A stretch of DNA of 45,897 nucleotides from an uncultured Alphaproteobacteria bacterium (GTDB lineage Bacteria > Pseudomonadota > Alphaproteobacteria > Geminicoccales > Geminicoccaceae). Below are positions 1 through 45,897 of this stretch, piece after piece. A program made the translations under genes and the position numbers. Numbering within the stretch: the stretch's first letter is position 1; the number at the start of each line of letters is the position of its first letter. The stretch is from NCBI GenBank assembly GCA_937926445.1, contig CALBAK010000070.1, positions 1 through 45,897 on the forward strand. Direction: 5' to 3'. The notes beneath the pieces were generated by a model, which saw only the letters and a list, made by a program, of their open reading frames with translations, was not told where the DNA came from and did no database searches.

Positions 1-120
1 TCTCTGGTCGAGCGGACGCTCCGCGAGGGCCGTCAGGCCTCGGCCGGGGGTGCCCCCCCGGTGGTGCCGGCCACGGCCGGCCGCGAGGGCCGAGACCGCC
101 CGGCCGCCGGCTGCGCCTAG
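1..120 (+). CDS. C-terminal end of an unidentified gene (partial)
   Basis: The frame starting at base 1 is open through the window edge and stops at a TAG at 118-120, giving about 39 residues beginning [17 protein letters not shown]. The first part looks helical and charged; the rest is rich in Gly, Ala and Pro, as in a disordered tail. No motif is recognisable, so no function is offered. It would lie about 80 bases upstream of ubiD on the same strand and could be the previous gene of that operon. Low confidence, because GC-rich DNA often leaves short frames open by chance. Confidence 0.3.
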
Positions 121-200
121 CCGAGGCCGCGCGTCGCGGCCGCTTGCAACCGCGGGACGGCGCGCCACTCTCCCGCGGAGCGCAGCTGCCGGGACATCCG

Positions 201-1694
201 ATGCCGTTCGATTCCTTGCGCGATTTCATGGAGCTGCTCGAGCGGCGGGGCCGGCTCGTGCGGGTGAAGGCCGAGGTCTCGCCGGTCCTCGAGATCACCG
301 AGATCCACACCCGGCTCCTCGCCGAGCAGGGCCCGGCCGTGCTCTTCGAGCGGGTCCGCGGCTTCCCGATGCCGCTCCTGGCCAACCTGTTCGGCACGGT
401 CGAGCGGGTCGCCTGGGGCATGGACCGCGAGCCCGACCAGTTGCGCGAGCTCGGCCGGATGCTCGCTTTCTTCCGCCAGCCGCAGCCGCCCGAGAGCATG
501 GGCCAGGCGCTCGAGCTGTTGCCCTACGTCAAGGTGGCGCTGGCGATGAAGCCCAAGACCGTGGGCCGCGCCCCCTGCCAGGAGGTGATCCTCAGGGGCA
601 GCGAGATCGACCTCGGCCGGCTGCCGATCCAGACCTGTTGGCCGGGCGAACCGGCACCGTTGATCACCTGGCCGCTCGTCGTGACCAAGGGGCCCGGCGA
701 CGGGCGCGAGGACAAGTTCAACCTCGGCATCTACCGGATGCAGGTGCTGGGCCGGGATCGCACGATCATGCGCTGGCTCGCGCACCGCGGCGGTGCCCAG
801 CACCACCGGCGCTGGAAAGCGACGCGCAACGATCCCTTGCCCGCCGCCGCGGTGATCGGGGCCGATCCGGGGGTGATCCTGGCGGCCGTCACCCCGGTGC
901 CCGACACCCTTTCGGAATACCAGTTCGCGGGACTCCTGCGCGGGCGGCGCGTCGAACTCGTCGATTGCGTCACGGTCCCGCTCAAGGTGCCGGCCACGGC
1001 CGAGATCGTCCTCGAAGGCCATGTGAGCCTGGACGAGTACGCCGACGAGGGGCCCTATGGCGATCACACCGGGTACTACAACGCGATCGAGAAGTTCCCG
1101 GTCTTCACGATCTCGGCCGTCACCATGCGGCGCGAGCCGATCTACCTTTCGACCTTCACCGGCAGGCCACCCGACGAACCCTCGGTCCTGGGCGAGGCCT
1201 TGAACGACGTCTTCGTGCCGCTCCTGCAGCAGCAGTTTCCCGAGATCGTCGATTTCTGGCTGATCCCCGACGCCTGCTCCTACCGCATCGCCTGTGTGTC
1301 GATCAGAAAAGCCTATCCCGGCCACGCCAAGCGAGTGATGATGGGGGTGTGGTCGTATCTGCGCCAGTTCATGTACACGAAGTTCGTGATCGTTACCGAC
1401 GACGACATCGACGTGCGGAATTGGAAGGACATCGTCTGGGCGCTCTCGACCCGGGTCGACCCGGCCCGCGACATGGTCGTGATCGAGAACACACCGATCG
1501 ATTATCTCGATTTCGCTTCGCCGGTCTCGGGCCTCGGCTCGAAGCTCGGGATCGACGCGACCGACAAGTGGCCGGGCGAGACGAGCCGGGAGTGGGGCCA
1601 GCGGATCCGGATGGAGCAGGAAATCGTCGAGCTCGTGAGCCGCCGTTGGGCGGAGTACGGCCTGCCCGGCTCGGGCCGGCCGATCTGGCGGTGA
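201..1694 (+). CDS. ubiD: UbiD family decarboxylase (3-octaprenyl-4-hydroxybenzoate carboxy-lyase)
   Basis: 497 residues, the usual size for E. coli-type UbiD. UbiD enzymes use prenylated FMN to decarboxylate 4-hydroxy-3-polyprenylbenzoate in ubiquinone synthesis. Seen in the sequence: the prFMN/metal-binding stretch [13 protein letters not shown] (from residue 174) running into [12 protein letters not shown], and the acid-containing [11 protein letters not shown] at 283-293, where family members carry the catalytic glutamates. Both closely resemble E. coli UbiD rather than the aromatic-acid decarboxylase branch. The ATG at 201 is preferred over an in-frame ATG at 144 because [10 protein letters not shown] is the typical N-terminus. 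The flavin prenyltransferase UbiX that makes the cofactor is not in the window. The next gene starts 10 bases after the stop. Function is assigned by family, and a related aromatic substrate cannot be excluded. Confidence 0.9.
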
Positions 1695-1704
1695 GTGCCG
1701 GCCG

Positions 1705-2535
1705 GTGAGCCTCGAGGAGGCCGAGGTCGACCGGGTGCGCGACGCGGTCCGGGAGGCCGGCCGGATCGCGATGCGCTTCTTCGGCAAGGCGCACGAGCGC
1801 TGGGAGAAGGGCCCGGGGCAGATCGTCACCGAGGCCGATCTCGCGATCGATCGCTACCTGCACGCCACGCTGCGGCGCAGCCGTGCCGACGACGGCTGGC
1901 TTTCGGAGGAGACGGTCGACGACCGGCACCGGCTCGAGCGGCGACGGGTCTGGGTGGTCGACCCGATCGACGGCACCCGCTCCTTCGCCGAAGGCGTGCC
2001 GGAGTTCGCGATCAGTGTGGCGCTCCTCGTCGAATCCAGGCCGGTCCTGGGCTTCGTCTACAATCCCGCGCGCGAGGAGTTGTTCGAGGCGATGCTGGGC
2101 CGCGGTGCCCGGATCGACGGCCGTCCCTTGCGGGCGAGCGCGGCCACGAGCCTCGAGGGTGCGCGGATCTGCGCCTCGCGCTTCGAGAGCCGAAGGCGCA
2201 ATTTCCAACGGCTCCTGCCGCAGGTCGAGCTCTTGACGCTCGGGTCCTTGGCCTACAAGCTCGCCCTCGTCGCGGCCGGTCGGTTCGACGCCTATCTCAG
2301 CTGGCGGCGGACCAACGATTGGGACATCGCGGCGGCCCTCCTCCTGCTCGAGGAGGCGGGAGCGGTGGCGAGCGATGCTCGCGGCGAGCCGCTCGTGCTC
2401 AACCGACCCGAACCCCTCCATGCCGGCATCCTGGCGGCGCCACCGGCTCTCCACGAGGCCCTTAGGGCAGCGACCGCTGGCGCCTACGAGGCGATGCGGG
2501 CGGGCTCGCCCGCGCTCGGACCGAGCGGCGCCTAG
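1705..2535 (+). CDS. Inositol monophosphatase family protein (CysQ/IMPase-like)
   Basis: 276 residues from a GTG start 10 bases after the ubiD stop, so probably co-transcribed with it. The Mg-dependent, Li-sensitive phosphatase fold is marked by TEADLAID (42-49), the acidic WLSEE (66-70), the metal-binding DPIDGT (86-91) and the late WDIAA (206-210), whose Asp207 is the usual catalytic aspartate. All expected metal ligands are present, so the enzyme should be active. Family members hydrolyse inositol-1-phosphate, 3'-phosphoadenosine 5'-phosphate (CysQ) or histidinol phosphate (HisN type); the sequence alone does not tell which. The tail after about residue 255 is Ala/Gly-rich and probably disordered. 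Its 3' end meets the end of the MerR remnant on the other strand. Confidence 0.85.
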   Translation: MSLEEAEVDRVRDAVREAGRIAMRFFGKAHERWEKGPGQIVTEADLAIDRYLHATLRRSRADDGWLSEETVDDRHRLERRRVWVVDPIDGTRSFAEGVPEFAISVALLVESRPVLGFVYNPAREELFEAMLGRGARIDGRPLRASAATSLEGARICASRFESRRRNFQRLLPQVELLTLGSLAYKLALVAAGRFDAYLSWRRTNDWDIAAALLLLEEAGAVASDARGEPLVLNRPEPLHAGILAAPPALHEALRAATAGAYEAMRAGSPALGPSGA

Positions 2536-2801
2536 ACGCCGTCTTCGGGTTTCCCGGGGCCGCCGAGCAGCGTCTCGAAAGCGTCGTCGGGCTCGGCCAG
2601 AGCAGCGAGGAGAGGACAGGTTTGATCGCCCCGACCACAGCTGGAGAGCGTGGTTTCGAGAGCGTCCTCCCTCCGGCGCAGTCGGGCGATCCGGGCGCGC
2701 ACGGTCCGCAGATGGCGCTCGGCGAGCCCGCGGACCTCGGCACTCTCGTGCTTCTGGCCGTGCTCGCCTTCGAGCGCTTGATCTCGCCGTCGCAGATCGG
2801 C
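2532..2801 (-). pseudogene. MerR family regulator, C-terminal remnant without HTH
   Basis: The frame encodes a dimerisation helix and C-terminal tail typical of metal-sensing MerR proteins: AEVRGLAERHLRTVRARI, then LSSCGRGDQTCPLLAAL with the paired cysteines seen in MerR, CadR and ZntR. In Tn501 MerR the matching tail is preceded by about 75 residues of winged-helix DNA-binding domain. Here nothing resembling that domain is found upstream in any frame on this strand; the space is taken by the oppositely oriented GDCCVxC gene starting at 2842. The frame stays open to 2942, but that part is antisense to the neighbour and not protein-like. The position of the first mercury ligand (Cys82 in Tn501 MerR) reads Ser. 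I read this as a truncated regulator. A short functional co-factor is less likely. Confidence 0.55.
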
Positions 2802-2841
2802 TGAGGAGACGACTTCGACGGCTGTGTGCGGAGACGGCCCG

Positions 2842-3489
2842 ATGGAGGCCACGATCGTCTGCCCGCGCTGCGGCGCACGGACCCTGGCGCCGATGCCGGA
2901 GGACGCCTGCCTCTGGTTTCTCGAATGCCCGGGCTGCAGCACGCTCTTGCGGCCGAAGCCCGGCGACTGCTGCGTGTTCTGCAGCTTCGGCGACCGGCCC
3001 TGCCCGCCGGTCCAACGGGCACGGGCAGCGGCGGGCCCGGGCGAGGACGGATGCTGTGGTACTCGCGCACGAGGCGGGGGACGCTGCCGCGCTCCTGCCC
3101 GCGGCGGGCGCGAGCGGTGGGGCGGGTCACTCGCCCTTGCCGGTGCGGGCGAGGAAGCCCTTGACCGGGCTGTAGCCCCAGAGTGCCGTCGCGAGGAACA
3201 GAGTGGTCCAGCCGAGCGTCCAGGCGAGCTCGCTCCAGGCGACCTGGAGGTAGAGCGCGAAACGGACGAGCTCGACCGCGTGGGTGAAGGGGTTGAAGGC
3301 GCAGATCTGGTAGAGGAGCTCGCTCGATTCCCGCATCCGCCAGAGCGGGTAGAGCGCCGAGCTCGCGAAGAACATGGGGAAGATGACGAAGTTCATGACA
3401 CCGGCGAAGCTCTCGAGCTGCTGGATGAGCGAGGAGAGCAGGAGGCCGAGTGCTCCGAGCATGAGGCCGGCCGCGAAGAACGCCGGTAG
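2842..3489 (+). CDS. GDCCVxC domain small cysteine protein with anomalous C-terminal run-on
   Basis: The first 58 residues match the GDCCVxC family, a small (about 65-75 aa) cysteine-rich protein, sometimes a selenoprotein, often found beside merR/merT mercury-resistance genes. CPRC (7-10) and ECPGC (28-32) look like a zinc ribbon, followed by KPGDCCVFC (39-47) and CPPVQ (54-58). ATG 2842 is the natural start. Relatives end soon after CPPVQ, but here the frame stays open to a TGA at 3487-3489, giving 215 residues and running about 360 bases antisense through the end of the ABC permease gene. The tail is Arg/Gly/Glu-rich and does not look like a domain. The native stop has probably been lost, or the sequence is in error. 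The true coding part is 2842 to about 3020. Function is unproven; metal or thiol chemistry is likely. Confidence 0.6.
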   Translation: MEATIVCPRCGARTLAPMPEDACLWFLECPGCSTLLRPKPGDCCVFCSFGDRPCPPVQRARAAAGPGEDGCCGTRARGGGRCRAPARGGRERWGGSLALAGAGEEALDRAVAPECRREEQSGPAERPGELAPGDLEVERETDELDRVGEGVEGADLVEELARFPHPPERVERRAREEHGEDDEVHDTGEALELLDERGEQEAECSEHEAGREERR

Positions 3490-3933
3490 GGCCGCGAGAT
3501 AGCCCCAGAGCGGAGGATCGACGTCCCAGAAGCGGGCGATCCCCAGAAACACGTAGACCTGCAGGCAGGCCACGAGCACGATCGCGACGAGCTTGCAGGC
3601 GAGCAGGTACCAGCGCGGCAAGGGGCTCACGAGCAGCACCCGCATCGAGCCCATCTCCTGATCGTAGACCATGGCAAGCGCACCCTGCATGGTGCTGAAC
3701 AAGAGGATCATGCCGCACAGGCCGGGGGCGATGTAGACTTCGTAGAGGACGTAGGTCTCGTAAGGCGGCTGGATCGACACGCCGAGTATCGTCCGGAAAC
3801 CGGCGGCGAACACGAAGAGCCAGATCAAGGGACGGACCAGCGCGGCGAGCAGCCGCTCGCGCTGGCCGAAGAAGCGCAACAGCTCCCGCAACAGGATGCC
3901 GGTGAACGCGCGGCGGGCGTGGTGCAGGTTCAT
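3127..3933 (-). CDS. ABC-2 type transporter permease, PedC-like (PQQ-alcohol system family)
   Basis: 268-residue integral membrane protein with about six hydrophobic spans, the ABC-2 export-permease layout. The opening segment (ALVRPLIWLFVFAAGFR), then PPYETYVLYEVYIAPG and LLVSPLPRWYLL, are characteristic of the permease family found with PQQ-dependent alcohol dehydrogenase systems (PedC type). The ATG at 3933 overlaps the stop of the ATPase gene as ATGA, so the two are translationally coupled and should form one exporter. No PQQ dehydrogenase, cytochrome or PQQ biosynthesis gene is visible here, so the substrate and pathway remain inference. The 3' end is overlapped in antisense by the run-on tail of the GDCCVxC frame. 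Confidence 0.85.
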   Translation of the reverse strand: MNLHHARRAFTGILLRELLRFFGQRERLLAALVRPLIWLFVFAAGFRTILGVSIQPPYETYVLYEVYIAPGLCGMILLFSTMQGALAMVYDQEMGSMRVLLVSPLPRWYLLACKLVAIVLVACLQVYVFLGIARFWDVDPPLWGYLAALPAFFAAGLMLGALGLLLSSLIQQLESFAGVMNFVIFPMFFASSALYPLWRMRESSELLYQICAFNPFTHAVELVRFALYLQVAWSELAWTLGWTTLFLATALWGYSPVKGFLARTGKGE

Positions 3934-4679
3934 TCGGCGACCATCTGCCGGCCGGTGAGCCGATGGTAGGCTTGGGCCAGGCTCGAGGCACCGGCCGCCC
4001 GGACCACCTCGCCGACCGTGCCCTCGGCCACCACCCGACCACGGTCGAGCACAACGACCCGATCCTCGGCTGCGAGCTCGTCGACCAGATGCGTGGTCCA
4101 GAGGGCGGCGAGGCTGCCCTCCCGGCAGAGGGCGTGGACATGCTCGACGAGCGCCCGGCGGCTGTCGATGTCGAGGCCCACGGTCGGCTCGTCGAGGATC
4201 AAGAGGCTCGGCCCGTGCAGGAGCGCGCGGGCGAGTTCGACCCGGCGCCGCAGACCACCCGAGAGGGTCCGCACCGGCGCACGGCGGCGGTCGGCCACCC
4301 CGAGCCGCTCGAGCACGGCCGAGATCCGCGTCTCGGCCTCGCGCCCGGCGAGCCCGTAGAGGGCCGCCGCGTAGCGCAAATTGCGCTCGACGGTGAGGTC
4401 GAGGTCGAGGGTGGGGCGCTGGAAGACGACGCCCATGGTGGCGAGCGCGGCGCACGGGTCGCGCGCCAGATCGCGCCCGGCGACCTCGATTGCGCCGGTG
4501 CCGGAGAAGAGCCGGGTGACGAGCGCCATGAGTGTGGTCTTGCCGGCACCGTTGGGACCCAAAAGGCCCGTGAAGCTGGCCTGCGGGACGGTGAAGGACA
4601 CCCGGTCGAGCGCCTTGATGCACTTGGTATAGGCGAAGGACACGCCCTCGACGCGCAGTGCCGGCGGGCGCTCGCTCAT
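3930..4679 (-). CDS. ABC transporter ATP-binding protein, partner of the PedC-like permease
   Basis: 249 residues with a complete nucleotide-binding domain: Walker [10 protein letters not shown] (41-49), Q-loop in VVFQRPTLD, signature LSGGLRRRVELARALL, Walker B LLILDEPTVGLD and the switch histidine in WTTHLVDE. This is the CcmA/drug-export type of ATPase that pairs with ABC-2 permeases. The GVSFAYTKCIKALD opening resembles the ATPases of PQQ-alcohol-linked ABC systems. ATGA overlaps join it both to the upstream SsuB-like ATPase (stop 4676-4678) and to the downstream permease (start 3933), so all three should be one transcript. The protein is cytoplasmic and membrane-associated through its permease. 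Substrate unknown. Confidence 0.88.
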   Translation of the reverse strand: MSERPPALRVEGVSFAYTKCIKALDRVSFTVPQASFTGLLGPNGAGKTTLMALVTRLFSGTGAIEVAGRDLARDPCAALATMGVVFQRPTLDLDLTVERNLRYAAALYGLAGREAETRISAVLERLGVADRRRAPVRTLSGGLRRRVELARALLHGPSLLILDEPTVGLDIDSRRALVEHVHALCREGSLAALWTTHLVDELAAEDRVVVLDRGRVVAEGTVGEVVRAAGASSLAQAYHRLTGRQMVAE

Positions 4680-5422
4680 GTCGAGAGCTCTGCTGCCTCG
4701 GCGGCGAGGGCGCGGGCGGCGGCCCGAAGCCGCGCATGCTCCGCCTCGACCGTGGCCGCATCGCGCCGCGCCGGCGAGCCGAGGGCCACCGCGATCTCAC
4801 CGAGGAGCCGGCCGGGTGCCGCGCTCAAGACCAGGATGCGTTCGGCCAGCATCGTCGCTTCGCGCAGATCGTGGGTCACGAGGAGGGTGGTGATGCCGTG
4901 CCGCTCCAGAAGGTCGAGAACCAACAGGCGCAGCCGCTCGCTGGTCGGCTGGTCGAGGGAGACGAAAGGCTCGTCCAACAGGACGAGGCTCGGCCGGACG
5001 ACGATCGCGCGGGCGAGGGCGACCCTGCGGGCCATGCCGAGCGACAGACGCGAGGCGTAGACCGGAGCCGCATCCGGCAGCTCGACCTCGGCGAGGGCCC
5101 GAGCGATCCGCGCCTCGGCATCCGGGACGGGGCCGAGCACGAAGCGGAGATTGTCGGCGACCGTCCGCCAGGGCAAAAGACGCGGCTCCTGGAACACGTA
5201 GCCGATCGGCGGGTCGGGGCGCCGAATGCGGCCCTCGAAGTCGTCGTCGAGGCCGGCCACGATGTTGAGGAGCGTGGTCTTGCCGCAGCCCGAGGGGCCG
5301 ACGATCGCCACCCGTTCACCGGTGCGGACAGAGAAGCGGACACTGCCGAGCGCCTGGCGCGCCGGGGCGGCGCCGACCGCGGGGAAGACCTTGCCGCGCA
5401 GATCGACGACGAGCGCCGTCAC
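4676..5422 (-). CDS. ABC transporter ATP-binding protein, nitrate/sulfonate (SsuB/TauB) type
   Basis: About 248 residues with Walker A GPSGCGKTT (42-50), Q-loop YVFQEPRLLPWR, Walker B LVLLDEPFVSLD and switch His in LLVTHDLREA. The LLPWRTV and DNLRFVL segments are typical of ATPases serving nitrate/sulfonate/taurine importers. The signature motif reads LSLGMARRV instead of LSGGQ, a variant found in this subfamily. The start is uncertain: GTG 5422 gives VTALVVDLRG, and GTG 5434 is four codons earlier; longer versions would add non-conserved sequence. No cognate SBP or membrane subunit is present. Instead it is coupled by an ATGA overlap to an ABC-2 exporter, an odd pairing of importer-type ATPase with exporter genes. 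Confidence 0.8.
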   Translation of the reverse strand: MTALVVDLRGKVFPAVGAAPARQALGSVRFSVRTGERVAIVGPSGCGKTTLLNIVAGLDDDFEGRIRRPDPPIGYVFQEPRLLPWRTVADNLRFVLGPVPDAEARIARALAEVELPDAAPVYASRLSLGMARRVALARAIVVRPSLVLLDEPFVSLDQPTSERLRLLVLDLLERHGITTLLVTHDLREATMLAERILVLSAAPGRLLGEIAVALGSPARRDAATVEAEHARLRAAARALAAEAAELST

Positions 5423-5440
5423 GCCGGGTTCCACCCGGCG
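5422..5440. repeat. Perfect 8-bp hairpin at the start of the ABC operon
   Basis: Arms CGCCGGGT (5422-5429) and ACCCGGCG (5433-5440) are separated by three bases. On the minus-strand transcript it covers the two candidate GTG starts of the SsuB-like ATPase, so it could mask initiation, or it could simply be codon-driven GC symmetry. No T-tract follows. Confidence 0.3.
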
Positions 5441-5645
5441 TCCGCCGACACGAACCCGCCGCGGTGCGGCGTCACCCGCCACGCCATCGATGCGGCCCCC
5501 CTGCCGTCCGGTGGCGGAGCCCCCGGTCCCGACCCGGATCGCGTGCGGGCACCTAGCCGCGGCCGGTGGACTCCGGCAAGGGGGCACGGCACGTCGATCC
5601 GCTCAGACCACTTCGGCGCGAATCGCGTGGTGCGGGTCGAGACGC

Positions 5646-5822
5646 GCGCTCCTGCAGAACCGCCACCATCCGCTCGACCGCCTCGGATGTGGCGCGCGGC
5701 AGCGCACTCGGGGAGCTGGCGTCGAGATAGGCGATCCCCTCGGGCAGCAGGAAACGGTCGCGGAAGGGGGCCAGCGGATCCGCTCGGTCGAGCGCCTCGA
5801 GCCGCTCGCGGGTCCAGCGCAC
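5646..5822 (-). pseudogene. Kynureninase-like N-terminal remnant
   Basis: A frame opening with GTG at 5822, five bases after the sufU stop, encodes LEALDRADPLAPFRDRF, LLPEGIAYLD and ALPRATSEAVERM. This follows the first 55 or so residues of kynureninase (KynU), where LALD-DPL-RF, LPEGVIYLDGNSLG and a proline-rich helix start occur in the same order. The conserved DGNSLG is degraded to DASSPS. After about residue 59 the resemblance stops, and none of the remaining 350 residues of a PLP kynureninase, including the lysine, follows. A shift of frame after about 5646 gives LDPHHAIRAEVV and a stop, so a short independent protein is possible. I read it as a fossil of a tryptophan-catabolism gene. 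Confidence 0.45.
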
Positions 5823-5827
5823 GCCGA

Positions 5828-6250
5828 CTAGCGCCCCTCGAGGCGGTCGAGCGCCTCGGCCAGGGCGCGAAACGGCAGGAGCACACAATCGTGCCGGCTG
5901 CGGACCGCCCGGACCGGTGTGAACATGGCGAGCTCGGGCCAGCGCTCGGCCGGTGTGCCCGCGGTGAGCAGAGCCTCGAGCTCGGCGATCGCGGCCCTGA
6001 GATCGGCGGTCGAGGCCCCCGGCGCACGCCGGCCGATCAGCGAGGCGGCGGCCCGCGTCAACAGGCAACCGCGGGTGCGATGGGCGAGCGCCTCGATCCG
6101 CGCGGGCGAGCCCGCGAGCTCGAGCGTGATCCGATCACCGCAGAGCGGGTTGTCGGCTTCGACCCGCACGGCGGGGCACTCGAGGGCGCCGGCGCCGGCC
6201 TGCGACTTGGCCTCGGCGAGGATGGCCTCGTCGTAGAGGCGCTCGCTCAT
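5828..6250 (-). CDS. sufU: SufU-like iron-sulfur cluster assembly scaffold / sulfur acceptor
   Basis: 140 residues of the NifU-N/SufU fold. The three metal/sulfur cysteines are all present: Cys37 in NPLCGDR (with Asp39), Cys62 in TRGCLLTRAAASL, and Cys122 in RHDCVLLPF. In Firmicutes SufU acts as a zinc-dependent sulfurtransferase that takes persulfide from SufS; the same partnership is expected here because the ATG at 6250 overlaps the sufS stop as ATGA. There are no sufBCD genes in the window, so the cluster-building complex must be elsewhere, or this pair serves another thiolation path such as molybdenum-cofactor maturation (see the next two genes upstream in the transcript). Cytoplasmic. 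Confidence 0.85.
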   Translation of the reverse strand: MSERLYDEAILAEAKSQAGAGALECPAVRVEADNPLCGDRITLELAGSPARIEALAHRTRGCLLTRAAASLIGRRAPGASTADLRAAIAELEALLTAGTPAERWPELAMFTPVRAVRSRHDCVLLPFRALAEALDRLEGR

Positions 6251-7458
6251 GCGAGCCTCCGGATGGCCCATTCGAGACCCTCGAGGAGAGCGTCGATGTC
6301 GCTCGCGTCGTTGTAGAGGGCGAGGCTCGCGCGCGTCGTGGCCTCGAGGCCGAGGGCGTCGTGCAGGGGCTGGGCGCAGTGATGGCCGCCCCGAAGGCAC
6401 AGGCCGCGGCTGTCGAGGAGCTGGCAGAGATCGTGCGGGTGGACGTCGTCGACCGCGAAGGAGACCACACCGAGCCGGCCCTGGGTGCCGGTGGGCCCCA
6501 CGACCCGCACGGCCGGGATCGCGGCGAGGCCGGCGAGCAGCCGGGCGGTGAGCGCCGCTTCGGCCTCGGCCAGGGCCTGCCAGTCGAGACCGGCGAGCCA
6601 AGCGGCGGCGGCGCCGAGCGCGATCGCCGGACCGATCGGCGGCGTCCCGGCCTCGAAGCGATGCGGCGGGGCCGCGAAGCTCGTGCCCGCGAAGCTGACC
6701 CGGCGGATCATCTCGCCGCCGCCCAGGAAGGGTGGCAGCTCCTCGGCGAGGTCGCGACGGATCCAGAGGGCGCCGGCGCCGGTCGCCGCGAACAGCTTGT
6801 GGCCGGAGAGCGCATAGGCGTCGCAGCCCAGAGCCTCGACGTCGAGCGGCCCGTGCGGCACGCGCTGGGCGCCGTCGACCACGACCCGGGCGCCGACCGC
6901 GCGGGCCGCTTCGACGATCCGGCCGATGTCGCTCACCGCGCCCGTGACGTTCGAGACGTGAGTCACCGACACGATCCGGGTGCGGCGGCTCAAGACCTCG
7001 TCGAGCCGGTCGAGGTCGAGCCGGCCCTCGGCCGTGACCGGGATCGCCCGGATCACCGCCCCGACCCGGCCGGCAGCGAGCTGCCAGGGGACGATGTTGC
7101 TGTGATGCTCGAGGGTGGAAAGCAGGATCTCGTCGCCGGGTGCGAGGCGGCCGACGAGGCCGTGGGCGAGCAGGTTGAGGCCGAAGGTCGTGCCCGAGGT
7201 GAGGATCACCTCGCGGGCGTCGCGGACGCCCAGATAGGCGGCGATCTCGGCACGCGCGCGATCGAAGGCCTGGGTGGCCTCGTCGGCCAGACGGTAGACG
7301 CCGCGCTTGACGTTGGCCCGCGCGGCCGCCTCGAAGCCGAGCAGGGCTTGCGCGGCCGCGCGGCAGATCTGTCCGGTGGCGGCGCTGTCCAGATAGTGGA
7401 AGGGCCGGGGGCGGGCGGCGAATATCGGGAATTCGGCGCGCAGCTCGCTCGGGCTCAC
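6247..7458 (-). CDS. sufS: Cysteine desulfurase, SufS/CsdA type (group II)
   Basis: 403 residues, a PLP aminotransferase-fold enzyme that removes sulfur from cysteine to give alanine and an enzyme persulfide. The PLP lysine is Lys221 in ALSGHKLFAATGAG; the aspartate that pairs with the PLP ring lies in VVVDGAQRVPHG; the persulfide cysteine is Cys361 in LRGGHHCAQPLHDALG, the group II form. The N-terminal FHYLDSAATGQ is also typical. It is joined by ATGA overlaps to the MocA-like gene upstream (7455-7458) and sufU downstream (6247-6250), so the sulfur donor, acceptor and a molybdopterin enzyme are made together. All catalytic residues are intact. Confidence 0.92.
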   Translation of the reverse strand: MSPSELRAEFPIFAARPRPFHYLDSAATGQICRAAAQALLGFEAAARANVKRGVYRLADEATQAFDRARAEIAAYLGVRDAREVILTSGTTFGLNLLAHGLVGRLAPGDEILLSTLEHHSNIVPWQLAAGRVGAVIRAIPVTAEGRLDLDRLDEVLSRRTRIVSVTHVSNVTGAVSDIGRIVEAARAVGARVVVDGAQRVPHGPLDVEALGCDAYALSGHKLFAATGAGALWIRRDLAEELPPFLGGGEMIRRVSFAGTSFAAPPHRFEAGTPPIGPAIALGAAAAWLAGLDWQALAEAEAALTARLLAGLAAIPAVRVVGPTGTQGRLGVVSFAVDDVHPHDLCQLLDSRGLCLRGGHHCAQPLHDALGLEATTRASLALYNDASDIDALLEGLEWAIRRLA

Positions 7459-9071
7459 CCCTGCCCTCCCACGAGTGTGGCGAGCGCTTCGGGGGTGTCG
7501 ACGTCGAGCAGGCTCGCCCCGTCCGGCATCGCCACCTCGGCGACGGCTTCGGCGAACTGGTCGATCAAGGCGCGCGCCCCGCTATCCCCCTCGAGGCCGG
7601 CGAAGGTCGAAAAGAAGGCACGGCCCCAGAGCACCGGATTGCCGCGCCGCCCGTCGCGCACCGGCACCACGATGCCGCGGCCCGCCGCGGGCTCGAAGGC
7701 GGCGGCGAGCGCGCGCAGATGCTCGGGCCCGATGCGCGGCATGTCGCCGAGCAGCACGAAGGCGCCGTCGACCTCGCGCGAAAGCGCCTTCACACCGGCC
7801 TTGAGAGAGGTCGAGAGCCCTTCGGAGAAGCGCGGATTGTGGACGAAGCGGACCGGCAGACCCGAAAGCGCGGCCTCGACTTCCTCCCGCATGTGCCCGG
7901 TCACGACCACGATTTCGCCGATGCCGGCCGAAATGGCAGCCTCGACCGCGTGCCGGACCATGGGTTTGCCGTCGATCGGGACGAGCAGCTTGTTGGACCC
8001 TCCCATCCGGGTCGAGCGGCCGGCCGCGAGCACGATCGCGGCGAGGCGCCGTGGGCCGGAAGCGCGCGGCGGCTCGGCCCTTGGCTGCGGCCGGCTCGGT
8101 ATCTCCATCAAGAGGCCTCCCACCCCCATGGCCCGGATGTCGGCGGCACGGACCGGCAGATCGGCCGCGAGTCGCTCGAGGACCCAGTCGAAGCCGTTGA
8201 GCTTGGGCGAGCGCGCACAGCCCGGCAGACCCAGGACCGGTCGTCCCTCGAGCTCGGCCAGGAGGAGGAGATTGCCGGGATCGACCGGCATGCCGAACTG
8301 CTCGATCCGCCCTCCCGCGACCTCGATCGCGGCTGGCAGGACGTCGCGCCGGTCGGTGATCGCCGAGGCCCCGGCGATCAGCAGAATGTCGAAGCCGACG
8401 CGCTCCAGGCGGCGGATCTCGGCTGCCAGCACCTCGGTCGCGTGCCGGCAGCGGCTCTCGGACAGGAGTGTGCCGCCCACTGCCAGGACCCGCGCCTCGG
8501 TCACCCGCACCGTCTTGTCGAGGACCTTGGTTGCAAGGCCCGGAAGCGTGGTCTGCACGAGCCGGACCCCCTTGGCGCGGTAGGGATGGAGGCGGAGGAG
8601 AGGCGCTTCGGCGGCGACCGCGAGCGCGGCCGCGAGCACATCCTCCGGAACGGCGAAGGGGATGATCTTGGCCGTGGCCACCATCTCCTCCGCCCGGACG
8701 GCGGCGAAGCGGGGCAGAGTGGCGAGCGTGATCCGCTCGTCGATCGCGTTCAGGCGGTCGACGCGCCCGACATCGACCTCGAGCACACCGGCTTCGGTCG
8801 CGAACAGGTTGACGCGGCCGGTGAACGGCGGCTCGGCGCGGATGCCCGGTCCGATCAGGGAGGCCGCGAGGCGGGCGGCCGCCTCGTTCTCCTCGACATC
8901 GCCGGGCTCGGGGAGCGCCACCACCACGCGGTCGATGCCGCGAGCGCGCAGCTCTTCGATGCGCGACCTGTCGAGCCGCTCGCCCTTGGCGAGCACGAGG
9001 TCCTCGGCCACGAGGCGATGGGCGAGGATGCCGCCCTCGGCCTGCTCCAACCCCGTCGACCCGAAGCGCAT
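7455..9071 (-). CDS. Molybdopterin-binding / MobA-like cytidylyltransferase fusion (MocA-like)
   Basis: 538 residues in two parts. Residues 1 to about 325 form a MoeA/MoaB-like molybdopterin-binding region, with LLIAGASAITDRRDVLP (230-246) and GLPGCARSPKLNGFD (281-295) as its pocket. Residues 342-538 form a MobA-type nucleotidyltransferase opening with VLAAGRSTRMGGSNK (347-361), the CTP/GTP-binding loop. Such fusions are found in alphaproteobacteria and are thought to make the molybdopterin cytosine dinucleotide cofactor of xanthine/CO-dehydrogenase-type enzymes. The ATG at 9071 is chosen because the sequence between it and an upstream ATG at 9182 is not protein-like. Tight coupling to sufS and sufU suggests that sulfuration of the molybdenum site may be co-ordinated, which is inference. 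Confidence 0.85.
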   Translation of the reverse strand: MRFGSTGLEQAEGGILAHRLVAEDLVLAKGERLDRSRIEELRARGIDRVVVALPEPGDVEENEAAARLAASLIGPGIRAEPPFTGRVNLFATEAGVLEVDVGRVDRLNAIDERITLATLPRFAAVRAEEMVATAKIIPFAVPEDVLAAALAVAAEAPLLRLHPYRAKGVRLVQTTLPGLATKVLDKTVRVTEARVLAVGGTLLSESRCRHATEVLAAEIRRLERVGFDILLIAGASAITDRRDVLPAAIEVAGGRIEQFGMPVDPGNLLLLAELEGRPVLGLPGCARSPKLNGFDWVLERLAADLPVRAADIRAMGVGGLLMEIPSRPQPRAEPPRASGPRRLAAIVLAAGRSTRMGGSNKLLVPIDGKPMVRHAVEAAISAGIGEIVVVTGHMREEVEAALSGLPVRFVHNPRFSEGLSTSLKAGVKALSREVDGAFVLLGDMPRIGPEHLRALAAAFEPAAGRGIVVPVRDGRRGNPVLWGRAFFSTFAGLEGDSGARALIDQFAEAVAEVAMPDGASLLDVDTPEALATLVGGQG

Positions 9072-9142
9072 CCGCCGCTCTCCCTCCGTCCCGACCGGAT
9101 ATAGGCCGTACGGGCGGCGCCGGGAACCGTGCCGCGGTGCCT

Positions 9143-10915
9143 TCAGCTCGGCGCGAAGGGCCAGACCAGCGGCAACAACCACAGTGCGAGCAGGAAGGTG
9201 AGGATCGAGAGCGGCAGGCCGAGGCGGGCATAGTCGCCGAACCGGTAGCCACCGGGCCCGAGCACGAGGGTGTTCGACTGGTGACCCACGGGCGTGAGGA
9301 AATCGCAGGACGCGCCGATCGCGACCGCCATCAAGAAGGGATCGACCGAGAGCCCCGCTCCCTTCGCATACGCCATCGCGATCGGCCCCACGAGCAGGAC
9401 GGTGGCGGCGTTGTTGAGGAGCGGGGTGATCGCCATGGTGGCGAGCAACACCAGCGCCAGGGCCCAGATCGGGTCCGCCCCGGCGGTCGCCCGCTCGAGG
9501 AGACCCGCCAACAGATCGGCGGCACCGGTCCTACCCAGCGCATCGGCGACCGGCATGAAGGCGCCCAAGAGCACGATGACCGACCCGTCGATCGCCCGGT
9601 AGGCGGCATCCGGCTCCATCGCGCGGAACAGCAGGAGGACCAGCACGGCCAGGGTGAAGGCGATCGCGGCGGGCATCAGGCCGAACGTGACGAGGGCCAC
9701 CGCGGCGAGCATCACGAGCGCCGGACGCCAGGCGATCTCGGGTCGCTCGAGCCGCACGCCGCGATCGACGATCGGCAGACAGCCGAGCTCGACCAGCTCC
9801 TCGACCGCGAGCTCGGGCGGGCCCTCGAGCATGAGGGTATCGCCGGCCTGGATCGGGACCAGCGCCAGGCGCGCTTTCGGCGGATCGCCACCGCGGCGGA
9901 TCGCGAGCAGATTCAAGGCGTAGCGCTCGCGCAACGCGAGTTCGGCGGCGGTTCGACCAACCAGCGGCGAGCCCGTGGTCACGACCGCCTCGACCACGGC
10001 GAGGCCCTTGGCGCTCTCGGCCCCCGCGCGGCCGGCGAGCTCGAGCCCCGCCCGCGCGAGCAGCTCGCGCAAGCCCGCGGGCTCGGCCTCGATCTGCAGT
10101 ACGTCGCCCGGAAACAGGCGGCGGAAGCGCGAGGCGATGTTGCGCGGCCGGTCCTGGCGGAGAAGGGCCAGGACGCGCAGCCGGCCCTCGAGCGCGGTCT
10201 CGAGCTCGTCGATCGAGTGGCCGCGGAACGGCGAGCCGTCGCCCACCACGACCTCGACGATGTAGTCTTCGATTCGGAAGGGCGGCTCCTCCTCGTCCGC
10301 GGCGGCGCGCCGGCGCGGCAAGAGGCGCCAGCCGACGCTCAAATAGGCGAGGCCGGCCAGAGTGAGTGGAAGCCCGAGCGGGGCGAAGTCGAACATCGCA
10401 TAGTCGGTCCCGAGCTCCTGGCGGCGGAGTGCCGAGATCAGGAGGTTGGGCGGGGTCCCGATGAGCGTGACGAGGCCGCCCAGGAGCGACATGGCGGCCA
10501 AGGGCATCAGCACCTGGGCGGGCGAGGTGCCGGTACGCCGCGCGAGTCGGATCGCCGCCGGCATGACGAGCGCGAGCGCCCCTACATTGTTCATGAACAT
10601 CGAGAGGAAGCCGGTGAGGCCACCCAGGGCCGCGACCTGGCGCGTGGTCGTGGCGAGCCGGCCACCGAGCGGGGCCAAAAACCGATCGAGCAGACCCGAA
10701 TCGCGGATCGCGCGGGAGAGCACGAGGACGGCTGCGACCGTGATCACGGCCGGATCGGCGAAGCCAGAGAACGCCTCGCGGGCGGGGACGAGGCCCAACA
10801 GAACCGTGGCCAACAAGGCCCCCAGCGCAACCACGTCGTGCCGCCAGCGGCCCCAAAGGAAGAGTGCGAGGGCGGTCGCGAGCACCAGGAAAAGCAGGAG
10901 CTGCTGTGTCGTCAT
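9143..10915 (-). CDS. SLC13 family permease with two TrkA-C domains
   Basis: About 590 residues from ATG 10915 (a GTG at 10927 would add four). The two membrane halves carry the duplicated sequence of the family: FMNNVGALAL and GTPPNLLIS in the first, LLNNAATVLLVGPIA and TPVGHQSNTLV in the second. Between them sit two soluble RCK-C/TrkA-C regulatory domains (about residues 200-370) with SPFRGHSIDELE and SPLVGRTAAELALRERY. These proteins are Na+-coupled carriers for dicarboxylates, sulfate or other anions; the substrate is not readable. It is divergent from the baeRF gene. A damaged paralogue lies beyond that gene, so this copy may be the surviving one of a duplicated pair. Confidence 0.88.
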   Translation of the reverse strand: MTTQQLLLFLVLATALALFLWGRWRHDVVALGALLATVLLGLVPAREAFSGFADPAVITVAAVLVLSRAIRDSGLLDRFLAPLGGRLATTTRQVAALGGLTGFLSMFMNNVGALALVMPAAIRLARRTGTSPAQVLMPLAAMSLLGGLVTLIGTPPNLLISALRRQELGTDYAMFDFAPLGLPLTLAGLAYLSVGWRLLPRRRAAADEEEPPFRIEDYIVEVVVGDGSPFRGHSIDELETALEGRLRVLALLRQDRPRNIASRFRRLFPGDVLQIEAEPAGLRELLARAGLELAGRAGAESAKGLAVVEAVVTTGSPLVGRTAAELALRERYALNLLAIRRGGDPPKARLALVPIQAGDTLMLEGPPELAVEELVELGCLPIVDRGVRLERPEIAWRPALVMLAAVALVTFGLMPAAIAFTLAVLVLLLFRAMEPDAAYRAIDGSVIVLLGAFMPVADALGRTGAADLLAGLLERATAGADPIWALALVLLATMAITPLLNNAATVLLVGPIAMAYAKGAGLSVDPFLMAVAIGASCDFLTPVGHQSNTLVLGPGGYRFGDYARLGLPLSILTFLLALWLLPLVWPFAPS

Positions 10916-11046
10916 CCCGAGCGGCACGCGTCACTCTCGTGGCCTGCCGGACCAGCCCGACGGCGCGGCGCCGGATGCTGCACGGAGCGGAGGCCGGGCG
11001 CCAGGGGAAGGGACCGAGGGTTCCGGACCGCCCGCGCGCCTGCTAT

Positions 11047-11063
11047 CCCGATTACCGATCGGG
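11047..11063. repeat. Short palindrome upstream of baeRF
   Basis: CCCGAT (11047-11052) and ATCGGG (11058-11063) flank five bases in the divergent interval between the SLC13 permease and the baeRF gene, about 27 bases before the baeRF start. It could be an operator or a leader hairpin for either gene. At six base pairs chance is a fair alternative. Confidence 0.25.
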
Positions 11064-11089
11064 CCCGCTGCCCGCGACGAGAGGTGATC

Positions 11090-12211
11090 ATGCTCCATCT
11101 CGACATCCCGACCCCGGCCGAGCTGCGCGAGCTCGTGGCCGTGCGGGCCGATCTCTGCGCCTCGATCTATCTGCCGACCACGCCGCTCACGCAGGATGCG
11201 CGAGGCGACCGGATCGCCCTCAAGAACGCCGCGAGCGAGGTGGCGGCCGCGGCGCTCGCCGAGAGAGCCGACAAGAGGCGTGTGGCGGCACTCGAGGAGC
11301 TCTTGCTCGATCTCGTAGACGACGACGAATTCTGGCGCTTCCAGGCGCACAGCTTGGCCGTGCTCGCCACTCCGGATCGGGTGCGGACCTGGCGGCTGCC
11401 CAATCGGCTCACGCGGATCGTCGAACGCTCGGATCGGTTCCACCTGAAGCCAATGTTCCGGGCGATGACCTTTCCCTACGAGGCGTTCGTGCTGGCCCTC
11501 TCCGCCAATGGCGCGCGCCTGCTCGAGGTGCCGCGCGATTTGCCGGCGGTGGAGGTCAAGGTCGACGGCATGCCCCGCGACGCGCAAGCGGCGACCCGCC
11601 GCAAGTCGATCGATCGCCGGAGCCATTCGGGGCGGATGCACGGCGACGAAGGCAAAAAGGTGTTCCTCGAAATCTACGCGCGCCGAGTGGACGCCGCGAT
11701 CCGCGCCTTCATGGGCGGCCGCGAGGTGCCACTCGTCCTGGCCGCCACCGCCCCGCTCGATTCGATCTATCGCAGCGTGGCGAGCACGCCGCAGCTCGTG
11801 GCCGAGACGATCCGCACGAGCCCCGAGACCGCGAGCGATCAGGAGCTCGCCGAGGCCGCCCGCGGCGTGCTCGACCGGGTCTATGCCGAGGAAGTCCGGG
11901 CCTTCCACGAGCTCTTCGTGCAACGGGCCGGGCAGCATCGTGCCACCACCGACATCGCCACCGCCGCCCGGGCCGCGACCGTGGGTGCGGTCGACCGTTT
12001 GATGGTCGACATCGACGAGGTCGTGCCCGGCACCGTCGACGAGGATACCGGGGCTGTGACCTTCGCCGAGCCCTCGGGCAGCACCTACGGCGTGGTCGAC
12101 GAGATCGCCGGCCGCGTGCTGCTCACCGGTGGCCGGGTGCTCGGGGTCCGCCGCGAGGACATCCCCGAACGTGCCTCGTTGGCCGCGACCCTGCGTTACC
12201 CGCTGGGCTGA
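11090..12211 (+). CDS. baeRF superfamily protein (bacterial eRF1-like)
   Basis: 373 residues. The strong Shine-Dalgarno GAGGTGA at 11081-11087 fixes the ATG at 11090, although the frame is open far upstream. The protein resembles bacterial archaeo-eukaryotic-release-factor-like proteins: an N-terminal region with ASIYLPTTPLTQDAR, a middle domain ending in R-rich, His-containing RRSHSGRMHGDEGKK (about residues 178-192), then VFLEIYARRVDAAIRAFM and PLVLAATAPLDSIYR, the eRF1-like core where relatives have LVLAG and YR. Homologues are proposed to act on stalled ribosomes or as peptidyl-tRNA hydrolases, but biochemical proof is thin. No GGQ motif is seen. Its neighbourhood, within 3 kb of rtcB and an HPF fusion, suits a translation-stress role, which is inference. 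Confidence 0.65.
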   Translation: MLHLDIPTPAELRELVAVRADLCASIYLPTTPLTQDARGDRIALKNAASEVAAAALAERADKRRVAALEELLLDLVDDDEFWRFQAHSLAVLATPDRVRTWRLPNRLTRIVERSDRFHLKPMFRAMTFPYEAFVLALSANGARLLEVPRDLPAVEVKVDGMPRDAQAATRRKSIDRRSHSGRMHGDEGKKVFLEIYARRVDAAIRAFMGGREVPLVLAATAPLDSIYRSVASTPQLVAETIRTSPETASDQELAEAARGVLDRVYAEEVRAFHELFVQRAGQHRATTDIATAARAATVGAVDRLMVDIDEVVPGTVDEDTGAVTFAEPSGSTYGVVDEIAGRVLLTGGRVLGVRREDIPERASLAATLRYPLG

Positions 12212-12240
12212 GCCGTTCGTCCGGGCCGCGGGGCGTAAGC

Positions 12241-13077
12241 GGCGCGCAGCTCGCCACGTTTGCGATCCTGCTCGCCGCAATCGGCCTCTTTCTCTGGGGG
12301 CGATTGCGCCACGATCTGGTCGCGCTCGTCGCGCTCGTGGCGACGGTGGCGGTCGGGCTCGTGCCGGCCGAGAAGGCTTTTCGCGGCTTCGCCCGACCCG
12401 CCGTCGTCACCGTCGCCGCGGTCCTGATCCTGGGCGCGGGGCTAGAGAGCTCGGGGGCGATCGACCGGTTCGGGCGGCTCGTCCTGCCGGAGACGGCGGG
12501 GCCCGTGCGAGTGCTGGCGATGCTGTACGCGCTGGCGGCACTCTTTTCGGCCTTCATGAACAATGTGGGCGCGCTCGCGCTCTCGATGCCAATGATGGCG
12601 ACCGGGCTCGTGCCGCCGCGGACCGTCTACCAGGCGGTCGACCGGCCGGTCGTCGTGCTGCTCGGGGCCATGGCACCGCTCGGCCAGGCGATGGCCACGA
12701 CCGGCACGGCCGATCTCCTCGCCCGCTGGCTGCTCGATGTGGTCACGGGGGCGCCGGTCTGGGCGATCCTCGCGGTTCTGTTCCTCGCCACCATGACGGT
12801 CTCGGATTTCGTGAACAACGCGGCGACCTGAGCGGTGATGGCACCGATCGCTCTCGGCCTCGCCGCCCGCCTCGGCGCGGCGCCGGACCCGTTCCTCATG
12901 GCGGTCGCGGTGGCTGCGGCCTGCGCCTTCCTGGCGCCGATCGGGCACCAGAACAACACGCTGATCCTGGGCCCGAGCGGCTTCCGCTTCGGCGATTATT
13001 GGCGGCTCCGCCTGCCGCTCGAGCTGCTCGTCCTCGCCGTGGGCGTGCCGATGCTCTTGCTCGTCTGGCCGCCCTGA
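12241..13077 (+). pseudogene. SLC13 family permease, decayed paralogue
   Basis: The frame resembles the intact SLC13 gene at 9143-10915 from end to end: GLFLWGRLRHDLVAL and GLVPAEKAFRGFARPAVV match its start, NTLILGPSGFRFGDYW its end. Three faults are visible. There is no ATG, GTG or TTG before the first helix in this frame. About 330 residues are missing in frame after FMNNVGALALSMP, so the first half jumps directly to the second-half segment PVVVLLGAMAPLGQ, losing both TrkA-C domains and half of the membrane segments. A TGA at 12829-12831 interrupts the conserved NNAAT motif, after which the same frame continues to the natural end. It begins about 30 bases after the baeRF stop. Confidence 0.8.
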
Positions 13078-13087
13078 CGGACAGGGC

Positions 13088-14149
13088 TCAGGTGAGCGGC
13101 AGGGTCTCGCCGATCGCCGGCACGAGGGCGTCGCGGTCGGGGGCGTAGCCCGCTCTGGCCGCGGCTTCGCGGAAGCGGACCGGTGGCTCGAAGGGCGGCT
13201 CGTCGGTGAGCGCGATGGTTCCCCAGTGCATGGCCACGAGCCGGTGGGCACCGAGGGTCCGGCCGATCGCCACCGCCTCCTCGGGAGTGCAGTGCGAGCC
13301 CTTCATGAGCTCGCGTGGCTCGTAGGCGCCGATCGGCACGAGCAAGGTATCGGGCGGAGCGTAACGGCGGGCGAGCTCCTCGAAGACCGGGCCGGCCGCG
13401 CTGTCGCCCAGCGTCTGCAGGACGCGACGCCCATCGGTGATCCGGAAGCCGCACCAGAGCGAGCGGTTGCGGTCGAAGAGCGTGCGCTTGGAGAAGTGGA
13501 TCGCCGGAACGGCGGTGACCTCGAGGCCCAGGAGCTCGATGCGCTCGTGCCAGTCGAGCTCGTGCAAGGCGCGGAACGGCAGATCGGCGAGGTAGGCGGA
13601 GACGCCGAGCGTGGTGACGAGCAGGGGCCGGTCGCGCGCGGCCAGCGCCTCGAGGGTCGGCCGGTCGAGATGGTCGTAGTGGTTGTGGGTGAGGAGGACG
13701 AGGTCGACGGTCGGCAGGCGCGAGGGCACGAGCGCGGGTGGGGCGAAGCGTCGCGGCCCCAGAGGCGGCAGGGGCGAAGCGTAGTCGGAAAGGAACGGAT
13801 CGATCAGGACGGTCCGGCCGGCGAGACGGATCAGGAAGCTCGCGTGACCGAGCCAAGTGAACCCGTCCGGCCGCTCCGGCCCTGAGAGCGTTCCCAACAC
13901 CTCGCGCTCCGGCCGAACGTGACCGGCGGGCAAGGCCGGCGGCGGATAGCGCCGGCCGAGCCGCCGCCAGAAGAAGTCCGCCCAGTCGACGACGCCGCCG
14001 CCGCGCTCCGGGCTGCCGGGAGGGTTTCGAAAGCCTTCCGGACCATGGTGCCAGGGCCGGCTGCCGGCCTCGTACTCGAAAGACGCGGGCATGCAGCCTG
14101 CGGCCAGCAGAAGGCCCGTGGCCCCGACCGTGAAGTCGCGCCGGCGCAC
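13088..14149 (-). CDS. MBL-fold metallohydrolase lipoprotein, NAPE-PLD/UlaG-like
   Basis: 353 residues. The N-terminus MRRRDFTVGATGLLLAAGC combines an Arg-rich, Tat-like start with a lipobox ending at Cys19, so the mature protein is probably an outer- or inner-membrane lipoprotein facing the periplasm. The metallo-beta-lactamase core has GHASFLIRLAG, DPFLSDYASP, the metal-binding HNHYDHLD and later His and Asp ligands in AIHFSKRT, TLGDSAAG and AMHWGT. This arrangement matches the N-acyl-phosphatidylethanolamine phospholipase D-like branch, whose members hydrolyse phosphodiesters in phospholipids. It is the last gene of a minus-strand series and ends 10 bases from the end of the SLC13 pseudogene. 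Its link to the RNA genes upstream is positional only. Confidence 0.82.
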   Translation of the reverse strand: MRRRDFTVGATGLLLAAGCMPASFEYEAGSRPWHHGPEGFRNPPGSPERGGGVVDWADFFWRRLGRRYPPPALPAGHVRPEREVLGTLSGPERPDGFTWLGHASFLIRLAGRTVLIDPFLSDYASPLPPLGPRRFAPPALVPSRLPTVDLVLLTHNHYDHLDRPTLEALAARDRPLLVTTLGVSAYLADLPFRALHELDWHERIELLGLEVTAVPAIHFSKRTLFDRNRSLWCGFRITDGRRVLQTLGDSAAGPVFEELARRYAPPDTLLVPIGAYEPRELMKGSHCTPEEAVAIGRTLGAHRLVAMHWGTIALTDEPPFEPPVRFREAAARAGYAPDRDALVPAIGETLPLT

Positions 14150-14170
14150 GCGCCTCCTTCTACCCGAGGC

Positions 14171-14737
14171 TCACCCGACGATGTGGTGCTTGCCCACCGG
14201 CTGGACCGTACTCGCCTGAGGGCCTGCGGCACTCTCGCCTTCGACCAGAACGATGCGGACCTCGTCGCCGATCTCGAGCCTGTCGAAGCCGCCGTTCACG
14301 ACCGCGTTGCGGTGGAAATAGACCTCCTGGCCGTCGGGCATGAGGACGAAGCCGTGGTCCGGGAACAGGCTCTTGACCCTGCCGAACGGCGGCGGCTCGT
14401 GGAGCTTGACGTCGCCGCGCTGTTTGCGGACGTGGTCCTGCAGCTTGCGACGCGCGGCGTCGAAGGCGTCGCGGATCGCAACGTAGATGTCCTCGTGGGC
14501 GTGGCTGTTGGGATTGGCGCGGTTGACCGCGATCTCGCCACCGGGGACCAGGATCACGATCCGGCACTGGTAGAGGTTGCCCTTGTGCTGGCCCTGCGTG
14601 GTCTTGGCGAGCACCACGCGGCAAGCGGTGATGCGGTCGTAGTAGCGCTCGAGCTCGGCGATGAGCTGCCGGACGCGCGCCTCGACCGCGTCCGAATGCG
14701 GGACGTCCTTGAAGGTGATCTCGGGATCCTGCTGCAT
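14171..14737 (-). CDS. HPF/RaiA ribosome-hibernation domain fused to a cold-shock domain
   Basis: 188 residues from ATG 14737. Residues 1-110 form a ribosome-associated HPF/RaiA-like domain (ITFKDVPHSDAVEARVRQLI, later NPNSHAHEDIYVAIRDAFDAA). Residues 116-188 form a cold-shock/OB domain: FGRVKSLFPDHGFVLM is the RNP1 region and EVYFHRNAVV the RNP2 region. HPF domains bind the 30S decoding centre and silence ribosomes; cold-shock domains bind single-stranded RNA. The fusion is known in alphaproteobacteria but is little studied. The gene lies 46 bases downstream of rtcB on the same strand, so ribosome protection appears to be co-expressed with RNA ligation. An extended N-terminus to 14866 is open but not protein-like. 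Confidence 0.85.
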   Translation of the reverse strand: MQQDPEITFKDVPHSDAVEARVRQLIAELERYYDRITACRVVLAKTTQGQHKGNLYQCRIVILVPGGEIAVNRANPNSHAHEDIYVAIRDAFDAARRKLQDHVRKQRGDVKLHEPPPFGRVKSLFPDHGFVLMPDGQEVYFHRNAVVNGGFDRLEIGDEVRIVLVEGESAAGPQASTVQPVGKHHIVG

Positions 14738-14783
14738 GTGCGGCCCTTGAAGCCTGGGTGAAGATGATCGGGGTGGGCGATGG

Positions 14784-16214
14784 TCAACCCTTGATGCACA
14801 CGATCGGGACGAGATGCGCAACCCGGCGCGCCAGTCCGGCGCGCTCGGCGGCCGCGACCACGGCATCGACGTCCTTGTAGGCGGCCGGCGCCTCCTCGGC
14901 GACCCCGCGCATCGAGGGGGCGCGCACGATCACGCCGCGGCGCCGGAGCTCGGCCACGATCTGGTCGCCGCGATACTGCCGCGTCGCCTCGTGTCGGCTC
15001 ATCGCCCGGCCGGCACCGTGGACCGCCGAGGCGAAGCTCTTCTCTTCGCTGGTCGCGGCACCGGCGAGCACCCAGGAGCCGGTCCCCATGCTGCCGCCGA
15101 TCAGCACCGGCTGACCCACCGCGCGCAAGGGCTCGGGCACGTCCGGGTGACCGGGACCGAAGGCGCGGGTGGCGCCCTTGCGGTGGACGAAGACGGCCTT
15201 TTCCTCGCCGTCGATCCGGTGCCGCTCGAGCTTGCAGGTGTTGTGCGAGACGTCGAACAGGAGAGCCATCCGAGCCTGCGGGAACATCCGGCGCAAGACG
15301 CCGCGCGCCAGATGGTCGATGATCTCGCGGTTGGCGAGCGCGCAATTGATCGCAGCCCGCATCGCGCCCAGATAGCGCTGGCCGAGGGCCGAGCGGAGCG
15401 GCGCGCAGGCGAGCTCGCGGTCCGGCAGCTCGATGCCGTGCGCAGGTGCGGCGAGCGCCATCTCGCGCAGAAACTCGGTGCCGATCTGGTGGCCAAGGCC
15501 GCGCGAGCCGCAGTGGATCGTCACCACGATCTGGCCGCCGACCAAGCCGTAGGCCCGGGCGGCGGCGGGATCGAGGATCTCGGCTACCTCCTGGATCTCG
15601 AGATAGTGGTTGCCGGAGCCGAGTGTGCCCATCTCGGCCCGCTGCCGCTCCTTGGCCTTGCGCGAGACGGCGGCCGGATCGGCGCCCTCCATCCGGCCCT
15701 TCTCCTCGATCCGCTCGAGATCGGCCGGCTCGCCGAAGCCCATCGAAACGGCCCAGCGGGCGCCGCCTTCGAGCATGGCGTCGAGCTCGGTGTTCGAGAG
15801 CTTGATCTGGCCGGTCCGGCCGAGGCCGACGGGAACCGCGGCGTAGAGCGCGTCGGCGAGCTTCTCGGCCACCGGTTCCACCTCGCTGCGGTCGAGCCCG
15901 GTCGTGATCGTCCGCACCCCGCAGGAGATGTCGAAGCCGACGCCGCCTGCCGAGACGACGCCGCCGGCGTCGGGATCGAAGGCCGCCACCCCGCCGATCG
16001 GAAAGCCGTAGCCCCAATGGGCGTCGGGTAGGGCATAGGCTGCCTTCACGATGCCTGGCAGACTGGCGACGTTGCGGGTCTGCTCGAGCACCTTGTCGTC
16101 CATCGCGCGGACCAGCTCCTCGGTGCCGTAGAGGATCGCCGGCACCCGCATGGCGCCCTCGGGCTCGAGCCGCCAGGTGGCCTCGTCCACTCGTGTCAGA
16201 CGCGAGGTGTCCAC
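14784..16214 (-). CDS. rtcB: RNA-splicing ligase RtcB
   Basis: 476 residues, the usual RtcB length. RtcB joins RNA 3'-phosphate or 2',3'-cyclic phosphate to 5'-OH ends using GTP and Mn2+. Every catalytic ligand is visible: Asp95 and Cys98 in GFDISCG, Asn202-His203 in GSGNHYLE, His234 in IHCGSRGLGHQ, His324 in FDVSHN, and the guanylylated histidine His399 in VHGAGRAMSR. The start is GTG 16214, preceded by a strong GGAGAGGG on the transcript six bases upstream. Archease, its turnover factor, is the upstream gene, and an HPF-cold-shock protein follows. No rtcA or sigma-54 rtcR regulator is present, unlike the E. coli rtc operon. Confidence 0.95.
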   Translation of the reverse strand: MDTSRLTRVDEATWRLEPEGAMRVPAILYGTEELVRAMDDKVLEQTRNVASLPGIVKAAYALPDAHWGYGFPIGGVAAFDPDAGGVVSAGGVGFDISCGVRTITTGLDRSEVEPVAEKLADALYAAVPVGLGRTGQIKLSNTELDAMLEGGARWAVSMGFGEPADLERIEEKGRMEGADPAAVSRKAKERQRAEMGTLGSGNHYLEIQEVAEILDPAAARAYGLVGGQIVVTIHCGSRGLGHQIGTEFLREMALAAPAHGIELPDRELACAPLRSALGQRYLGAMRAAINCALANREIIDHLARGVLRRMFPQARMALLFDVSHNTCKLERHRIDGEEKAVFVHRKGATRAFGPGHPDVPEPLRAVGQPVLIGGSMGTGSWVLAGAATSEEKSFASAVHGAGRAMSRHEATRQYRGDQIVAELRRRGVIVRAPSMRGVAEEAPAAYKDVDAVVAAAERAGLARRVAHLVPIVCIKG

Positions 16215-16228
16215 GGTCCCTCTCCTCT

Positions 16229-16265
16229 GCTCGCCCGCTCCGTTGCCGACGGCACCCGGGCGAGC
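16229..16265. repeat. Intercistronic hairpin between archease and rtcB
   Basis: GCTCGCCCG (16229-16237) and CGGGCGAGC (16257-16265) pair perfectly over nine bases. The loop contains a second small stem, and GCCCGCTC/GAGCGGGC offers a shifted eight-base alternative. It fills most of the 55-base gap between the archease stop and the rtcB GTG and lies just upstream of the rtcB ribosome-binding site. No T-tract follows, so it is more likely an RNA-stability, processing or translational element than a terminator. Confidence 0.45.
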
Positions 16266-16269
16266 GGGC

Positions 16270-16695
16270 TCAGACGTCGACCACGCACTGCGCCAGCCAG
16301 CCCCCCTCCGCGGTCGGCGCGACCTCGAGAGCGGTCATGGTGGCGCCCTTGACCTCGACCGCCGGCCGGTGGCGGGCCGGATCGATCGGCTCGCCCCAGG
16401 CCGTGGCCTCGAGCCGGCCGTCCCCGAGGCGGACCTCGAAGCTGCCGAACAGCATGTGGCGGGTCGCGGTCTCGAAGAGAAGGGCGTTGAGCCAGTCGAC
16501 GAGCAGGGTCTCGGGATCGGGAGCGGCACAATCGATCGCCACCGGCTCGACGGGTCGAACCGTATCGGGGTCGACCATCACCGCGGTCAGTGCCCGGGCC
16601 GCCTGGGCGAAGGCGTCCTCGAGCGTGGGACCGAGCCCGCGTACGCCGATGTCGGCGCCGTGCGGGAAATGTTCGAAGCGAGCCGCCTCGGCCAC
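16270..16695 (-). CDS. Archease, RtcB activator
   Basis: 141 residues, full length for archease, from a GTG at 16695. Archease allows RtcB to turn over many times and widens its nucleotide use. Recognisable family segments are EHFPHGADIGVRGLG near the start, with the metal-binding His and Asp; LEDAFAQAARAL; LLVDWLNALLFE in the middle, typical of the family; and the C-terminal VEVKGATMTALEVA leading to an acidic end (VVDV). It sits directly upstream of rtcB on the same strand, and its start lies five bases after the SDR stop, so SDR, archease and rtcB are probably one transcript. Confidence 0.92.
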   Translation of the reverse strand: MAEAARFEHFPHGADIGVRGLGPTLEDAFAQAARALTAVMVDPDTVRPVEPVAIDCAAPDPETLLVDWLNALLFETATRHMLFGSFEVRLGDGRLEATAWGEPIDPARHRPAVEVKGATMTALEVAPTAEGGWLAQCVVDV

Positions 16696-16700
16696 CGGCC

Positions 16701-17456
16701 TCAGCCCTCCATGATGCCGGTGACGGTGAGGCCGCCGTCGACCCCGATCGTGTGGCCGGTCGTGAAGCTGCAGGCATCGGAGGCGAGCCAGACCACGGCG
16801 CGGCCGACCTCGATCGGCTCGCCGAATCGGGGCAGCGCCATCCGGCAGGTGAAGGCCTCGCTCGGCCGCTCGGTCGTCGTCCGCTCGGTGCGGATCGGCC
16901 CGGGCGCAACGCTGTTGACGAGGATGCCGTGCTCGGCGAGCTCGATCGCGAGCGTCTGGGTGAGCGCGATGATCCCGGCCTTGGAAGCACTGTAGGCCGC
17001 CCGCCCCCGCCCGCCGAAGCGGCCCGAGTTCGAGCTGATGTTGACGATCCGGCCGCCCTTGCCGCGCGCTATCATGACCCTGGCGGCCGCCTGGGCGCAG
17101 ACGAACGCGCCCACGAGGTTGAGCTCGAGCAACTCGGTGAAGAACGACTTGGGCATGTCGAGGAAAGGCATGCGGGCGGTCGAGCCGGCGTTGTTGACCA
17201 AAATGTCGAGCCCGCCCAGCCGCTCCACCGCCGCGGCGCAGGCGACAGCGGCCTCCGCCGGGTCGCGCACGTCGAGGCGGAAGGGCAGCGCCCGGCCACC
17301 CGCCGCCCCGAGCTCGCCGGCCACGCGCTCGGCCGCCTCGAGGTCGATGTCGGTCACGAACACGGCGGCGCCCGCCTCGACGAGCGCCCGGGCGATCCCG
17401 CGCCCGACACCGGCGCCCGCCCCGGTAACGAGCGCGACCCTACCGTTCAACTGCAC
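16701..17456 (-). CDS. SDR family oxidoreductase (FabG-like)
   Basis: 251 residues from GTG 17456; an ATG at 17474 would add six residues. A classical short-chain dehydrogenase: TGAGAGVGRG (11-20) is the dinucleotide-binding loop, Asp36-Asp38 (TDID) suggests NAD rather than NADP, NNAG is at 88-91, the catalytic serine lies in NISSNSG, and Tyr155/Lys159 are in YSASK. The SVAPGPIRTE and TIGVDGGLTV segments are standard. The substrate cannot be told. It is the first gene of the minus-strand series leading into archease and rtcB, which is an unusual partner for an SDR; the coupling may be only transcriptional. It is divergent from the TRAP operon with about 120 bases between the starts. Confidence 0.88.
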   Translation of the reverse strand: MQLNGRVALVTGAGAGVGRGIARALVEAGAAVFVTDIDLEAAERVAGELGAAGGRALPFRLDVRDPAEAAVACAAAVERLGGLDILVNNAGSTARMPFLDMPKSFFTELLELNLVGAFVCAQAAARVMIARGKGGRIVNISSNSGRFGGRGRAAYSASKAGIIALTQTLAIELAEHGILVNSVAPGPIRTERTTTERPSEAFTCRMALPRFGEPIEVGRAVVWLASDACSFTTGHTIGVDGGLTVTGIMEG

Positions 17457-17564
17457 GTCGCTTCCGCACCCCACGCCGCTCGGCCGCGCCTCGTCCGCTG
17501 CAGGGAACTGTAGACTTTTGCCTTAGGCTCCACCAAGTTGCGCGTCAACGCCAACGCCACACGG

Positions 17565-17570
17565 GGAGGT
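17565..17570 (+). promoter_or_regulatory. Strong ribosome-binding site for the TRAP binding protein
   Basis: GGAGGT lies five bases before ATG 17576. This spacing favours that ATG over the GTG immediately before it at 17573. The site is among the best in the window and suits a protein needed in excess over its membrane partners. Confidence 0.6.
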
Positions 17571-17575
17571 GGGTG

Positions 17576-18730
17576 ATGAGCGGGACGCGCGTCGTCGTGC
17601 AGGAGCGGGACGCTGACGGAGCGAAGACCCGGCGTCGGTTCCTCAAGGCCGGCGCGGTTGTGGCCGCCGGGGGCGCCGCCACGATCGCGATGCCGAACGT
17701 CAGCCGGGCGCAGACGGCGGTCCTGAAGATGCAGGGCGCCTGGGGTGCCAAGGACATCTTCAACGACATGGCGATGGAGTACGTCGACCGTGTCAACAAG
17801 ATGTCGGGCAATCGATTGAAGATCGAGTACCTGATCGCCGGGGCGGTCGTGAAGCCGTTCTCGATCATGGACGCGGTACACGACGGAGTCCTCGACGGCG
17901 GCCATCACGTGACGGTCTACTGGTACGGCAAACACAAAGCGGCCTCGCTGTTCGGCACCGGCCCCTATCTCGGCTGGAACGCCACCCAGGGCCTCGCCTG
18001 GATCCACAAGGGCGGCGGCAAGGAGCTCTACAACGAGCTCGTCCACGACATTCTCAAGCTCGACGTCGTGGGCTTCTTCTCGACTCCGATGCCGACCCAG
18101 CCGCTCGGCTGGTTCAAGAAGAAACCGGAGAGCGCGAAAGACCTCAAGGGGCTGAAATACCGGACCGTCGGTCTCGCTGCCGATCTCTTTCAGAAGATGG
18201 GCATGTCGGTCGCTCAGCTACCCGGTGGCGAGATCCTGCCGGCGATGGAGCGCGGCGTGATCGACGCGTTCGAGTTCAACAACCCAACCTCGGACATGCG
18301 GTTCGGCGCCCACGACGTGGCCAAGAACTACATGATGGGCAGCTACCACCAGGCCACAGAATACTTCGAGATCGTGTTCAACAAGAAGAAGTTCGATGCT
18401 CTGCCCGCCGAACACAAGGCGATCCTCGAGTACGCTGCCGAAGCCGCCTCGACCTCCAACACGGCAACCGCGCTCGATCAGTACTCGAAGGACTTCTTCG
18501 AGCTGCAGGAAAAGCACGGGGTCAAGGTCTGGCGGACCGCACAGGACATTCTCGATGCCCAGATGAAGGCCTGGGACGAACTGCTCGTCGACCTTTTGAA
18601 GGATCCGTTCTTCAAGAAGGTGGTCGACAGCCAGAAGGCCTGGGTTAAGCGGGTGGTGGCCTACGAACTGTTCAACGCCGCCGATCAGCGCCTCGCCTAC
18701 GAGCATCATTTCGGCAAGCTCAACCTCTGA
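17576..18730 (+). CDS. dctP: TRAP transporter substrate-binding protein, DctP family (FcbT1/TakP-like)
   Basis: 384 residues. A Tat-type signal (TRRRFLKAG at 18-26, then a hydrophobic stretch ending SRA at 43-45) sends it folded to the periplasm. The mature part has the DctP-family order: GAWGAKDIFNDMAMEYVDRV, KYRTVGLAADLFQKMG with the arginine that usually holds the substrate carboxylate, and PGGEILPAMERGVIDAFEF, a segment typical of the 2-oxoacid/mannitol/chloroaromatic branch of TRAP binding proteins. A carboxylate ligand is therefore likely, but which one is unknown. The membrane subunits and an amidase follow, suggesting uptake of a carboxylate or amide compound that the amidase then hydrolyses. 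Confidence 0.9.
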   Translation: MSGTRVVVQERDADGAKTRRRFLKAGAVVAAGGAATIAMPNVSRAQTAVLKMQGAWGAKDIFNDMAMEYVDRVNKMSGNRLKIEYLIAGAVVKPFSIMDAVHDGVLDGGHHVTVYWYGKHKAASLFGTGPYLGWNATQGLAWIHKGGGKELYNELVHDILKLDVVGFFSTPMPTQPLGWFKKKPESAKDLKGLKYRTVGLAADLFQKMGMSVAQLPGGEILPAMERGVIDAFEFNNPTSDMRFGAHDVAKNYMMGSYHQATEYFEIVFNKKKFDALPAEHKAILEYAAEAASTSNTATALDQYSKDFFELQEKHGVKVWRTAQDILDAQMKAWDELLVDLLKDPFFKKVVDSQKAWVKRVVAYELFNAADQRLAYEHHFGKLNL

Positions 18731-18765
18731 CCGGCGCGGCCGGGCGACGACCGGCCCAGCAAGAG

Positions 18766-18802
18766 AAAGGGACGGGGCGGTCCTCGCCGCCCCGTCTTTC
18801 TT
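18766..18802 (+). terminator. Intrinsic terminator/attenuator between dctP and dctQ
   Basis: A perfect ten-base stem, GACGGGGCGG (18771-18780) with CCGCCCCGTC (18787-18796), six-base loop, followed by TTTCTT (18797-18802); the A-rich bases before the stem extend it partly. It lies inside the operon, 40 bases after the dctP stop and before dctQ. Partial termination here would give more binding protein than membrane subunits. Confidence 0.75.
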
Positions 18803-18854
18803 GATCCCATCGAGGCCTCAACGACAACAGATCGAGCGCAGCGAGGTCCGGGCG

Positions 18855-19445
18855 GTGGAAAGGTTCGTACGTGTCGTAGACAAGCTCAACCTCTGGGTCG
18901 GCCACAGTTTCGCCTGGACGATCCTGATCCTCACCTTCGGGACCGTCTACGAGGTCTTCGTTCGTTACGTCCTGCGTTCGCCGACGACGTGGGCGTTCGA
19001 CCTGAGCTACATGATGTACGGGGCGCTCTTCCTGATGGCGGGCGCCTATACGCTTTCTCGCAACGGCCATGTCCGCGGCGACGTCGTCTATCGGCTCTGG
19101 CCGCCGCGGGTCCAGGCGGCCGTCGACCTGGTCCTCTATCTGCTGTTCATGCTGCCCGGCTCGATCGCTCTCCTCTACTCTGGCTGGACCTTCGCTGCCC
19201 GTTCCTGGCGGCAATGGGAGGTCAGCATCTACAGCCCGGCCGGCATGCCGATCTATCCGATGAAAACCCTCATCCCGATCGCCGGTGCGCTGCTCGTGTT
19301 GCAGGGTCTCGCCGAAATCTGCCGCTGCTTCATCTGCCTGCGCAACGGCGCCTGGCCCCTGCGGCTGCACGATGTGGAGGAGACGGAGACCGCCATTCTC
19401 CGCGAGCAGGAGGCCATGCGGGCCCGCCAGGAGGCCGGCCGATGA
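18855..19445 (+). CDS. dctQ: TRAP transporter small permease, DctQ family
   Basis: 196 residues from GTG 18855, which has GAGGT eight bases upstream; a TTG at 18801 in the terminator tail is a poorer start. Four hydrophobic spans with the DctQ layout: FAWTILILTFGTVYEVFVRY, the SPTTWAFDLSYMMYGALFL segment in helix 2, a middle span LVLYLLFMLPGSIALLY, and a final span LIPIAGALLVLQGLAEICR. DctQ binds the large subunit and helps it receive substrate from DctP. Its TGA overlaps the ATG of dctM (ATGA at 19442-19445), giving translational coupling. The cytoplasmic tail is charged (EETETAILREQEAMR). Confidence 0.88.
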   Translation: MERFVRVVDKLNLWVGHSFAWTILILTFGTVYEVFVRYVLRSPTTWAFDLSYMMYGALFLMAGAYTLSRNGHVRGDVVYRLWPPRVQAAVDLVLYLLFMLPGSIALLYSGWTFAARSWRQWEVSIYSPAGMPIYPMKTLIPIAGALLVLQGLAEICRCFICLRNGAWPLRLHDVEETETAILREQEAMRARQEAGR

Positions 19446-20770
19446 CCGATCCGCAGGTCGCCGTCCTCCAGATGGTCTTGTTCATCGTCGCCATCTTTCT
19501 GGGCTTCCCGATCGCCTTCACGCTCCTGGCACTCGCCGTCTTCTTCGGCCTCTACGCGATGGGGCCGCGCATCTTCAATCTGCTGGTACAGAACACGTTC
19601 GACGTAATGTCGAACGACGTCCTGGTCGCCGTGCCCCTGTTCCTCTTCATGGGCTATGTCGTCGAGCGTGCCAACATCCTCGACCGTCTGTTCCATTCGA
19701 TCCAGCTCGCGATGCGCCGCTTGCCGGGCTCGCTCGCGGTGGCCACGCTCGTCACCTGTGCTCTGTTCGCGACCGCCACCGGTATCGTGGGTGCGGTCGT
19801 CACGCTCATGGGCCTCCTGGCCTTCCCCGCCATGCTGCGGGCCGGCTACGATGTGAAGCTTTCGGCCGGGGTGGTGACCGCCGGCGGCACGCTCGGGATC
19901 TTGATCCCGCCCTCGATCATGCTGATCGTCTACGCGGCCGCCTCCGGCACTTCGGTCGTCAAGCTCTACGCTGCAGCGATGCTGCCCGGCTTCCTGCTCG
20001 CCGGTCTCTACCTCCTCTACGTGACGGGCCGAACGGCCATCAATCCGGCGCTGGCCCCGAAGCTCCCCGAGCAGGAGCTCGCCCGGATCACGAGCCGGGA
20101 GGTCTGGCTCGGCCTGTTGACCTCGTTCTTTCCGCTGGCCTTCCTGATCCTCGCCGTTCTGGGGGCGATCCTGTTCGGGCTCGCCACGCCGACCGAGGCG
20201 GCCGCGGTCGGCGCGCTCGGCGCACTGCTTCTCGCCGCATTCTACCGTTCGTTGGACTGGTCGCGGCTCAAGGAGGCGGTGTTCCTCACCGCGCGGACCT
20301 CGGCGATGGTCTGCTTCCTGTTCATCGGTTCTTGGAATTTCTCCAGCGTCTTCTCCTATCTCGGCGGCGAGAAGCTCATCGAGCACTTCATCCTCGGCCT
20401 CGATCTCGATACCTTGACGTTCCTCATATTGACTCAGTTCATCATCTTTCTGCTGGGTTGGCCCTTGGAGTGGTCCGAGATCATCATCATTTTTGTTCCG
20501 ATATTTTTGCCTCTTCTCAAGCACTTCGATGTCGATCCGATATTCTTCGGCATCTTGGTCGCCCTCAACCTCCAGACCTCGTTCTTGACCCCACCGATGG
20601 CGATGTCGGCCTACTATCTCAAAGGCGTGGCCCCACCGCAGGTCCAACTCACGCAGATTTTCGGCGGCTGCATGCCGTTCCTGGGCATGGTCTTCGTGGC
20701 CATGATTCTCGTCTATCTGTTCCCGGGAATTGCACTCTGGTTGCCCGAGGCGATCTACAGTGCTCGCTGA
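19442..20770 (+). CDS. dctM: TRAP transporter large permease, DctM family
   Basis: 442 residues, about 12 membrane spans, the Na+-driven transport channel of the TRAP system. Characteristic stretches are VAVPLFLFMGYVVERANI near residue 60, FATATGIVGAVVTLMG with the first hairpin loop, TAGGTLGILIPPSIMLI, GLATPTEAAAVGALGALL, and LQTSFLTPPMAMSAYYLKG close to the end. The GTLGILIPPS and TPTEAAAVG motifs are near-universal in DctM. The short run around 20430-20530 is less GC-rich than its surroundings (IIIIFVPIFLPLL). The downstream amidase GTG at 20760 lies within the last codons of this gene. Confidence 0.92.
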   Translation: MTDPQVAVLQMVLFIVAIFLGFPIAFTLLALAVFFGLYAMGPRIFNLLVQNTFDVMSNDVLVAVPLFLFMGYVVERANILDRLFHSIQLAMRRLPGSLAVATLVTCALFATATGIVGAVVTLMGLLAFPAMLRAGYDVKLSAGVVTAGGTLGILIPPSIMLIVYAAASGTSVVKLYAAAMLPGFLLAGLYLLYVTGRTAINPALAPKLPEQELARITSREVWLGLLTSFFPLAFLILAVLGAILFGLATPTEAAAVGALGALLLAAFYRSLDWSRLKEAVFLTARTSAMVCFLFIGSWNFSSVFSYLGGEKLIEHFILGLDLDTLTFLILTQFIIFLLGWPLEWSEIIIIFVPIFLPLLKHFDVDPIFFGILVALNLQTSFLTPPMAMSAYYLKGVAPPQVQLTQIFGGCMPFLGMVFVAMILVYLFPGIALWLPEAIYSAR

Positions 20771-22109
20771 GCCCGTGCCCGCCGAGCCCTCCGCTGTCGC
20801 GCTGCGCGCCGCCCTCGAAGAGGGCCGGATCGGGGTACGCGAGCTGGTCGAGACCTGCCTCGCGCGGATCGCCCTCGACGAGCCGCGGATCCGGGCCTGG
20901 GCCCATCTCGATCGCGACTATGCGCTCGCCCAGGCGGACGCGCTCGATGCGGACCGCCGGGCGGGCCGGCCCTGCGGGCCGCTCTTCGGCCTACCGGCCG
21001 GCGTCAAGGACATCGTCGATACGGTCGATCTCCCGACCGAGCACGGCTCGCCGGTCTTCCTCGGACGGCGGCCGCTCCGCGACGCCTGGCTCGTCTCCCG
21101 CCTGCGCGCCGCCGGGGCGGTGATCCTGGGCAAGACGGTGACGACCGAGTTCGCCGCCTTCCACCCCGGCCCCACCCGCAATCCCCACGATCCGGAGCGC
21201 ACGCCGGGTGGCTCCTCCTCGGGCTCCGCCGCCGCCGTGGCGGCCGGCATGGTGCCCCTCGCGATCGGCTCGCAGACCAACGGTTCGGTGATCCGCCCCG
21301 CCGCCTTCTGCGGGGTGATCGGCTACAAGCCGACCCACGGGCTGATCCCGCGTACCGGCATGCTCGAACAATCGCCGACCCTCGACCAGGTCGGCGTGTT
21401 CGCCCGCGATCTCGAGGATGCGGGTCTCCTCGCCGAGACGCTCGTGGGGTTCGATCCAAACGACCCGGCGACCCGACCGAGGGCCGCCCCGCGACTGGCA
21501 CGCGCCGCTCGCGAGGGCCTCCCGGTCAGCCCCCGCCTCGCCATCCTCCTCGGCCCGGCCGCCGATCGCGCCGAGCCCGCGATGCTCGAGGCGATGGGCG
21601 AGCTCGCCGATGCCGTGGGCGAGGCCGCCGTCCGAACCGAACTTTCGGAGCCCTTCGCGGACGCGATCGCGGTCCATCGGACGATCTGGACCGCCGAGCT
21701 CGCCTTCCGCTTCGGCAGGCTGATCGACGAGCGGGGCGAGCTCGTGAGCGAGCGGTTCCGGGAACTCGTTCGCGAGGGCGAGCGGGTGGATGCGGTCGCC
21801 TATCAGCGGGCGCTCGCCGCGCGCGAGCGGATGCGCGCCGAGTTCGTCGCCTTCATGCACGAGATCGATGCGATCGTGACGCCGGCCGCCCCGGGCGAAG
21901 CACCGCGCGGGCTGGAGTCGACCGGCGACCCCTCCTTCTGCACTACCTGGACGCTCCTCGGCGCGCCGGCTCTGACCCTGCCGCTCCTGTCGGGTCCGAC
22001 CGGGCTGCCGATGGGGCTGCAGGTCGTGGCGGAGCCGGGTGACGACGAACGGCTGTTCCGGGTCGGCGCCTGGTTGCAACGGACGCTCGCCGAGGAGAAC
22101 AACCCTTGA
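20760..22109 (+). CDS. Amidase signature family hydrolase
   Basis: 449 residues from GTG 20760, overlapping the dctM stop; GTG 20775 is an alternative. The Ser-cisSer-Lys triad is present: Lys83 in LPAGVKDIVDT, the glycine/serine loop GGSSSGSAAAV (150-160) and the nucleophile Ser176 in GSQTNGSVIRPA. Family members range from acetamidase and aryl-acylamidase to GatA; the absence of gatB/gatC and the truncated C-terminal region relative to GatA argue against tRNA amidation. Placement at the end of a TRAP operon suggests hydrolysis of an imported amide, or of a product made from it, releasing ammonia. No signal peptide, so cytoplasmic. Confidence 0.88.
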   Translation: MLAEPVPAEPSAVALRAALEEGRIGVRELVETCLARIALDEPRIRAWAHLDRDYALAQADALDADRRAGRPCGPLFGLPAGVKDIVDTVDLPTEHGSPVFLGRRPLRDAWLVSRLRAAGAVILGKTVTTEFAAFHPGPTRNPHDPERTPGGSSSGSAAAVAAGMVPLAIGSQTNGSVIRPAAFCGVIGYKPTHGLIPRTGMLEQSPTLDQVGVFARDLEDAGLLAETLVGFDPNDPATRPRAAPRLARAAREGLPVSPRLAILLGPAADRAEPAMLEAMGELADAVGEAAVRTELSEPFADAIAVHRTIWTAELAFRFGRLIDERGELVSERFRELVREGERVDAVAYQRALAARERMRAEFVAFMHEIDAIVTPAAPGEAPRGLESTGDPSFCTTWTLLGAPALTLPLLSGPTGLPMGLQVVAEPGDDERLFRVGAWLQRTLAEENNP

Positions 22110-22270
22110 CGGAGAAGATCGCCTCGCTGTTCGGCCTCGTGCTGTTCGCGGGCTACATCGCCTTGATCGTCTTCAAGGTGATGGCGTGGCCGCTGATCCT
22201 CATCGGCGGCTTCGTGGCGGCGATGGCGACGTGGCACGCGCTCGAGGAGGAGTGGCTCGGCCGCGGCTGA
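22106..22270 (+). CDS. 54-residue single-pass or hairpin membrane protein
   Basis: A TTG at 22106 overlaps the amidase stop (TTGA), and the frame runs to TGA 22268-22270. The product starts MTEKIASLFGLVLFAGY, continues with hydrophobic IALIV and VMAWPLILIGGFVAAMATW, and ends in an acidic tail (HALEEEWLGRG). Two short hydrophobic segments separated by a lysine suggest a hairpin or one long span with its C-terminus in the cytoplasm. Overlapping coupling, codon choice like that of its neighbours and a clean membrane profile support a real gene. Function unknown; it may be an accessory part of the transporter or of the amidase. Confidence 0.6.
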   Translation: MTEKIASLFGLVLFAGYIALIVFKVMAWPLILIGGFVAAMATWHALEEEWLGRG

Positions 22271-22295
22271 GCCACCTCTCGACGAGCAGCAGCCC

Positions 22296-22835
22296 TCAGA
22301 GATTTTTCTCGAGCAGCGCGACGATCGCCTGCACGCGCCAGTCGACGTCGCTCGCGTTCTCACCCGGTCGGAAATTCACGGTCAGCGTGCCGTCTTCGAA
22401 CCGCAAGCCGTTCTCGTAAGTCGAGACCGGCGCCGTCGCGTCGTCGAAGGTCACGACGACCCGCTTGAGCTTGGCTTTGATCGCCTCGCGGCCGATATCG
22501 TCGCGGCCCACCTCGGCGAGAGCCTTGGACAACGGCACGAAATAGACATTGGTGAACCACTCGGGTTCGAGAAAATATTGGCCGTAACCGCGCGAGGCCA
22601 GTTTTTCCCAATGCACCTCGACCTCGATCGGGGTACCCGCGGCGGCTTGGATCGCGGCGAGCTGATCGGGCCAGATCTTCTCTTGATAGGCCTTGAGCCC
22701 GCGTCGCTCGGCGAGCCCCAACTCGGTCGCCTCGCCCGGTCGAACGGTGAACAGAAACGCCATGCCGAACACAACGGCGATCAAGAGACACCGGACGACG
22801 TATCGCACGCGAGCCACGAATCCTCTCCCCTCCAC
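22296..22835 (-). CDS. Secreted protein of unknown function
   Basis: 179 residues. Residues 10-30 form a hydrophobic signal sequence (VVRCLLIAVVFGMAFLF) with likely cleavage near PGEA-TE, leaving about 140 residues in the periplasm. The mature part is soluble and mixed in structure, with AERRGLKAYQEKIWPDQ, VEVHWEKLASRGYGQYF, VYFVPLSKALAEVG, a beta-rich RVVVTFDD and LRFEDGTLTVNFRPGENA. Aromatic residues and alternating charge look like a genuine fold, but I do not recognise the family. It lies 57 bases downstream of the agmatinase-family gene on the same strand and may be co-transcribed with it. The GTG 15 codons or so inside the signal region could not be excluded as the start. Confidence 0.6.
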   Translation of the reverse strand: MEGRGFVARVRYVVRCLLIAVVFGMAFLFTVRPGEATELGLAERRGLKAYQEKIWPDQLAAIQAAAGTPIEVEVHWEKLASRGYGQYFLEPEWFTNVYFVPLSKALAEVGRDDIGREAIKAKLKRVVVTFDDATAPVSTYENGLRFEDGTLTVNFRPGENASDVDWRVQAIVALLEKNL

Positions 22836-22892
22836 GAGCCCGTCCCCTTCACTATGAGGCGGAAACGTTAACGATTCGTGACGAGCCGACGC

Positions 22893-23861
22893 TCAAGCGG
22901 AGCGGCGCACGACGGCTCGCGCGAGCACACAAAGAAGCTCGAAGACGAGATTGACAGCGGTCCAGGCGGTGAGACCGGTCGGATCGAGGGGAGGCGACAC
23001 CTCGACCAAGTCGGCGCCCACGAGATCGAGCCCGTCCAGCGATCGGATCATCCGCTGGGCCTGGTGGGTCGTGAGGCCGCCGATCTCGGGGGTGCCCGTG
23101 CCCGGCGCGAAGGCGGGATCTAGCCCGTCGATGTCGAAGCTCACGTAAACCGGACCGTCGCCGAGGATCGCGCGTGCCTCCGCCATCACCGCTTCGACAC
23201 CGCGATCGACGAGCTCCTCGATCATGACGATCCGCACACCGTGCGAGCGAGCCCATTCGACATCTTCTCCGTCGTAGGCCGAGCCCCGAATGCCGATCTG
23301 GACGACCCGGCGGGTGTCGAGCAGGCCCTCCTCGGCCGCGCGACGGAACGGTGTGCCGTGGGTGTAGCGGTAGCCACCGAAATAGCTGTCGTAGAAATCG
23401 GTGTGGGCATCGAAATGGATCATGCCGACCGGCCGCTCGCGCGCGAGGGCGCGAAGGATCGGCAGCGAAACAAGATGATCGCCGCCGAGGCTCATGGGCA
23501 CGATGCCGCGCTGCACGACGGCGCGCATGAAGCCCTCGATGCGCTCGAGACTGTCGCGGACGTCGGCCGGATTGACCGGGCTGTCGCCGAGATCGGCACA
23601 GCGGGCGAGGTGGAACGGCCGAACGCCGGTCGCCTGGTTGATCAGCCGGATCTGGGTCGAGGCGTCGCGCAGTTGGCGTGGTCCGTGGCGGGCGCCCGGA
23701 CGGTTGGTGGTGCCGGCATCGAAGGGGATCCCGAGGATGCCGATCTGGACCCCCTCGGCACACTCGACCGCCATCCAGGGCAGACGGGCGAAGGTCGGGA
23801 TGCCGGCGAAGCGCGGCAACTCCATACCCGTGACCGGGAGGAAGGATCTAGGATCGGACAT
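22893..23861 (-). CDS. speB: Agmatinase/ureohydrolase family protein
   Basis: 322 residues of the arginase-agmatinase fold. The binuclear manganese ligands are all in place: His129 in GGDH (126-129), Asp151-His153-Asp155 in DAHTD, and Asp243/Asp245 in SFDIDGLDP. The GARHGPRQLRDAS segment (56-68) and GTGTPEIGGLT near the end are typical of agmatinases, which split agmatine into putrescine and urea; guanidinobutyrase or guanidinopropionase activity is equally possible because substrate loops vary. No decarboxylase or urease gene is nearby. The start ATG 23861 opens MSDPRSFLPVTGMELPRFAG, a usual N-terminus. The symbol is a best guess. Confidence 0.85.
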   Translation of the reverse strand: MSDPRSFLPVTGMELPRFAGIPTFARLPWMAVECAEGVQIGILGIPFDAGTTNRPGARHGPRQLRDASTQIRLINQATGVRPFHLARCADLGDSPVNPADVRDSLERIEGFMRAVVQRGIVPMSLGGDHLVSLPILRALARERPVGMIHFDAHTDFYDSYFGGYRYTHGTPFRRAAEEGLLDTRRVVQIGIRGSAYDGEDVEWARSHGVRIVMIEELVDRGVEAVMAEARAILGDGPVYVSFDIDGLDPAFAPGTGTPEIGGLTTHQAQRMIRSLDGLDLVGADLVEVSPPLDPTGLTAWTAVNLVFELLCVLARAVVRRSA

Positions 23862-24026
23862 CCGGGCCCCTTCGCGCTCGGGTTGTGACCGGATTGTCGG
23901 GGGCGGGAGGCGGGCGTGTAAAGACGTGAACGGCGCGGGCGGTTGTCATCGCCAGCGCACCGAGTCGCCGTAAAACGGCGGAGAGCGGGCGCGGATCCTC
24001 GCCTGCCCGCCGAACGGGCGTCCGTT

Positions 24027-24953
24027 GTGCTCGTTACGGCCGACACCGCCCTGCCCCCGCTCGACAGCGCCCCGCCCTGCTCGGCCAGGGCGGTCGTCGA
24101 CCAGCTGATCGCCGCGCGCGCACCGCACCTGCTCTCGACGCCCGGCGGCCGTTGGTTTCTGCGAGAGGTGCTGGCCCCGCTGCTCCGCTACGAGGAGGCG
24201 GTGGCTCTCGCCGAGCTCGTCCGACCGTTGCCCGGCCGGGCGATCTTCCGGCTGCTCGCCGAACGACTCGCGCTGCGGCTGGACGTCCACGGGCTCGAGC
24301 ATCTGCCGGCCCGTGGGCCGACTATCCTGGTCGCCAACCATCCGACCGGGCTCGCTGACGATATCGCGGTCACCGCTGCCGTCGCCCCGGGCCGCGCGGA
24401 TCTCTGGTTACTCGTCAACGCCGATGCGCTCCCCGTGGCACCGGGTCTCGCCGAACTCGTCGTGCCGGTCGAATGGGTGCAGGCGAAGCGCAATCGGGCC
24501 GGCTCGCGAGCCGTTCTGCTGTCCGCCGGAAAGATCCTGGGCGCGGGCGGGGTCCTCGTGATTTTTCCCGCAGGCCGCTTGAGCTACCTCGGTTGGCGCG
24601 GGCTCGCCGAGCGGGCCTGGCAATCCGCCGCGATCGGGCTCGCCCGCCGCTTCGGCGCGCCGATCCTGCCCCTCTGGATCGGCGCCCGGAATTCGGTGTT
24701 GTTCCAAATCCTATCGCGGCTCGGCCGGGAGCTGCTTGACGTCACCCTGTTCCACGAGCTCGTCAACAAGCATCGACGACGCTTCGAGCTGCGCTTTTCG
24801 GCGCCACTCGAACGGTGCGAACTCGAGGGCGACGCGGCGGAGGTGACGAGCCGGCTCCAGCGGTTCGTCGAGGGCGGGCTGCGCGACCGCAGCCTGCTGC
24901 GCCCGATGCCGGCGAGCGGGCTGCTCGCCGGGCTCGGCAGCTCGAGCAGCTGA
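24027..24953 (+). CDS. Lysophospholipid (1-acylglycerol-3-phosphate) acyltransferase-like protein
   Basis: About 308 residues from GTG 24027; a TTG at 23943 would add 28 Arg-rich residues that look unlike the family. The acyltransferase block is NHPTGLADD (His105 to Asp111), an H-X5-D variant of the H-X4-D catalytic pair found in a branch of alphaproteobacterial homologues, followed by VIFPAGRLS, corresponding to the phosphate-binding FPEG motif. WLLVNADALPVAPGL and PILPLWIGARNS complete the pattern. It should transfer an acyl chain to a lysolipid at the inner membrane, in phospholipid or ornithine-lipid synthesis. The gene stands alone, divergent from the agmatinase gene. The exact acceptor is not deducible. 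Confidence 0.78.
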   Translation: MLVTADTALPPLDSAPPCSARAVVDQLIAARAPHLLSTPGGRWFLREVLAPLLRYEEAVALAELVRPLPGRAIFRLLAERLALRLDVHGLEHLPARGPTILVANHPTGLADDIAVTAAVAPGRADLWLLVNADALPVAPGLAELVVPVEWVQAKRNRAGSRAVLLSAGKILGAGGVLVIFPAGRLSYLGWRGLAERAWQSAAIGLARRFGAPILPLWIGARNSVLFQILSRLGRELLDVTLFHELVNKHRRRFELRFSAPLERCELEGDAAEVTSRLQRFVEGGLRDRSLLRPMPASGLLAGLGSSSS

Positions 24954-24974
24954 GCCGCCCGGCGATCGGGCGGC
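24954..24974 (+). terminator. GC-rich hairpin directly after the acyltransferase stop
   Basis: GCCGCCCG (24954-24961) and CGGGCGGC (24967-24974) form a perfect eight-base stem with a five-base loop, starting at the base after the TGA. No T-tract follows, so it is either a weak or Rho-assisted terminator or a 3'-end stabiliser. Confidence 0.4.
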
Positions 24975-25589
24975 CCGACCCTCGGTCGTGCATCGTGCGT
25001 GCGAAGTCTCCTTTCGAGCGCAAAGGCGATGGTGTGCCGCAGACACCGGTCTCCAACGAGCCGTTCCGGAAATCGGGCGATCGGTCGGGGGGCGAAGCGG
25101 CGCGGCGCCGATCGCGCATCGGGTGAGGTGCCCGCACCGGCGAGGGACAGCCGACCTTCGGCACGCTCGCGACCCGGATAGCCCAGCCGTCGATGGCGAG
25201 CGGCTCCGTCGCCGACCCGCCCGTCTCGGTACTACGCATCGAGCCTTCAGCTTCCGGATCGAGAGGTTGGTCGGCCACGAACCTACCGCGCCGCGGACCG
25301 TCGCGCCCGACAGGCAGAGATGTTCGTGCCCCCGGGGTTACGGCCGGGTCGGTGGCCGCGGGCCCGACCTTCGCGCCGATGCCGGCAACGATGCCGCCGG
25401 CACGATCGTGCATCAACCCACATCTACCCACCACCCCGCTCGCCACGCCGGCGAACTCGTAATTCCCGGATGGGACGGACGTTTCGCTCGCCCTTTCGGG
25501 AAACCGCGCGCGCATTTCCCGGCGTTTCCGGTCCGCCAGCCCGTGCCGAGACGCCGGGAAACGCATCGACCGAGACACCACCCCGGGGT
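24975..25589. other. Gene-poor interval (about 615 bases)
   Basis: Between the acyltransferase and the end of the HerA-like pseudogene no frame reads like a protein. Open frames on both strands encode only Arg/Pro/Ser-rich strings without domain-like patterns. The interval holds an inverted repeat (25515-25561) and otherwise nothing I can name. It could be the residue of genes lost beside the two disrupted genes that follow. Confidence 0.4.
25515..25561. repeat. 11-bp inverted repeat downstream of the HerA-like pseudogene
   Basis: TTTCCCGGCGT (25515-25525) and ACGCCGGGAAA (25551-25561) are perfect inverted copies around 25 bases. They lie 29 bases beyond the HerA-like stop on its transcript and could form a terminator-like stem without a T-tract. 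A further GGGAAA copy lies at about 25498-25503. Alternatives are a protein-binding site or an element-end remnant. Confidence 0.4.
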
Positions 25590-27214
25590 TCAGCGTCGAC
25601 GCCAAGCCCGAACGAGTGCATCGCGGGTGGCCTGCGGGTCGCCGCGCTCCTGCCAAGCGGCGCTGAACGACGGAGCAGCGCTGCGCGGCCGGTGGCGATC
25701 GTCCAACCAGGGAAACCGCACGCGCAGCGGGCTCGGGATCGCCTGACCGAGCGTGATCGCCTCGCCGTCGCCGAGCGAAGGCAGGAAATCGAGCAAGCCA
25801 TTGGCGTCGTCGCGGAGCAGGCCCTGGACGTGCTCCTGGTCCTCCGGGCTCGTGATGTGGAGGGCGAACACCGTGCTGCATTGGGAGAGCACGGCGGGAT
25901 CGATTTCGCTCTGGCGTTGCGTCACGATCCCGAGTGCAACACCGTATTTGCGACCTTCCTTCGCGATGCGGCCGATCGCGAGACGGGTCGGTAGGAATGC
26001 CCGCCCGGCATCGAGCGGAGCGTAGCGGTGGGCCTCTTCGCAGACGATGAGGAGCGGCAGTCGACCGCGGCTCCAATAGGCGAGATCGAAGGCGAGACGC
26101 AACATCACCGACACGACGACGCTCAGGACCTCGCTCGGGATGCCGGACAGGTCGAGGATGGTGATCGGCTCACCCTCCGCCGGGATGCGGAACAGCGTGC
26201 CTAGCGTCCGCGCCATGGTGGCGTGAACGGCGATTCCCCCGAACATGAAGGCGAAGCGTGGATCCCGGGTGAGCGCACCGAGCCGGGCGCGCAACCACCG
26301 GTGCGGAACGGTGCCCTCCGGCCTGTCGAGCCGGCCCATCGCCTCGTCGACCAGGCGCTCGAGATCGCTCAGCCGGTAGGGCACCGGGGTATCGATCGTC
26401 GCCACCTGGTCTTCGGGCCACGCCTCCTTGTACAGGCGCTTCGCCTTCGGCACGAACTCGACGAGCAGGTCCGCGGCCTGCCGGGCCGGCCCCTCGCGGC
26501 CGCCGCCACAGACCACCTCGACGAGCTCCTCACCGGTCAGCATCCAATACGGCAGATGCAGGGTGTCGGGCCCAAGAGCCACCGCCGCCTCGCCGAACGC
26601 CGCGGCGTATTCGCCGTGCGGGTCCAGGACGAGGACGTGCGCCTCCGAATGGAGGGCCACCAATCGATGCAAGATGGTGGCGAGGGCGCAGGATATTTGC
26701 CACAGCCGGTCGAGCCGATGATCGCGAAATGACGGCCCAGGAGCTTGTTCGCGTCGATCCGAACGAACTGGTTGCCGGCGCCGTACAACGTACCGATCGT
26801 GATACCGTCCCACCCGTTCCCGCCGTAGAGCCGCTCGCGGCCGATCGCACCCGCCTCGATCACCTCGTCACCCAGCGCCGGGTAGGCACTCAACCCTCGT
26901 CGGAAGGGCCCATGGACGCTGTCGCCCTGGAGCGGACATTCGCCCGAGAGAACGAGCTCGGCCAACCGCACCTCGCCCTCGGCTCCGGGAAGCGGAATCG
27001 AGAGGCCGGTCACCATTCCGAAGGCGACGGTCGCCGGCAACCGCAGCTTCACGAGATGGCCCTTCTCCACCCTGGCTTTGCGCCGGCCGGCCGCCGCCTC
27101 GGGATCGAGGGTGGCCACGACCTGCGCACCCGAGACGGCGACGACCCGGCCGATGACGAGCCCGTGCGGTACCACGACCTCCGTGCGATGTTCGACAGCG
27201 CGATCCTCTAGCAT
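25590..27214 (-). pseudogene. HerA-type DUF87 ATPase with frameshift at Walker A
   Basis: Two overlapping frames together make one HerA-like hexameric translocase of about 540 residues. The first (from ATG 27214) has the HAS-barrel (VVVPHGLVIGRVVAVSG) and reaches HFAIIGSTGCGK, the P-loop, at residue 173. The second resumes with SCALATILHRLVALHS at 26693 and holds LVLDPHGEY, the Walker B segment LPLLIVCEEAHRYAP, TQRQSEIDPAVLSQCST and SPEDQEHVQGLL. The frames differ by two extra bases, 26694-26695, in an ATAT run where one AT would give GKSCALAT. The break falls between the P-loop Lys and the expected Ser. Without correction no ATPase is made. HerA relatives process DNA ends with NurA or serve defence modules; no partner gene is visible. 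Confidence 0.8.
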
Positions 27215-27315
27215 CGCGTGGGTTAACGAAGTGTTGATGGGCCGCCGATCGGCTCGCGCTTCGCCCATGGACCACGTTGACGTTTCGCTGAGAAAACCCG
27301 TCTACGCTTCGCCGC

Positions 27316-29121
27316 ATGCGACGGCAGCTACCCTCCTTGTGCACGGGTCCCGCGGGGCGGAGTTCCCGCCGCCGCTCGGTTCTCGCCCGCTACGGCGCCG
27401 AACTCGCGCGGCTACTACACCACCAGGGGCTCGCATCGGCGGCGGTTCGCCACGCCCGGGCGCTGGCGGGGCTCGACGCTCAGTTGCGAGCCATCGTGGA
27501 TCAGGCCTTCGACGGAATCGTGGTGGCCGATCGAGCGCTCGAGCTCCGCCTCGTGAACCGAGCCGCAGCCGCGATGTTCGGCTGGGAGTCGGCGTGCGAA
27601 CTGCTCGGTCGAAACCTCCGCTGGCTCCTACCCGAGCTACCCGACGAGCCGACGGCGTCGCCGCTCGCTGGCAGCCGTCTCGAAACCGAGGGCCGGCGCC
27701 GGGACAGGGGCCGGGTGGCGGTCGAGTTGTCACTCTCGTCCATCGAGGCCGAGCCCGAAGACCTGCTGCTCGTCACCCTGCGAGACGTTTCGGAGAGGCG
27801 ACGCCAGCAAGCCCGACTGCGCCATCAGGCGACCCACGACTCGCTGACCAGGCTCGCCAAACGTGCTTTCCTGTACGAGACGCTCGAGCGCGACCTCGCC
27901 ACTCTGGACGCCGGTCTAGGCGAAGTCGCGCTGCTGCTGCTCGACCTCGATCGGTTCAAGGAGGTCAACGACGCGCTCGGCGACGACGCCGGCGACCGGC
28001 TGCTGCAGACCGCGGCGCAGCGCGTCCGCGAGCAGCTCGGCCCCTCCGACGTCGCGGCTCGGTTCGCTGGCGACGAGTTCGCCGTGCTCCAGCGCGCAGG
28101 GACGAGTTGCGAGCGAGCGGTCGAGCTGGCCCATCGCTTGGTCGAGGCGATCCAGCAACCCTTCCGTCTCGACGCTGACGTCACCGTCGAGGTGGACGGC
28201 AGTGTCGGGGTCGCACTGGCGCCGTGCCACGCTCGGGACGTCGCGGGGCTGGCGCGCTGCGCGGACGTCGCGATGTACGCGTCCAAACGCGGCACAGAGC
28301 CCGTGCGGTTGTACGACCAGAGCGCCGACCCGCACAGCCTGCGCCGTCTGGTAGCCACCACGGCGATCCGCCGCGCCATCCAGGAGGGGCAGCTCGAGCT
28401 CGCCTACCGGCCGAAGTTCGCCCTCGCCAACGGTCGCATCGTCGGCGCCGAGGCGTTGCTGCGCTGGGACCATCCGGAGCACGGTCCGATCCCGCCGGCC
28501 GAGTTCGTACCGCTCGCCGAGCAGACGGGATCGGCCGTTCCGCTGACGCAGTGGACGATCCGGACCGCACTCGCCGATCTCGCCGGATGGCGAGCGGAGG
28601 ACGGGACGATCGGCGCCGCGGTCAATCTCGCCGCCCGGGCCCTGCACGACGAGCGGCTGCCCGATCTCGTCGCCCGTGAACTCCCTCGCAACGGCCTCGA
28701 ACCCGGTCCCCTCACGCTCGAGCTCACCGAGACCAGCCTCGTCGCCGACAGCCCGCTCGTGTAGCGGGTCCTCGCCCGTCTGCGCGCACTCGGAATCCGG
28801 CTCTCGATCGATGATTTCGGCACCGACTACTCCTCCCTCGCGCTTCTCCAGCGCCTGCGGTTCGACGAGCTCGAGATCGACCGGTCCTTCGTCGTCGGGA
28901 CCGGGCGCGGCGGACAACCGGTCCTGGCGCGGACCGCGATCGAGCTCGCTCACAATCTGGGCCTCGTCGCCCTGGCCGAGGGGATCGAGACGGTCGACCA
29001 GCTCCGGATGCTGCAGGCGGCGGGCTGCGAGCAGGGCCAGGGTTACTTGCTCGGCAAGGCGATGCCGCTCGACCGGTTCGCGCGGCTGCTCGCCGTGGAA
29101 CGGCTGGCCGCAGCCTCCTGA
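27316..29121 (+). pseudogene. PAS-GGDEF-EAL c-di-GMP protein with in-frame TAG
   Basis: The first 482 residues hold a PAS domain (55-160), a GGDEF domain with active-type AGDEF (251-255) after the metal-binding LLDLDRFKEVN, and the first half of an EAL domain (EAL at 379-381, NLAARAL, LELTET). A TAG at 28762-28764 then stops translation inside the EAL domain. The same frame continues without fault for 118 codons: SIDDFGTDYSSLALL, DELEIDRSFV, AEGIET, GCEQGQGYLLGKAMP, to TGA 29119-29121. The Lys of the usual KID motif is Glu in DELEID, so the phosphodiesterase would probably be inactive even if read through. There is no RxxD inhibitory site before AGDEF. The truncated product could still be a diguanylate cyclase. 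Confidence 0.82.
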
Positions 29122-29151
29122 CGGCAGCCCGCGATGATCAGGCGAACCGGC

Positions 29152-32100
29152 TCAGACGTTGAAATAGCGTGCCTGCGGGTGATGCAAGACGATCGCCGAG
29201 GTGCTCTGCTCGGGCCAGAGCTGGTCGCCCTCGCCGAGCTCCACGCCGATCCGCTCGGCGCCCAGGAGCTCCAGGAGAGGGCGTTGGTCGGCGAGGTTCG
29301 GGCAGGCCGGGTAGCCGAAGCTGTAGCGGCTGCCGCGGTAGCCCTGCTTGAGGAGCTCGCGCATCTCGCGCGCATCCAGATGGCCGAAGCCGAGTTCGGC
29401 GCGAATCCGCGCATGCACGTACTCGGCGAGCGCTTCGGCCAGCTCGACCCCGAGCCCGTGCAGCCGGACATAGTCCTGGTAACGGTTCTGCGCGAACCAT
29501 TCTCGCGCCACTTCGGAGGCGCGCTGACCGACGGTCACCACCTGGAGGGCGATGACGTCACGCTCGGGGTCGCGAACGTCGCGCAGGAAGTCGGCGATGC
29601 ACAGGCCACCCGGCTTGTCCTGACGCGGCAAGTGGAAGCGGACGAGCTCGCGGTCGGTTCCGGGCTCGAAGAGCACGACGTCGTCTCCGTCGCCCGCGGC
29701 AGGATAATAACCGTAAACGGCCTGTGGGGCGAACACCTGCTCGGCTTCCGCACGCGCGACCAAATCGGCCAGAATCGGGCGCAGCTCTTTCTGCGCCCAG
29801 GCGAGGAACTCGTCGAGCCGGCGGCCCTGCTTCTCGTAGCCCCAATGGAACTGGTAGAGCATCGATTCGTTGAGGTAAGGCAGGAGCGCCTTGACGGGCA
29901 CCCGCTCGATCACTCGGGCACCCCAGAACGGGGGCCGTGGAACCGGAACGTCACGGCTGAGGGCCTCGCGCCGGAGGCGGATCTCCTCGTGGTCGACGGG
30001 CCGCTGCGGCCGTGGTGCTCCCTCGAGGTGCGCGAGCGTTCGCGGCTTTTTGCCCGGGCGCCCTCGGGCCGCGGCCTTGCCCGCCCGCTCCGCGCAATAG
30101 GTCGCGAACTCGCCCGACATCACCTTGTCCATGAGCGCGAGCCCGTCGAAGGCGTCGCGCGCATAGGCGACCGGGCGCTCGCCATAAGCCCGATAGCAGT
30201 CCTCCTCGACGAAGGCCCGGGTCAAGGCCGCGCCACCCAGGAGAACCGGGATACGGATCTGGCTGCGCGCCATTTCCTCGAGGTTCTCCTTCATGATGAC
30301 GGTCGACTTGACGAGAAGTCCGGACATCCCGATCGCATCGGCCCGGTGCGCCTCGGCCGCCTCCAGGATGTTGGAGAGCGGCTGCTTGATCCCGAGATTG
30401 ACGACTTTGTAGCCGTTGTTGGTCAAAATGATGTCGACGAGGTTCTTGCCGATGTCGTGGACGTCGCCTTTGACGGTGGCGAGCACGATCGTGCCCTTGT
30501 GGGTGCCCTCGACCCTCTCCATGCGCGGCTCGAGGAAGGCCACCGCCCGCTTCATCGTCTCGGCCGACTGCAGCACGAAAGGGAGCTGCATCTTGCCGGC
30601 ACCGAAGAGCTCACCGACCGTGCGCATGCCGTCGAGCAGGATGTCGTTGATGATCGCGAGTGGCGAGTGCCGCTCGAGAGCGAGCTCGAGGTCGGTCTCG
30701 AGGCCCTGCGAGTCGCCGTCGACGATGCGCTGCTTCAATCGCTCCGCGACGCTCGCCGGTCGGGCGCGGGTTTCCTCGTGGGCCTTGCGGCCGGCGAACA
30801 GGGCGATGAACGCCTGCAGCGGGTCGTAGCCGTCCCGCCGCCGGTCGTAGATCAGGTCGAGCGCCGCCTCGACTTCGGCCGGCGGGATCCGGTGCAACGG
30901 GACGATTTTCGAGGAGTGGACGATGGCAGCGGTGAGACCCCGGCGGCGCGCCTCGTCGAGGAACACCGAGTTGAGGACGTGACGGGCAGCGGGTGCGAGA
31001 CCGAAGCTGATGTTCGAGAGCCCGAGGACGATCTGCACCTCGGGAAGTTCCCGCGCGATTCGCTCGATCGCCTCGAGGGTCCAGAGACCGAGCTTGCGGT
31101 CGTCCTCGTTGCCGGTGCAGATCGTGAAGGTAAGGGGGTCGATCAGCAGGTCCGAGGCGGGCAGGCCGAACCGGCCGCAGGCGAAATCGACGAGCCGGTG
31201 CGCGATGCGGACTTTGTCGTCCGCGGTCTTGGCCATCCCTTGCTCGTCGATGGTCAAGGCGATCACCGCCGCGCCGAACTTGCGGGCGAGCCGCAGGCGC
31301 GCTTCGGCCGGATCTTCCCCGTCCTCGAAGTTGATCGAGTTCAGAACGGCTTTGCCACCGTACAACTCCAACGCGGCCTCGAGGACCCGGAGTTCGGTCG
31401 AATCGATCACGAGCGGCGCGTCGACCTGACCACGCAGGCGGCTCACGATCTCGACCATGTCGGCCACCTCGTCGCGGCCGACATAAGCCGTGCAGACGTC
31501 GAGCGCGTTCGCCCCCTCGCGCACCTGCTCGCGGCCGAGGGCCACGCAGGCGTCCCATTCACCGGCCGCCTGATGCTCGCGGAACCGCTTGGAGCCGTTG
31601 GCGTTGCAGCGCTCGCCGATGTCCAGATAGGCGTTCTCCTGGCGCAGCGGGGTGGCCGAGAAGAGCGAGGCGATCGAGGGGATCGGTCGGACACTGCGCG
31701 CCTTCGGCCGGGGTCGGAACCCGTCCGGTGCGAGGCGACGGAGCATGGCATCGAGCGCCCGGACGTGGGCCTCGTTGGTACCACAGCAGCCACCCACGAA
31801 CCCGACACCGTCCTCGACGACGAACCGCTCGAGCCAGAGTGCCAGCTCCTCGGGCCCGAGCGGATAGTGAGTCTTTCCCTCGCGCAGCTCGGGAAGACCG
31901 GCATTGGGCTGGACCGAGATCGGGCCGGGCCAGCTTCGCGCCAGCTGGCGGACGTGCTCGGCCATCTCCTTGGGGCCAGTCGCGCAGTTGAGGCCCAGGA
32001 CCGGCACGTCGAGCGCGCCCACGATCACCGCCGCGGCGGCCACGTCCGTGCCGACCAACATCGTGCCCGTGGTCTCGATCGTGACCTGGACGAGCAGAGG

Positions 32101-32649
32101 AACGTTCCGGCCGAGCTCCGCGAACGCCACTCGGCAGCCGTTCACCGCAGCCTTGATCTGGAGCGGATCCTGGCAGGTCTCGATCAGGAGCGCGTGCACG
32201 CCACCCTCGAGCAGCCCCCGCGCTTGCACGGCGAGCGCGCTTTCGAGCGTGCGATAGTCGATGTGGCCGAGCGAGGGGAGCCGTGTCCCGGGCCCGATCG
32301 CGCCCACGACGAAGCGCTCGCGCCCGTCGCTCGGCAGCTCGCCAATCGCCTCGAAGGCGAGCTCGGCGGCGCGGCGGTTGATCTCTAGCGCCCGCTCGGC
32401 GAGCCCGAATTCGCCGAGCGTGACGGGCGAGCCGCCGAAGCTGTTGGTCTCGATTGCGTCGGCCCCGGCCAGCAGATAACTCCGGTGGATATCGCGGACG
32501 AGATCCGGGCGCGAGAGGTTGAGCACCTCCGAGCAGTTCTCCTGGCCCCAGAAATCGTCGAGCGAGAGCCCGCGTGCCTGGATCTGGGTGCCCATGCCGC
32601 CGTCGAACAGCACGAGCCGCTCGCGCGCGTAGTCGAGGAAATCGGCCAT
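29152..32649 (-). CDS. metH: Cobalamin-dependent methionine synthase
   Basis: 1165 residues, a complete four-module MetH that transfers a methyl group from methyltetrahydrofolate to homocysteine via B12. Module 1 (1-300) has the zinc ligands Cys222 and Cys288/Cys289 (GGCCGT). Module 2 (about 335-615) is the pterin-binding barrel, with GERCNANGSK, DVCTAYVG and IDSTELRVLE. Module 3 (about 630-860) is the B12 cap and Rossmann domain, with the cobalt-ligating His731 in DVHDIGKN. Module 4 is the reactivation domain, with RGSRYSFGYPACP for AdoMet binding near the end. It starts 12 bases after the metF stop and is the third gene of the regulator-metF-metH transcript. No B12 riboswitch is seen. Confidence 0.96.
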   Translation of the reverse strand: MADFLDYARERLVLFDGGMGTQIQARGLSLDDFWGQENCSEVLNLSRPDLVRDIHRSYLLAGADAIETNSFGGSPVTLGEFGLAERALEINRRAAELAFEAIGELPSDGRERFVVGAIGPGTRLPSLGHIDYRTLESALAVQARGLLEGGVHALLIETCQDPLQIKAAVNGCRVAFAELGRNVPLLVQVTIETTGTMLVGTDVAAAAVIVGALDVPVLGLNCATGPKEMAEHVRQLARSWPGPISVQPNAGLPELREGKTHYPLGPEELALWLERFVVEDGVGFVGGCCGTNEAHVRALDAMLRRLAPDGFRPRPKARSVRPIPSIASLFSATPLRQENAYLDIGERCNANGSKRFREHQAAGEWDACVALGREQVREGANALDVCTAYVGRDEVADMVEIVSRLRGQVDAPLVIDSTELRVLEAALELYGGKAVLNSINFEDGEDPAEARLRLARKFGAAVIALTIDEQGMAKTADDKVRIAHRLVDFACGRFGLPASDLLIDPLTFTICTGNEDDRKLGLWTLEAIERIARELPEVQIVLGLSNISFGLAPAARHVLNSVFLDEARRRGLTAAIVHSSKIVPLHRIPPAEVEAALDLIYDRRRDGYDPLQAFIALFAGRKAHEETRARPASVAERLKQRIVDGDSQGLETDLELALERHSPLAIINDILLDGMRTVGELFGAGKMQLPFVLQSAETMKRAVAFLEPRMERVEGTHKGTIVLATVKGDVHDIGKNLVDIILTNNGYKVVNLGIKQPLSNILEAAEAHRADAIGMSGLLVKSTVIMKENLEEMARSQIRIPVLLGGAALTRAFVEEDCYRAYGERPVAYARDAFDGLALMDKVMSGEFATYCAERAGKAAARGRPGKKPRTLAHLEGAPRPQRPVDHEEIRLRREALSRDVPVPRPPFWGARVIERVPVKALLPYLNESMLYQFHWGYEKQGRRLDEFLAWAQKELRPILADLVARAEAEQVFAPQAVYGYYPAAGDGDDVVLFEPGTDRELVRFHLPRQDKPGGLCIADFLRDVRDPERDVIALQVVTVGQRASEVAREWFAQNRYQDYVRLHGLGVELAEALAEYVHARIRAELGFGHLDAREMRELLKQGYRGSRYSFGYPACPNLADQRPLLELLGAERIGVELGEGDQLWPEQSTSAIVLHHPQARYFNV

Positions 32650-32661
32650 CGAGCGCTCCGC

Positions 32662-33582
32662 TCAGCCTCCTACTCCCTGCCGGGCGGCCTTGAGGATCTG
32701 CACGATGGCGAGTGGCAGTTCGGCGCGGTTGAGGGCGTAGACGTGGATCGCCTCGAAACCCTCGGCGGCGAGCCTGCGGACCTGTTCGCTCACCACTGTG
32801 GCGGCGATCATGCCGTGCAGCGCCGAACCCTCCGCCACACCGTCGAAGAGGTCGGCGAGCCAGGCCGGGATCCCGGCACCACAGGCCGCCGAGAATCGGC
32901 GGATCTGGGCGAAACTGTGGATCGGCATGATGCCGGGCACGAGTTCGCAATCGATCCCCGCACGCACGGCCGCGTCACGAAAACGCAAGATCCGATCCGT
33001 GTCGAAGCAATATTGTCCGATGGCGCGCACCGCACCCGCCTCGATTTTGCGCTTCAGATTGTCGAGATCGAAGGCGGGCGAGGGCGCCTCGGGATGAACC
33101 TCCGGGTAGAAGGCGACGCTCACCTCGAAGCCACCCAGCCGGGCGATCGCGCGGACCAGGTCGACGGCGTAGGCGTAACCGTCGGGGCGCGGGCGGTAGC
33201 GCCCGGCATCCTTGGGTGGGTCGCCGCGCAGGGCCACGATCCGGGTGATCCCGGCCGCCCGGTAGCGCTCCAAGAGGGCATCGATCTCGCTCCGGCCGGC
33301 GAAAGCGCAGGTCAGATGCGCCGCCACCGGCAGGCCGATCCGCTCCTGGATCGCAACCGCGAGGGGGAAGGTCCCGCTCTCGCCGCTGCCGCCGGCACCG
33401 CAGGTCACCGAGAGGAAACGCGGTCGGGCGGCGGCGAATAGCTCGAGGTTCTGCCAGAGTCGCTCGGTCGCCTCTGGCGTCTTCGGCGGGAACACCTCGA
33501 TCGACAGCTGGACCCGAGACAGCGGCTCGTCGAGCCAACCGGCCATGCGCAGGCGACGGGTCGGAGCGTGTGCGGAGCTCAT
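32662..33582 (-). CDS. metF: 5,10-methylenetetrahydrofolate reductase
   Basis: 306 residues of the FAD-dependent TIM-barrel reductase that makes methyltetrahydrofolate, the methyl donor for MetH. Seen: SIEVFPPKT with the catalytic Glu29, FLSVTCGAGGSG, HLTCAF, ALRGDPPKDAGRY, VAFYPEVHPEAPS, a QYCFDTDRIL segment and PGIMPIHSFAQIRRF. The ATG at 33582 overlaps the stop of the ArsR-methyltransferase gene as ATGA, which decides the start over ATG 33546. The combination of regulator, metF and metH in one coupled series is a methyl-cycle operon. All expected active-site residues are present. Confidence 0.95.
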   Translation of the reverse strand: MSSAHAPTRRLRMAGWLDEPLSRVQLSIEVFPPKTPEATERLWQNLELFAAARPRFLSVTCGAGGSGESGTFPLAVAIQERIGLPVAAHLTCAFAGRSEIDALLERYRAAGITRIVALRGDPPKDAGRYRPRPDGYAYAVDLVRAIARLGGFEVSVAFYPEVHPEAPSPAFDLDNLKRKIEAGAVRAIGQYCFDTDRILRFRDAAVRAGIDCELVPGIMPIHSFAQIRRFSAACGAGIPAWLADLFDGVAEGSALHGMIAATVVSEQVRRLAAEGFEAIHVYALNRAELPLAIVQILKAARQGVGG

Positions 33583-34574
33583 GCCGCCACCCTCGGCGCA
33601 CCGGCCCGCACGGGCTCGAGGCGCCGGCCGGGGGCGAGCGCCGACCAGACGACGCACGTGAGTTCGGCTCCGGGCAGGCGGAACGGTGGCCGCGGGAGGA
33701 GGCCGAGCTCCGCGAACCAGCCGGCGATTTCCTCTTCGCCGAAGCCGAGCCGCCGATGACGCCGCTCGGTCCGGAGGTCCTCGCGGCGGTGCGCGGCGAG
33801 GTCGACCACGACGAGAAGCCCGCCGGGCCCGAGCACGCGACGGGCCTCGGCCAGGACCCGGCGCGGATCGTCGGCGAAGTGGAGCACCTGGTGGAGGACG
33901 ACCGCGTCGAAGCTCGAGTCGGGGAGCGGCAGGCGATACATGTCGGCCCGGCGGACCGAGCAGTGACGCAGGCCGGCGCGGTCGAGGTTGGCGCGCGCCA
34001 GGGCCAACATCCGGGGCGAGACGTCGATCCCGAGCGCTTCGCCGACGAGGGGCCCCAGGACCTCGAGCATCCGGCCCGTTCCGGTACCGATGTCGAGCAG
34101 GGTCGTCGGACGCACTTCGGTGAAGAGGCGGCGCAGCACGCTTTCGACGCGAGCGCCCTCGGCGGCGAGATCGCGCTCGCCGTCCCACTCCGCGGCCCTG
34201 CCGTCGAACCATTGCTCGATCCGGCTCCGCCGAGCGTCACGGACGGCGGCGAGCCGGGTGCGGTCGAGCGCGAGCTGGGGATCCGCGGTCGGTAGCAGCT
34301 CGCCGATGGCCCGGGCGAGCGCGGCCCCGGGCCCACGTCCGGCGCGACGGTAGAACACCCAGCTTCCCTCCCGGAACCGCTCGAGCAGGCCGGCCTCGGT
34401 CAGGAGCCGGAGATGGCGAGAGACGCTCGGTTGACTCTGACCGAGCACCTCGACGAGCTCGCTCACCGTCCATTCACCCTCGGCGCAGACGGCGAGCAGG
34501 CGCAGGCGTGTCCGCTCGGCGGCGGCGGCGAGACCTTCGAGGAGTCGGTCGAGGTCGCTCGGGGTTTCGGCCAT
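33579..34574 (-). CDS. ArsR family regulator fused to a SAM-dependent methyltransferase domain (SahR-like)
   Basis: 331 residues. Residues 10-80 form an ArsR winged helix, with recognition helix QSQPSVSRHLRLL (46-58) and wing FREGSWVFYRRAG; the metal-binding cysteine pair of metal sensors is absent. Residues 120-331 form a class I methyltransferase fold with motif I LLDIGTGTGRML (159-170), GIDVSPRM and FDAVVLHQVLHFADD. This two-domain architecture matches SahR, the proteobacterial repressor of S-adenosylmethionine-cycle genes that senses S-adenosylhomocysteine. It is first in the metF-metH transcript and has a candidate palindromic operator 27 bases upstream of its start, fitting autoregulation. 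Assignment to SahR rather than a related ArsR-methyltransferase is inference. Confidence 0.85.
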   Translation of the reverse strand: MAETPSDLDRLLEGLAAAAERTRLRLLAVCAEGEWTVSELVEVLGQSQPSVSRHLRLLTEAGLLERFREGSWVFYRRAGRGPGAALARAIGELLPTADPQLALDRTRLAAVRDARRSRIEQWFDGRAAEWDGERDLAAEGARVESVLRRLFTEVRPTTLLDIGTGTGRMLEVLGPLVGEALGIDVSPRMLALARANLDRAGLRHCSVRRADMYRLPLPDSSFDAVVLHQVLHFADDPRRVLAEARRVLGPGGLLVVVDLAAHRREDLRTERRHRRLGFGEEEIAGWFAELGLLPRPPFRLPGAELTCVVWSALAPGRRLEPVRAGAPRVAA

Positions 34575-34600
34575 GGTCCATCACTCGATCGGCACGGCGC

Positions 34601-34622
34601 GATATGTACATCTCTCGATATC
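34601..34622. promoter_or_regulatory. Candidate operator of the ArsR-methyltransferase regulator
   Basis: GATAT (34601-34605) and ATATC (34618-34622) form an inverted pair centred 17 bases apart, locally much richer in A and T than its surroundings. It lies 27 bases before the regulator start, where an ArsR dimer would block a promoter. The inner part is not symmetrical, so the site is a candidate only. Confidence 0.4.
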
Positions 34623-34639
34623 CAGAGGCAAGACGAGCC

Positions 34640-36144
34640 ACTGGCCAACTCCGTAACCCGGAACCCTGCAGTCGTGCTCCCGCCGCCGCTCCATCGCACG
34701 ATCATCCGTCGGCCCGTTCTCGGACCTCCGCATCCCCGCCCTCGCGGCGAAAACAGGCCGCATCTCCCGGTCCTCGCTCCCCGGCCGCGAGCGGCCCGAG
34801 ACGAGGCACGGCCTCTGGCTCGCTTCCCGCTCGTCCTTCCCCTGTCGCGAGGAGGCCGAGGCGAGCCGGCCGGCCAGCTCGGCTGCAGCCCGACTTTCTC
34901 CCCGCTCGAGACCGCACACGCACGGCGCGGTGACCCGCCCGGCGCCGCACCGTCCGGGCTTCCGGCAAGGGGATCGTCGACGGGCGATCCGGTGTCGGCC
35001 GGGCGACCGGGGCCGCAAACCCGGCCCCTCCATTGTCGAGGCGAAGCACACACGGCTCCCGGCCTTCGCGAGAGGAGGGGCGTGCTCCCCGTCGTCCTTC
35101 CCCTGCCGAACGGAGCCGCCGCACGAACGGGTGCGCCGGCCTGCCCGGCCCGGCCTCTTTCCCTGACCGCGAACGCGATACCTCGCCCGGCCGTCGGCGC
35201 CCGGACTTCTCCCGAACGTCGACGATCCCCGTCGGGGGTGCACCCGACCCCGGCCCGATGCCTCCTCCTCGAGGGCGGGGCCCCGGACTCACGATCTGCG
35301 GGCCCGAGCCACAAAGCCACCGAGCGATATTTGCGCGTTCGGAGGGTTCCCGGCGACGAACGATCGGGCGCGATCACGGACCCGCGTCGCGATCGCGCCG
35401 TGCAACCCGGCGCGTCCCTCGTCCACCCGGCCGGAGGGGCCCCGGTGTGGCCCCGATCCGAACGCTGGTCGAGGTTCCGATCGCGGGCGCCCGGGGGCGG
35501 TCGCCCCCCGTTCGGGGCGCCCATGACACCACCCTCCACCTTCTCGACCCTCCCGTCTCCCGCCTTCGGCCCCTCACGATCCGACGTGGCGGCAACAGGA
35601 GAGTGTGAGCCCGACCCCTTGCCAGTCTGGCGCGTCTTCCTCGGCCCGCCCGGAGTGCCACGACACTTCCGAGATCGACGCATGCCGGAACGGCAGTCGG
35701 TCATGGCGCGCAGCCGGAACACGCCGAGGTCGAGGCGTGGCTCGACCGAGCAGCGAGCCTAGTGCTGGGTGTATGCCGCAAACGTCGTGGCGATCGCCGA
35801 TCGCATCCGAACCGGCGATCAGTCCGCACCTGTCCGCGGGACACGTCTCGGCCTCGCCAGCCGCGCGCGAACGAACTTGCAGCGACGTCCCGAGCCCGAC
35901 CTCGGGTCCGGCACATCTCTCGCCCGCGCGCGAGAGTTCCTTCGCGTTTTCGTCGGGTAGCCGTCGACTCGGGCAGCGGGTCCTCGTCGACGCATGCGCG
36001 CGAACGCTCGGTCCGGACGCCCTTTCCCCCTCCACGACCGCCGCTTCCGCCGCGCCGGCCCTCTTCTCCCTGTCGGTCGGCGGCCCTGCGCGATGCTTCG
36101 GGGCACCGCAGGACAGGCCACGAGTGCGGAGGTTGGACCTTCGC
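34640..36144. other. Long gene-free interval (about 1.5 kb)
   Basis: No frame on either strand reads as a protein. Open frames of 200-450 codons exist, but they are Arg/Pro/Gly/Ser strings with no hydrophobic periodicity, no domain motif and no ribosome-binding site. I see no tRNA-like cloverleaf and no riboswitch consensus that I recognise. A 14-base direct repeat occurs (34831 and 35092). The stretch is too long for an ordinary bacterial intergenic space and may hold a decayed gene beyond recognition or a structured RNA. Confidence 0.45.
34831..35105 (+). repeat. 14-bp direct repeat in the empty interval
   Basis: TCGTCCTTCCCCTG occurs exactly at 34831-34844 and 35092-35105, 261 bases apart, with looser similarity on both sides (a C-rich run before, a purine-rich run after). 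Pyrimidine-rich and unlike the surrounding sequence; meaning unknown. Confidence 0.4.
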
Positions 36145-36408
36145 TCAGACGAGGCCGTGGCCGTCGGAACGGCCGGTCCCACGCTCGAGCGGCTCGTCGA
36201 GCAGCCAGGCGAGGAGGACTTCTTCGATCTGTTCGCGGAGCGTCGGGGGATAGAGGGCGAGGGCATCCATGGCCGCTGCGACCCGCTCGGGGTCGCGCGT
36301 GCGAAGCGCCGTCTCGAAGCGGCGAAACAGGAGGGATTCCGTGCCCAAGAGCGCCCGCAGACGTTCGCGAAGGCGATCGATCCCGACGATCCGCGGGGCG
36401 GTCTCCAT
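36145..36408 (-). CDS. Small helical protein of unknown function
   Basis: 87 residues from ATG 36408; an ATG at 36441 would add 11. The sequence METAPRIVGIDRLRERLRALL, then FRRFETALRTRDPERV, MDALALYPPTL and REQIEEVLLAWLLDEPLE, is strongly helical and balanced in charge, with hydrophobic spacing like a small helical bundle, quite unlike the neighbouring random frames. No signal peptide or membrane span. The family is not recognised. It is divergent from the mlaA-mlaC pair with about 210 bases between starts and borders the long gene-free interval on its 3' side. Confidence 0.5.
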   Translation of the reverse strand: METAPRIVGIDRLRERLRALLGTESLLFRRFETALRTRDPERVAAAMDALALYPPTLREQIEEVLLAWLLDEPLERGTGRSDGHGLV

Positions 36409-36619
36409 GCTCGCCGAACCCGTTCCCCGATGCCTGTGCACGCTTAACCCGGCGGCAACCTTTTAGCTGCATCTTCGGACGCGGCGGCCGGGCAGTCTCT
36501 CGGCGTGCACGCCGGTATCGCGGCTCGTGCGCGAGCCCGCAGCTTGCCCGGCCTGCAGTACGGGACTAGGTCGAGGGGGCGGCCGCCGGCACAGGCGTCG
36601 ACCGTGGGGGCGAGGGGTG

Positions 36620-37378
36620 ATGCGGTCCGAAGGCGGGTGCTCGGCCGGGGGGCTTAGGGCCGTAGCCGCCATGCTGGCTGCACTCGGAGCGGCGAACCCG
36701 GCCGCCGCCCTCGAGCCGAACGATCCGCTCGAGCCGGTCAACCGCGTTGTCTTCGGGCTCAACGAGCTCGTCGACGTGATCCTACTCGGCCCGGTCTCCG
36801 AAGCCTATGGCGAGCTCCCCTCGCCGGTGCGCACCGGAGTGCGCAATGTGCTCGACAATCTGCGCGCGCCCGTGACCTTCGTGAACGACCTGCTCCAGGG
36901 CGAGCCCGATCGGGCCGGAACGACCTTCGCCCGCTTCTTCATCAACAGCACCCTCGGCGTCTTCGGCCTGTTCGACATCGCGAGCGAGCTCGGACATCAG
37001 CAGCACAAGGAGGATTTCGGTCAGACGCTCGCCGTCTGGGGCGTGGTGGAAGGGCCGTTTCTCATGTTGCCGCTGCTCGGTCCTTCGACCTTGCGCGACC
37101 TCGGCGGTCTCGCCGTCGACCAGCTCGCGCTCGATCCCTGGAACACGATCGCCGGCGGCGAGCTGCAGGCGGCGCGCGCGGGCTCCGAGGTGATCGACAC
37201 CCGCTACCGGCTCGACCCGGTGATCCGCGACGTCCGCCGCAACAGTCTCGACCCCTACGCCACGGTCCGCTCGGCCTACGCCCAGAGGCGGGCGGCCGAG
37301 ATCCGCAACGGTCGCCCGCCGGTCGGGCGACCGGCCTACCAATCGATCTTCGAGGAGAACGGCGATGACGCCGAGTGA
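36620..37378 (+). CDS. mlaA: MlaA family protein (VacJ), outer-membrane lipid asymmetry
   Basis: 252 residues from ATG 36620, with GAGGGG a few bases upstream. The MlaA signature is clear: NDPLEPVNRVVFGLNELVD (34-52), PSPVRTGVRNVLDNLRAPV, FVNDLLQGE, ARFFINSTLGVFGLFDIA and GPFLMLPLLGPSTLRD. MlaA removes mislocalised phospholipids from the outer leaflet and passes them to MlaC. The signal sequence (LRAVAAMLAALGAANPAAA) has no lipobox cysteine, so unlike E. coli MlaA this one may not be lipidated. Its stop overlaps the ATG of mlaC. The MlaFEDB inner-membrane complex is not in this window. Confidence 0.92.
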   Translation: MRSEGGCSAGGLRAVAAMLAALGAANPAAALEPNDPLEPVNRVVFGLNELVDVILLGPVSEAYGELPSPVRTGVRNVLDNLRAPVTFVNDLLQGEPDRAGTTFARFFINSTLGVFGLFDIASELGHQQHKEDFGQTLAVWGVVEGPFLMLPLLGPSTLRDLGGLAVDQLALDPWNTIAGGELQAARAGSEVIDTRYRLDPVIRDVRRNSLDPYATVRSAYAQRRAAEIRNGRPPVGRPAYQSIFEENGDDAE

Positions 37379-37997
37379 GTGCGGCCGACGCGGTCGCCGT
37401 CGCTTCCTGGCCGCATCGGCGGCGGCAGCCCTGCTCCTGGTGCGGCCCCGACCCGGCTCGTCGGCGTCCGCCGCCGCACCGGCGGCGCGGTTCATCGATT
37501 CGCTCGGCCAGAAGGTGATCGCGATCCTGCGTGACGAGCGGCTCGATCGGCAGGCACGGCTCGACCGGCTGACACGGATCTTCGACGAGGCGACCGATCT
37601 CTCCCTGGTCGCTCGCCTCGTACTGGGTCGCTACTGGCGGGAAGCGAGCGAGCCGCAGCGCAAGGAGTACGTGGCGCTGTTCCGGGCCCTGGTCCTCAAG
37701 ACCATGGCCGAGCGGCTCGACAGCTACGGTGGCGAGACCTACGAGATCGTCGGCACCCAGGCGGTCGACGATCGCGACACGATCGTGAGCACGCGAATCG
37801 CCCGGCCGGGAGGCACGCCGATCGCGGTCGACTGGCGGATCCGCGAGCAGTCGGGCCGCCTCGTGCTGATCGATATCGTCGCCGAGGGTGTGAGCATGGT
37901 AGTCACCCAGCGCTCGGAGGTGACCGAGATCGCCGGTCGGGCCGGGCTCGACGGGCTGCTCGAGGAGATGCGCCGGCGGCTCGGCCGGAGTGCTTGA
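37365..37997 (+). CDS. mlaC: MlaC family periplasmic phospholipid carrier
   Basis: 210 residues starting at ATG 37365, 14 bases inside the end of mlaA. An N-terminal export signal with a twin-arginine look (GRRRFLAASAAAALLLV) is followed by the MlaC/Tgt2 fold: FIDSLGQKVIAILRDERL, RLTRIFDEATDLSLVARLVLGRYW, KEYVALFRALVLKTMAERLD, and a beta-rich half with VDWRIREQSGRLVLIDIVAEGVSM. MlaC carries phospholipid between MlaA at the outer membrane and the MlaFEDB complex. Some homologues, such as Ttg2D, are linked to toluene tolerance. The pair is complete and undamaged. Confidence 0.9.
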   Translation: MTPSECGRRGRRRFLAASAAAALLLVRPRPGSSASAAAPAARFIDSLGQKVIAILRDERLDRQARLDRLTRIFDEATDLSLVARLVLGRYWREASEPQRKEYVALFRALVLKTMAERLDSYGGETYEIVGTQAVDDRDTIVSTRIARPGGTPIAVDWRIREQSGRLVLIDIVAEGVSMVVTQRSEVTEIAGRAGLDGLLEEMRRRLGRSA

Positions 37998-38781
37998 GCG
38001 CGCGCCTGTCGATACGGGCGGTCGGCCGAATCGGCGAAGGTTGCGGCCGCGGCTCGGGCCGGACGCGTACTTCGAACGAACGGCCGGACATGCCTCACCG
38101 GGCGAGTGGCTGGACCGGCTCGCCTCAGCGGGCACGTTCGTAGGGGCGCTGGCGGCGCCCGAACGAGCCGGAAAGGTGCCGCTTCGCGGGAAGCCGCCTC
38201 GCGGCGGCCGGCACGCCCGGGCGGGGCGAAGGCCAAGGAACCCGATCCGATGTGTCGTCCGGTCGGATCGTACCGCCTCGAGCGCCGGAATGAACCCGCG
38301 GGCGCCGAGCCAGAAGCGCCCGTCGCGAGAGCCCTCGCGCCGCAGCGGTCGGCGACGGCCGTGTCGCGCCGGCCGGCTCGAGCGGTCGGCGACACGAGAA
38401 GGAGAGCGGCCCCTCGAGAGCGTCGATCGGCAGCCGAGGTTCTGCCGAGCACGAGCATGGGGAACCCGTCGGCATCCCGGCCGCGGAAGCCTGTCGGCGA
38501 ACCGGCTGCCGCGACGCTGGAAGGGCCGGTACCGACCGCGTCCTGCCGGGATCGCGATCGGACTTCGAGCCACCGTTCGGACACGGGCCGGCGCCGGGCC
38601 GTTCGGGCCGCCGCGTCGCGCCGAGAGAGGAAGCGGCCGCGCTCCGGGCGCGGCTGAGGTCCCCTCGCATCTTCGGTTCTCCCGCTGAGAAGCTCCGCAC
38701 CGGCGACCGGCGAGCATGTCTGCCGGGGGTCCGAGACGGGCGCTCCGCAGGGGCGTCGGACGGTCGGACCAGCCGGCCGGC
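37998..38781. other. Gene-free interval (about 780 bases)
   Basis: No protein-like frame is seen on either strand between the mlaC stop and the end of the SLC5-kinase gene; the two genes are convergent. The sequence is GC-rich, with short direct and inverted repeats (see 38344-38393), and has no recognisable terminator with a T-tract. Confidence 0.4.
38344..38393 (+). repeat. 13-bp direct repeat
   Basis: AGCGGTCGGCGAC is repeated exactly at 38344-38356 and 38381-38393, 37 bases apart, with GTGTCGC/ACACGAG-like sequence after each copy. Possibly a binding-site pair; chance is possible in such GC-rich DNA. Confidence 0.3.
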
Positions 38782-41514
38782 TCAGGCAGCGAGCGCCGGA
38801 GCAGCCTCGTCGATCGGCAGGGTGAAGCAGAGCGCAGCACCGCCGAGGTTGGAATCCTCGACCCAGATCCGCCCACCGAATCGCTCGACGATCTGCCGGG
38901 AGATGGTGAGCCCGAGCCCGGTCCCCGTCGGCTTCTGGGTGTTGAGATCGCCCGTGAGCTGGTGGAACTTCTCGAACACCACCTCGCGCTGGGCGGGCGG
39001 CACGCCCGGGCCGTTGTCCTCGACCCGGACTTCGAACACCCCGTCCTTGCGCAGAAGCTCGATCCGCACTCGGCCGCCCGGCTTCGGCACGAACTTGCTC
39101 GCGTTCGAGAGCAGGTTGAGCACCACTTGGACGACCCGGTCGCGGTCGCACACCACGGGTGCGGGTTCGGCCGGGATGGCGACCTCGAGAGCGACCGCCC
39201 GTTCGGTGAGGATGCCCTCGGCGGCGCGGACCGCGGCCCGCACGATTTCGCCCAGATCGGCGGGCGCCACCTGCCAGTCCATCCGCCCCGATTCGATCTT
39301 CGAGAGATCGAGCACGTCGTTGATCAGACGGGTCAACCGCTCCGACTCGCTCGTGATGATCCGCAGGAAATGCGCCCGCTCCTCGGCATCCAGGTCGGGA
39401 TTGTCGAGCAGGATCTCGGAGAACGATCGGATCGAGGTCAACGGGGTCCGCAGTTCGTGGCTGACCGTCGCGAGAAAGTCGTCCTTCAAGCGATCGAGCT
39501 CCTGCAGGCGCTCGTTGGCGCGCCGCAACTCGGCCGTGGCGGCCTCGAGCTCGTTCGACTTCTGCTCTAGGCGGCGACTGTACTCGAGGACTTTCTGGGT
39601 CTCGTCGAGGATCTCCATGAGCGCGTCCGGCCCGACCGTTTCGCCGCGCACGGCCGAGGCGATCACGGCGCGTGCCGAGGCGGCACCGATCGCCCGCGCG
39701 AGCTGCCGCTCGGCCCGCTCGACGAGCCCAGCATCGGCCGCCTCGTCCGGCTCGAGCGGCCGTCCACGCCGGGCCGCCTCGGTCCGCCAGACGGCGTCTG
39801 CCGCGGGCCGGCCGAGGAAGCGGACCAGGAGCTCCTGGAGCGCCCCCGCCCGCGCCTCACCGCGCCAGAGGCGGGGCGTGCGCCGGCTCTGCTCGACGTC
39901 GACGAAGAGGATCGCCTGCAGCCGCTCGAGGTCCGAGGGGCGGGTCAAGAGGCTCACCAGCACGAGCAGGCCGGTGTTGACCGCGAGGCTCCAGATCGCG
40001 CAGTGGCTCACCGGATTGAGCCCCGAGAGGCCGAAGAGGGCGGTGGGCCGCAGCAGATCGAAGCCGAAGGGACCCTCGGCTACGAGGCTGCCGGGCAGCA
40101 TGCCGGCGGTGACGAAAGAAGGCAGCACCAAGGTGTAGAGCCAAACGAGGAAGCCCGCCAGGAGTCCGGCCACCGCACCGTTGCGGTTCGCTCCCTTCCA
40201 GGCGATGCCCAGGACCAGGAGCGGGGCGAACTGGGCGACACCGGCGAAGGCGATGTAGCCGATACTCACGAGGCCCATCGCCTCGCCGACTCCGTGGAAG
40301 AAGAGGTAGCCACCGAGCAGGGCCAAGAGGATCCCGGCCCGCCGCACGCCCAGGATCAGCCTGGTGAGGTCGGGCTTGTTGGCGAGGCCGAGGGCACCCA
40401 CCCGAAGCAGGATCGGCATCACGAGATCGTTCGAGATCATGGTCGAGACCGCCACGGTCTCGACGATGACCATGGCGGTGGCGGCCGACAGACCGCCGAG
40501 GAAAGCGAGCAGCGCGAGCCAGCCCTGGCCGTGGACGAGGGGCAAGGCGAGGACGAAGCTGTCGGCCTCGCGCGTGCTGCCGCCCAGGATCAACCCGCCG
40601 AGGGCGATCGGCAGCACGAACAGGTTGATCACGAGGAGGTAGAGCGGGAACAGCCAGCTCGCCCGTTTGACGTGGCCGATCTCGAGATTCTCGATCACCA
40701 CGACCTGGAACTGGCGCGGCAGAAGGAGTGCCGCGAGCCCGGAAAGCAGGGTCAACACGAACCAGTCGGCGGCGGTGAGGCGGGTTCCGGCGAAGCCGAG
40801 CCGATCGCCGAGGCCGGCCTCGCGCGCCCGATCGAGCAGGTCGAAGGGACCGCCGAACAGGCCCCAGGTCACGAACACGCCGACCGCGAGGAAGCAGACG
40901 AGCTTGACGATGCTCTCGAAGGCGATGGCCAATACCATCCCCTGATGGTGCTCGGTGGCGTCGATGTGGCGGGTACCGAAGAGGATGCTGAAGGCGGCGA
41001 GCAGCAGGGTGACGATCAGTGCCGTGTCGGCCCCGAGGCCACTCAGTACGGCACCCGAGCCGTCGTGGGCGATCAAAAGCCCGATGCCGGTCGCCACCGC
41101 TTTGAGTTGGAGCGAGATGTAGGGGATCGAGCCCACGAGGGCCACGATCGTGACGAGTCCGGCCACGGTCCCGCTCTTGCCGTAGCGGGCGGAGGCGAAG
41201 TCGGCGATCGAGGTGATGCCGTAGGCTTTGGCGATCACCAGGATCTTGCGCACGAAGCCGACGAAGAGGAAGGCCAGGAGCGTGGGGCCGAGATAGACCG
41301 GGAGGAAGCCCACGCCCTGGGCCGCGGCGACGCCGACGCTGCCGAAATAGGTCCAGGCGGTGCAATAGACGGCGAGCGAAAGGGTGTAGACGTAGGGATT
41401 GGCGATCACCGAGCGGCCGCGCTCGGCCCGTCGGTCACCCCAGGAAGCGAGCGCGAACAGGAGCCCCAGATAGAGGAGCGAGACCAGGACGGCAGCGGTG
41501 GCGAGCGCGCCCAT
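38782..41514 (-). CDS. SLC5-type symporter / STAC / histidine kinase (CbrA-CrbS type)
   Basis: 910 residues from ATG 41514, which has GGAGAGGA on the transcript just upstream (a TTG at 41520 would add two). Residues 1 to about 500 form a sodium:solute symporter with some 13 spans, starting NPYVYTLSLAVYCTAWTYFG. A linker of about 100 residues (STAC-like) and a coiled coil (EQKSNELEAATAELRRANER) lead to the kinase: H-box FLATVSHELRTPL, N-box LNLLSNASKF, DNGPGVPP and GTGLGLTISRQIVERFGG, all intact. Relatives (CbrA, CrbS) control carbon source and acetate use. Last gene of the operon, co-directional with a receiver protein that could accept its phosphate. Confidence 0.92.
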   Translation of the reverse strand: MGALATAAVLVSLLYLGLLFALASWGDRRAERGRSVIANPYVYTLSLAVYCTAWTYFGSVGVAAAQGVGFLPVYLGPTLLAFLFVGFVRKILVIAKAYGITSIADFASARYGKSGTVAGLVTIVALVGSIPYISLQLKAVATGIGLLIAHDGSGAVLSGLGADTALIVTLLLAAFSILFGTRHIDATEHHQGMVLAIAFESIVKLVCFLAVGVFVTWGLFGGPFDLLDRAREAGLGDRLGFAGTRLTAADWFVLTLLSGLAALLLPRQFQVVVIENLEIGHVKRASWLFPLYLLVINLFVLPIALGGLILGGSTREADSFVLALPLVHGQGWLALLAFLGGLSAATAMVIVETVAVSTMISNDLVMPILLRVGALGLANKPDLTRLILGVRRAGILLALLGGYLFFHGVGEAMGLVSIGYIAFAGVAQFAPLLVLGIAWKGANRNGAVAGLLAGFLVWLYTLVLPSFVTAGMLPGSLVAEGPFGFDLLRPTALFGLSGLNPVSHCAIWSLAVNTGLLVLVSLLTRPSDLERLQAILFVDVEQSRRTPRLWRGEARAGALQELLVRFLGRPAADAVWRTEAARRGRPLEPDEAADAGLVERAERQLARAIGAASARAVIASAVRGETVGPDALMEILDETQKVLEYSRRLEQKSNELEAATAELRRANERLQELDRLKDDFLATVSHELRTPLTSIRSFSEILLDNPDLDAEERAHFLRIITSESERLTRLINDVLDLSKIESGRMDWQVAPADLGEIVRAAVRAAEGILTERAVALEVAIPAEPAPVVCDRDRVVQVVLNLLSNASKFVPKPGGRVRIELLRKDGVFEVRVEDNGPGVPPAQREVVFEKFHQLTGDLNTQKPTGTGLGLTISRQIVERFGGRIWVEDSNLGGAALCFTLPIDEAAPALAA

Positions 41515-41516
41515 CC

Positions 41517-41711
41517 TCAATCCTCTCCGGGCCGCTCGATCAGCCAGGCCGCGAGCCCGATCACCGCGCCCCAGACCGCGAAGAGGTAGAAGGGCAGGAT
41601 CGGCACGCCGCCGAGAACGGCCCGGTCGACCAGGGCGAGGGTCGGGAAGTTCAACAGCACCAGAGCGGTGAGCGCGAGTGCCACGAGCCGGGCGAGGCGG
41701 CGCTCAAGCAT
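41517..41711 (-). CDS. 64-residue two-helix membrane protein preceding the SLC5-kinase
   Basis: ATG 41711 lies inside the end of the exonuclease-fusion gene (eight-base overlap), and the stop is three bases before the SLC5-kinase ATG. The product has two hydrophobic helices, LVALALTALVLLNFPTLALV and ILPFYLFAVWGAVIGLAAWL, joined by a short loop with a DRAVLG turn, and ends IERPGED. The NFP and LYLFAVW-like pattern recurs in small proteins placed before symporter-kinases and recalls small subunits of sodium:solute symporters, so it may be a companion subunit of the sensor's transporter domain. This role is inference; there is no experimental family that I can name. Confidence 0.7.
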   Translation of the reverse strand: MLERRLARLVALALTALVLLNFPTLALVDRAVLGGVPILPFYLFAVWGAVIGLAAWLIERPGED

Positions 41712-43782
41712 CGCGGGCGGCCTCGGCGGGCCTGGCGCGCTGGCGGCGGATCTCGACCATCGAGCGGCTCGCGCGGATCGCCTCGCCGAGCGTGCCGATC
41801 CCGCGCACCTCGAGCATGCCGATCAGCCGGACCAGTATCTCGGCCGTGGCGAGGCTGTCGCCGAGGGCGGTATGGCGACCGCGAACGGCTATGCCGAGGC
41901 GGGCAGCGACCCCGTCCAGGCTGTGATCGCCCTCCTGGTCCTGGAGGAGCGCCGAGATCAAGAGCGTGTCGAGCACCGGCTGGTCGAGGCTCACCCCGGC
42001 CCGGCGCTCGTATTTGCGCAAGAGGGCCAGATCGAAGGCGGCGTTGTGGGCGACCAGCACGGCCCCCTGGGCGAAGCGGGCGAAGCGGGCCAACACGAGC
42101 TCTGGCGGCGGCTTGCCGCGGATCATCTCCGGGGTGATGCCGTGGAAGCGGATCGAGGCCTCGGGGATCGGCCGGCCCGGGTCGACGAGGCAATCGAAGA
42201 CCTCGCCGTGGATCACCCGGCCGTTGACCACCCGGACCGCGGCGAGCTGGAGGAGATCGTCGGCCTCGGTGTCGAGCCCCGTGGTCTCGCAGTCGAACAC
42301 GACGTAAGTGAGCGTGCGCAACGGCCGCGCCTCGAGCGCGCCGGCCGAGGTGGCGAGGTCGAAATCGTAGAACTCGGGCCGGGCCGGGAGCGCGGGCGCG
42401 GCGCGGACCGGGTGCACGCCCGTCGGCGGGAGGAGCGGCAGGTGCAGCGCCGCACCCTCGGCGCTGGCCGCGACCCAGGGCTCGCCGCCGTGCCGCTCGG
42501 CGATCTCGCGCGCGGCGAAGGGCAGACCGTAACGCTCGAGCCGGGCATCCAGCCAAGCATCGAACTCGGCCCGGCTCGGAGGCGCACCGGCCCAGGCGAG
42601 GCGCAGGGTCGAGCCGCTCGGCCGGGCGCGGGCGGAAAGCCGGACCTCGCGTACGCCGCGCTCGGCGAGCCACTCGACGAAGCTCACGAGCAACATCACG
42701 AGCGTCCCGCTGTCGGCGCTCGCCCACACGCTCTCGCCCTCGCTGCCGAGCTGAACCGGCATGCCGCGGGCCGCGAGCCGCTCGGCCAAGACGTTCGCGA
42801 GATCGCCCGTGGCCACGTCGTAGAGCGGCCATTGCCGCAAGGTGAGCGCGCGGGCCTCCGAGGCGAGCTCGGCCAGGAGCTTCTCGAGCCGGCCGGCCTC
42901 CTCCTCGACGACCCGCGCGAACCAGGCACTCTGCTCGTCGGGCCGGCTGTCGCGCAGCACTTCGGCGGCGGCGCGGATCGAGGCCACCGGTCCGCGCCAG
43001 GCGGTCTCGAGCTGGTCGAGGAGGCGACCGGTGCCGCCCGCCACCTGGAGACCGGCCTCGGCGATCGCGAGCACGAAGCCCTCGCTCCCCGGCGCCGCGT
43101 CACCGACCAGGCTCAACCGGCAGCGCAAGAGCCGGCCGGTCTCGCTGGCGGCGGCGATGAAAGGCTCCCCCGCTCGCGCCGAGCCGTCGCCGCCCGAGGT
43201 GCGCCGCAGCATGTCGACGTGGTAGGCGAGCGTCTCGCGGGAGACCACGTCGTAGATCGAGCGGCCGAGGCCGAGGCCGGCCGGTGCCCCGAGCAGGCTC
43301 ACCGCGGCGTCGTTGTAGAGGAGGATGCGGCCGTCGGGCGCGGCGTGCACGAGCCCCTCGCCGACATCCTTGAGGATGGCAGCGAGCCGGCGCCGGTCGG
43401 CTTCGGCCTCGGCCCTGGCGCGAGCCCGCTCCTCGGCGAGCCGTTCCTCGGCGCGGACCGCCCGGTCGAGCAGCTCGTCCAGCCGTGCCGGCAGCCCGTC
43501 GAGTGCGTGGCGCGCCGGCAACGCCGTCCGCTCGCGCCGGCCGGTGCCGAGCACGGTCTCGATCGCGCGCGCGAGCGCTCGGGCGGGCGCGAGTACGAGC
43601 CGATCGATCACGGCAGCGGCCAGGAGCAGGCCGAGCGCCAGAAGCGCGGCGATCAGGAGGGTCGTGGTACCGGCGGCCGGCGCGGTGGCGTGCAGTTTGG
43701 CCGAGGCGAACGTGCCGAGGCCCAGGGCGGCGATCGCGAGCGCCCCACCGGCGAGCCAGAGCGCGGCGCGACTCGAGATCAC
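41704..43782 (-). CDS. Membrane PAS-pseudokinase fused to a DnaQ-type 3'-5' exonuclease
   Basis: 692 residues from GTG 43782. Two membrane spans (about 7-27 and 41-60), a coiled coil (105-135), a PAS domain (135-240: ILLYNDAAVSLLGAPAG), then a kinase-like region and a C-terminal exonuclease. In the kinase-like part the H-box reads LETAWRGPVASIR (258-270), with Thr260 where histidine should be, and no N-box asparagine or G-rich lid is seen, so it should neither autophosphorylate nor bind ATP normally. The exonuclease has all DEDDh residues: Asp497 and Glu499 in FDCETTGLD, Asp584 in HNAAFD, His637 and Asp642 in HTALGD. DnaQ-like genes occur near crbS-type kinases; the fusion places a nuclease at the membrane. 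Confidence 0.85.
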   Translation of the reverse strand: MISSRAALWLAGGALAIAALGLGTFASAKLHATAPAAGTTTLLIAALLALGLLLAAAVIDRLVLAPARALARAIETVLGTGRRERTALPARHALDGLPARLDELLDRAVRAEERLAEERARARAEAEADRRRLAAILKDVGEGLVHAAPDGRILLYNDAAVSLLGAPAGLGLGRSIYDVVSRETLAYHVDMLRRTSGGDGSARAGEPFIAAASETGRLLRCRLSLVGDAAPGSEGFVLAIAEAGLQVAGGTGRLLDQLETAWRGPVASIRAAAEVLRDSRPDEQSAWFARVVEEEAGRLEKLLAELASEARALTLRQWPLYDVATGDLANVLAERLAARGMPVQLGSEGESVWASADSGTLVMLLVSFVEWLAERGVREVRLSARARPSGSTLRLAWAGAPPSRAEFDAWLDARLERYGLPFAAREIAERHGGEPWVAASAEGAALHLPLLPPTGVHPVRAAPALPARPEFYDFDLATSAGALEARPLRTLTYVVFDCETTGLDTEADDLLQLAAVRVVNGRVIHGEVFDCLVDPGRPIPEASIRFHGITPEMIRGKPPPELVLARFARFAQGAVLVAHNAAFDLALLRKYERRAGVSLDQPVLDTLLISALLQDQEGDHSLDGVAARLGIAVRGRHTALGDSLATAEILVRLIGMLEVRGIGTLGEAIRASRSMVEIRRQRARPAEAARDA

Positions 43783-43791
43783 CCCGTCGCC

Positions 43792-44163
43792 TCAGCCGAC
43801 CTCGAGCATCCGTTTGACCTGGTCGACCAAGTCGCGGGTCGAGAAGGGCTTGGTGACGTAAGCGTCGGCGCCGAGTGCCAGGCCGCGCTCGCGTTCCGCC
43901 TCGCGGCCGCGGGCGGTGAGCATGACGATTTTGGTCTTGTTCCAATCCGGGCGGGCGCGGATCCGCTCGCAGACCTCGTAGCCGTCGAACTCCGGCATCA
44001 TGACGTCGAGCAGCATGAGGTCGGGCGGTTCGCCCTCGAGCGCCTTCAGGGCCTCGCCGCCGCTCCTCGCGACCTGGACCTCGAAGCCGGCCCGGCGCAT
44101 GAGGAACTCGAGGCTCAAGACGATGTTGGGCTCGTCGTCGACCACCAGCACTCGCTTGGCCAT
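43792..44163 (-). CDS. Single-domain response regulator (CheY-like receiver)
   Basis: 123 residues, a receiver domain only. Asp9/Asp10 in VVDDEPN bind Mg, Asp53 in LMLLDVMMPEFDG is the phosphorylation site, Thr83 lies in VMLTARG, and Lys105 in VTKPFSTRDL. No DNA-binding or enzymatic output domain follows, so it acts by protein contact or as a phosphate relay. It is the first gene of the minus-strand operon, nine bases before the exonuclease fusion, and the only visible partner for the intact kinase at the operon end. Characterised CrbS/CbrA systems use regulators with DNA-binding domains, so the output here differs or is elsewhere. Confidence 0.9.
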   Translation of the reverse strand: MAKRVLVVDDEPNIVLSLEFLMRRAGFEVQVARSGGEALKALEGEPPDLMLLDVMMPEFDGYEVCERIRARPDWNKTKIVMLTARGREAERERGLALGADAYVTKPFSTRDLVDQVKRMLEVG

Positions 44164-44274
44164 CGCCGCCTCCCCGATCGACGGGACGGTCCGCGGCCGC
44201 CCGTCGATCCGTTGCTCCGGTTTCCGCCATTAGCCCCTCGCGGACAAGAGCCTAAGGGACGTATTGCCGCGGGT

Positions 44275-44302
44275 CCGCGGCGCGGCGACTTCCGCGCCGC
44301 GG
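44275..44302. repeat. Perfect 11-bp hairpin upstream of ettA
   Basis: CCGCGGCGCGG (44275-44285) and CCGCGCCGCGG (44292-44302) flank six bases in the 205-base divergent interval between the receiver gene and ettA, 67 bases before the ettA start. It may be a leader hairpin of ettA, a protein-binding palindrome, or a terminator-like element without a T-tract. Confidence 0.4.
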
Positions 44303-44368
44303 CGGCGCGCGCTAGAAGACGGCCGGCTGTCCACCCCCTCCCCCAGCACCGATCCGTCGAGGAGCCGC

Positions 44369-45897
<1,529 letters not shown>

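Follow-up and report, generated by a model that had tools for sequence, protein, structure and literature searches.

The window analysed here, the 45,897-nt contig CALBAK010000070.1, encodes a 692-residue membrane protein in which a PAS domain and a histidine kinase core devoid of its kinase residues precede a DEDDh-type exonuclease domain. On one side of its gene lies that of a receiver-only response regulator, on the other that of a symporter-type histidine kinase whose boxes are intact. This neighbourhood is conserved among relatives, where the receiver gene and the DHp part of the dead core occur together. We consider it probable that the dead core, much like DivL, serves as receptor of the phosphorylated receiver and thereby gates the exonuclease.

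A degenerate kinase core joined to an exonuclease

The PAS-pseudokinase-exonuclease protein is a widespread bacterial membrane protein, and the open reading frame that specifies it on the minus strand of the window is real (Table 1). Plasmids also carry relatives, the best of them in Paracoccus, with none of 502 records covering 80% or more of the query.

Table 1. Features of the locus, in positions of the window (residue numbers are those of the 692-aa protein)
Feature	Positions	Strand	Remarks
PAS - pseudo-histidine-kinase - DEDDh exonuclease membrane protein	41704..43782	-	GTG start at 43782, 692 aa
Two predicted N-terminal helices, residues 4-31 and 35-80, taken as membrane spans	43543..43773	-	AlphaFold2 model
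PAS domain, residues about 139-242	43057..43368	-	Pfam PAS E 4.1e-6 over 132-195 and AlphaFold2 fold
DHp-like helical hairpin, residues 245-316	42835..43050	-	AlphaFold2, pLDDT 59-79 by ten-residue block
Thr260, at the phospho-acceptor place of the DHp	codon 43003-43005	-	
Invariant Arg263, at acceptor +3 of the DHp	codon 42994-42996	-	
CA-like domain lacking both N-box and G1 Asp, residues 319-452	42427..42828	-	AlphaFold2, pLDDT 82-96 (320-452)
Linker motif RPEFYDFDL, residues 468-476	42355..42381	-	468-475 invariant in 72 rows
DEDDh 3'-5' exonuclease domain (DnaQ/PolC type), residues about 482-680	41743..42309 (residues about 492-680)	-	RNase_T E 7.6e-34
Response regulator with a receiver domain only (123 aa), encoded first in the putative operon	43792..44163	-	Pfam Response_reg E 2.3e-30
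Symporter-type (SSS/SLC5) histidine kinase; 912 aa when counted from the listed TTG	38782..41520	-	Pfam HATPase_c 3.3e-27, HisKA 7e-22

In Pfam searches, the protein matched HisKA at 1.6e-4, below the cut-off of that family, and gave no HATPase_c match at E ≤ 1. Because the exonuclease filled the VIA search of the whole model, a separate model of the DHp-CA part was made and searched. Structure prediction of this region yielded a DHp-like hairpin and a CA-like domain, so that the DHp plus CA fold of histidine kinases is still predicted for the degenerate core. A 72-row profile of the DHp-CA part matches solved histidine kinases with E down to 4e-15 (5e-10 for DivL, 4q20), and the CA-like model aligns with the ATP-binding domain of PrrB with a VIA-align Z of 14.9 (2.6 Å over 130 residues).

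A preliminary description of this DNA had pointed to the absence of the acceptor His and of the ATP-binding boxes. Both observations hold well beyond this one protein, and the loss of kinase residues is, judging from the aligned homologues, a general feature of the family. We compared 79 sequences, the first loci picked by similarity to the 692-aa protein, a choice that favours long forms; the two loci of its own genome (L001 and L002) and the truncated L005, which is without an exonuclease, were left out. The H-box test found the phospho-acceptor His at column 260 in 0/79 sequences, and the N-box pattern was likewise found in 0/79; no homologue had an intact H-box or N-box. His does occur elsewhere between columns 255 and 265 in nine sequences, never at 260. 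Thr260, which had been placed at the phospho-acceptor position, aligns with the place of the acceptor His but is not conserved: column 260 holds Glu in 53 sequences, Asp in seven, Gln in five, Thr and Arg in four each, Asn in two, and Tyr, Val, Ala and Ile in one each. In a 72-row alignment, the N-box Asn columns 367 and 371 contain Asn in 0 and 5 rows, respectively, and the G1 Asp column 397 is occupied by Trp (69 rows) or Phe (3 rows). A D.G.G pattern is present somewhere in 14 of the 79 sequences; in the 692-aa protein it lies at the start of the PAS domain. The CA-like domain has conserved residues of its own, of which W353 is invariant and D357, S358, W397, W410, H431 and W436 are nearly so, and Arg263 is invariant in all 79 sequences.

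The exonuclease domain, described from the outset as having every catalytic residue intact, bears this out in its homologues as well: D497, E499, D584, H637 and D642 are each present in 79/79 sequences, with no sign of an inactive domain at the level of residues. Its model superimposes on PolC with a VIA-align Z of 25.2 (1.8 Å over 192 residues), and Z is 21.0 for DnaQ (2gui) and about 18 for RNase T. Since a separate DnaQ-like protein is encoded in the genome, we would guess that the substrate is RNA rather than DNA. The linker motif lies mostly inside a low-confidence stretch of the model (residues 455-474), and its pattern was unmatched in 10 of 102 DHp-bearing loci of a wider set. The neighbour counts given below drew on regions from 20 of 51 matched genomes in one search (30 short loci, L082-L111, were left out); in a second search, 40 of 55 matched genomes were taken, 4 were already included or that of the window itself, and the 11 weakest were left out.

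The neighbouring receiver and symporter kinase

Only 9 bases separate the stop codon of the receiver gene from the start codon of the exonuclease gene. In an alignment of the 97 receivers scoring above 90 bits, among them three near-duplicate loci, D53 is conserved in 96, and K105 and Thr/Ser at position 83 in all 97. The receivers adjoining relatives' exonuclease genes carry no output domain, and their tails comprise at most 8 residues in 86 of 89 cases and 13-25 in the other three. In the receiver tree, the 123-aa receiver groups with those adjoining exonuclease genes; kinase-side receivers require five changes on this tree, which has few columns and long branches, and so do not form one clade overall.

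The N-terminal profile of the symporter kinase matches a solved chain designated 'histidine kinase' (10ed) with an E of 1.2e-100. Of 25 members aligned, 14 gave an SSF match; the match of the kinase from this locus, at 0.005, is below the cut-off. Of the partner kinases examined, 35/35 retain the N-box, the G2 box and the His of the H-box, and 34/35 retain G1. The H-box reads THELRTPL in 16 of them and SHELRTPL in 19, as seen with a looser pattern, the strict one having missed the 16.

The receiver gene adjoins the exonuclease gene at 88/94 loci with a DHp vs 1/34 without one, counted over 128 rows (138 scored loci, from which seven were removed for their short flanks and three as duplicates), and a symporter kinase is nearby at 77/88 loci with a DHp vs 0/32 without. 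The six DHp-bearing loci that lack a neighbouring receiver are L031, L053, L075, L129, L137 and L145; L117, in genome G341, has such a receiver though no DHp was scored. On the exonuclease tree, independent events are few: at least six changes are needed for the DHp and twelve for the receiver, with six independent pairs in all. Because only one of these pairs rests on starred branches, the correlation is not statistically established. The co-occurrence might also stem from a single operon having been inserted or deleted.

Family f13 offers a comparison at the level of whole genomes. The exonuclease-side receiver of genome G386, used as the query, is closely matched in G277 (78%) and G341 (73%), where it is also on the exonuclease side. 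In the nine DHp-less f13 genomes, the top match to it, at 39-47%, is the receiver that belongs to the kinase, and the exonuclease-side type was not found anywhere genome-wide. A plain loss of everything in these DHp-less genomes was rejected, as all nine retain both the symporter kinase and the receiver that goes with it. A further f13 genome, G175, which this comparison left out, has the full triad (L141), with a receiver that groups elsewhere in the receiver tree.

A proposed receiver-docking model and its alternatives

In the signalling chain that we propose, the symporter-type histidine kinase would sense a small carboxylate or a related carbon signal and phosphorylate the receiver-only response regulator. 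The phosphorylated receiver would then dock on the DHp hairpin of the dead core, at the surface where a live kinase would receive its partner, and the phosphate would presumably govern this contact. Docking would move the pseudo-kinase, integrated with the PAS input and held at the membrane, and the DEDDh exonuclease may thereby be switched on or off, so that the chain of a live kinase would end in a nuclease and not in a transcription factor. The conserved receivers and the joint occurrence of DHp and receiver narrow the sensory or scaffolding module proposed in the preliminary description to a putative receiver-docking module. Regulation cannot be the core function of the exonuclease, because the enzyme persists in DHp-less relatives without the receiver/DHp input. 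The gene cluster is small enough for reconstitution.

Alternatively, the PAS domain could sense a ligand and the dead DHp-CA part could pass its movement on to the exonuclease, with the receiver serving the symporter kinase and owing its place to operon history. Such a structural relay would fit the conservation of the PAS domain (N157 and G171 are invariant in the 72-row alignment), the short relatives L112-L116, which combine N-terminal and PAS parts with the exonuclease in the absence of DHp-CA, and the fact that symporter kinases elsewhere have a single receiver of their own. We nonetheless regard it as rather unlikely: the exonuclease-side receiver follows the DHp and not the kinase, as in the nine genomes that keep the kinase and the kinase-side receiver but show no close match to the exonuclease-side one, and L118-L121 keep the PAS domain, a CA remnant and a shortened stretch in place of the DHp, yet have neither a scored DHp nor a receiver.

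A different role for the enzyme would be that of an eraser of nucleotides that a DUF294/CBS nucleotidyltransferase adds to a protein or RNA end, the kinase-derived part being one of several eraser controls. Among loci whose flanks cover 3 kb or more in each direction, a DUF294-type gene is found in the flanks of 45/63 with a DHp and 32/32 without, the rough expectation being 1-2%, from 3 copies in one 3.7 Mb genome. In P. putida, PP_0353 shares its operon with a CBS protein (PMC9927547), and DUF294_C has been grouped with GlnD/GlnE-type nucleotidyltransferases (PMC3710099). However, the contig harbours no DUF294 gene, and the gene is missing from the flanks of 18 of the 63 DHp loci, and we consider the eraser role improbable. 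Equally doubtful is the combined scheme, in which a two-component system devoid of a transcription factor would act through a dead-kinase receptor for the phospho-receiver on a membrane exonuclease that erases DUF294/CBS nucleotide marks on protein or RNA, thus forming a signal-gated write-and-erase switch for carboxylate uptake.

That the core is still a kinase, by way of Thr/Glu or unusual ATP chemistry, is very improbable: its CA-like fold is well predicted and has conserved residues, but ten residue types occur at the acceptor place and both the N-box Asn and the G1 Asp are lost. A cryptic Thr kinase in particular was ruled out because Thr occurs in only 4/79 sequences. A sequencing error or local decay is scarcely credible even for a draft assembly of 120 contigs, as the His is absent from 79/79 homologous sequences of many taxa and the near relatives L003 and L004 (83-84% identity) have identical residues there.

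Comparison with known systems

Among the matches listed for open-licence PMC papers, none concerned a kinase-exonuclease fusion or this operon, as judged by title or the start of the abstract. The exonuclease shares its fold and all five catalytic residues with the DEDDh enzymes DnaQ, PolC and RNase T, and its 3'-5' exonuclease activity is a prediction; unlike them, it is putatively membrane-anchored and comes after a signalling module and the RPEFYDFDL linker.

WalK/VicK-type histidine kinases have the layout TM-HAMP-PAS-DHp-CA. WalK (9a5d) and VicK (4i5s) are the best Foldseek matches, and VicK 4i5s is also hit by the family profile, with E 1.3e-26 across positions 47-471. In contrast to these kinases, the protein described here lacks the acceptor His, N-box and G1 Asp and has gained a C-terminal exonuclease.

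Closer in apparent function is the DivL/DivK pair of Caulobacter, with which this system shares a PAS domain and a histidine kinase core with the acceptor His replaced, a receiver-only partner regulator (here the product of the neighbouring gene, a predicted partner) and an Arg kept at acceptor +3 (R263). As expected of a DivL-type, receiver-sensing pseudo-kinase, replacement of the acceptor His here appears to be accompanied by loss of ATP-site residues. Binding of DivK~P by DivL is weakened by R553A but not by Y550H, which alters the acceptor position (PMC4211667); R263 may correspond to R553, given their shared distance to the acceptor. In Rhodobacterales, DivK and the pseudo-kinase part of DivL are jointly absent (PMC9430884). 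The target of DivL is the kinase CckA (PMC9430884), whereas the output here is a fused DEDDh enzyme, and the two proteins resemble each other at the level of profiles. Childers et al. consider that the extent of reversed signalling in nature, from receiver to dead kinase, warrants investigation (PMC4211667); if our reading is true, this family would add another case, a widespread one, in which an enzyme is the direct output.

The preliminary description called a nuclease as output of a carbon-sensing system unexplained. Such control is in part known, because the CBS-protein/exonuclease operon of P. putida answers to MxtR/ErdR: PMC9927547 lists the RNase_T-type PP_0353, encoded together with the CBS protein PP_0354 in one operon, among the targets of the MxtR/ErdR acetate system, reports that it is needed for normal growth on pyruvate and calls the mechanism unclear. 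The present locus appears to resemble PP_0354-PP_0353 under MxtR/ErdR (CrbS/CrbR) in tying an RNase_T-type exonuclease to a symporter-type histidine kinase system, and the neighbourhood of the DHp-less relatives is similar to that operon. A symporter-type histidine kinase, as in CrbS/CrbR, is present here; the regulator is not of the LuxR-type DNA-binding kind, the 123-residue protein being a receiver only and relatives' tails not exceeding 25 residues in 89/89. Our model offers a testable molecular role for a kind of exonuclease whose precise role in the acetate/pyruvate regulon has been called unclear (PMC9927547). ErdR binds DNA, so control in P. putida is transcriptional (PMC9927547), whereas the direct, protein-level control of the nuclease proposed here would be new.

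Locus and domain architecture

Coordinates and strands of the features discussed are collected in the table.

Features of the locus
Feature	Coordinates	Strand	Remarks
Exonuclease ORF	41704-43782	minus	start GTG at 43782; 692 residues
Linker RPEFYDFDL	42355-42381		residues 468-476
Receiver-only response regulator	43792-44163	minus	123 residues; ends nine bases before the exonuclease ORF in transcript order
Symporter-type histidine kinase	38782-41520	minus	begins 183 bases after the exonuclease ORF, at the listed TTG
ABC-F-type ATPase gene	beyond 44264	divergent	Pfam ABC_tran (E 3.1e-52) and ABC_tran_Xtn; presumably EttA

Genes for MlaA and MlaC are located past the symporter-type kinase gene. 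In Pfam, the exonuclease protein matches PAS (4e-6) and RNase_T (7.6e-34); HisKA is weak and under the cut-off (1.6e-4), and no HATPase_c was found. In the full-length AlphaFold2 model (72-row alignment, mean pLDDT 84.1), two helices at the N-terminus are followed by a long helix, PAS, a hairpin resembling a DHp, a CA-like domain and the exonuclease; a pTM of 0.44 makes the domain placement uncertain. Folded separately, the DHp-CA part gave a better model (pLDDT 88.4, pTM 0.80), which agrees with the kinase-like region of the preliminary description in its predicted resemblance to histidine-kinase structures: the ATP-binding domain of PrrB is matched at Z 14.9 (2.6 Å, 130 residues) and DivL at Z 12.3, the latter domain-wise only, since the deviation is 13.2 Å over 195 residues. 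Sequence profiles matched VicK (4i5s) at E 1.3e-26 over almost all of the signalling region, and DivL at 5e-10. The exonuclease model resembles PolC (Z 25.2, 1.8 Å, 192 residues).

Residues were counted in 79 sequences, the window protein and 78 relatives. No His is found at the acceptor column in any of them (nine have one elsewhere within columns 255-265), and the N-box pattern is absent from all 79, so that the loss of both boxes, originally noticed in the window protein, is general. The window does have Thr260 at the acceptor place, as described, but Thr is shared by just four sequences and Glu prevails with 53, followed by Asp (7), Gln (5), Arg (4), Asn (2) and single Tyr, Val, Ala and Ile. 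In the 72-row alignment, Asn stands at N-box columns 367 and 371 in 0 and 5 rows, respectively, and Trp (69) or Phe (3) takes the position that corresponds to the G1 Asp. The CA remnant retains conserved residues of its own (W353 invariant; W397, W410, W436 and others nearly so) and is therefore probably maintained by selection for a role unrelated to ATP. Arg263, at acceptor +3, is kept in 79/79, as is each of D497, E499, D584, H637 and D642; the exonuclease has all its catalytic residues, as first proposed. The linker is invariant at residues 468-475 in 72 rows, has low model confidence and is unmatched in 10 of the 102 DHp-bearing loci of the wider set; it could serve as a peptide for docking or autoinhibition. 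Several DHp-less relatives retain pieces of it, YDFDL for example.

Receivers and the DHp hairpin

Receivers adjoining the exonuclease gene end at most 8 residues past the domain in 86 of 89 cases (13-25 in the other three) and thus are without an output domain. An alignment of 97 receivers scoring over 90 bits, which counts three near-duplicate loci, has D53 in 96 and K105 and T/S83 in all. The partner kinases (n=35) all possess the H-box His, N-box and G2 box, and 34 possess G1; by these residues, both neighbours look alive. The kinase membrane part is symporter-like as judged from profiles: a 25-row profile matches the solved chain 10ed, 'histidine kinase' (E 1.2e-100), and 14 of the 25 members match SSF, the window's own only at 0.005, under the cut-off. 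L037, L039, L041, L044, L045, L010 and L015 each have two receiver genes: one adjoins the exonuclease gene, and the other adjoins the symporter kinase or lies upstream of it.

With each domain scored separately and duplicates removed, a receiver adjoins the exonuclease gene in 88/94 DHp-bearing and 1/34 DHp-less loci, and a symporter kinase lies nearby in 77/88 and 0/32, respectively. The exceptions are L031, L053, L075, L129, L137 and L145 (DHp without receiver) and L117 (receiver without scored DHp). L118-L121 have a shortened DHp region and a recognisable CA remnant without a receiver, which makes them informative intermediates for locating the receiver-reading part of the core.

In family f13, probably Rhodobacterales because its locus L141 groups with a Paracoccus locus, nine DHp-less genomes retain the symporter kinase and the receiver beside it elsewhere in the genome. 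The exonuclease-side receiver of G386, used as a query, was found beside the exonuclease in G277 (78%) and G341 (73%); the best genome-wide match in the nine DHp-less genomes was the kinase's own receiver (39-47%). In the receiver tree (121 columns, long branches, one of these joined to the kinase-side set), the twelve f13 kinase-side receivers fall into a single starred set. A second set (98%) unites the exonuclease-side receivers of G277, G386 and G341 with that of L144, which belongs to a different family. A complete triad is also present in the f13 genome G175 (L141), its receiver being placed elsewhere, and the window's receiver groups with exonuclease-side receivers of its own relatives. 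Kinase-side receivers overall need five changes. DHp presence requires at least six changes on the exonuclease tree, with just one independent pair on starred branches; gain and loss are indistinguishable there.

Proposed carbon-use context and distribution

A DUF294-type nucleotidyltransferase gene (DUF294, cNMP and CBS domains in a representative) lies within the fetched flanks of 45/63 DHp and 32/32 DHp-less loci with flanks of 3 kb or more on each side. Duplicates included, ActP-type symporters are nearby in 16/102 DHp-bearing and 22/36 DHp-less loci, and acetyl-CoA synthetase in 8/102 and 10/36. PMC9927547 describes a P. putida operon of PP_0354 (CBS) and PP_0353 (RNase_T) among MxtR/ErdR targets, delayed growth on pyruvate upon PP_0353 loss, and mRNA decay as its authors' speculation for PP_0353. 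PMC5715377 describes the P. fluorescens CrbS/R target Pflu5625, which would correspond to PP_0354, as having cAMP-binding, CBS and nucleotidyltransferase domains. Because of these flanking genes and Pseudomonas targets, we interpret the exonuclease as belonging to a module for carboxylate use; its control may be lineage-dependent, transcriptional in Pseudomonas and at the protein level here.

The best DUF294 match of the window genome is on another contig (C100). In L140, a locus from the same genus, such a gene is found ~5 kb upstream of the exonuclease; in the window this distance would run past the end, so the two genes may be linked in this genome as well. In L075 (8002-10356) the exonuclease gene is followed after only 4 bases by one for a DUF294-CBS-cNMP nucleotidyltransferase, possibly a writer whose marks the exonuclease erases. 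L146-L149 encode short relatives that, besides the exonuclease, have little except an N-terminal stretch and the linker (or just its start). A DUF294-type gene lies 8-619 bases away on the other strand, and these relatives may represent the family's basal form. At E <= 0.001 the window genome has just two further RNase_T proteins, in a 273-residue frame (assumed to be DnaQ-like) and a 179-residue frame (taken, by length only, to be oligoribonuclease).

Short relatives lacking the DHp included, matches at E <= 1e-60 came from 51 of the 398 genomes sampled across the phylum, and matches at E <= 1e-50 from 55 of the 389 sampled in the class. The triad is also seen in MAGs labelled Thermoleophilaceae (Actinomycetota) and Calditrichaeota (L047 and L078), grouping among proteobacterial sequences, through either transfer or mis-binned contigs. 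Large Paracoccus plasmids, e.g. NZ_CP035092.1, carry relatives annotated 'exonuclease domain-containing protein' that match residues 136-672.

Proposed chain and the DivL precedent

Most likely, a carbon signal would act on the symporter kinase, the kinase on the receiver, the receiver on the DHp of the dead kinase, and the DHp on the exonuclease; we infer each link between proteins from gene neighbourhood, residues and precedent. A nuclease under carbon sensing had initially been considered unexplained; the general link is already partly in print (PP_0353, MxtR/ErdR), but the protein-level control proposed here would be new.

The precedent is DivL, a PAS-bearing dead kinase that reads DivK phosphorylation (PMC4211667); binding is weakened by its R553A substitution but not by Y550H, which changes the acceptor place. 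According to PMC9430884, DivK and the DivL pseudo-kinase part are absent together in Rhodobacterales, which parallels the joint absence of receiver and DHp here. The pseudo-kinase/exonuclease protein is real and conserved; it would share the DivL-type idea but differ from DivL in having an enzyme as its output, and that combination would be new.
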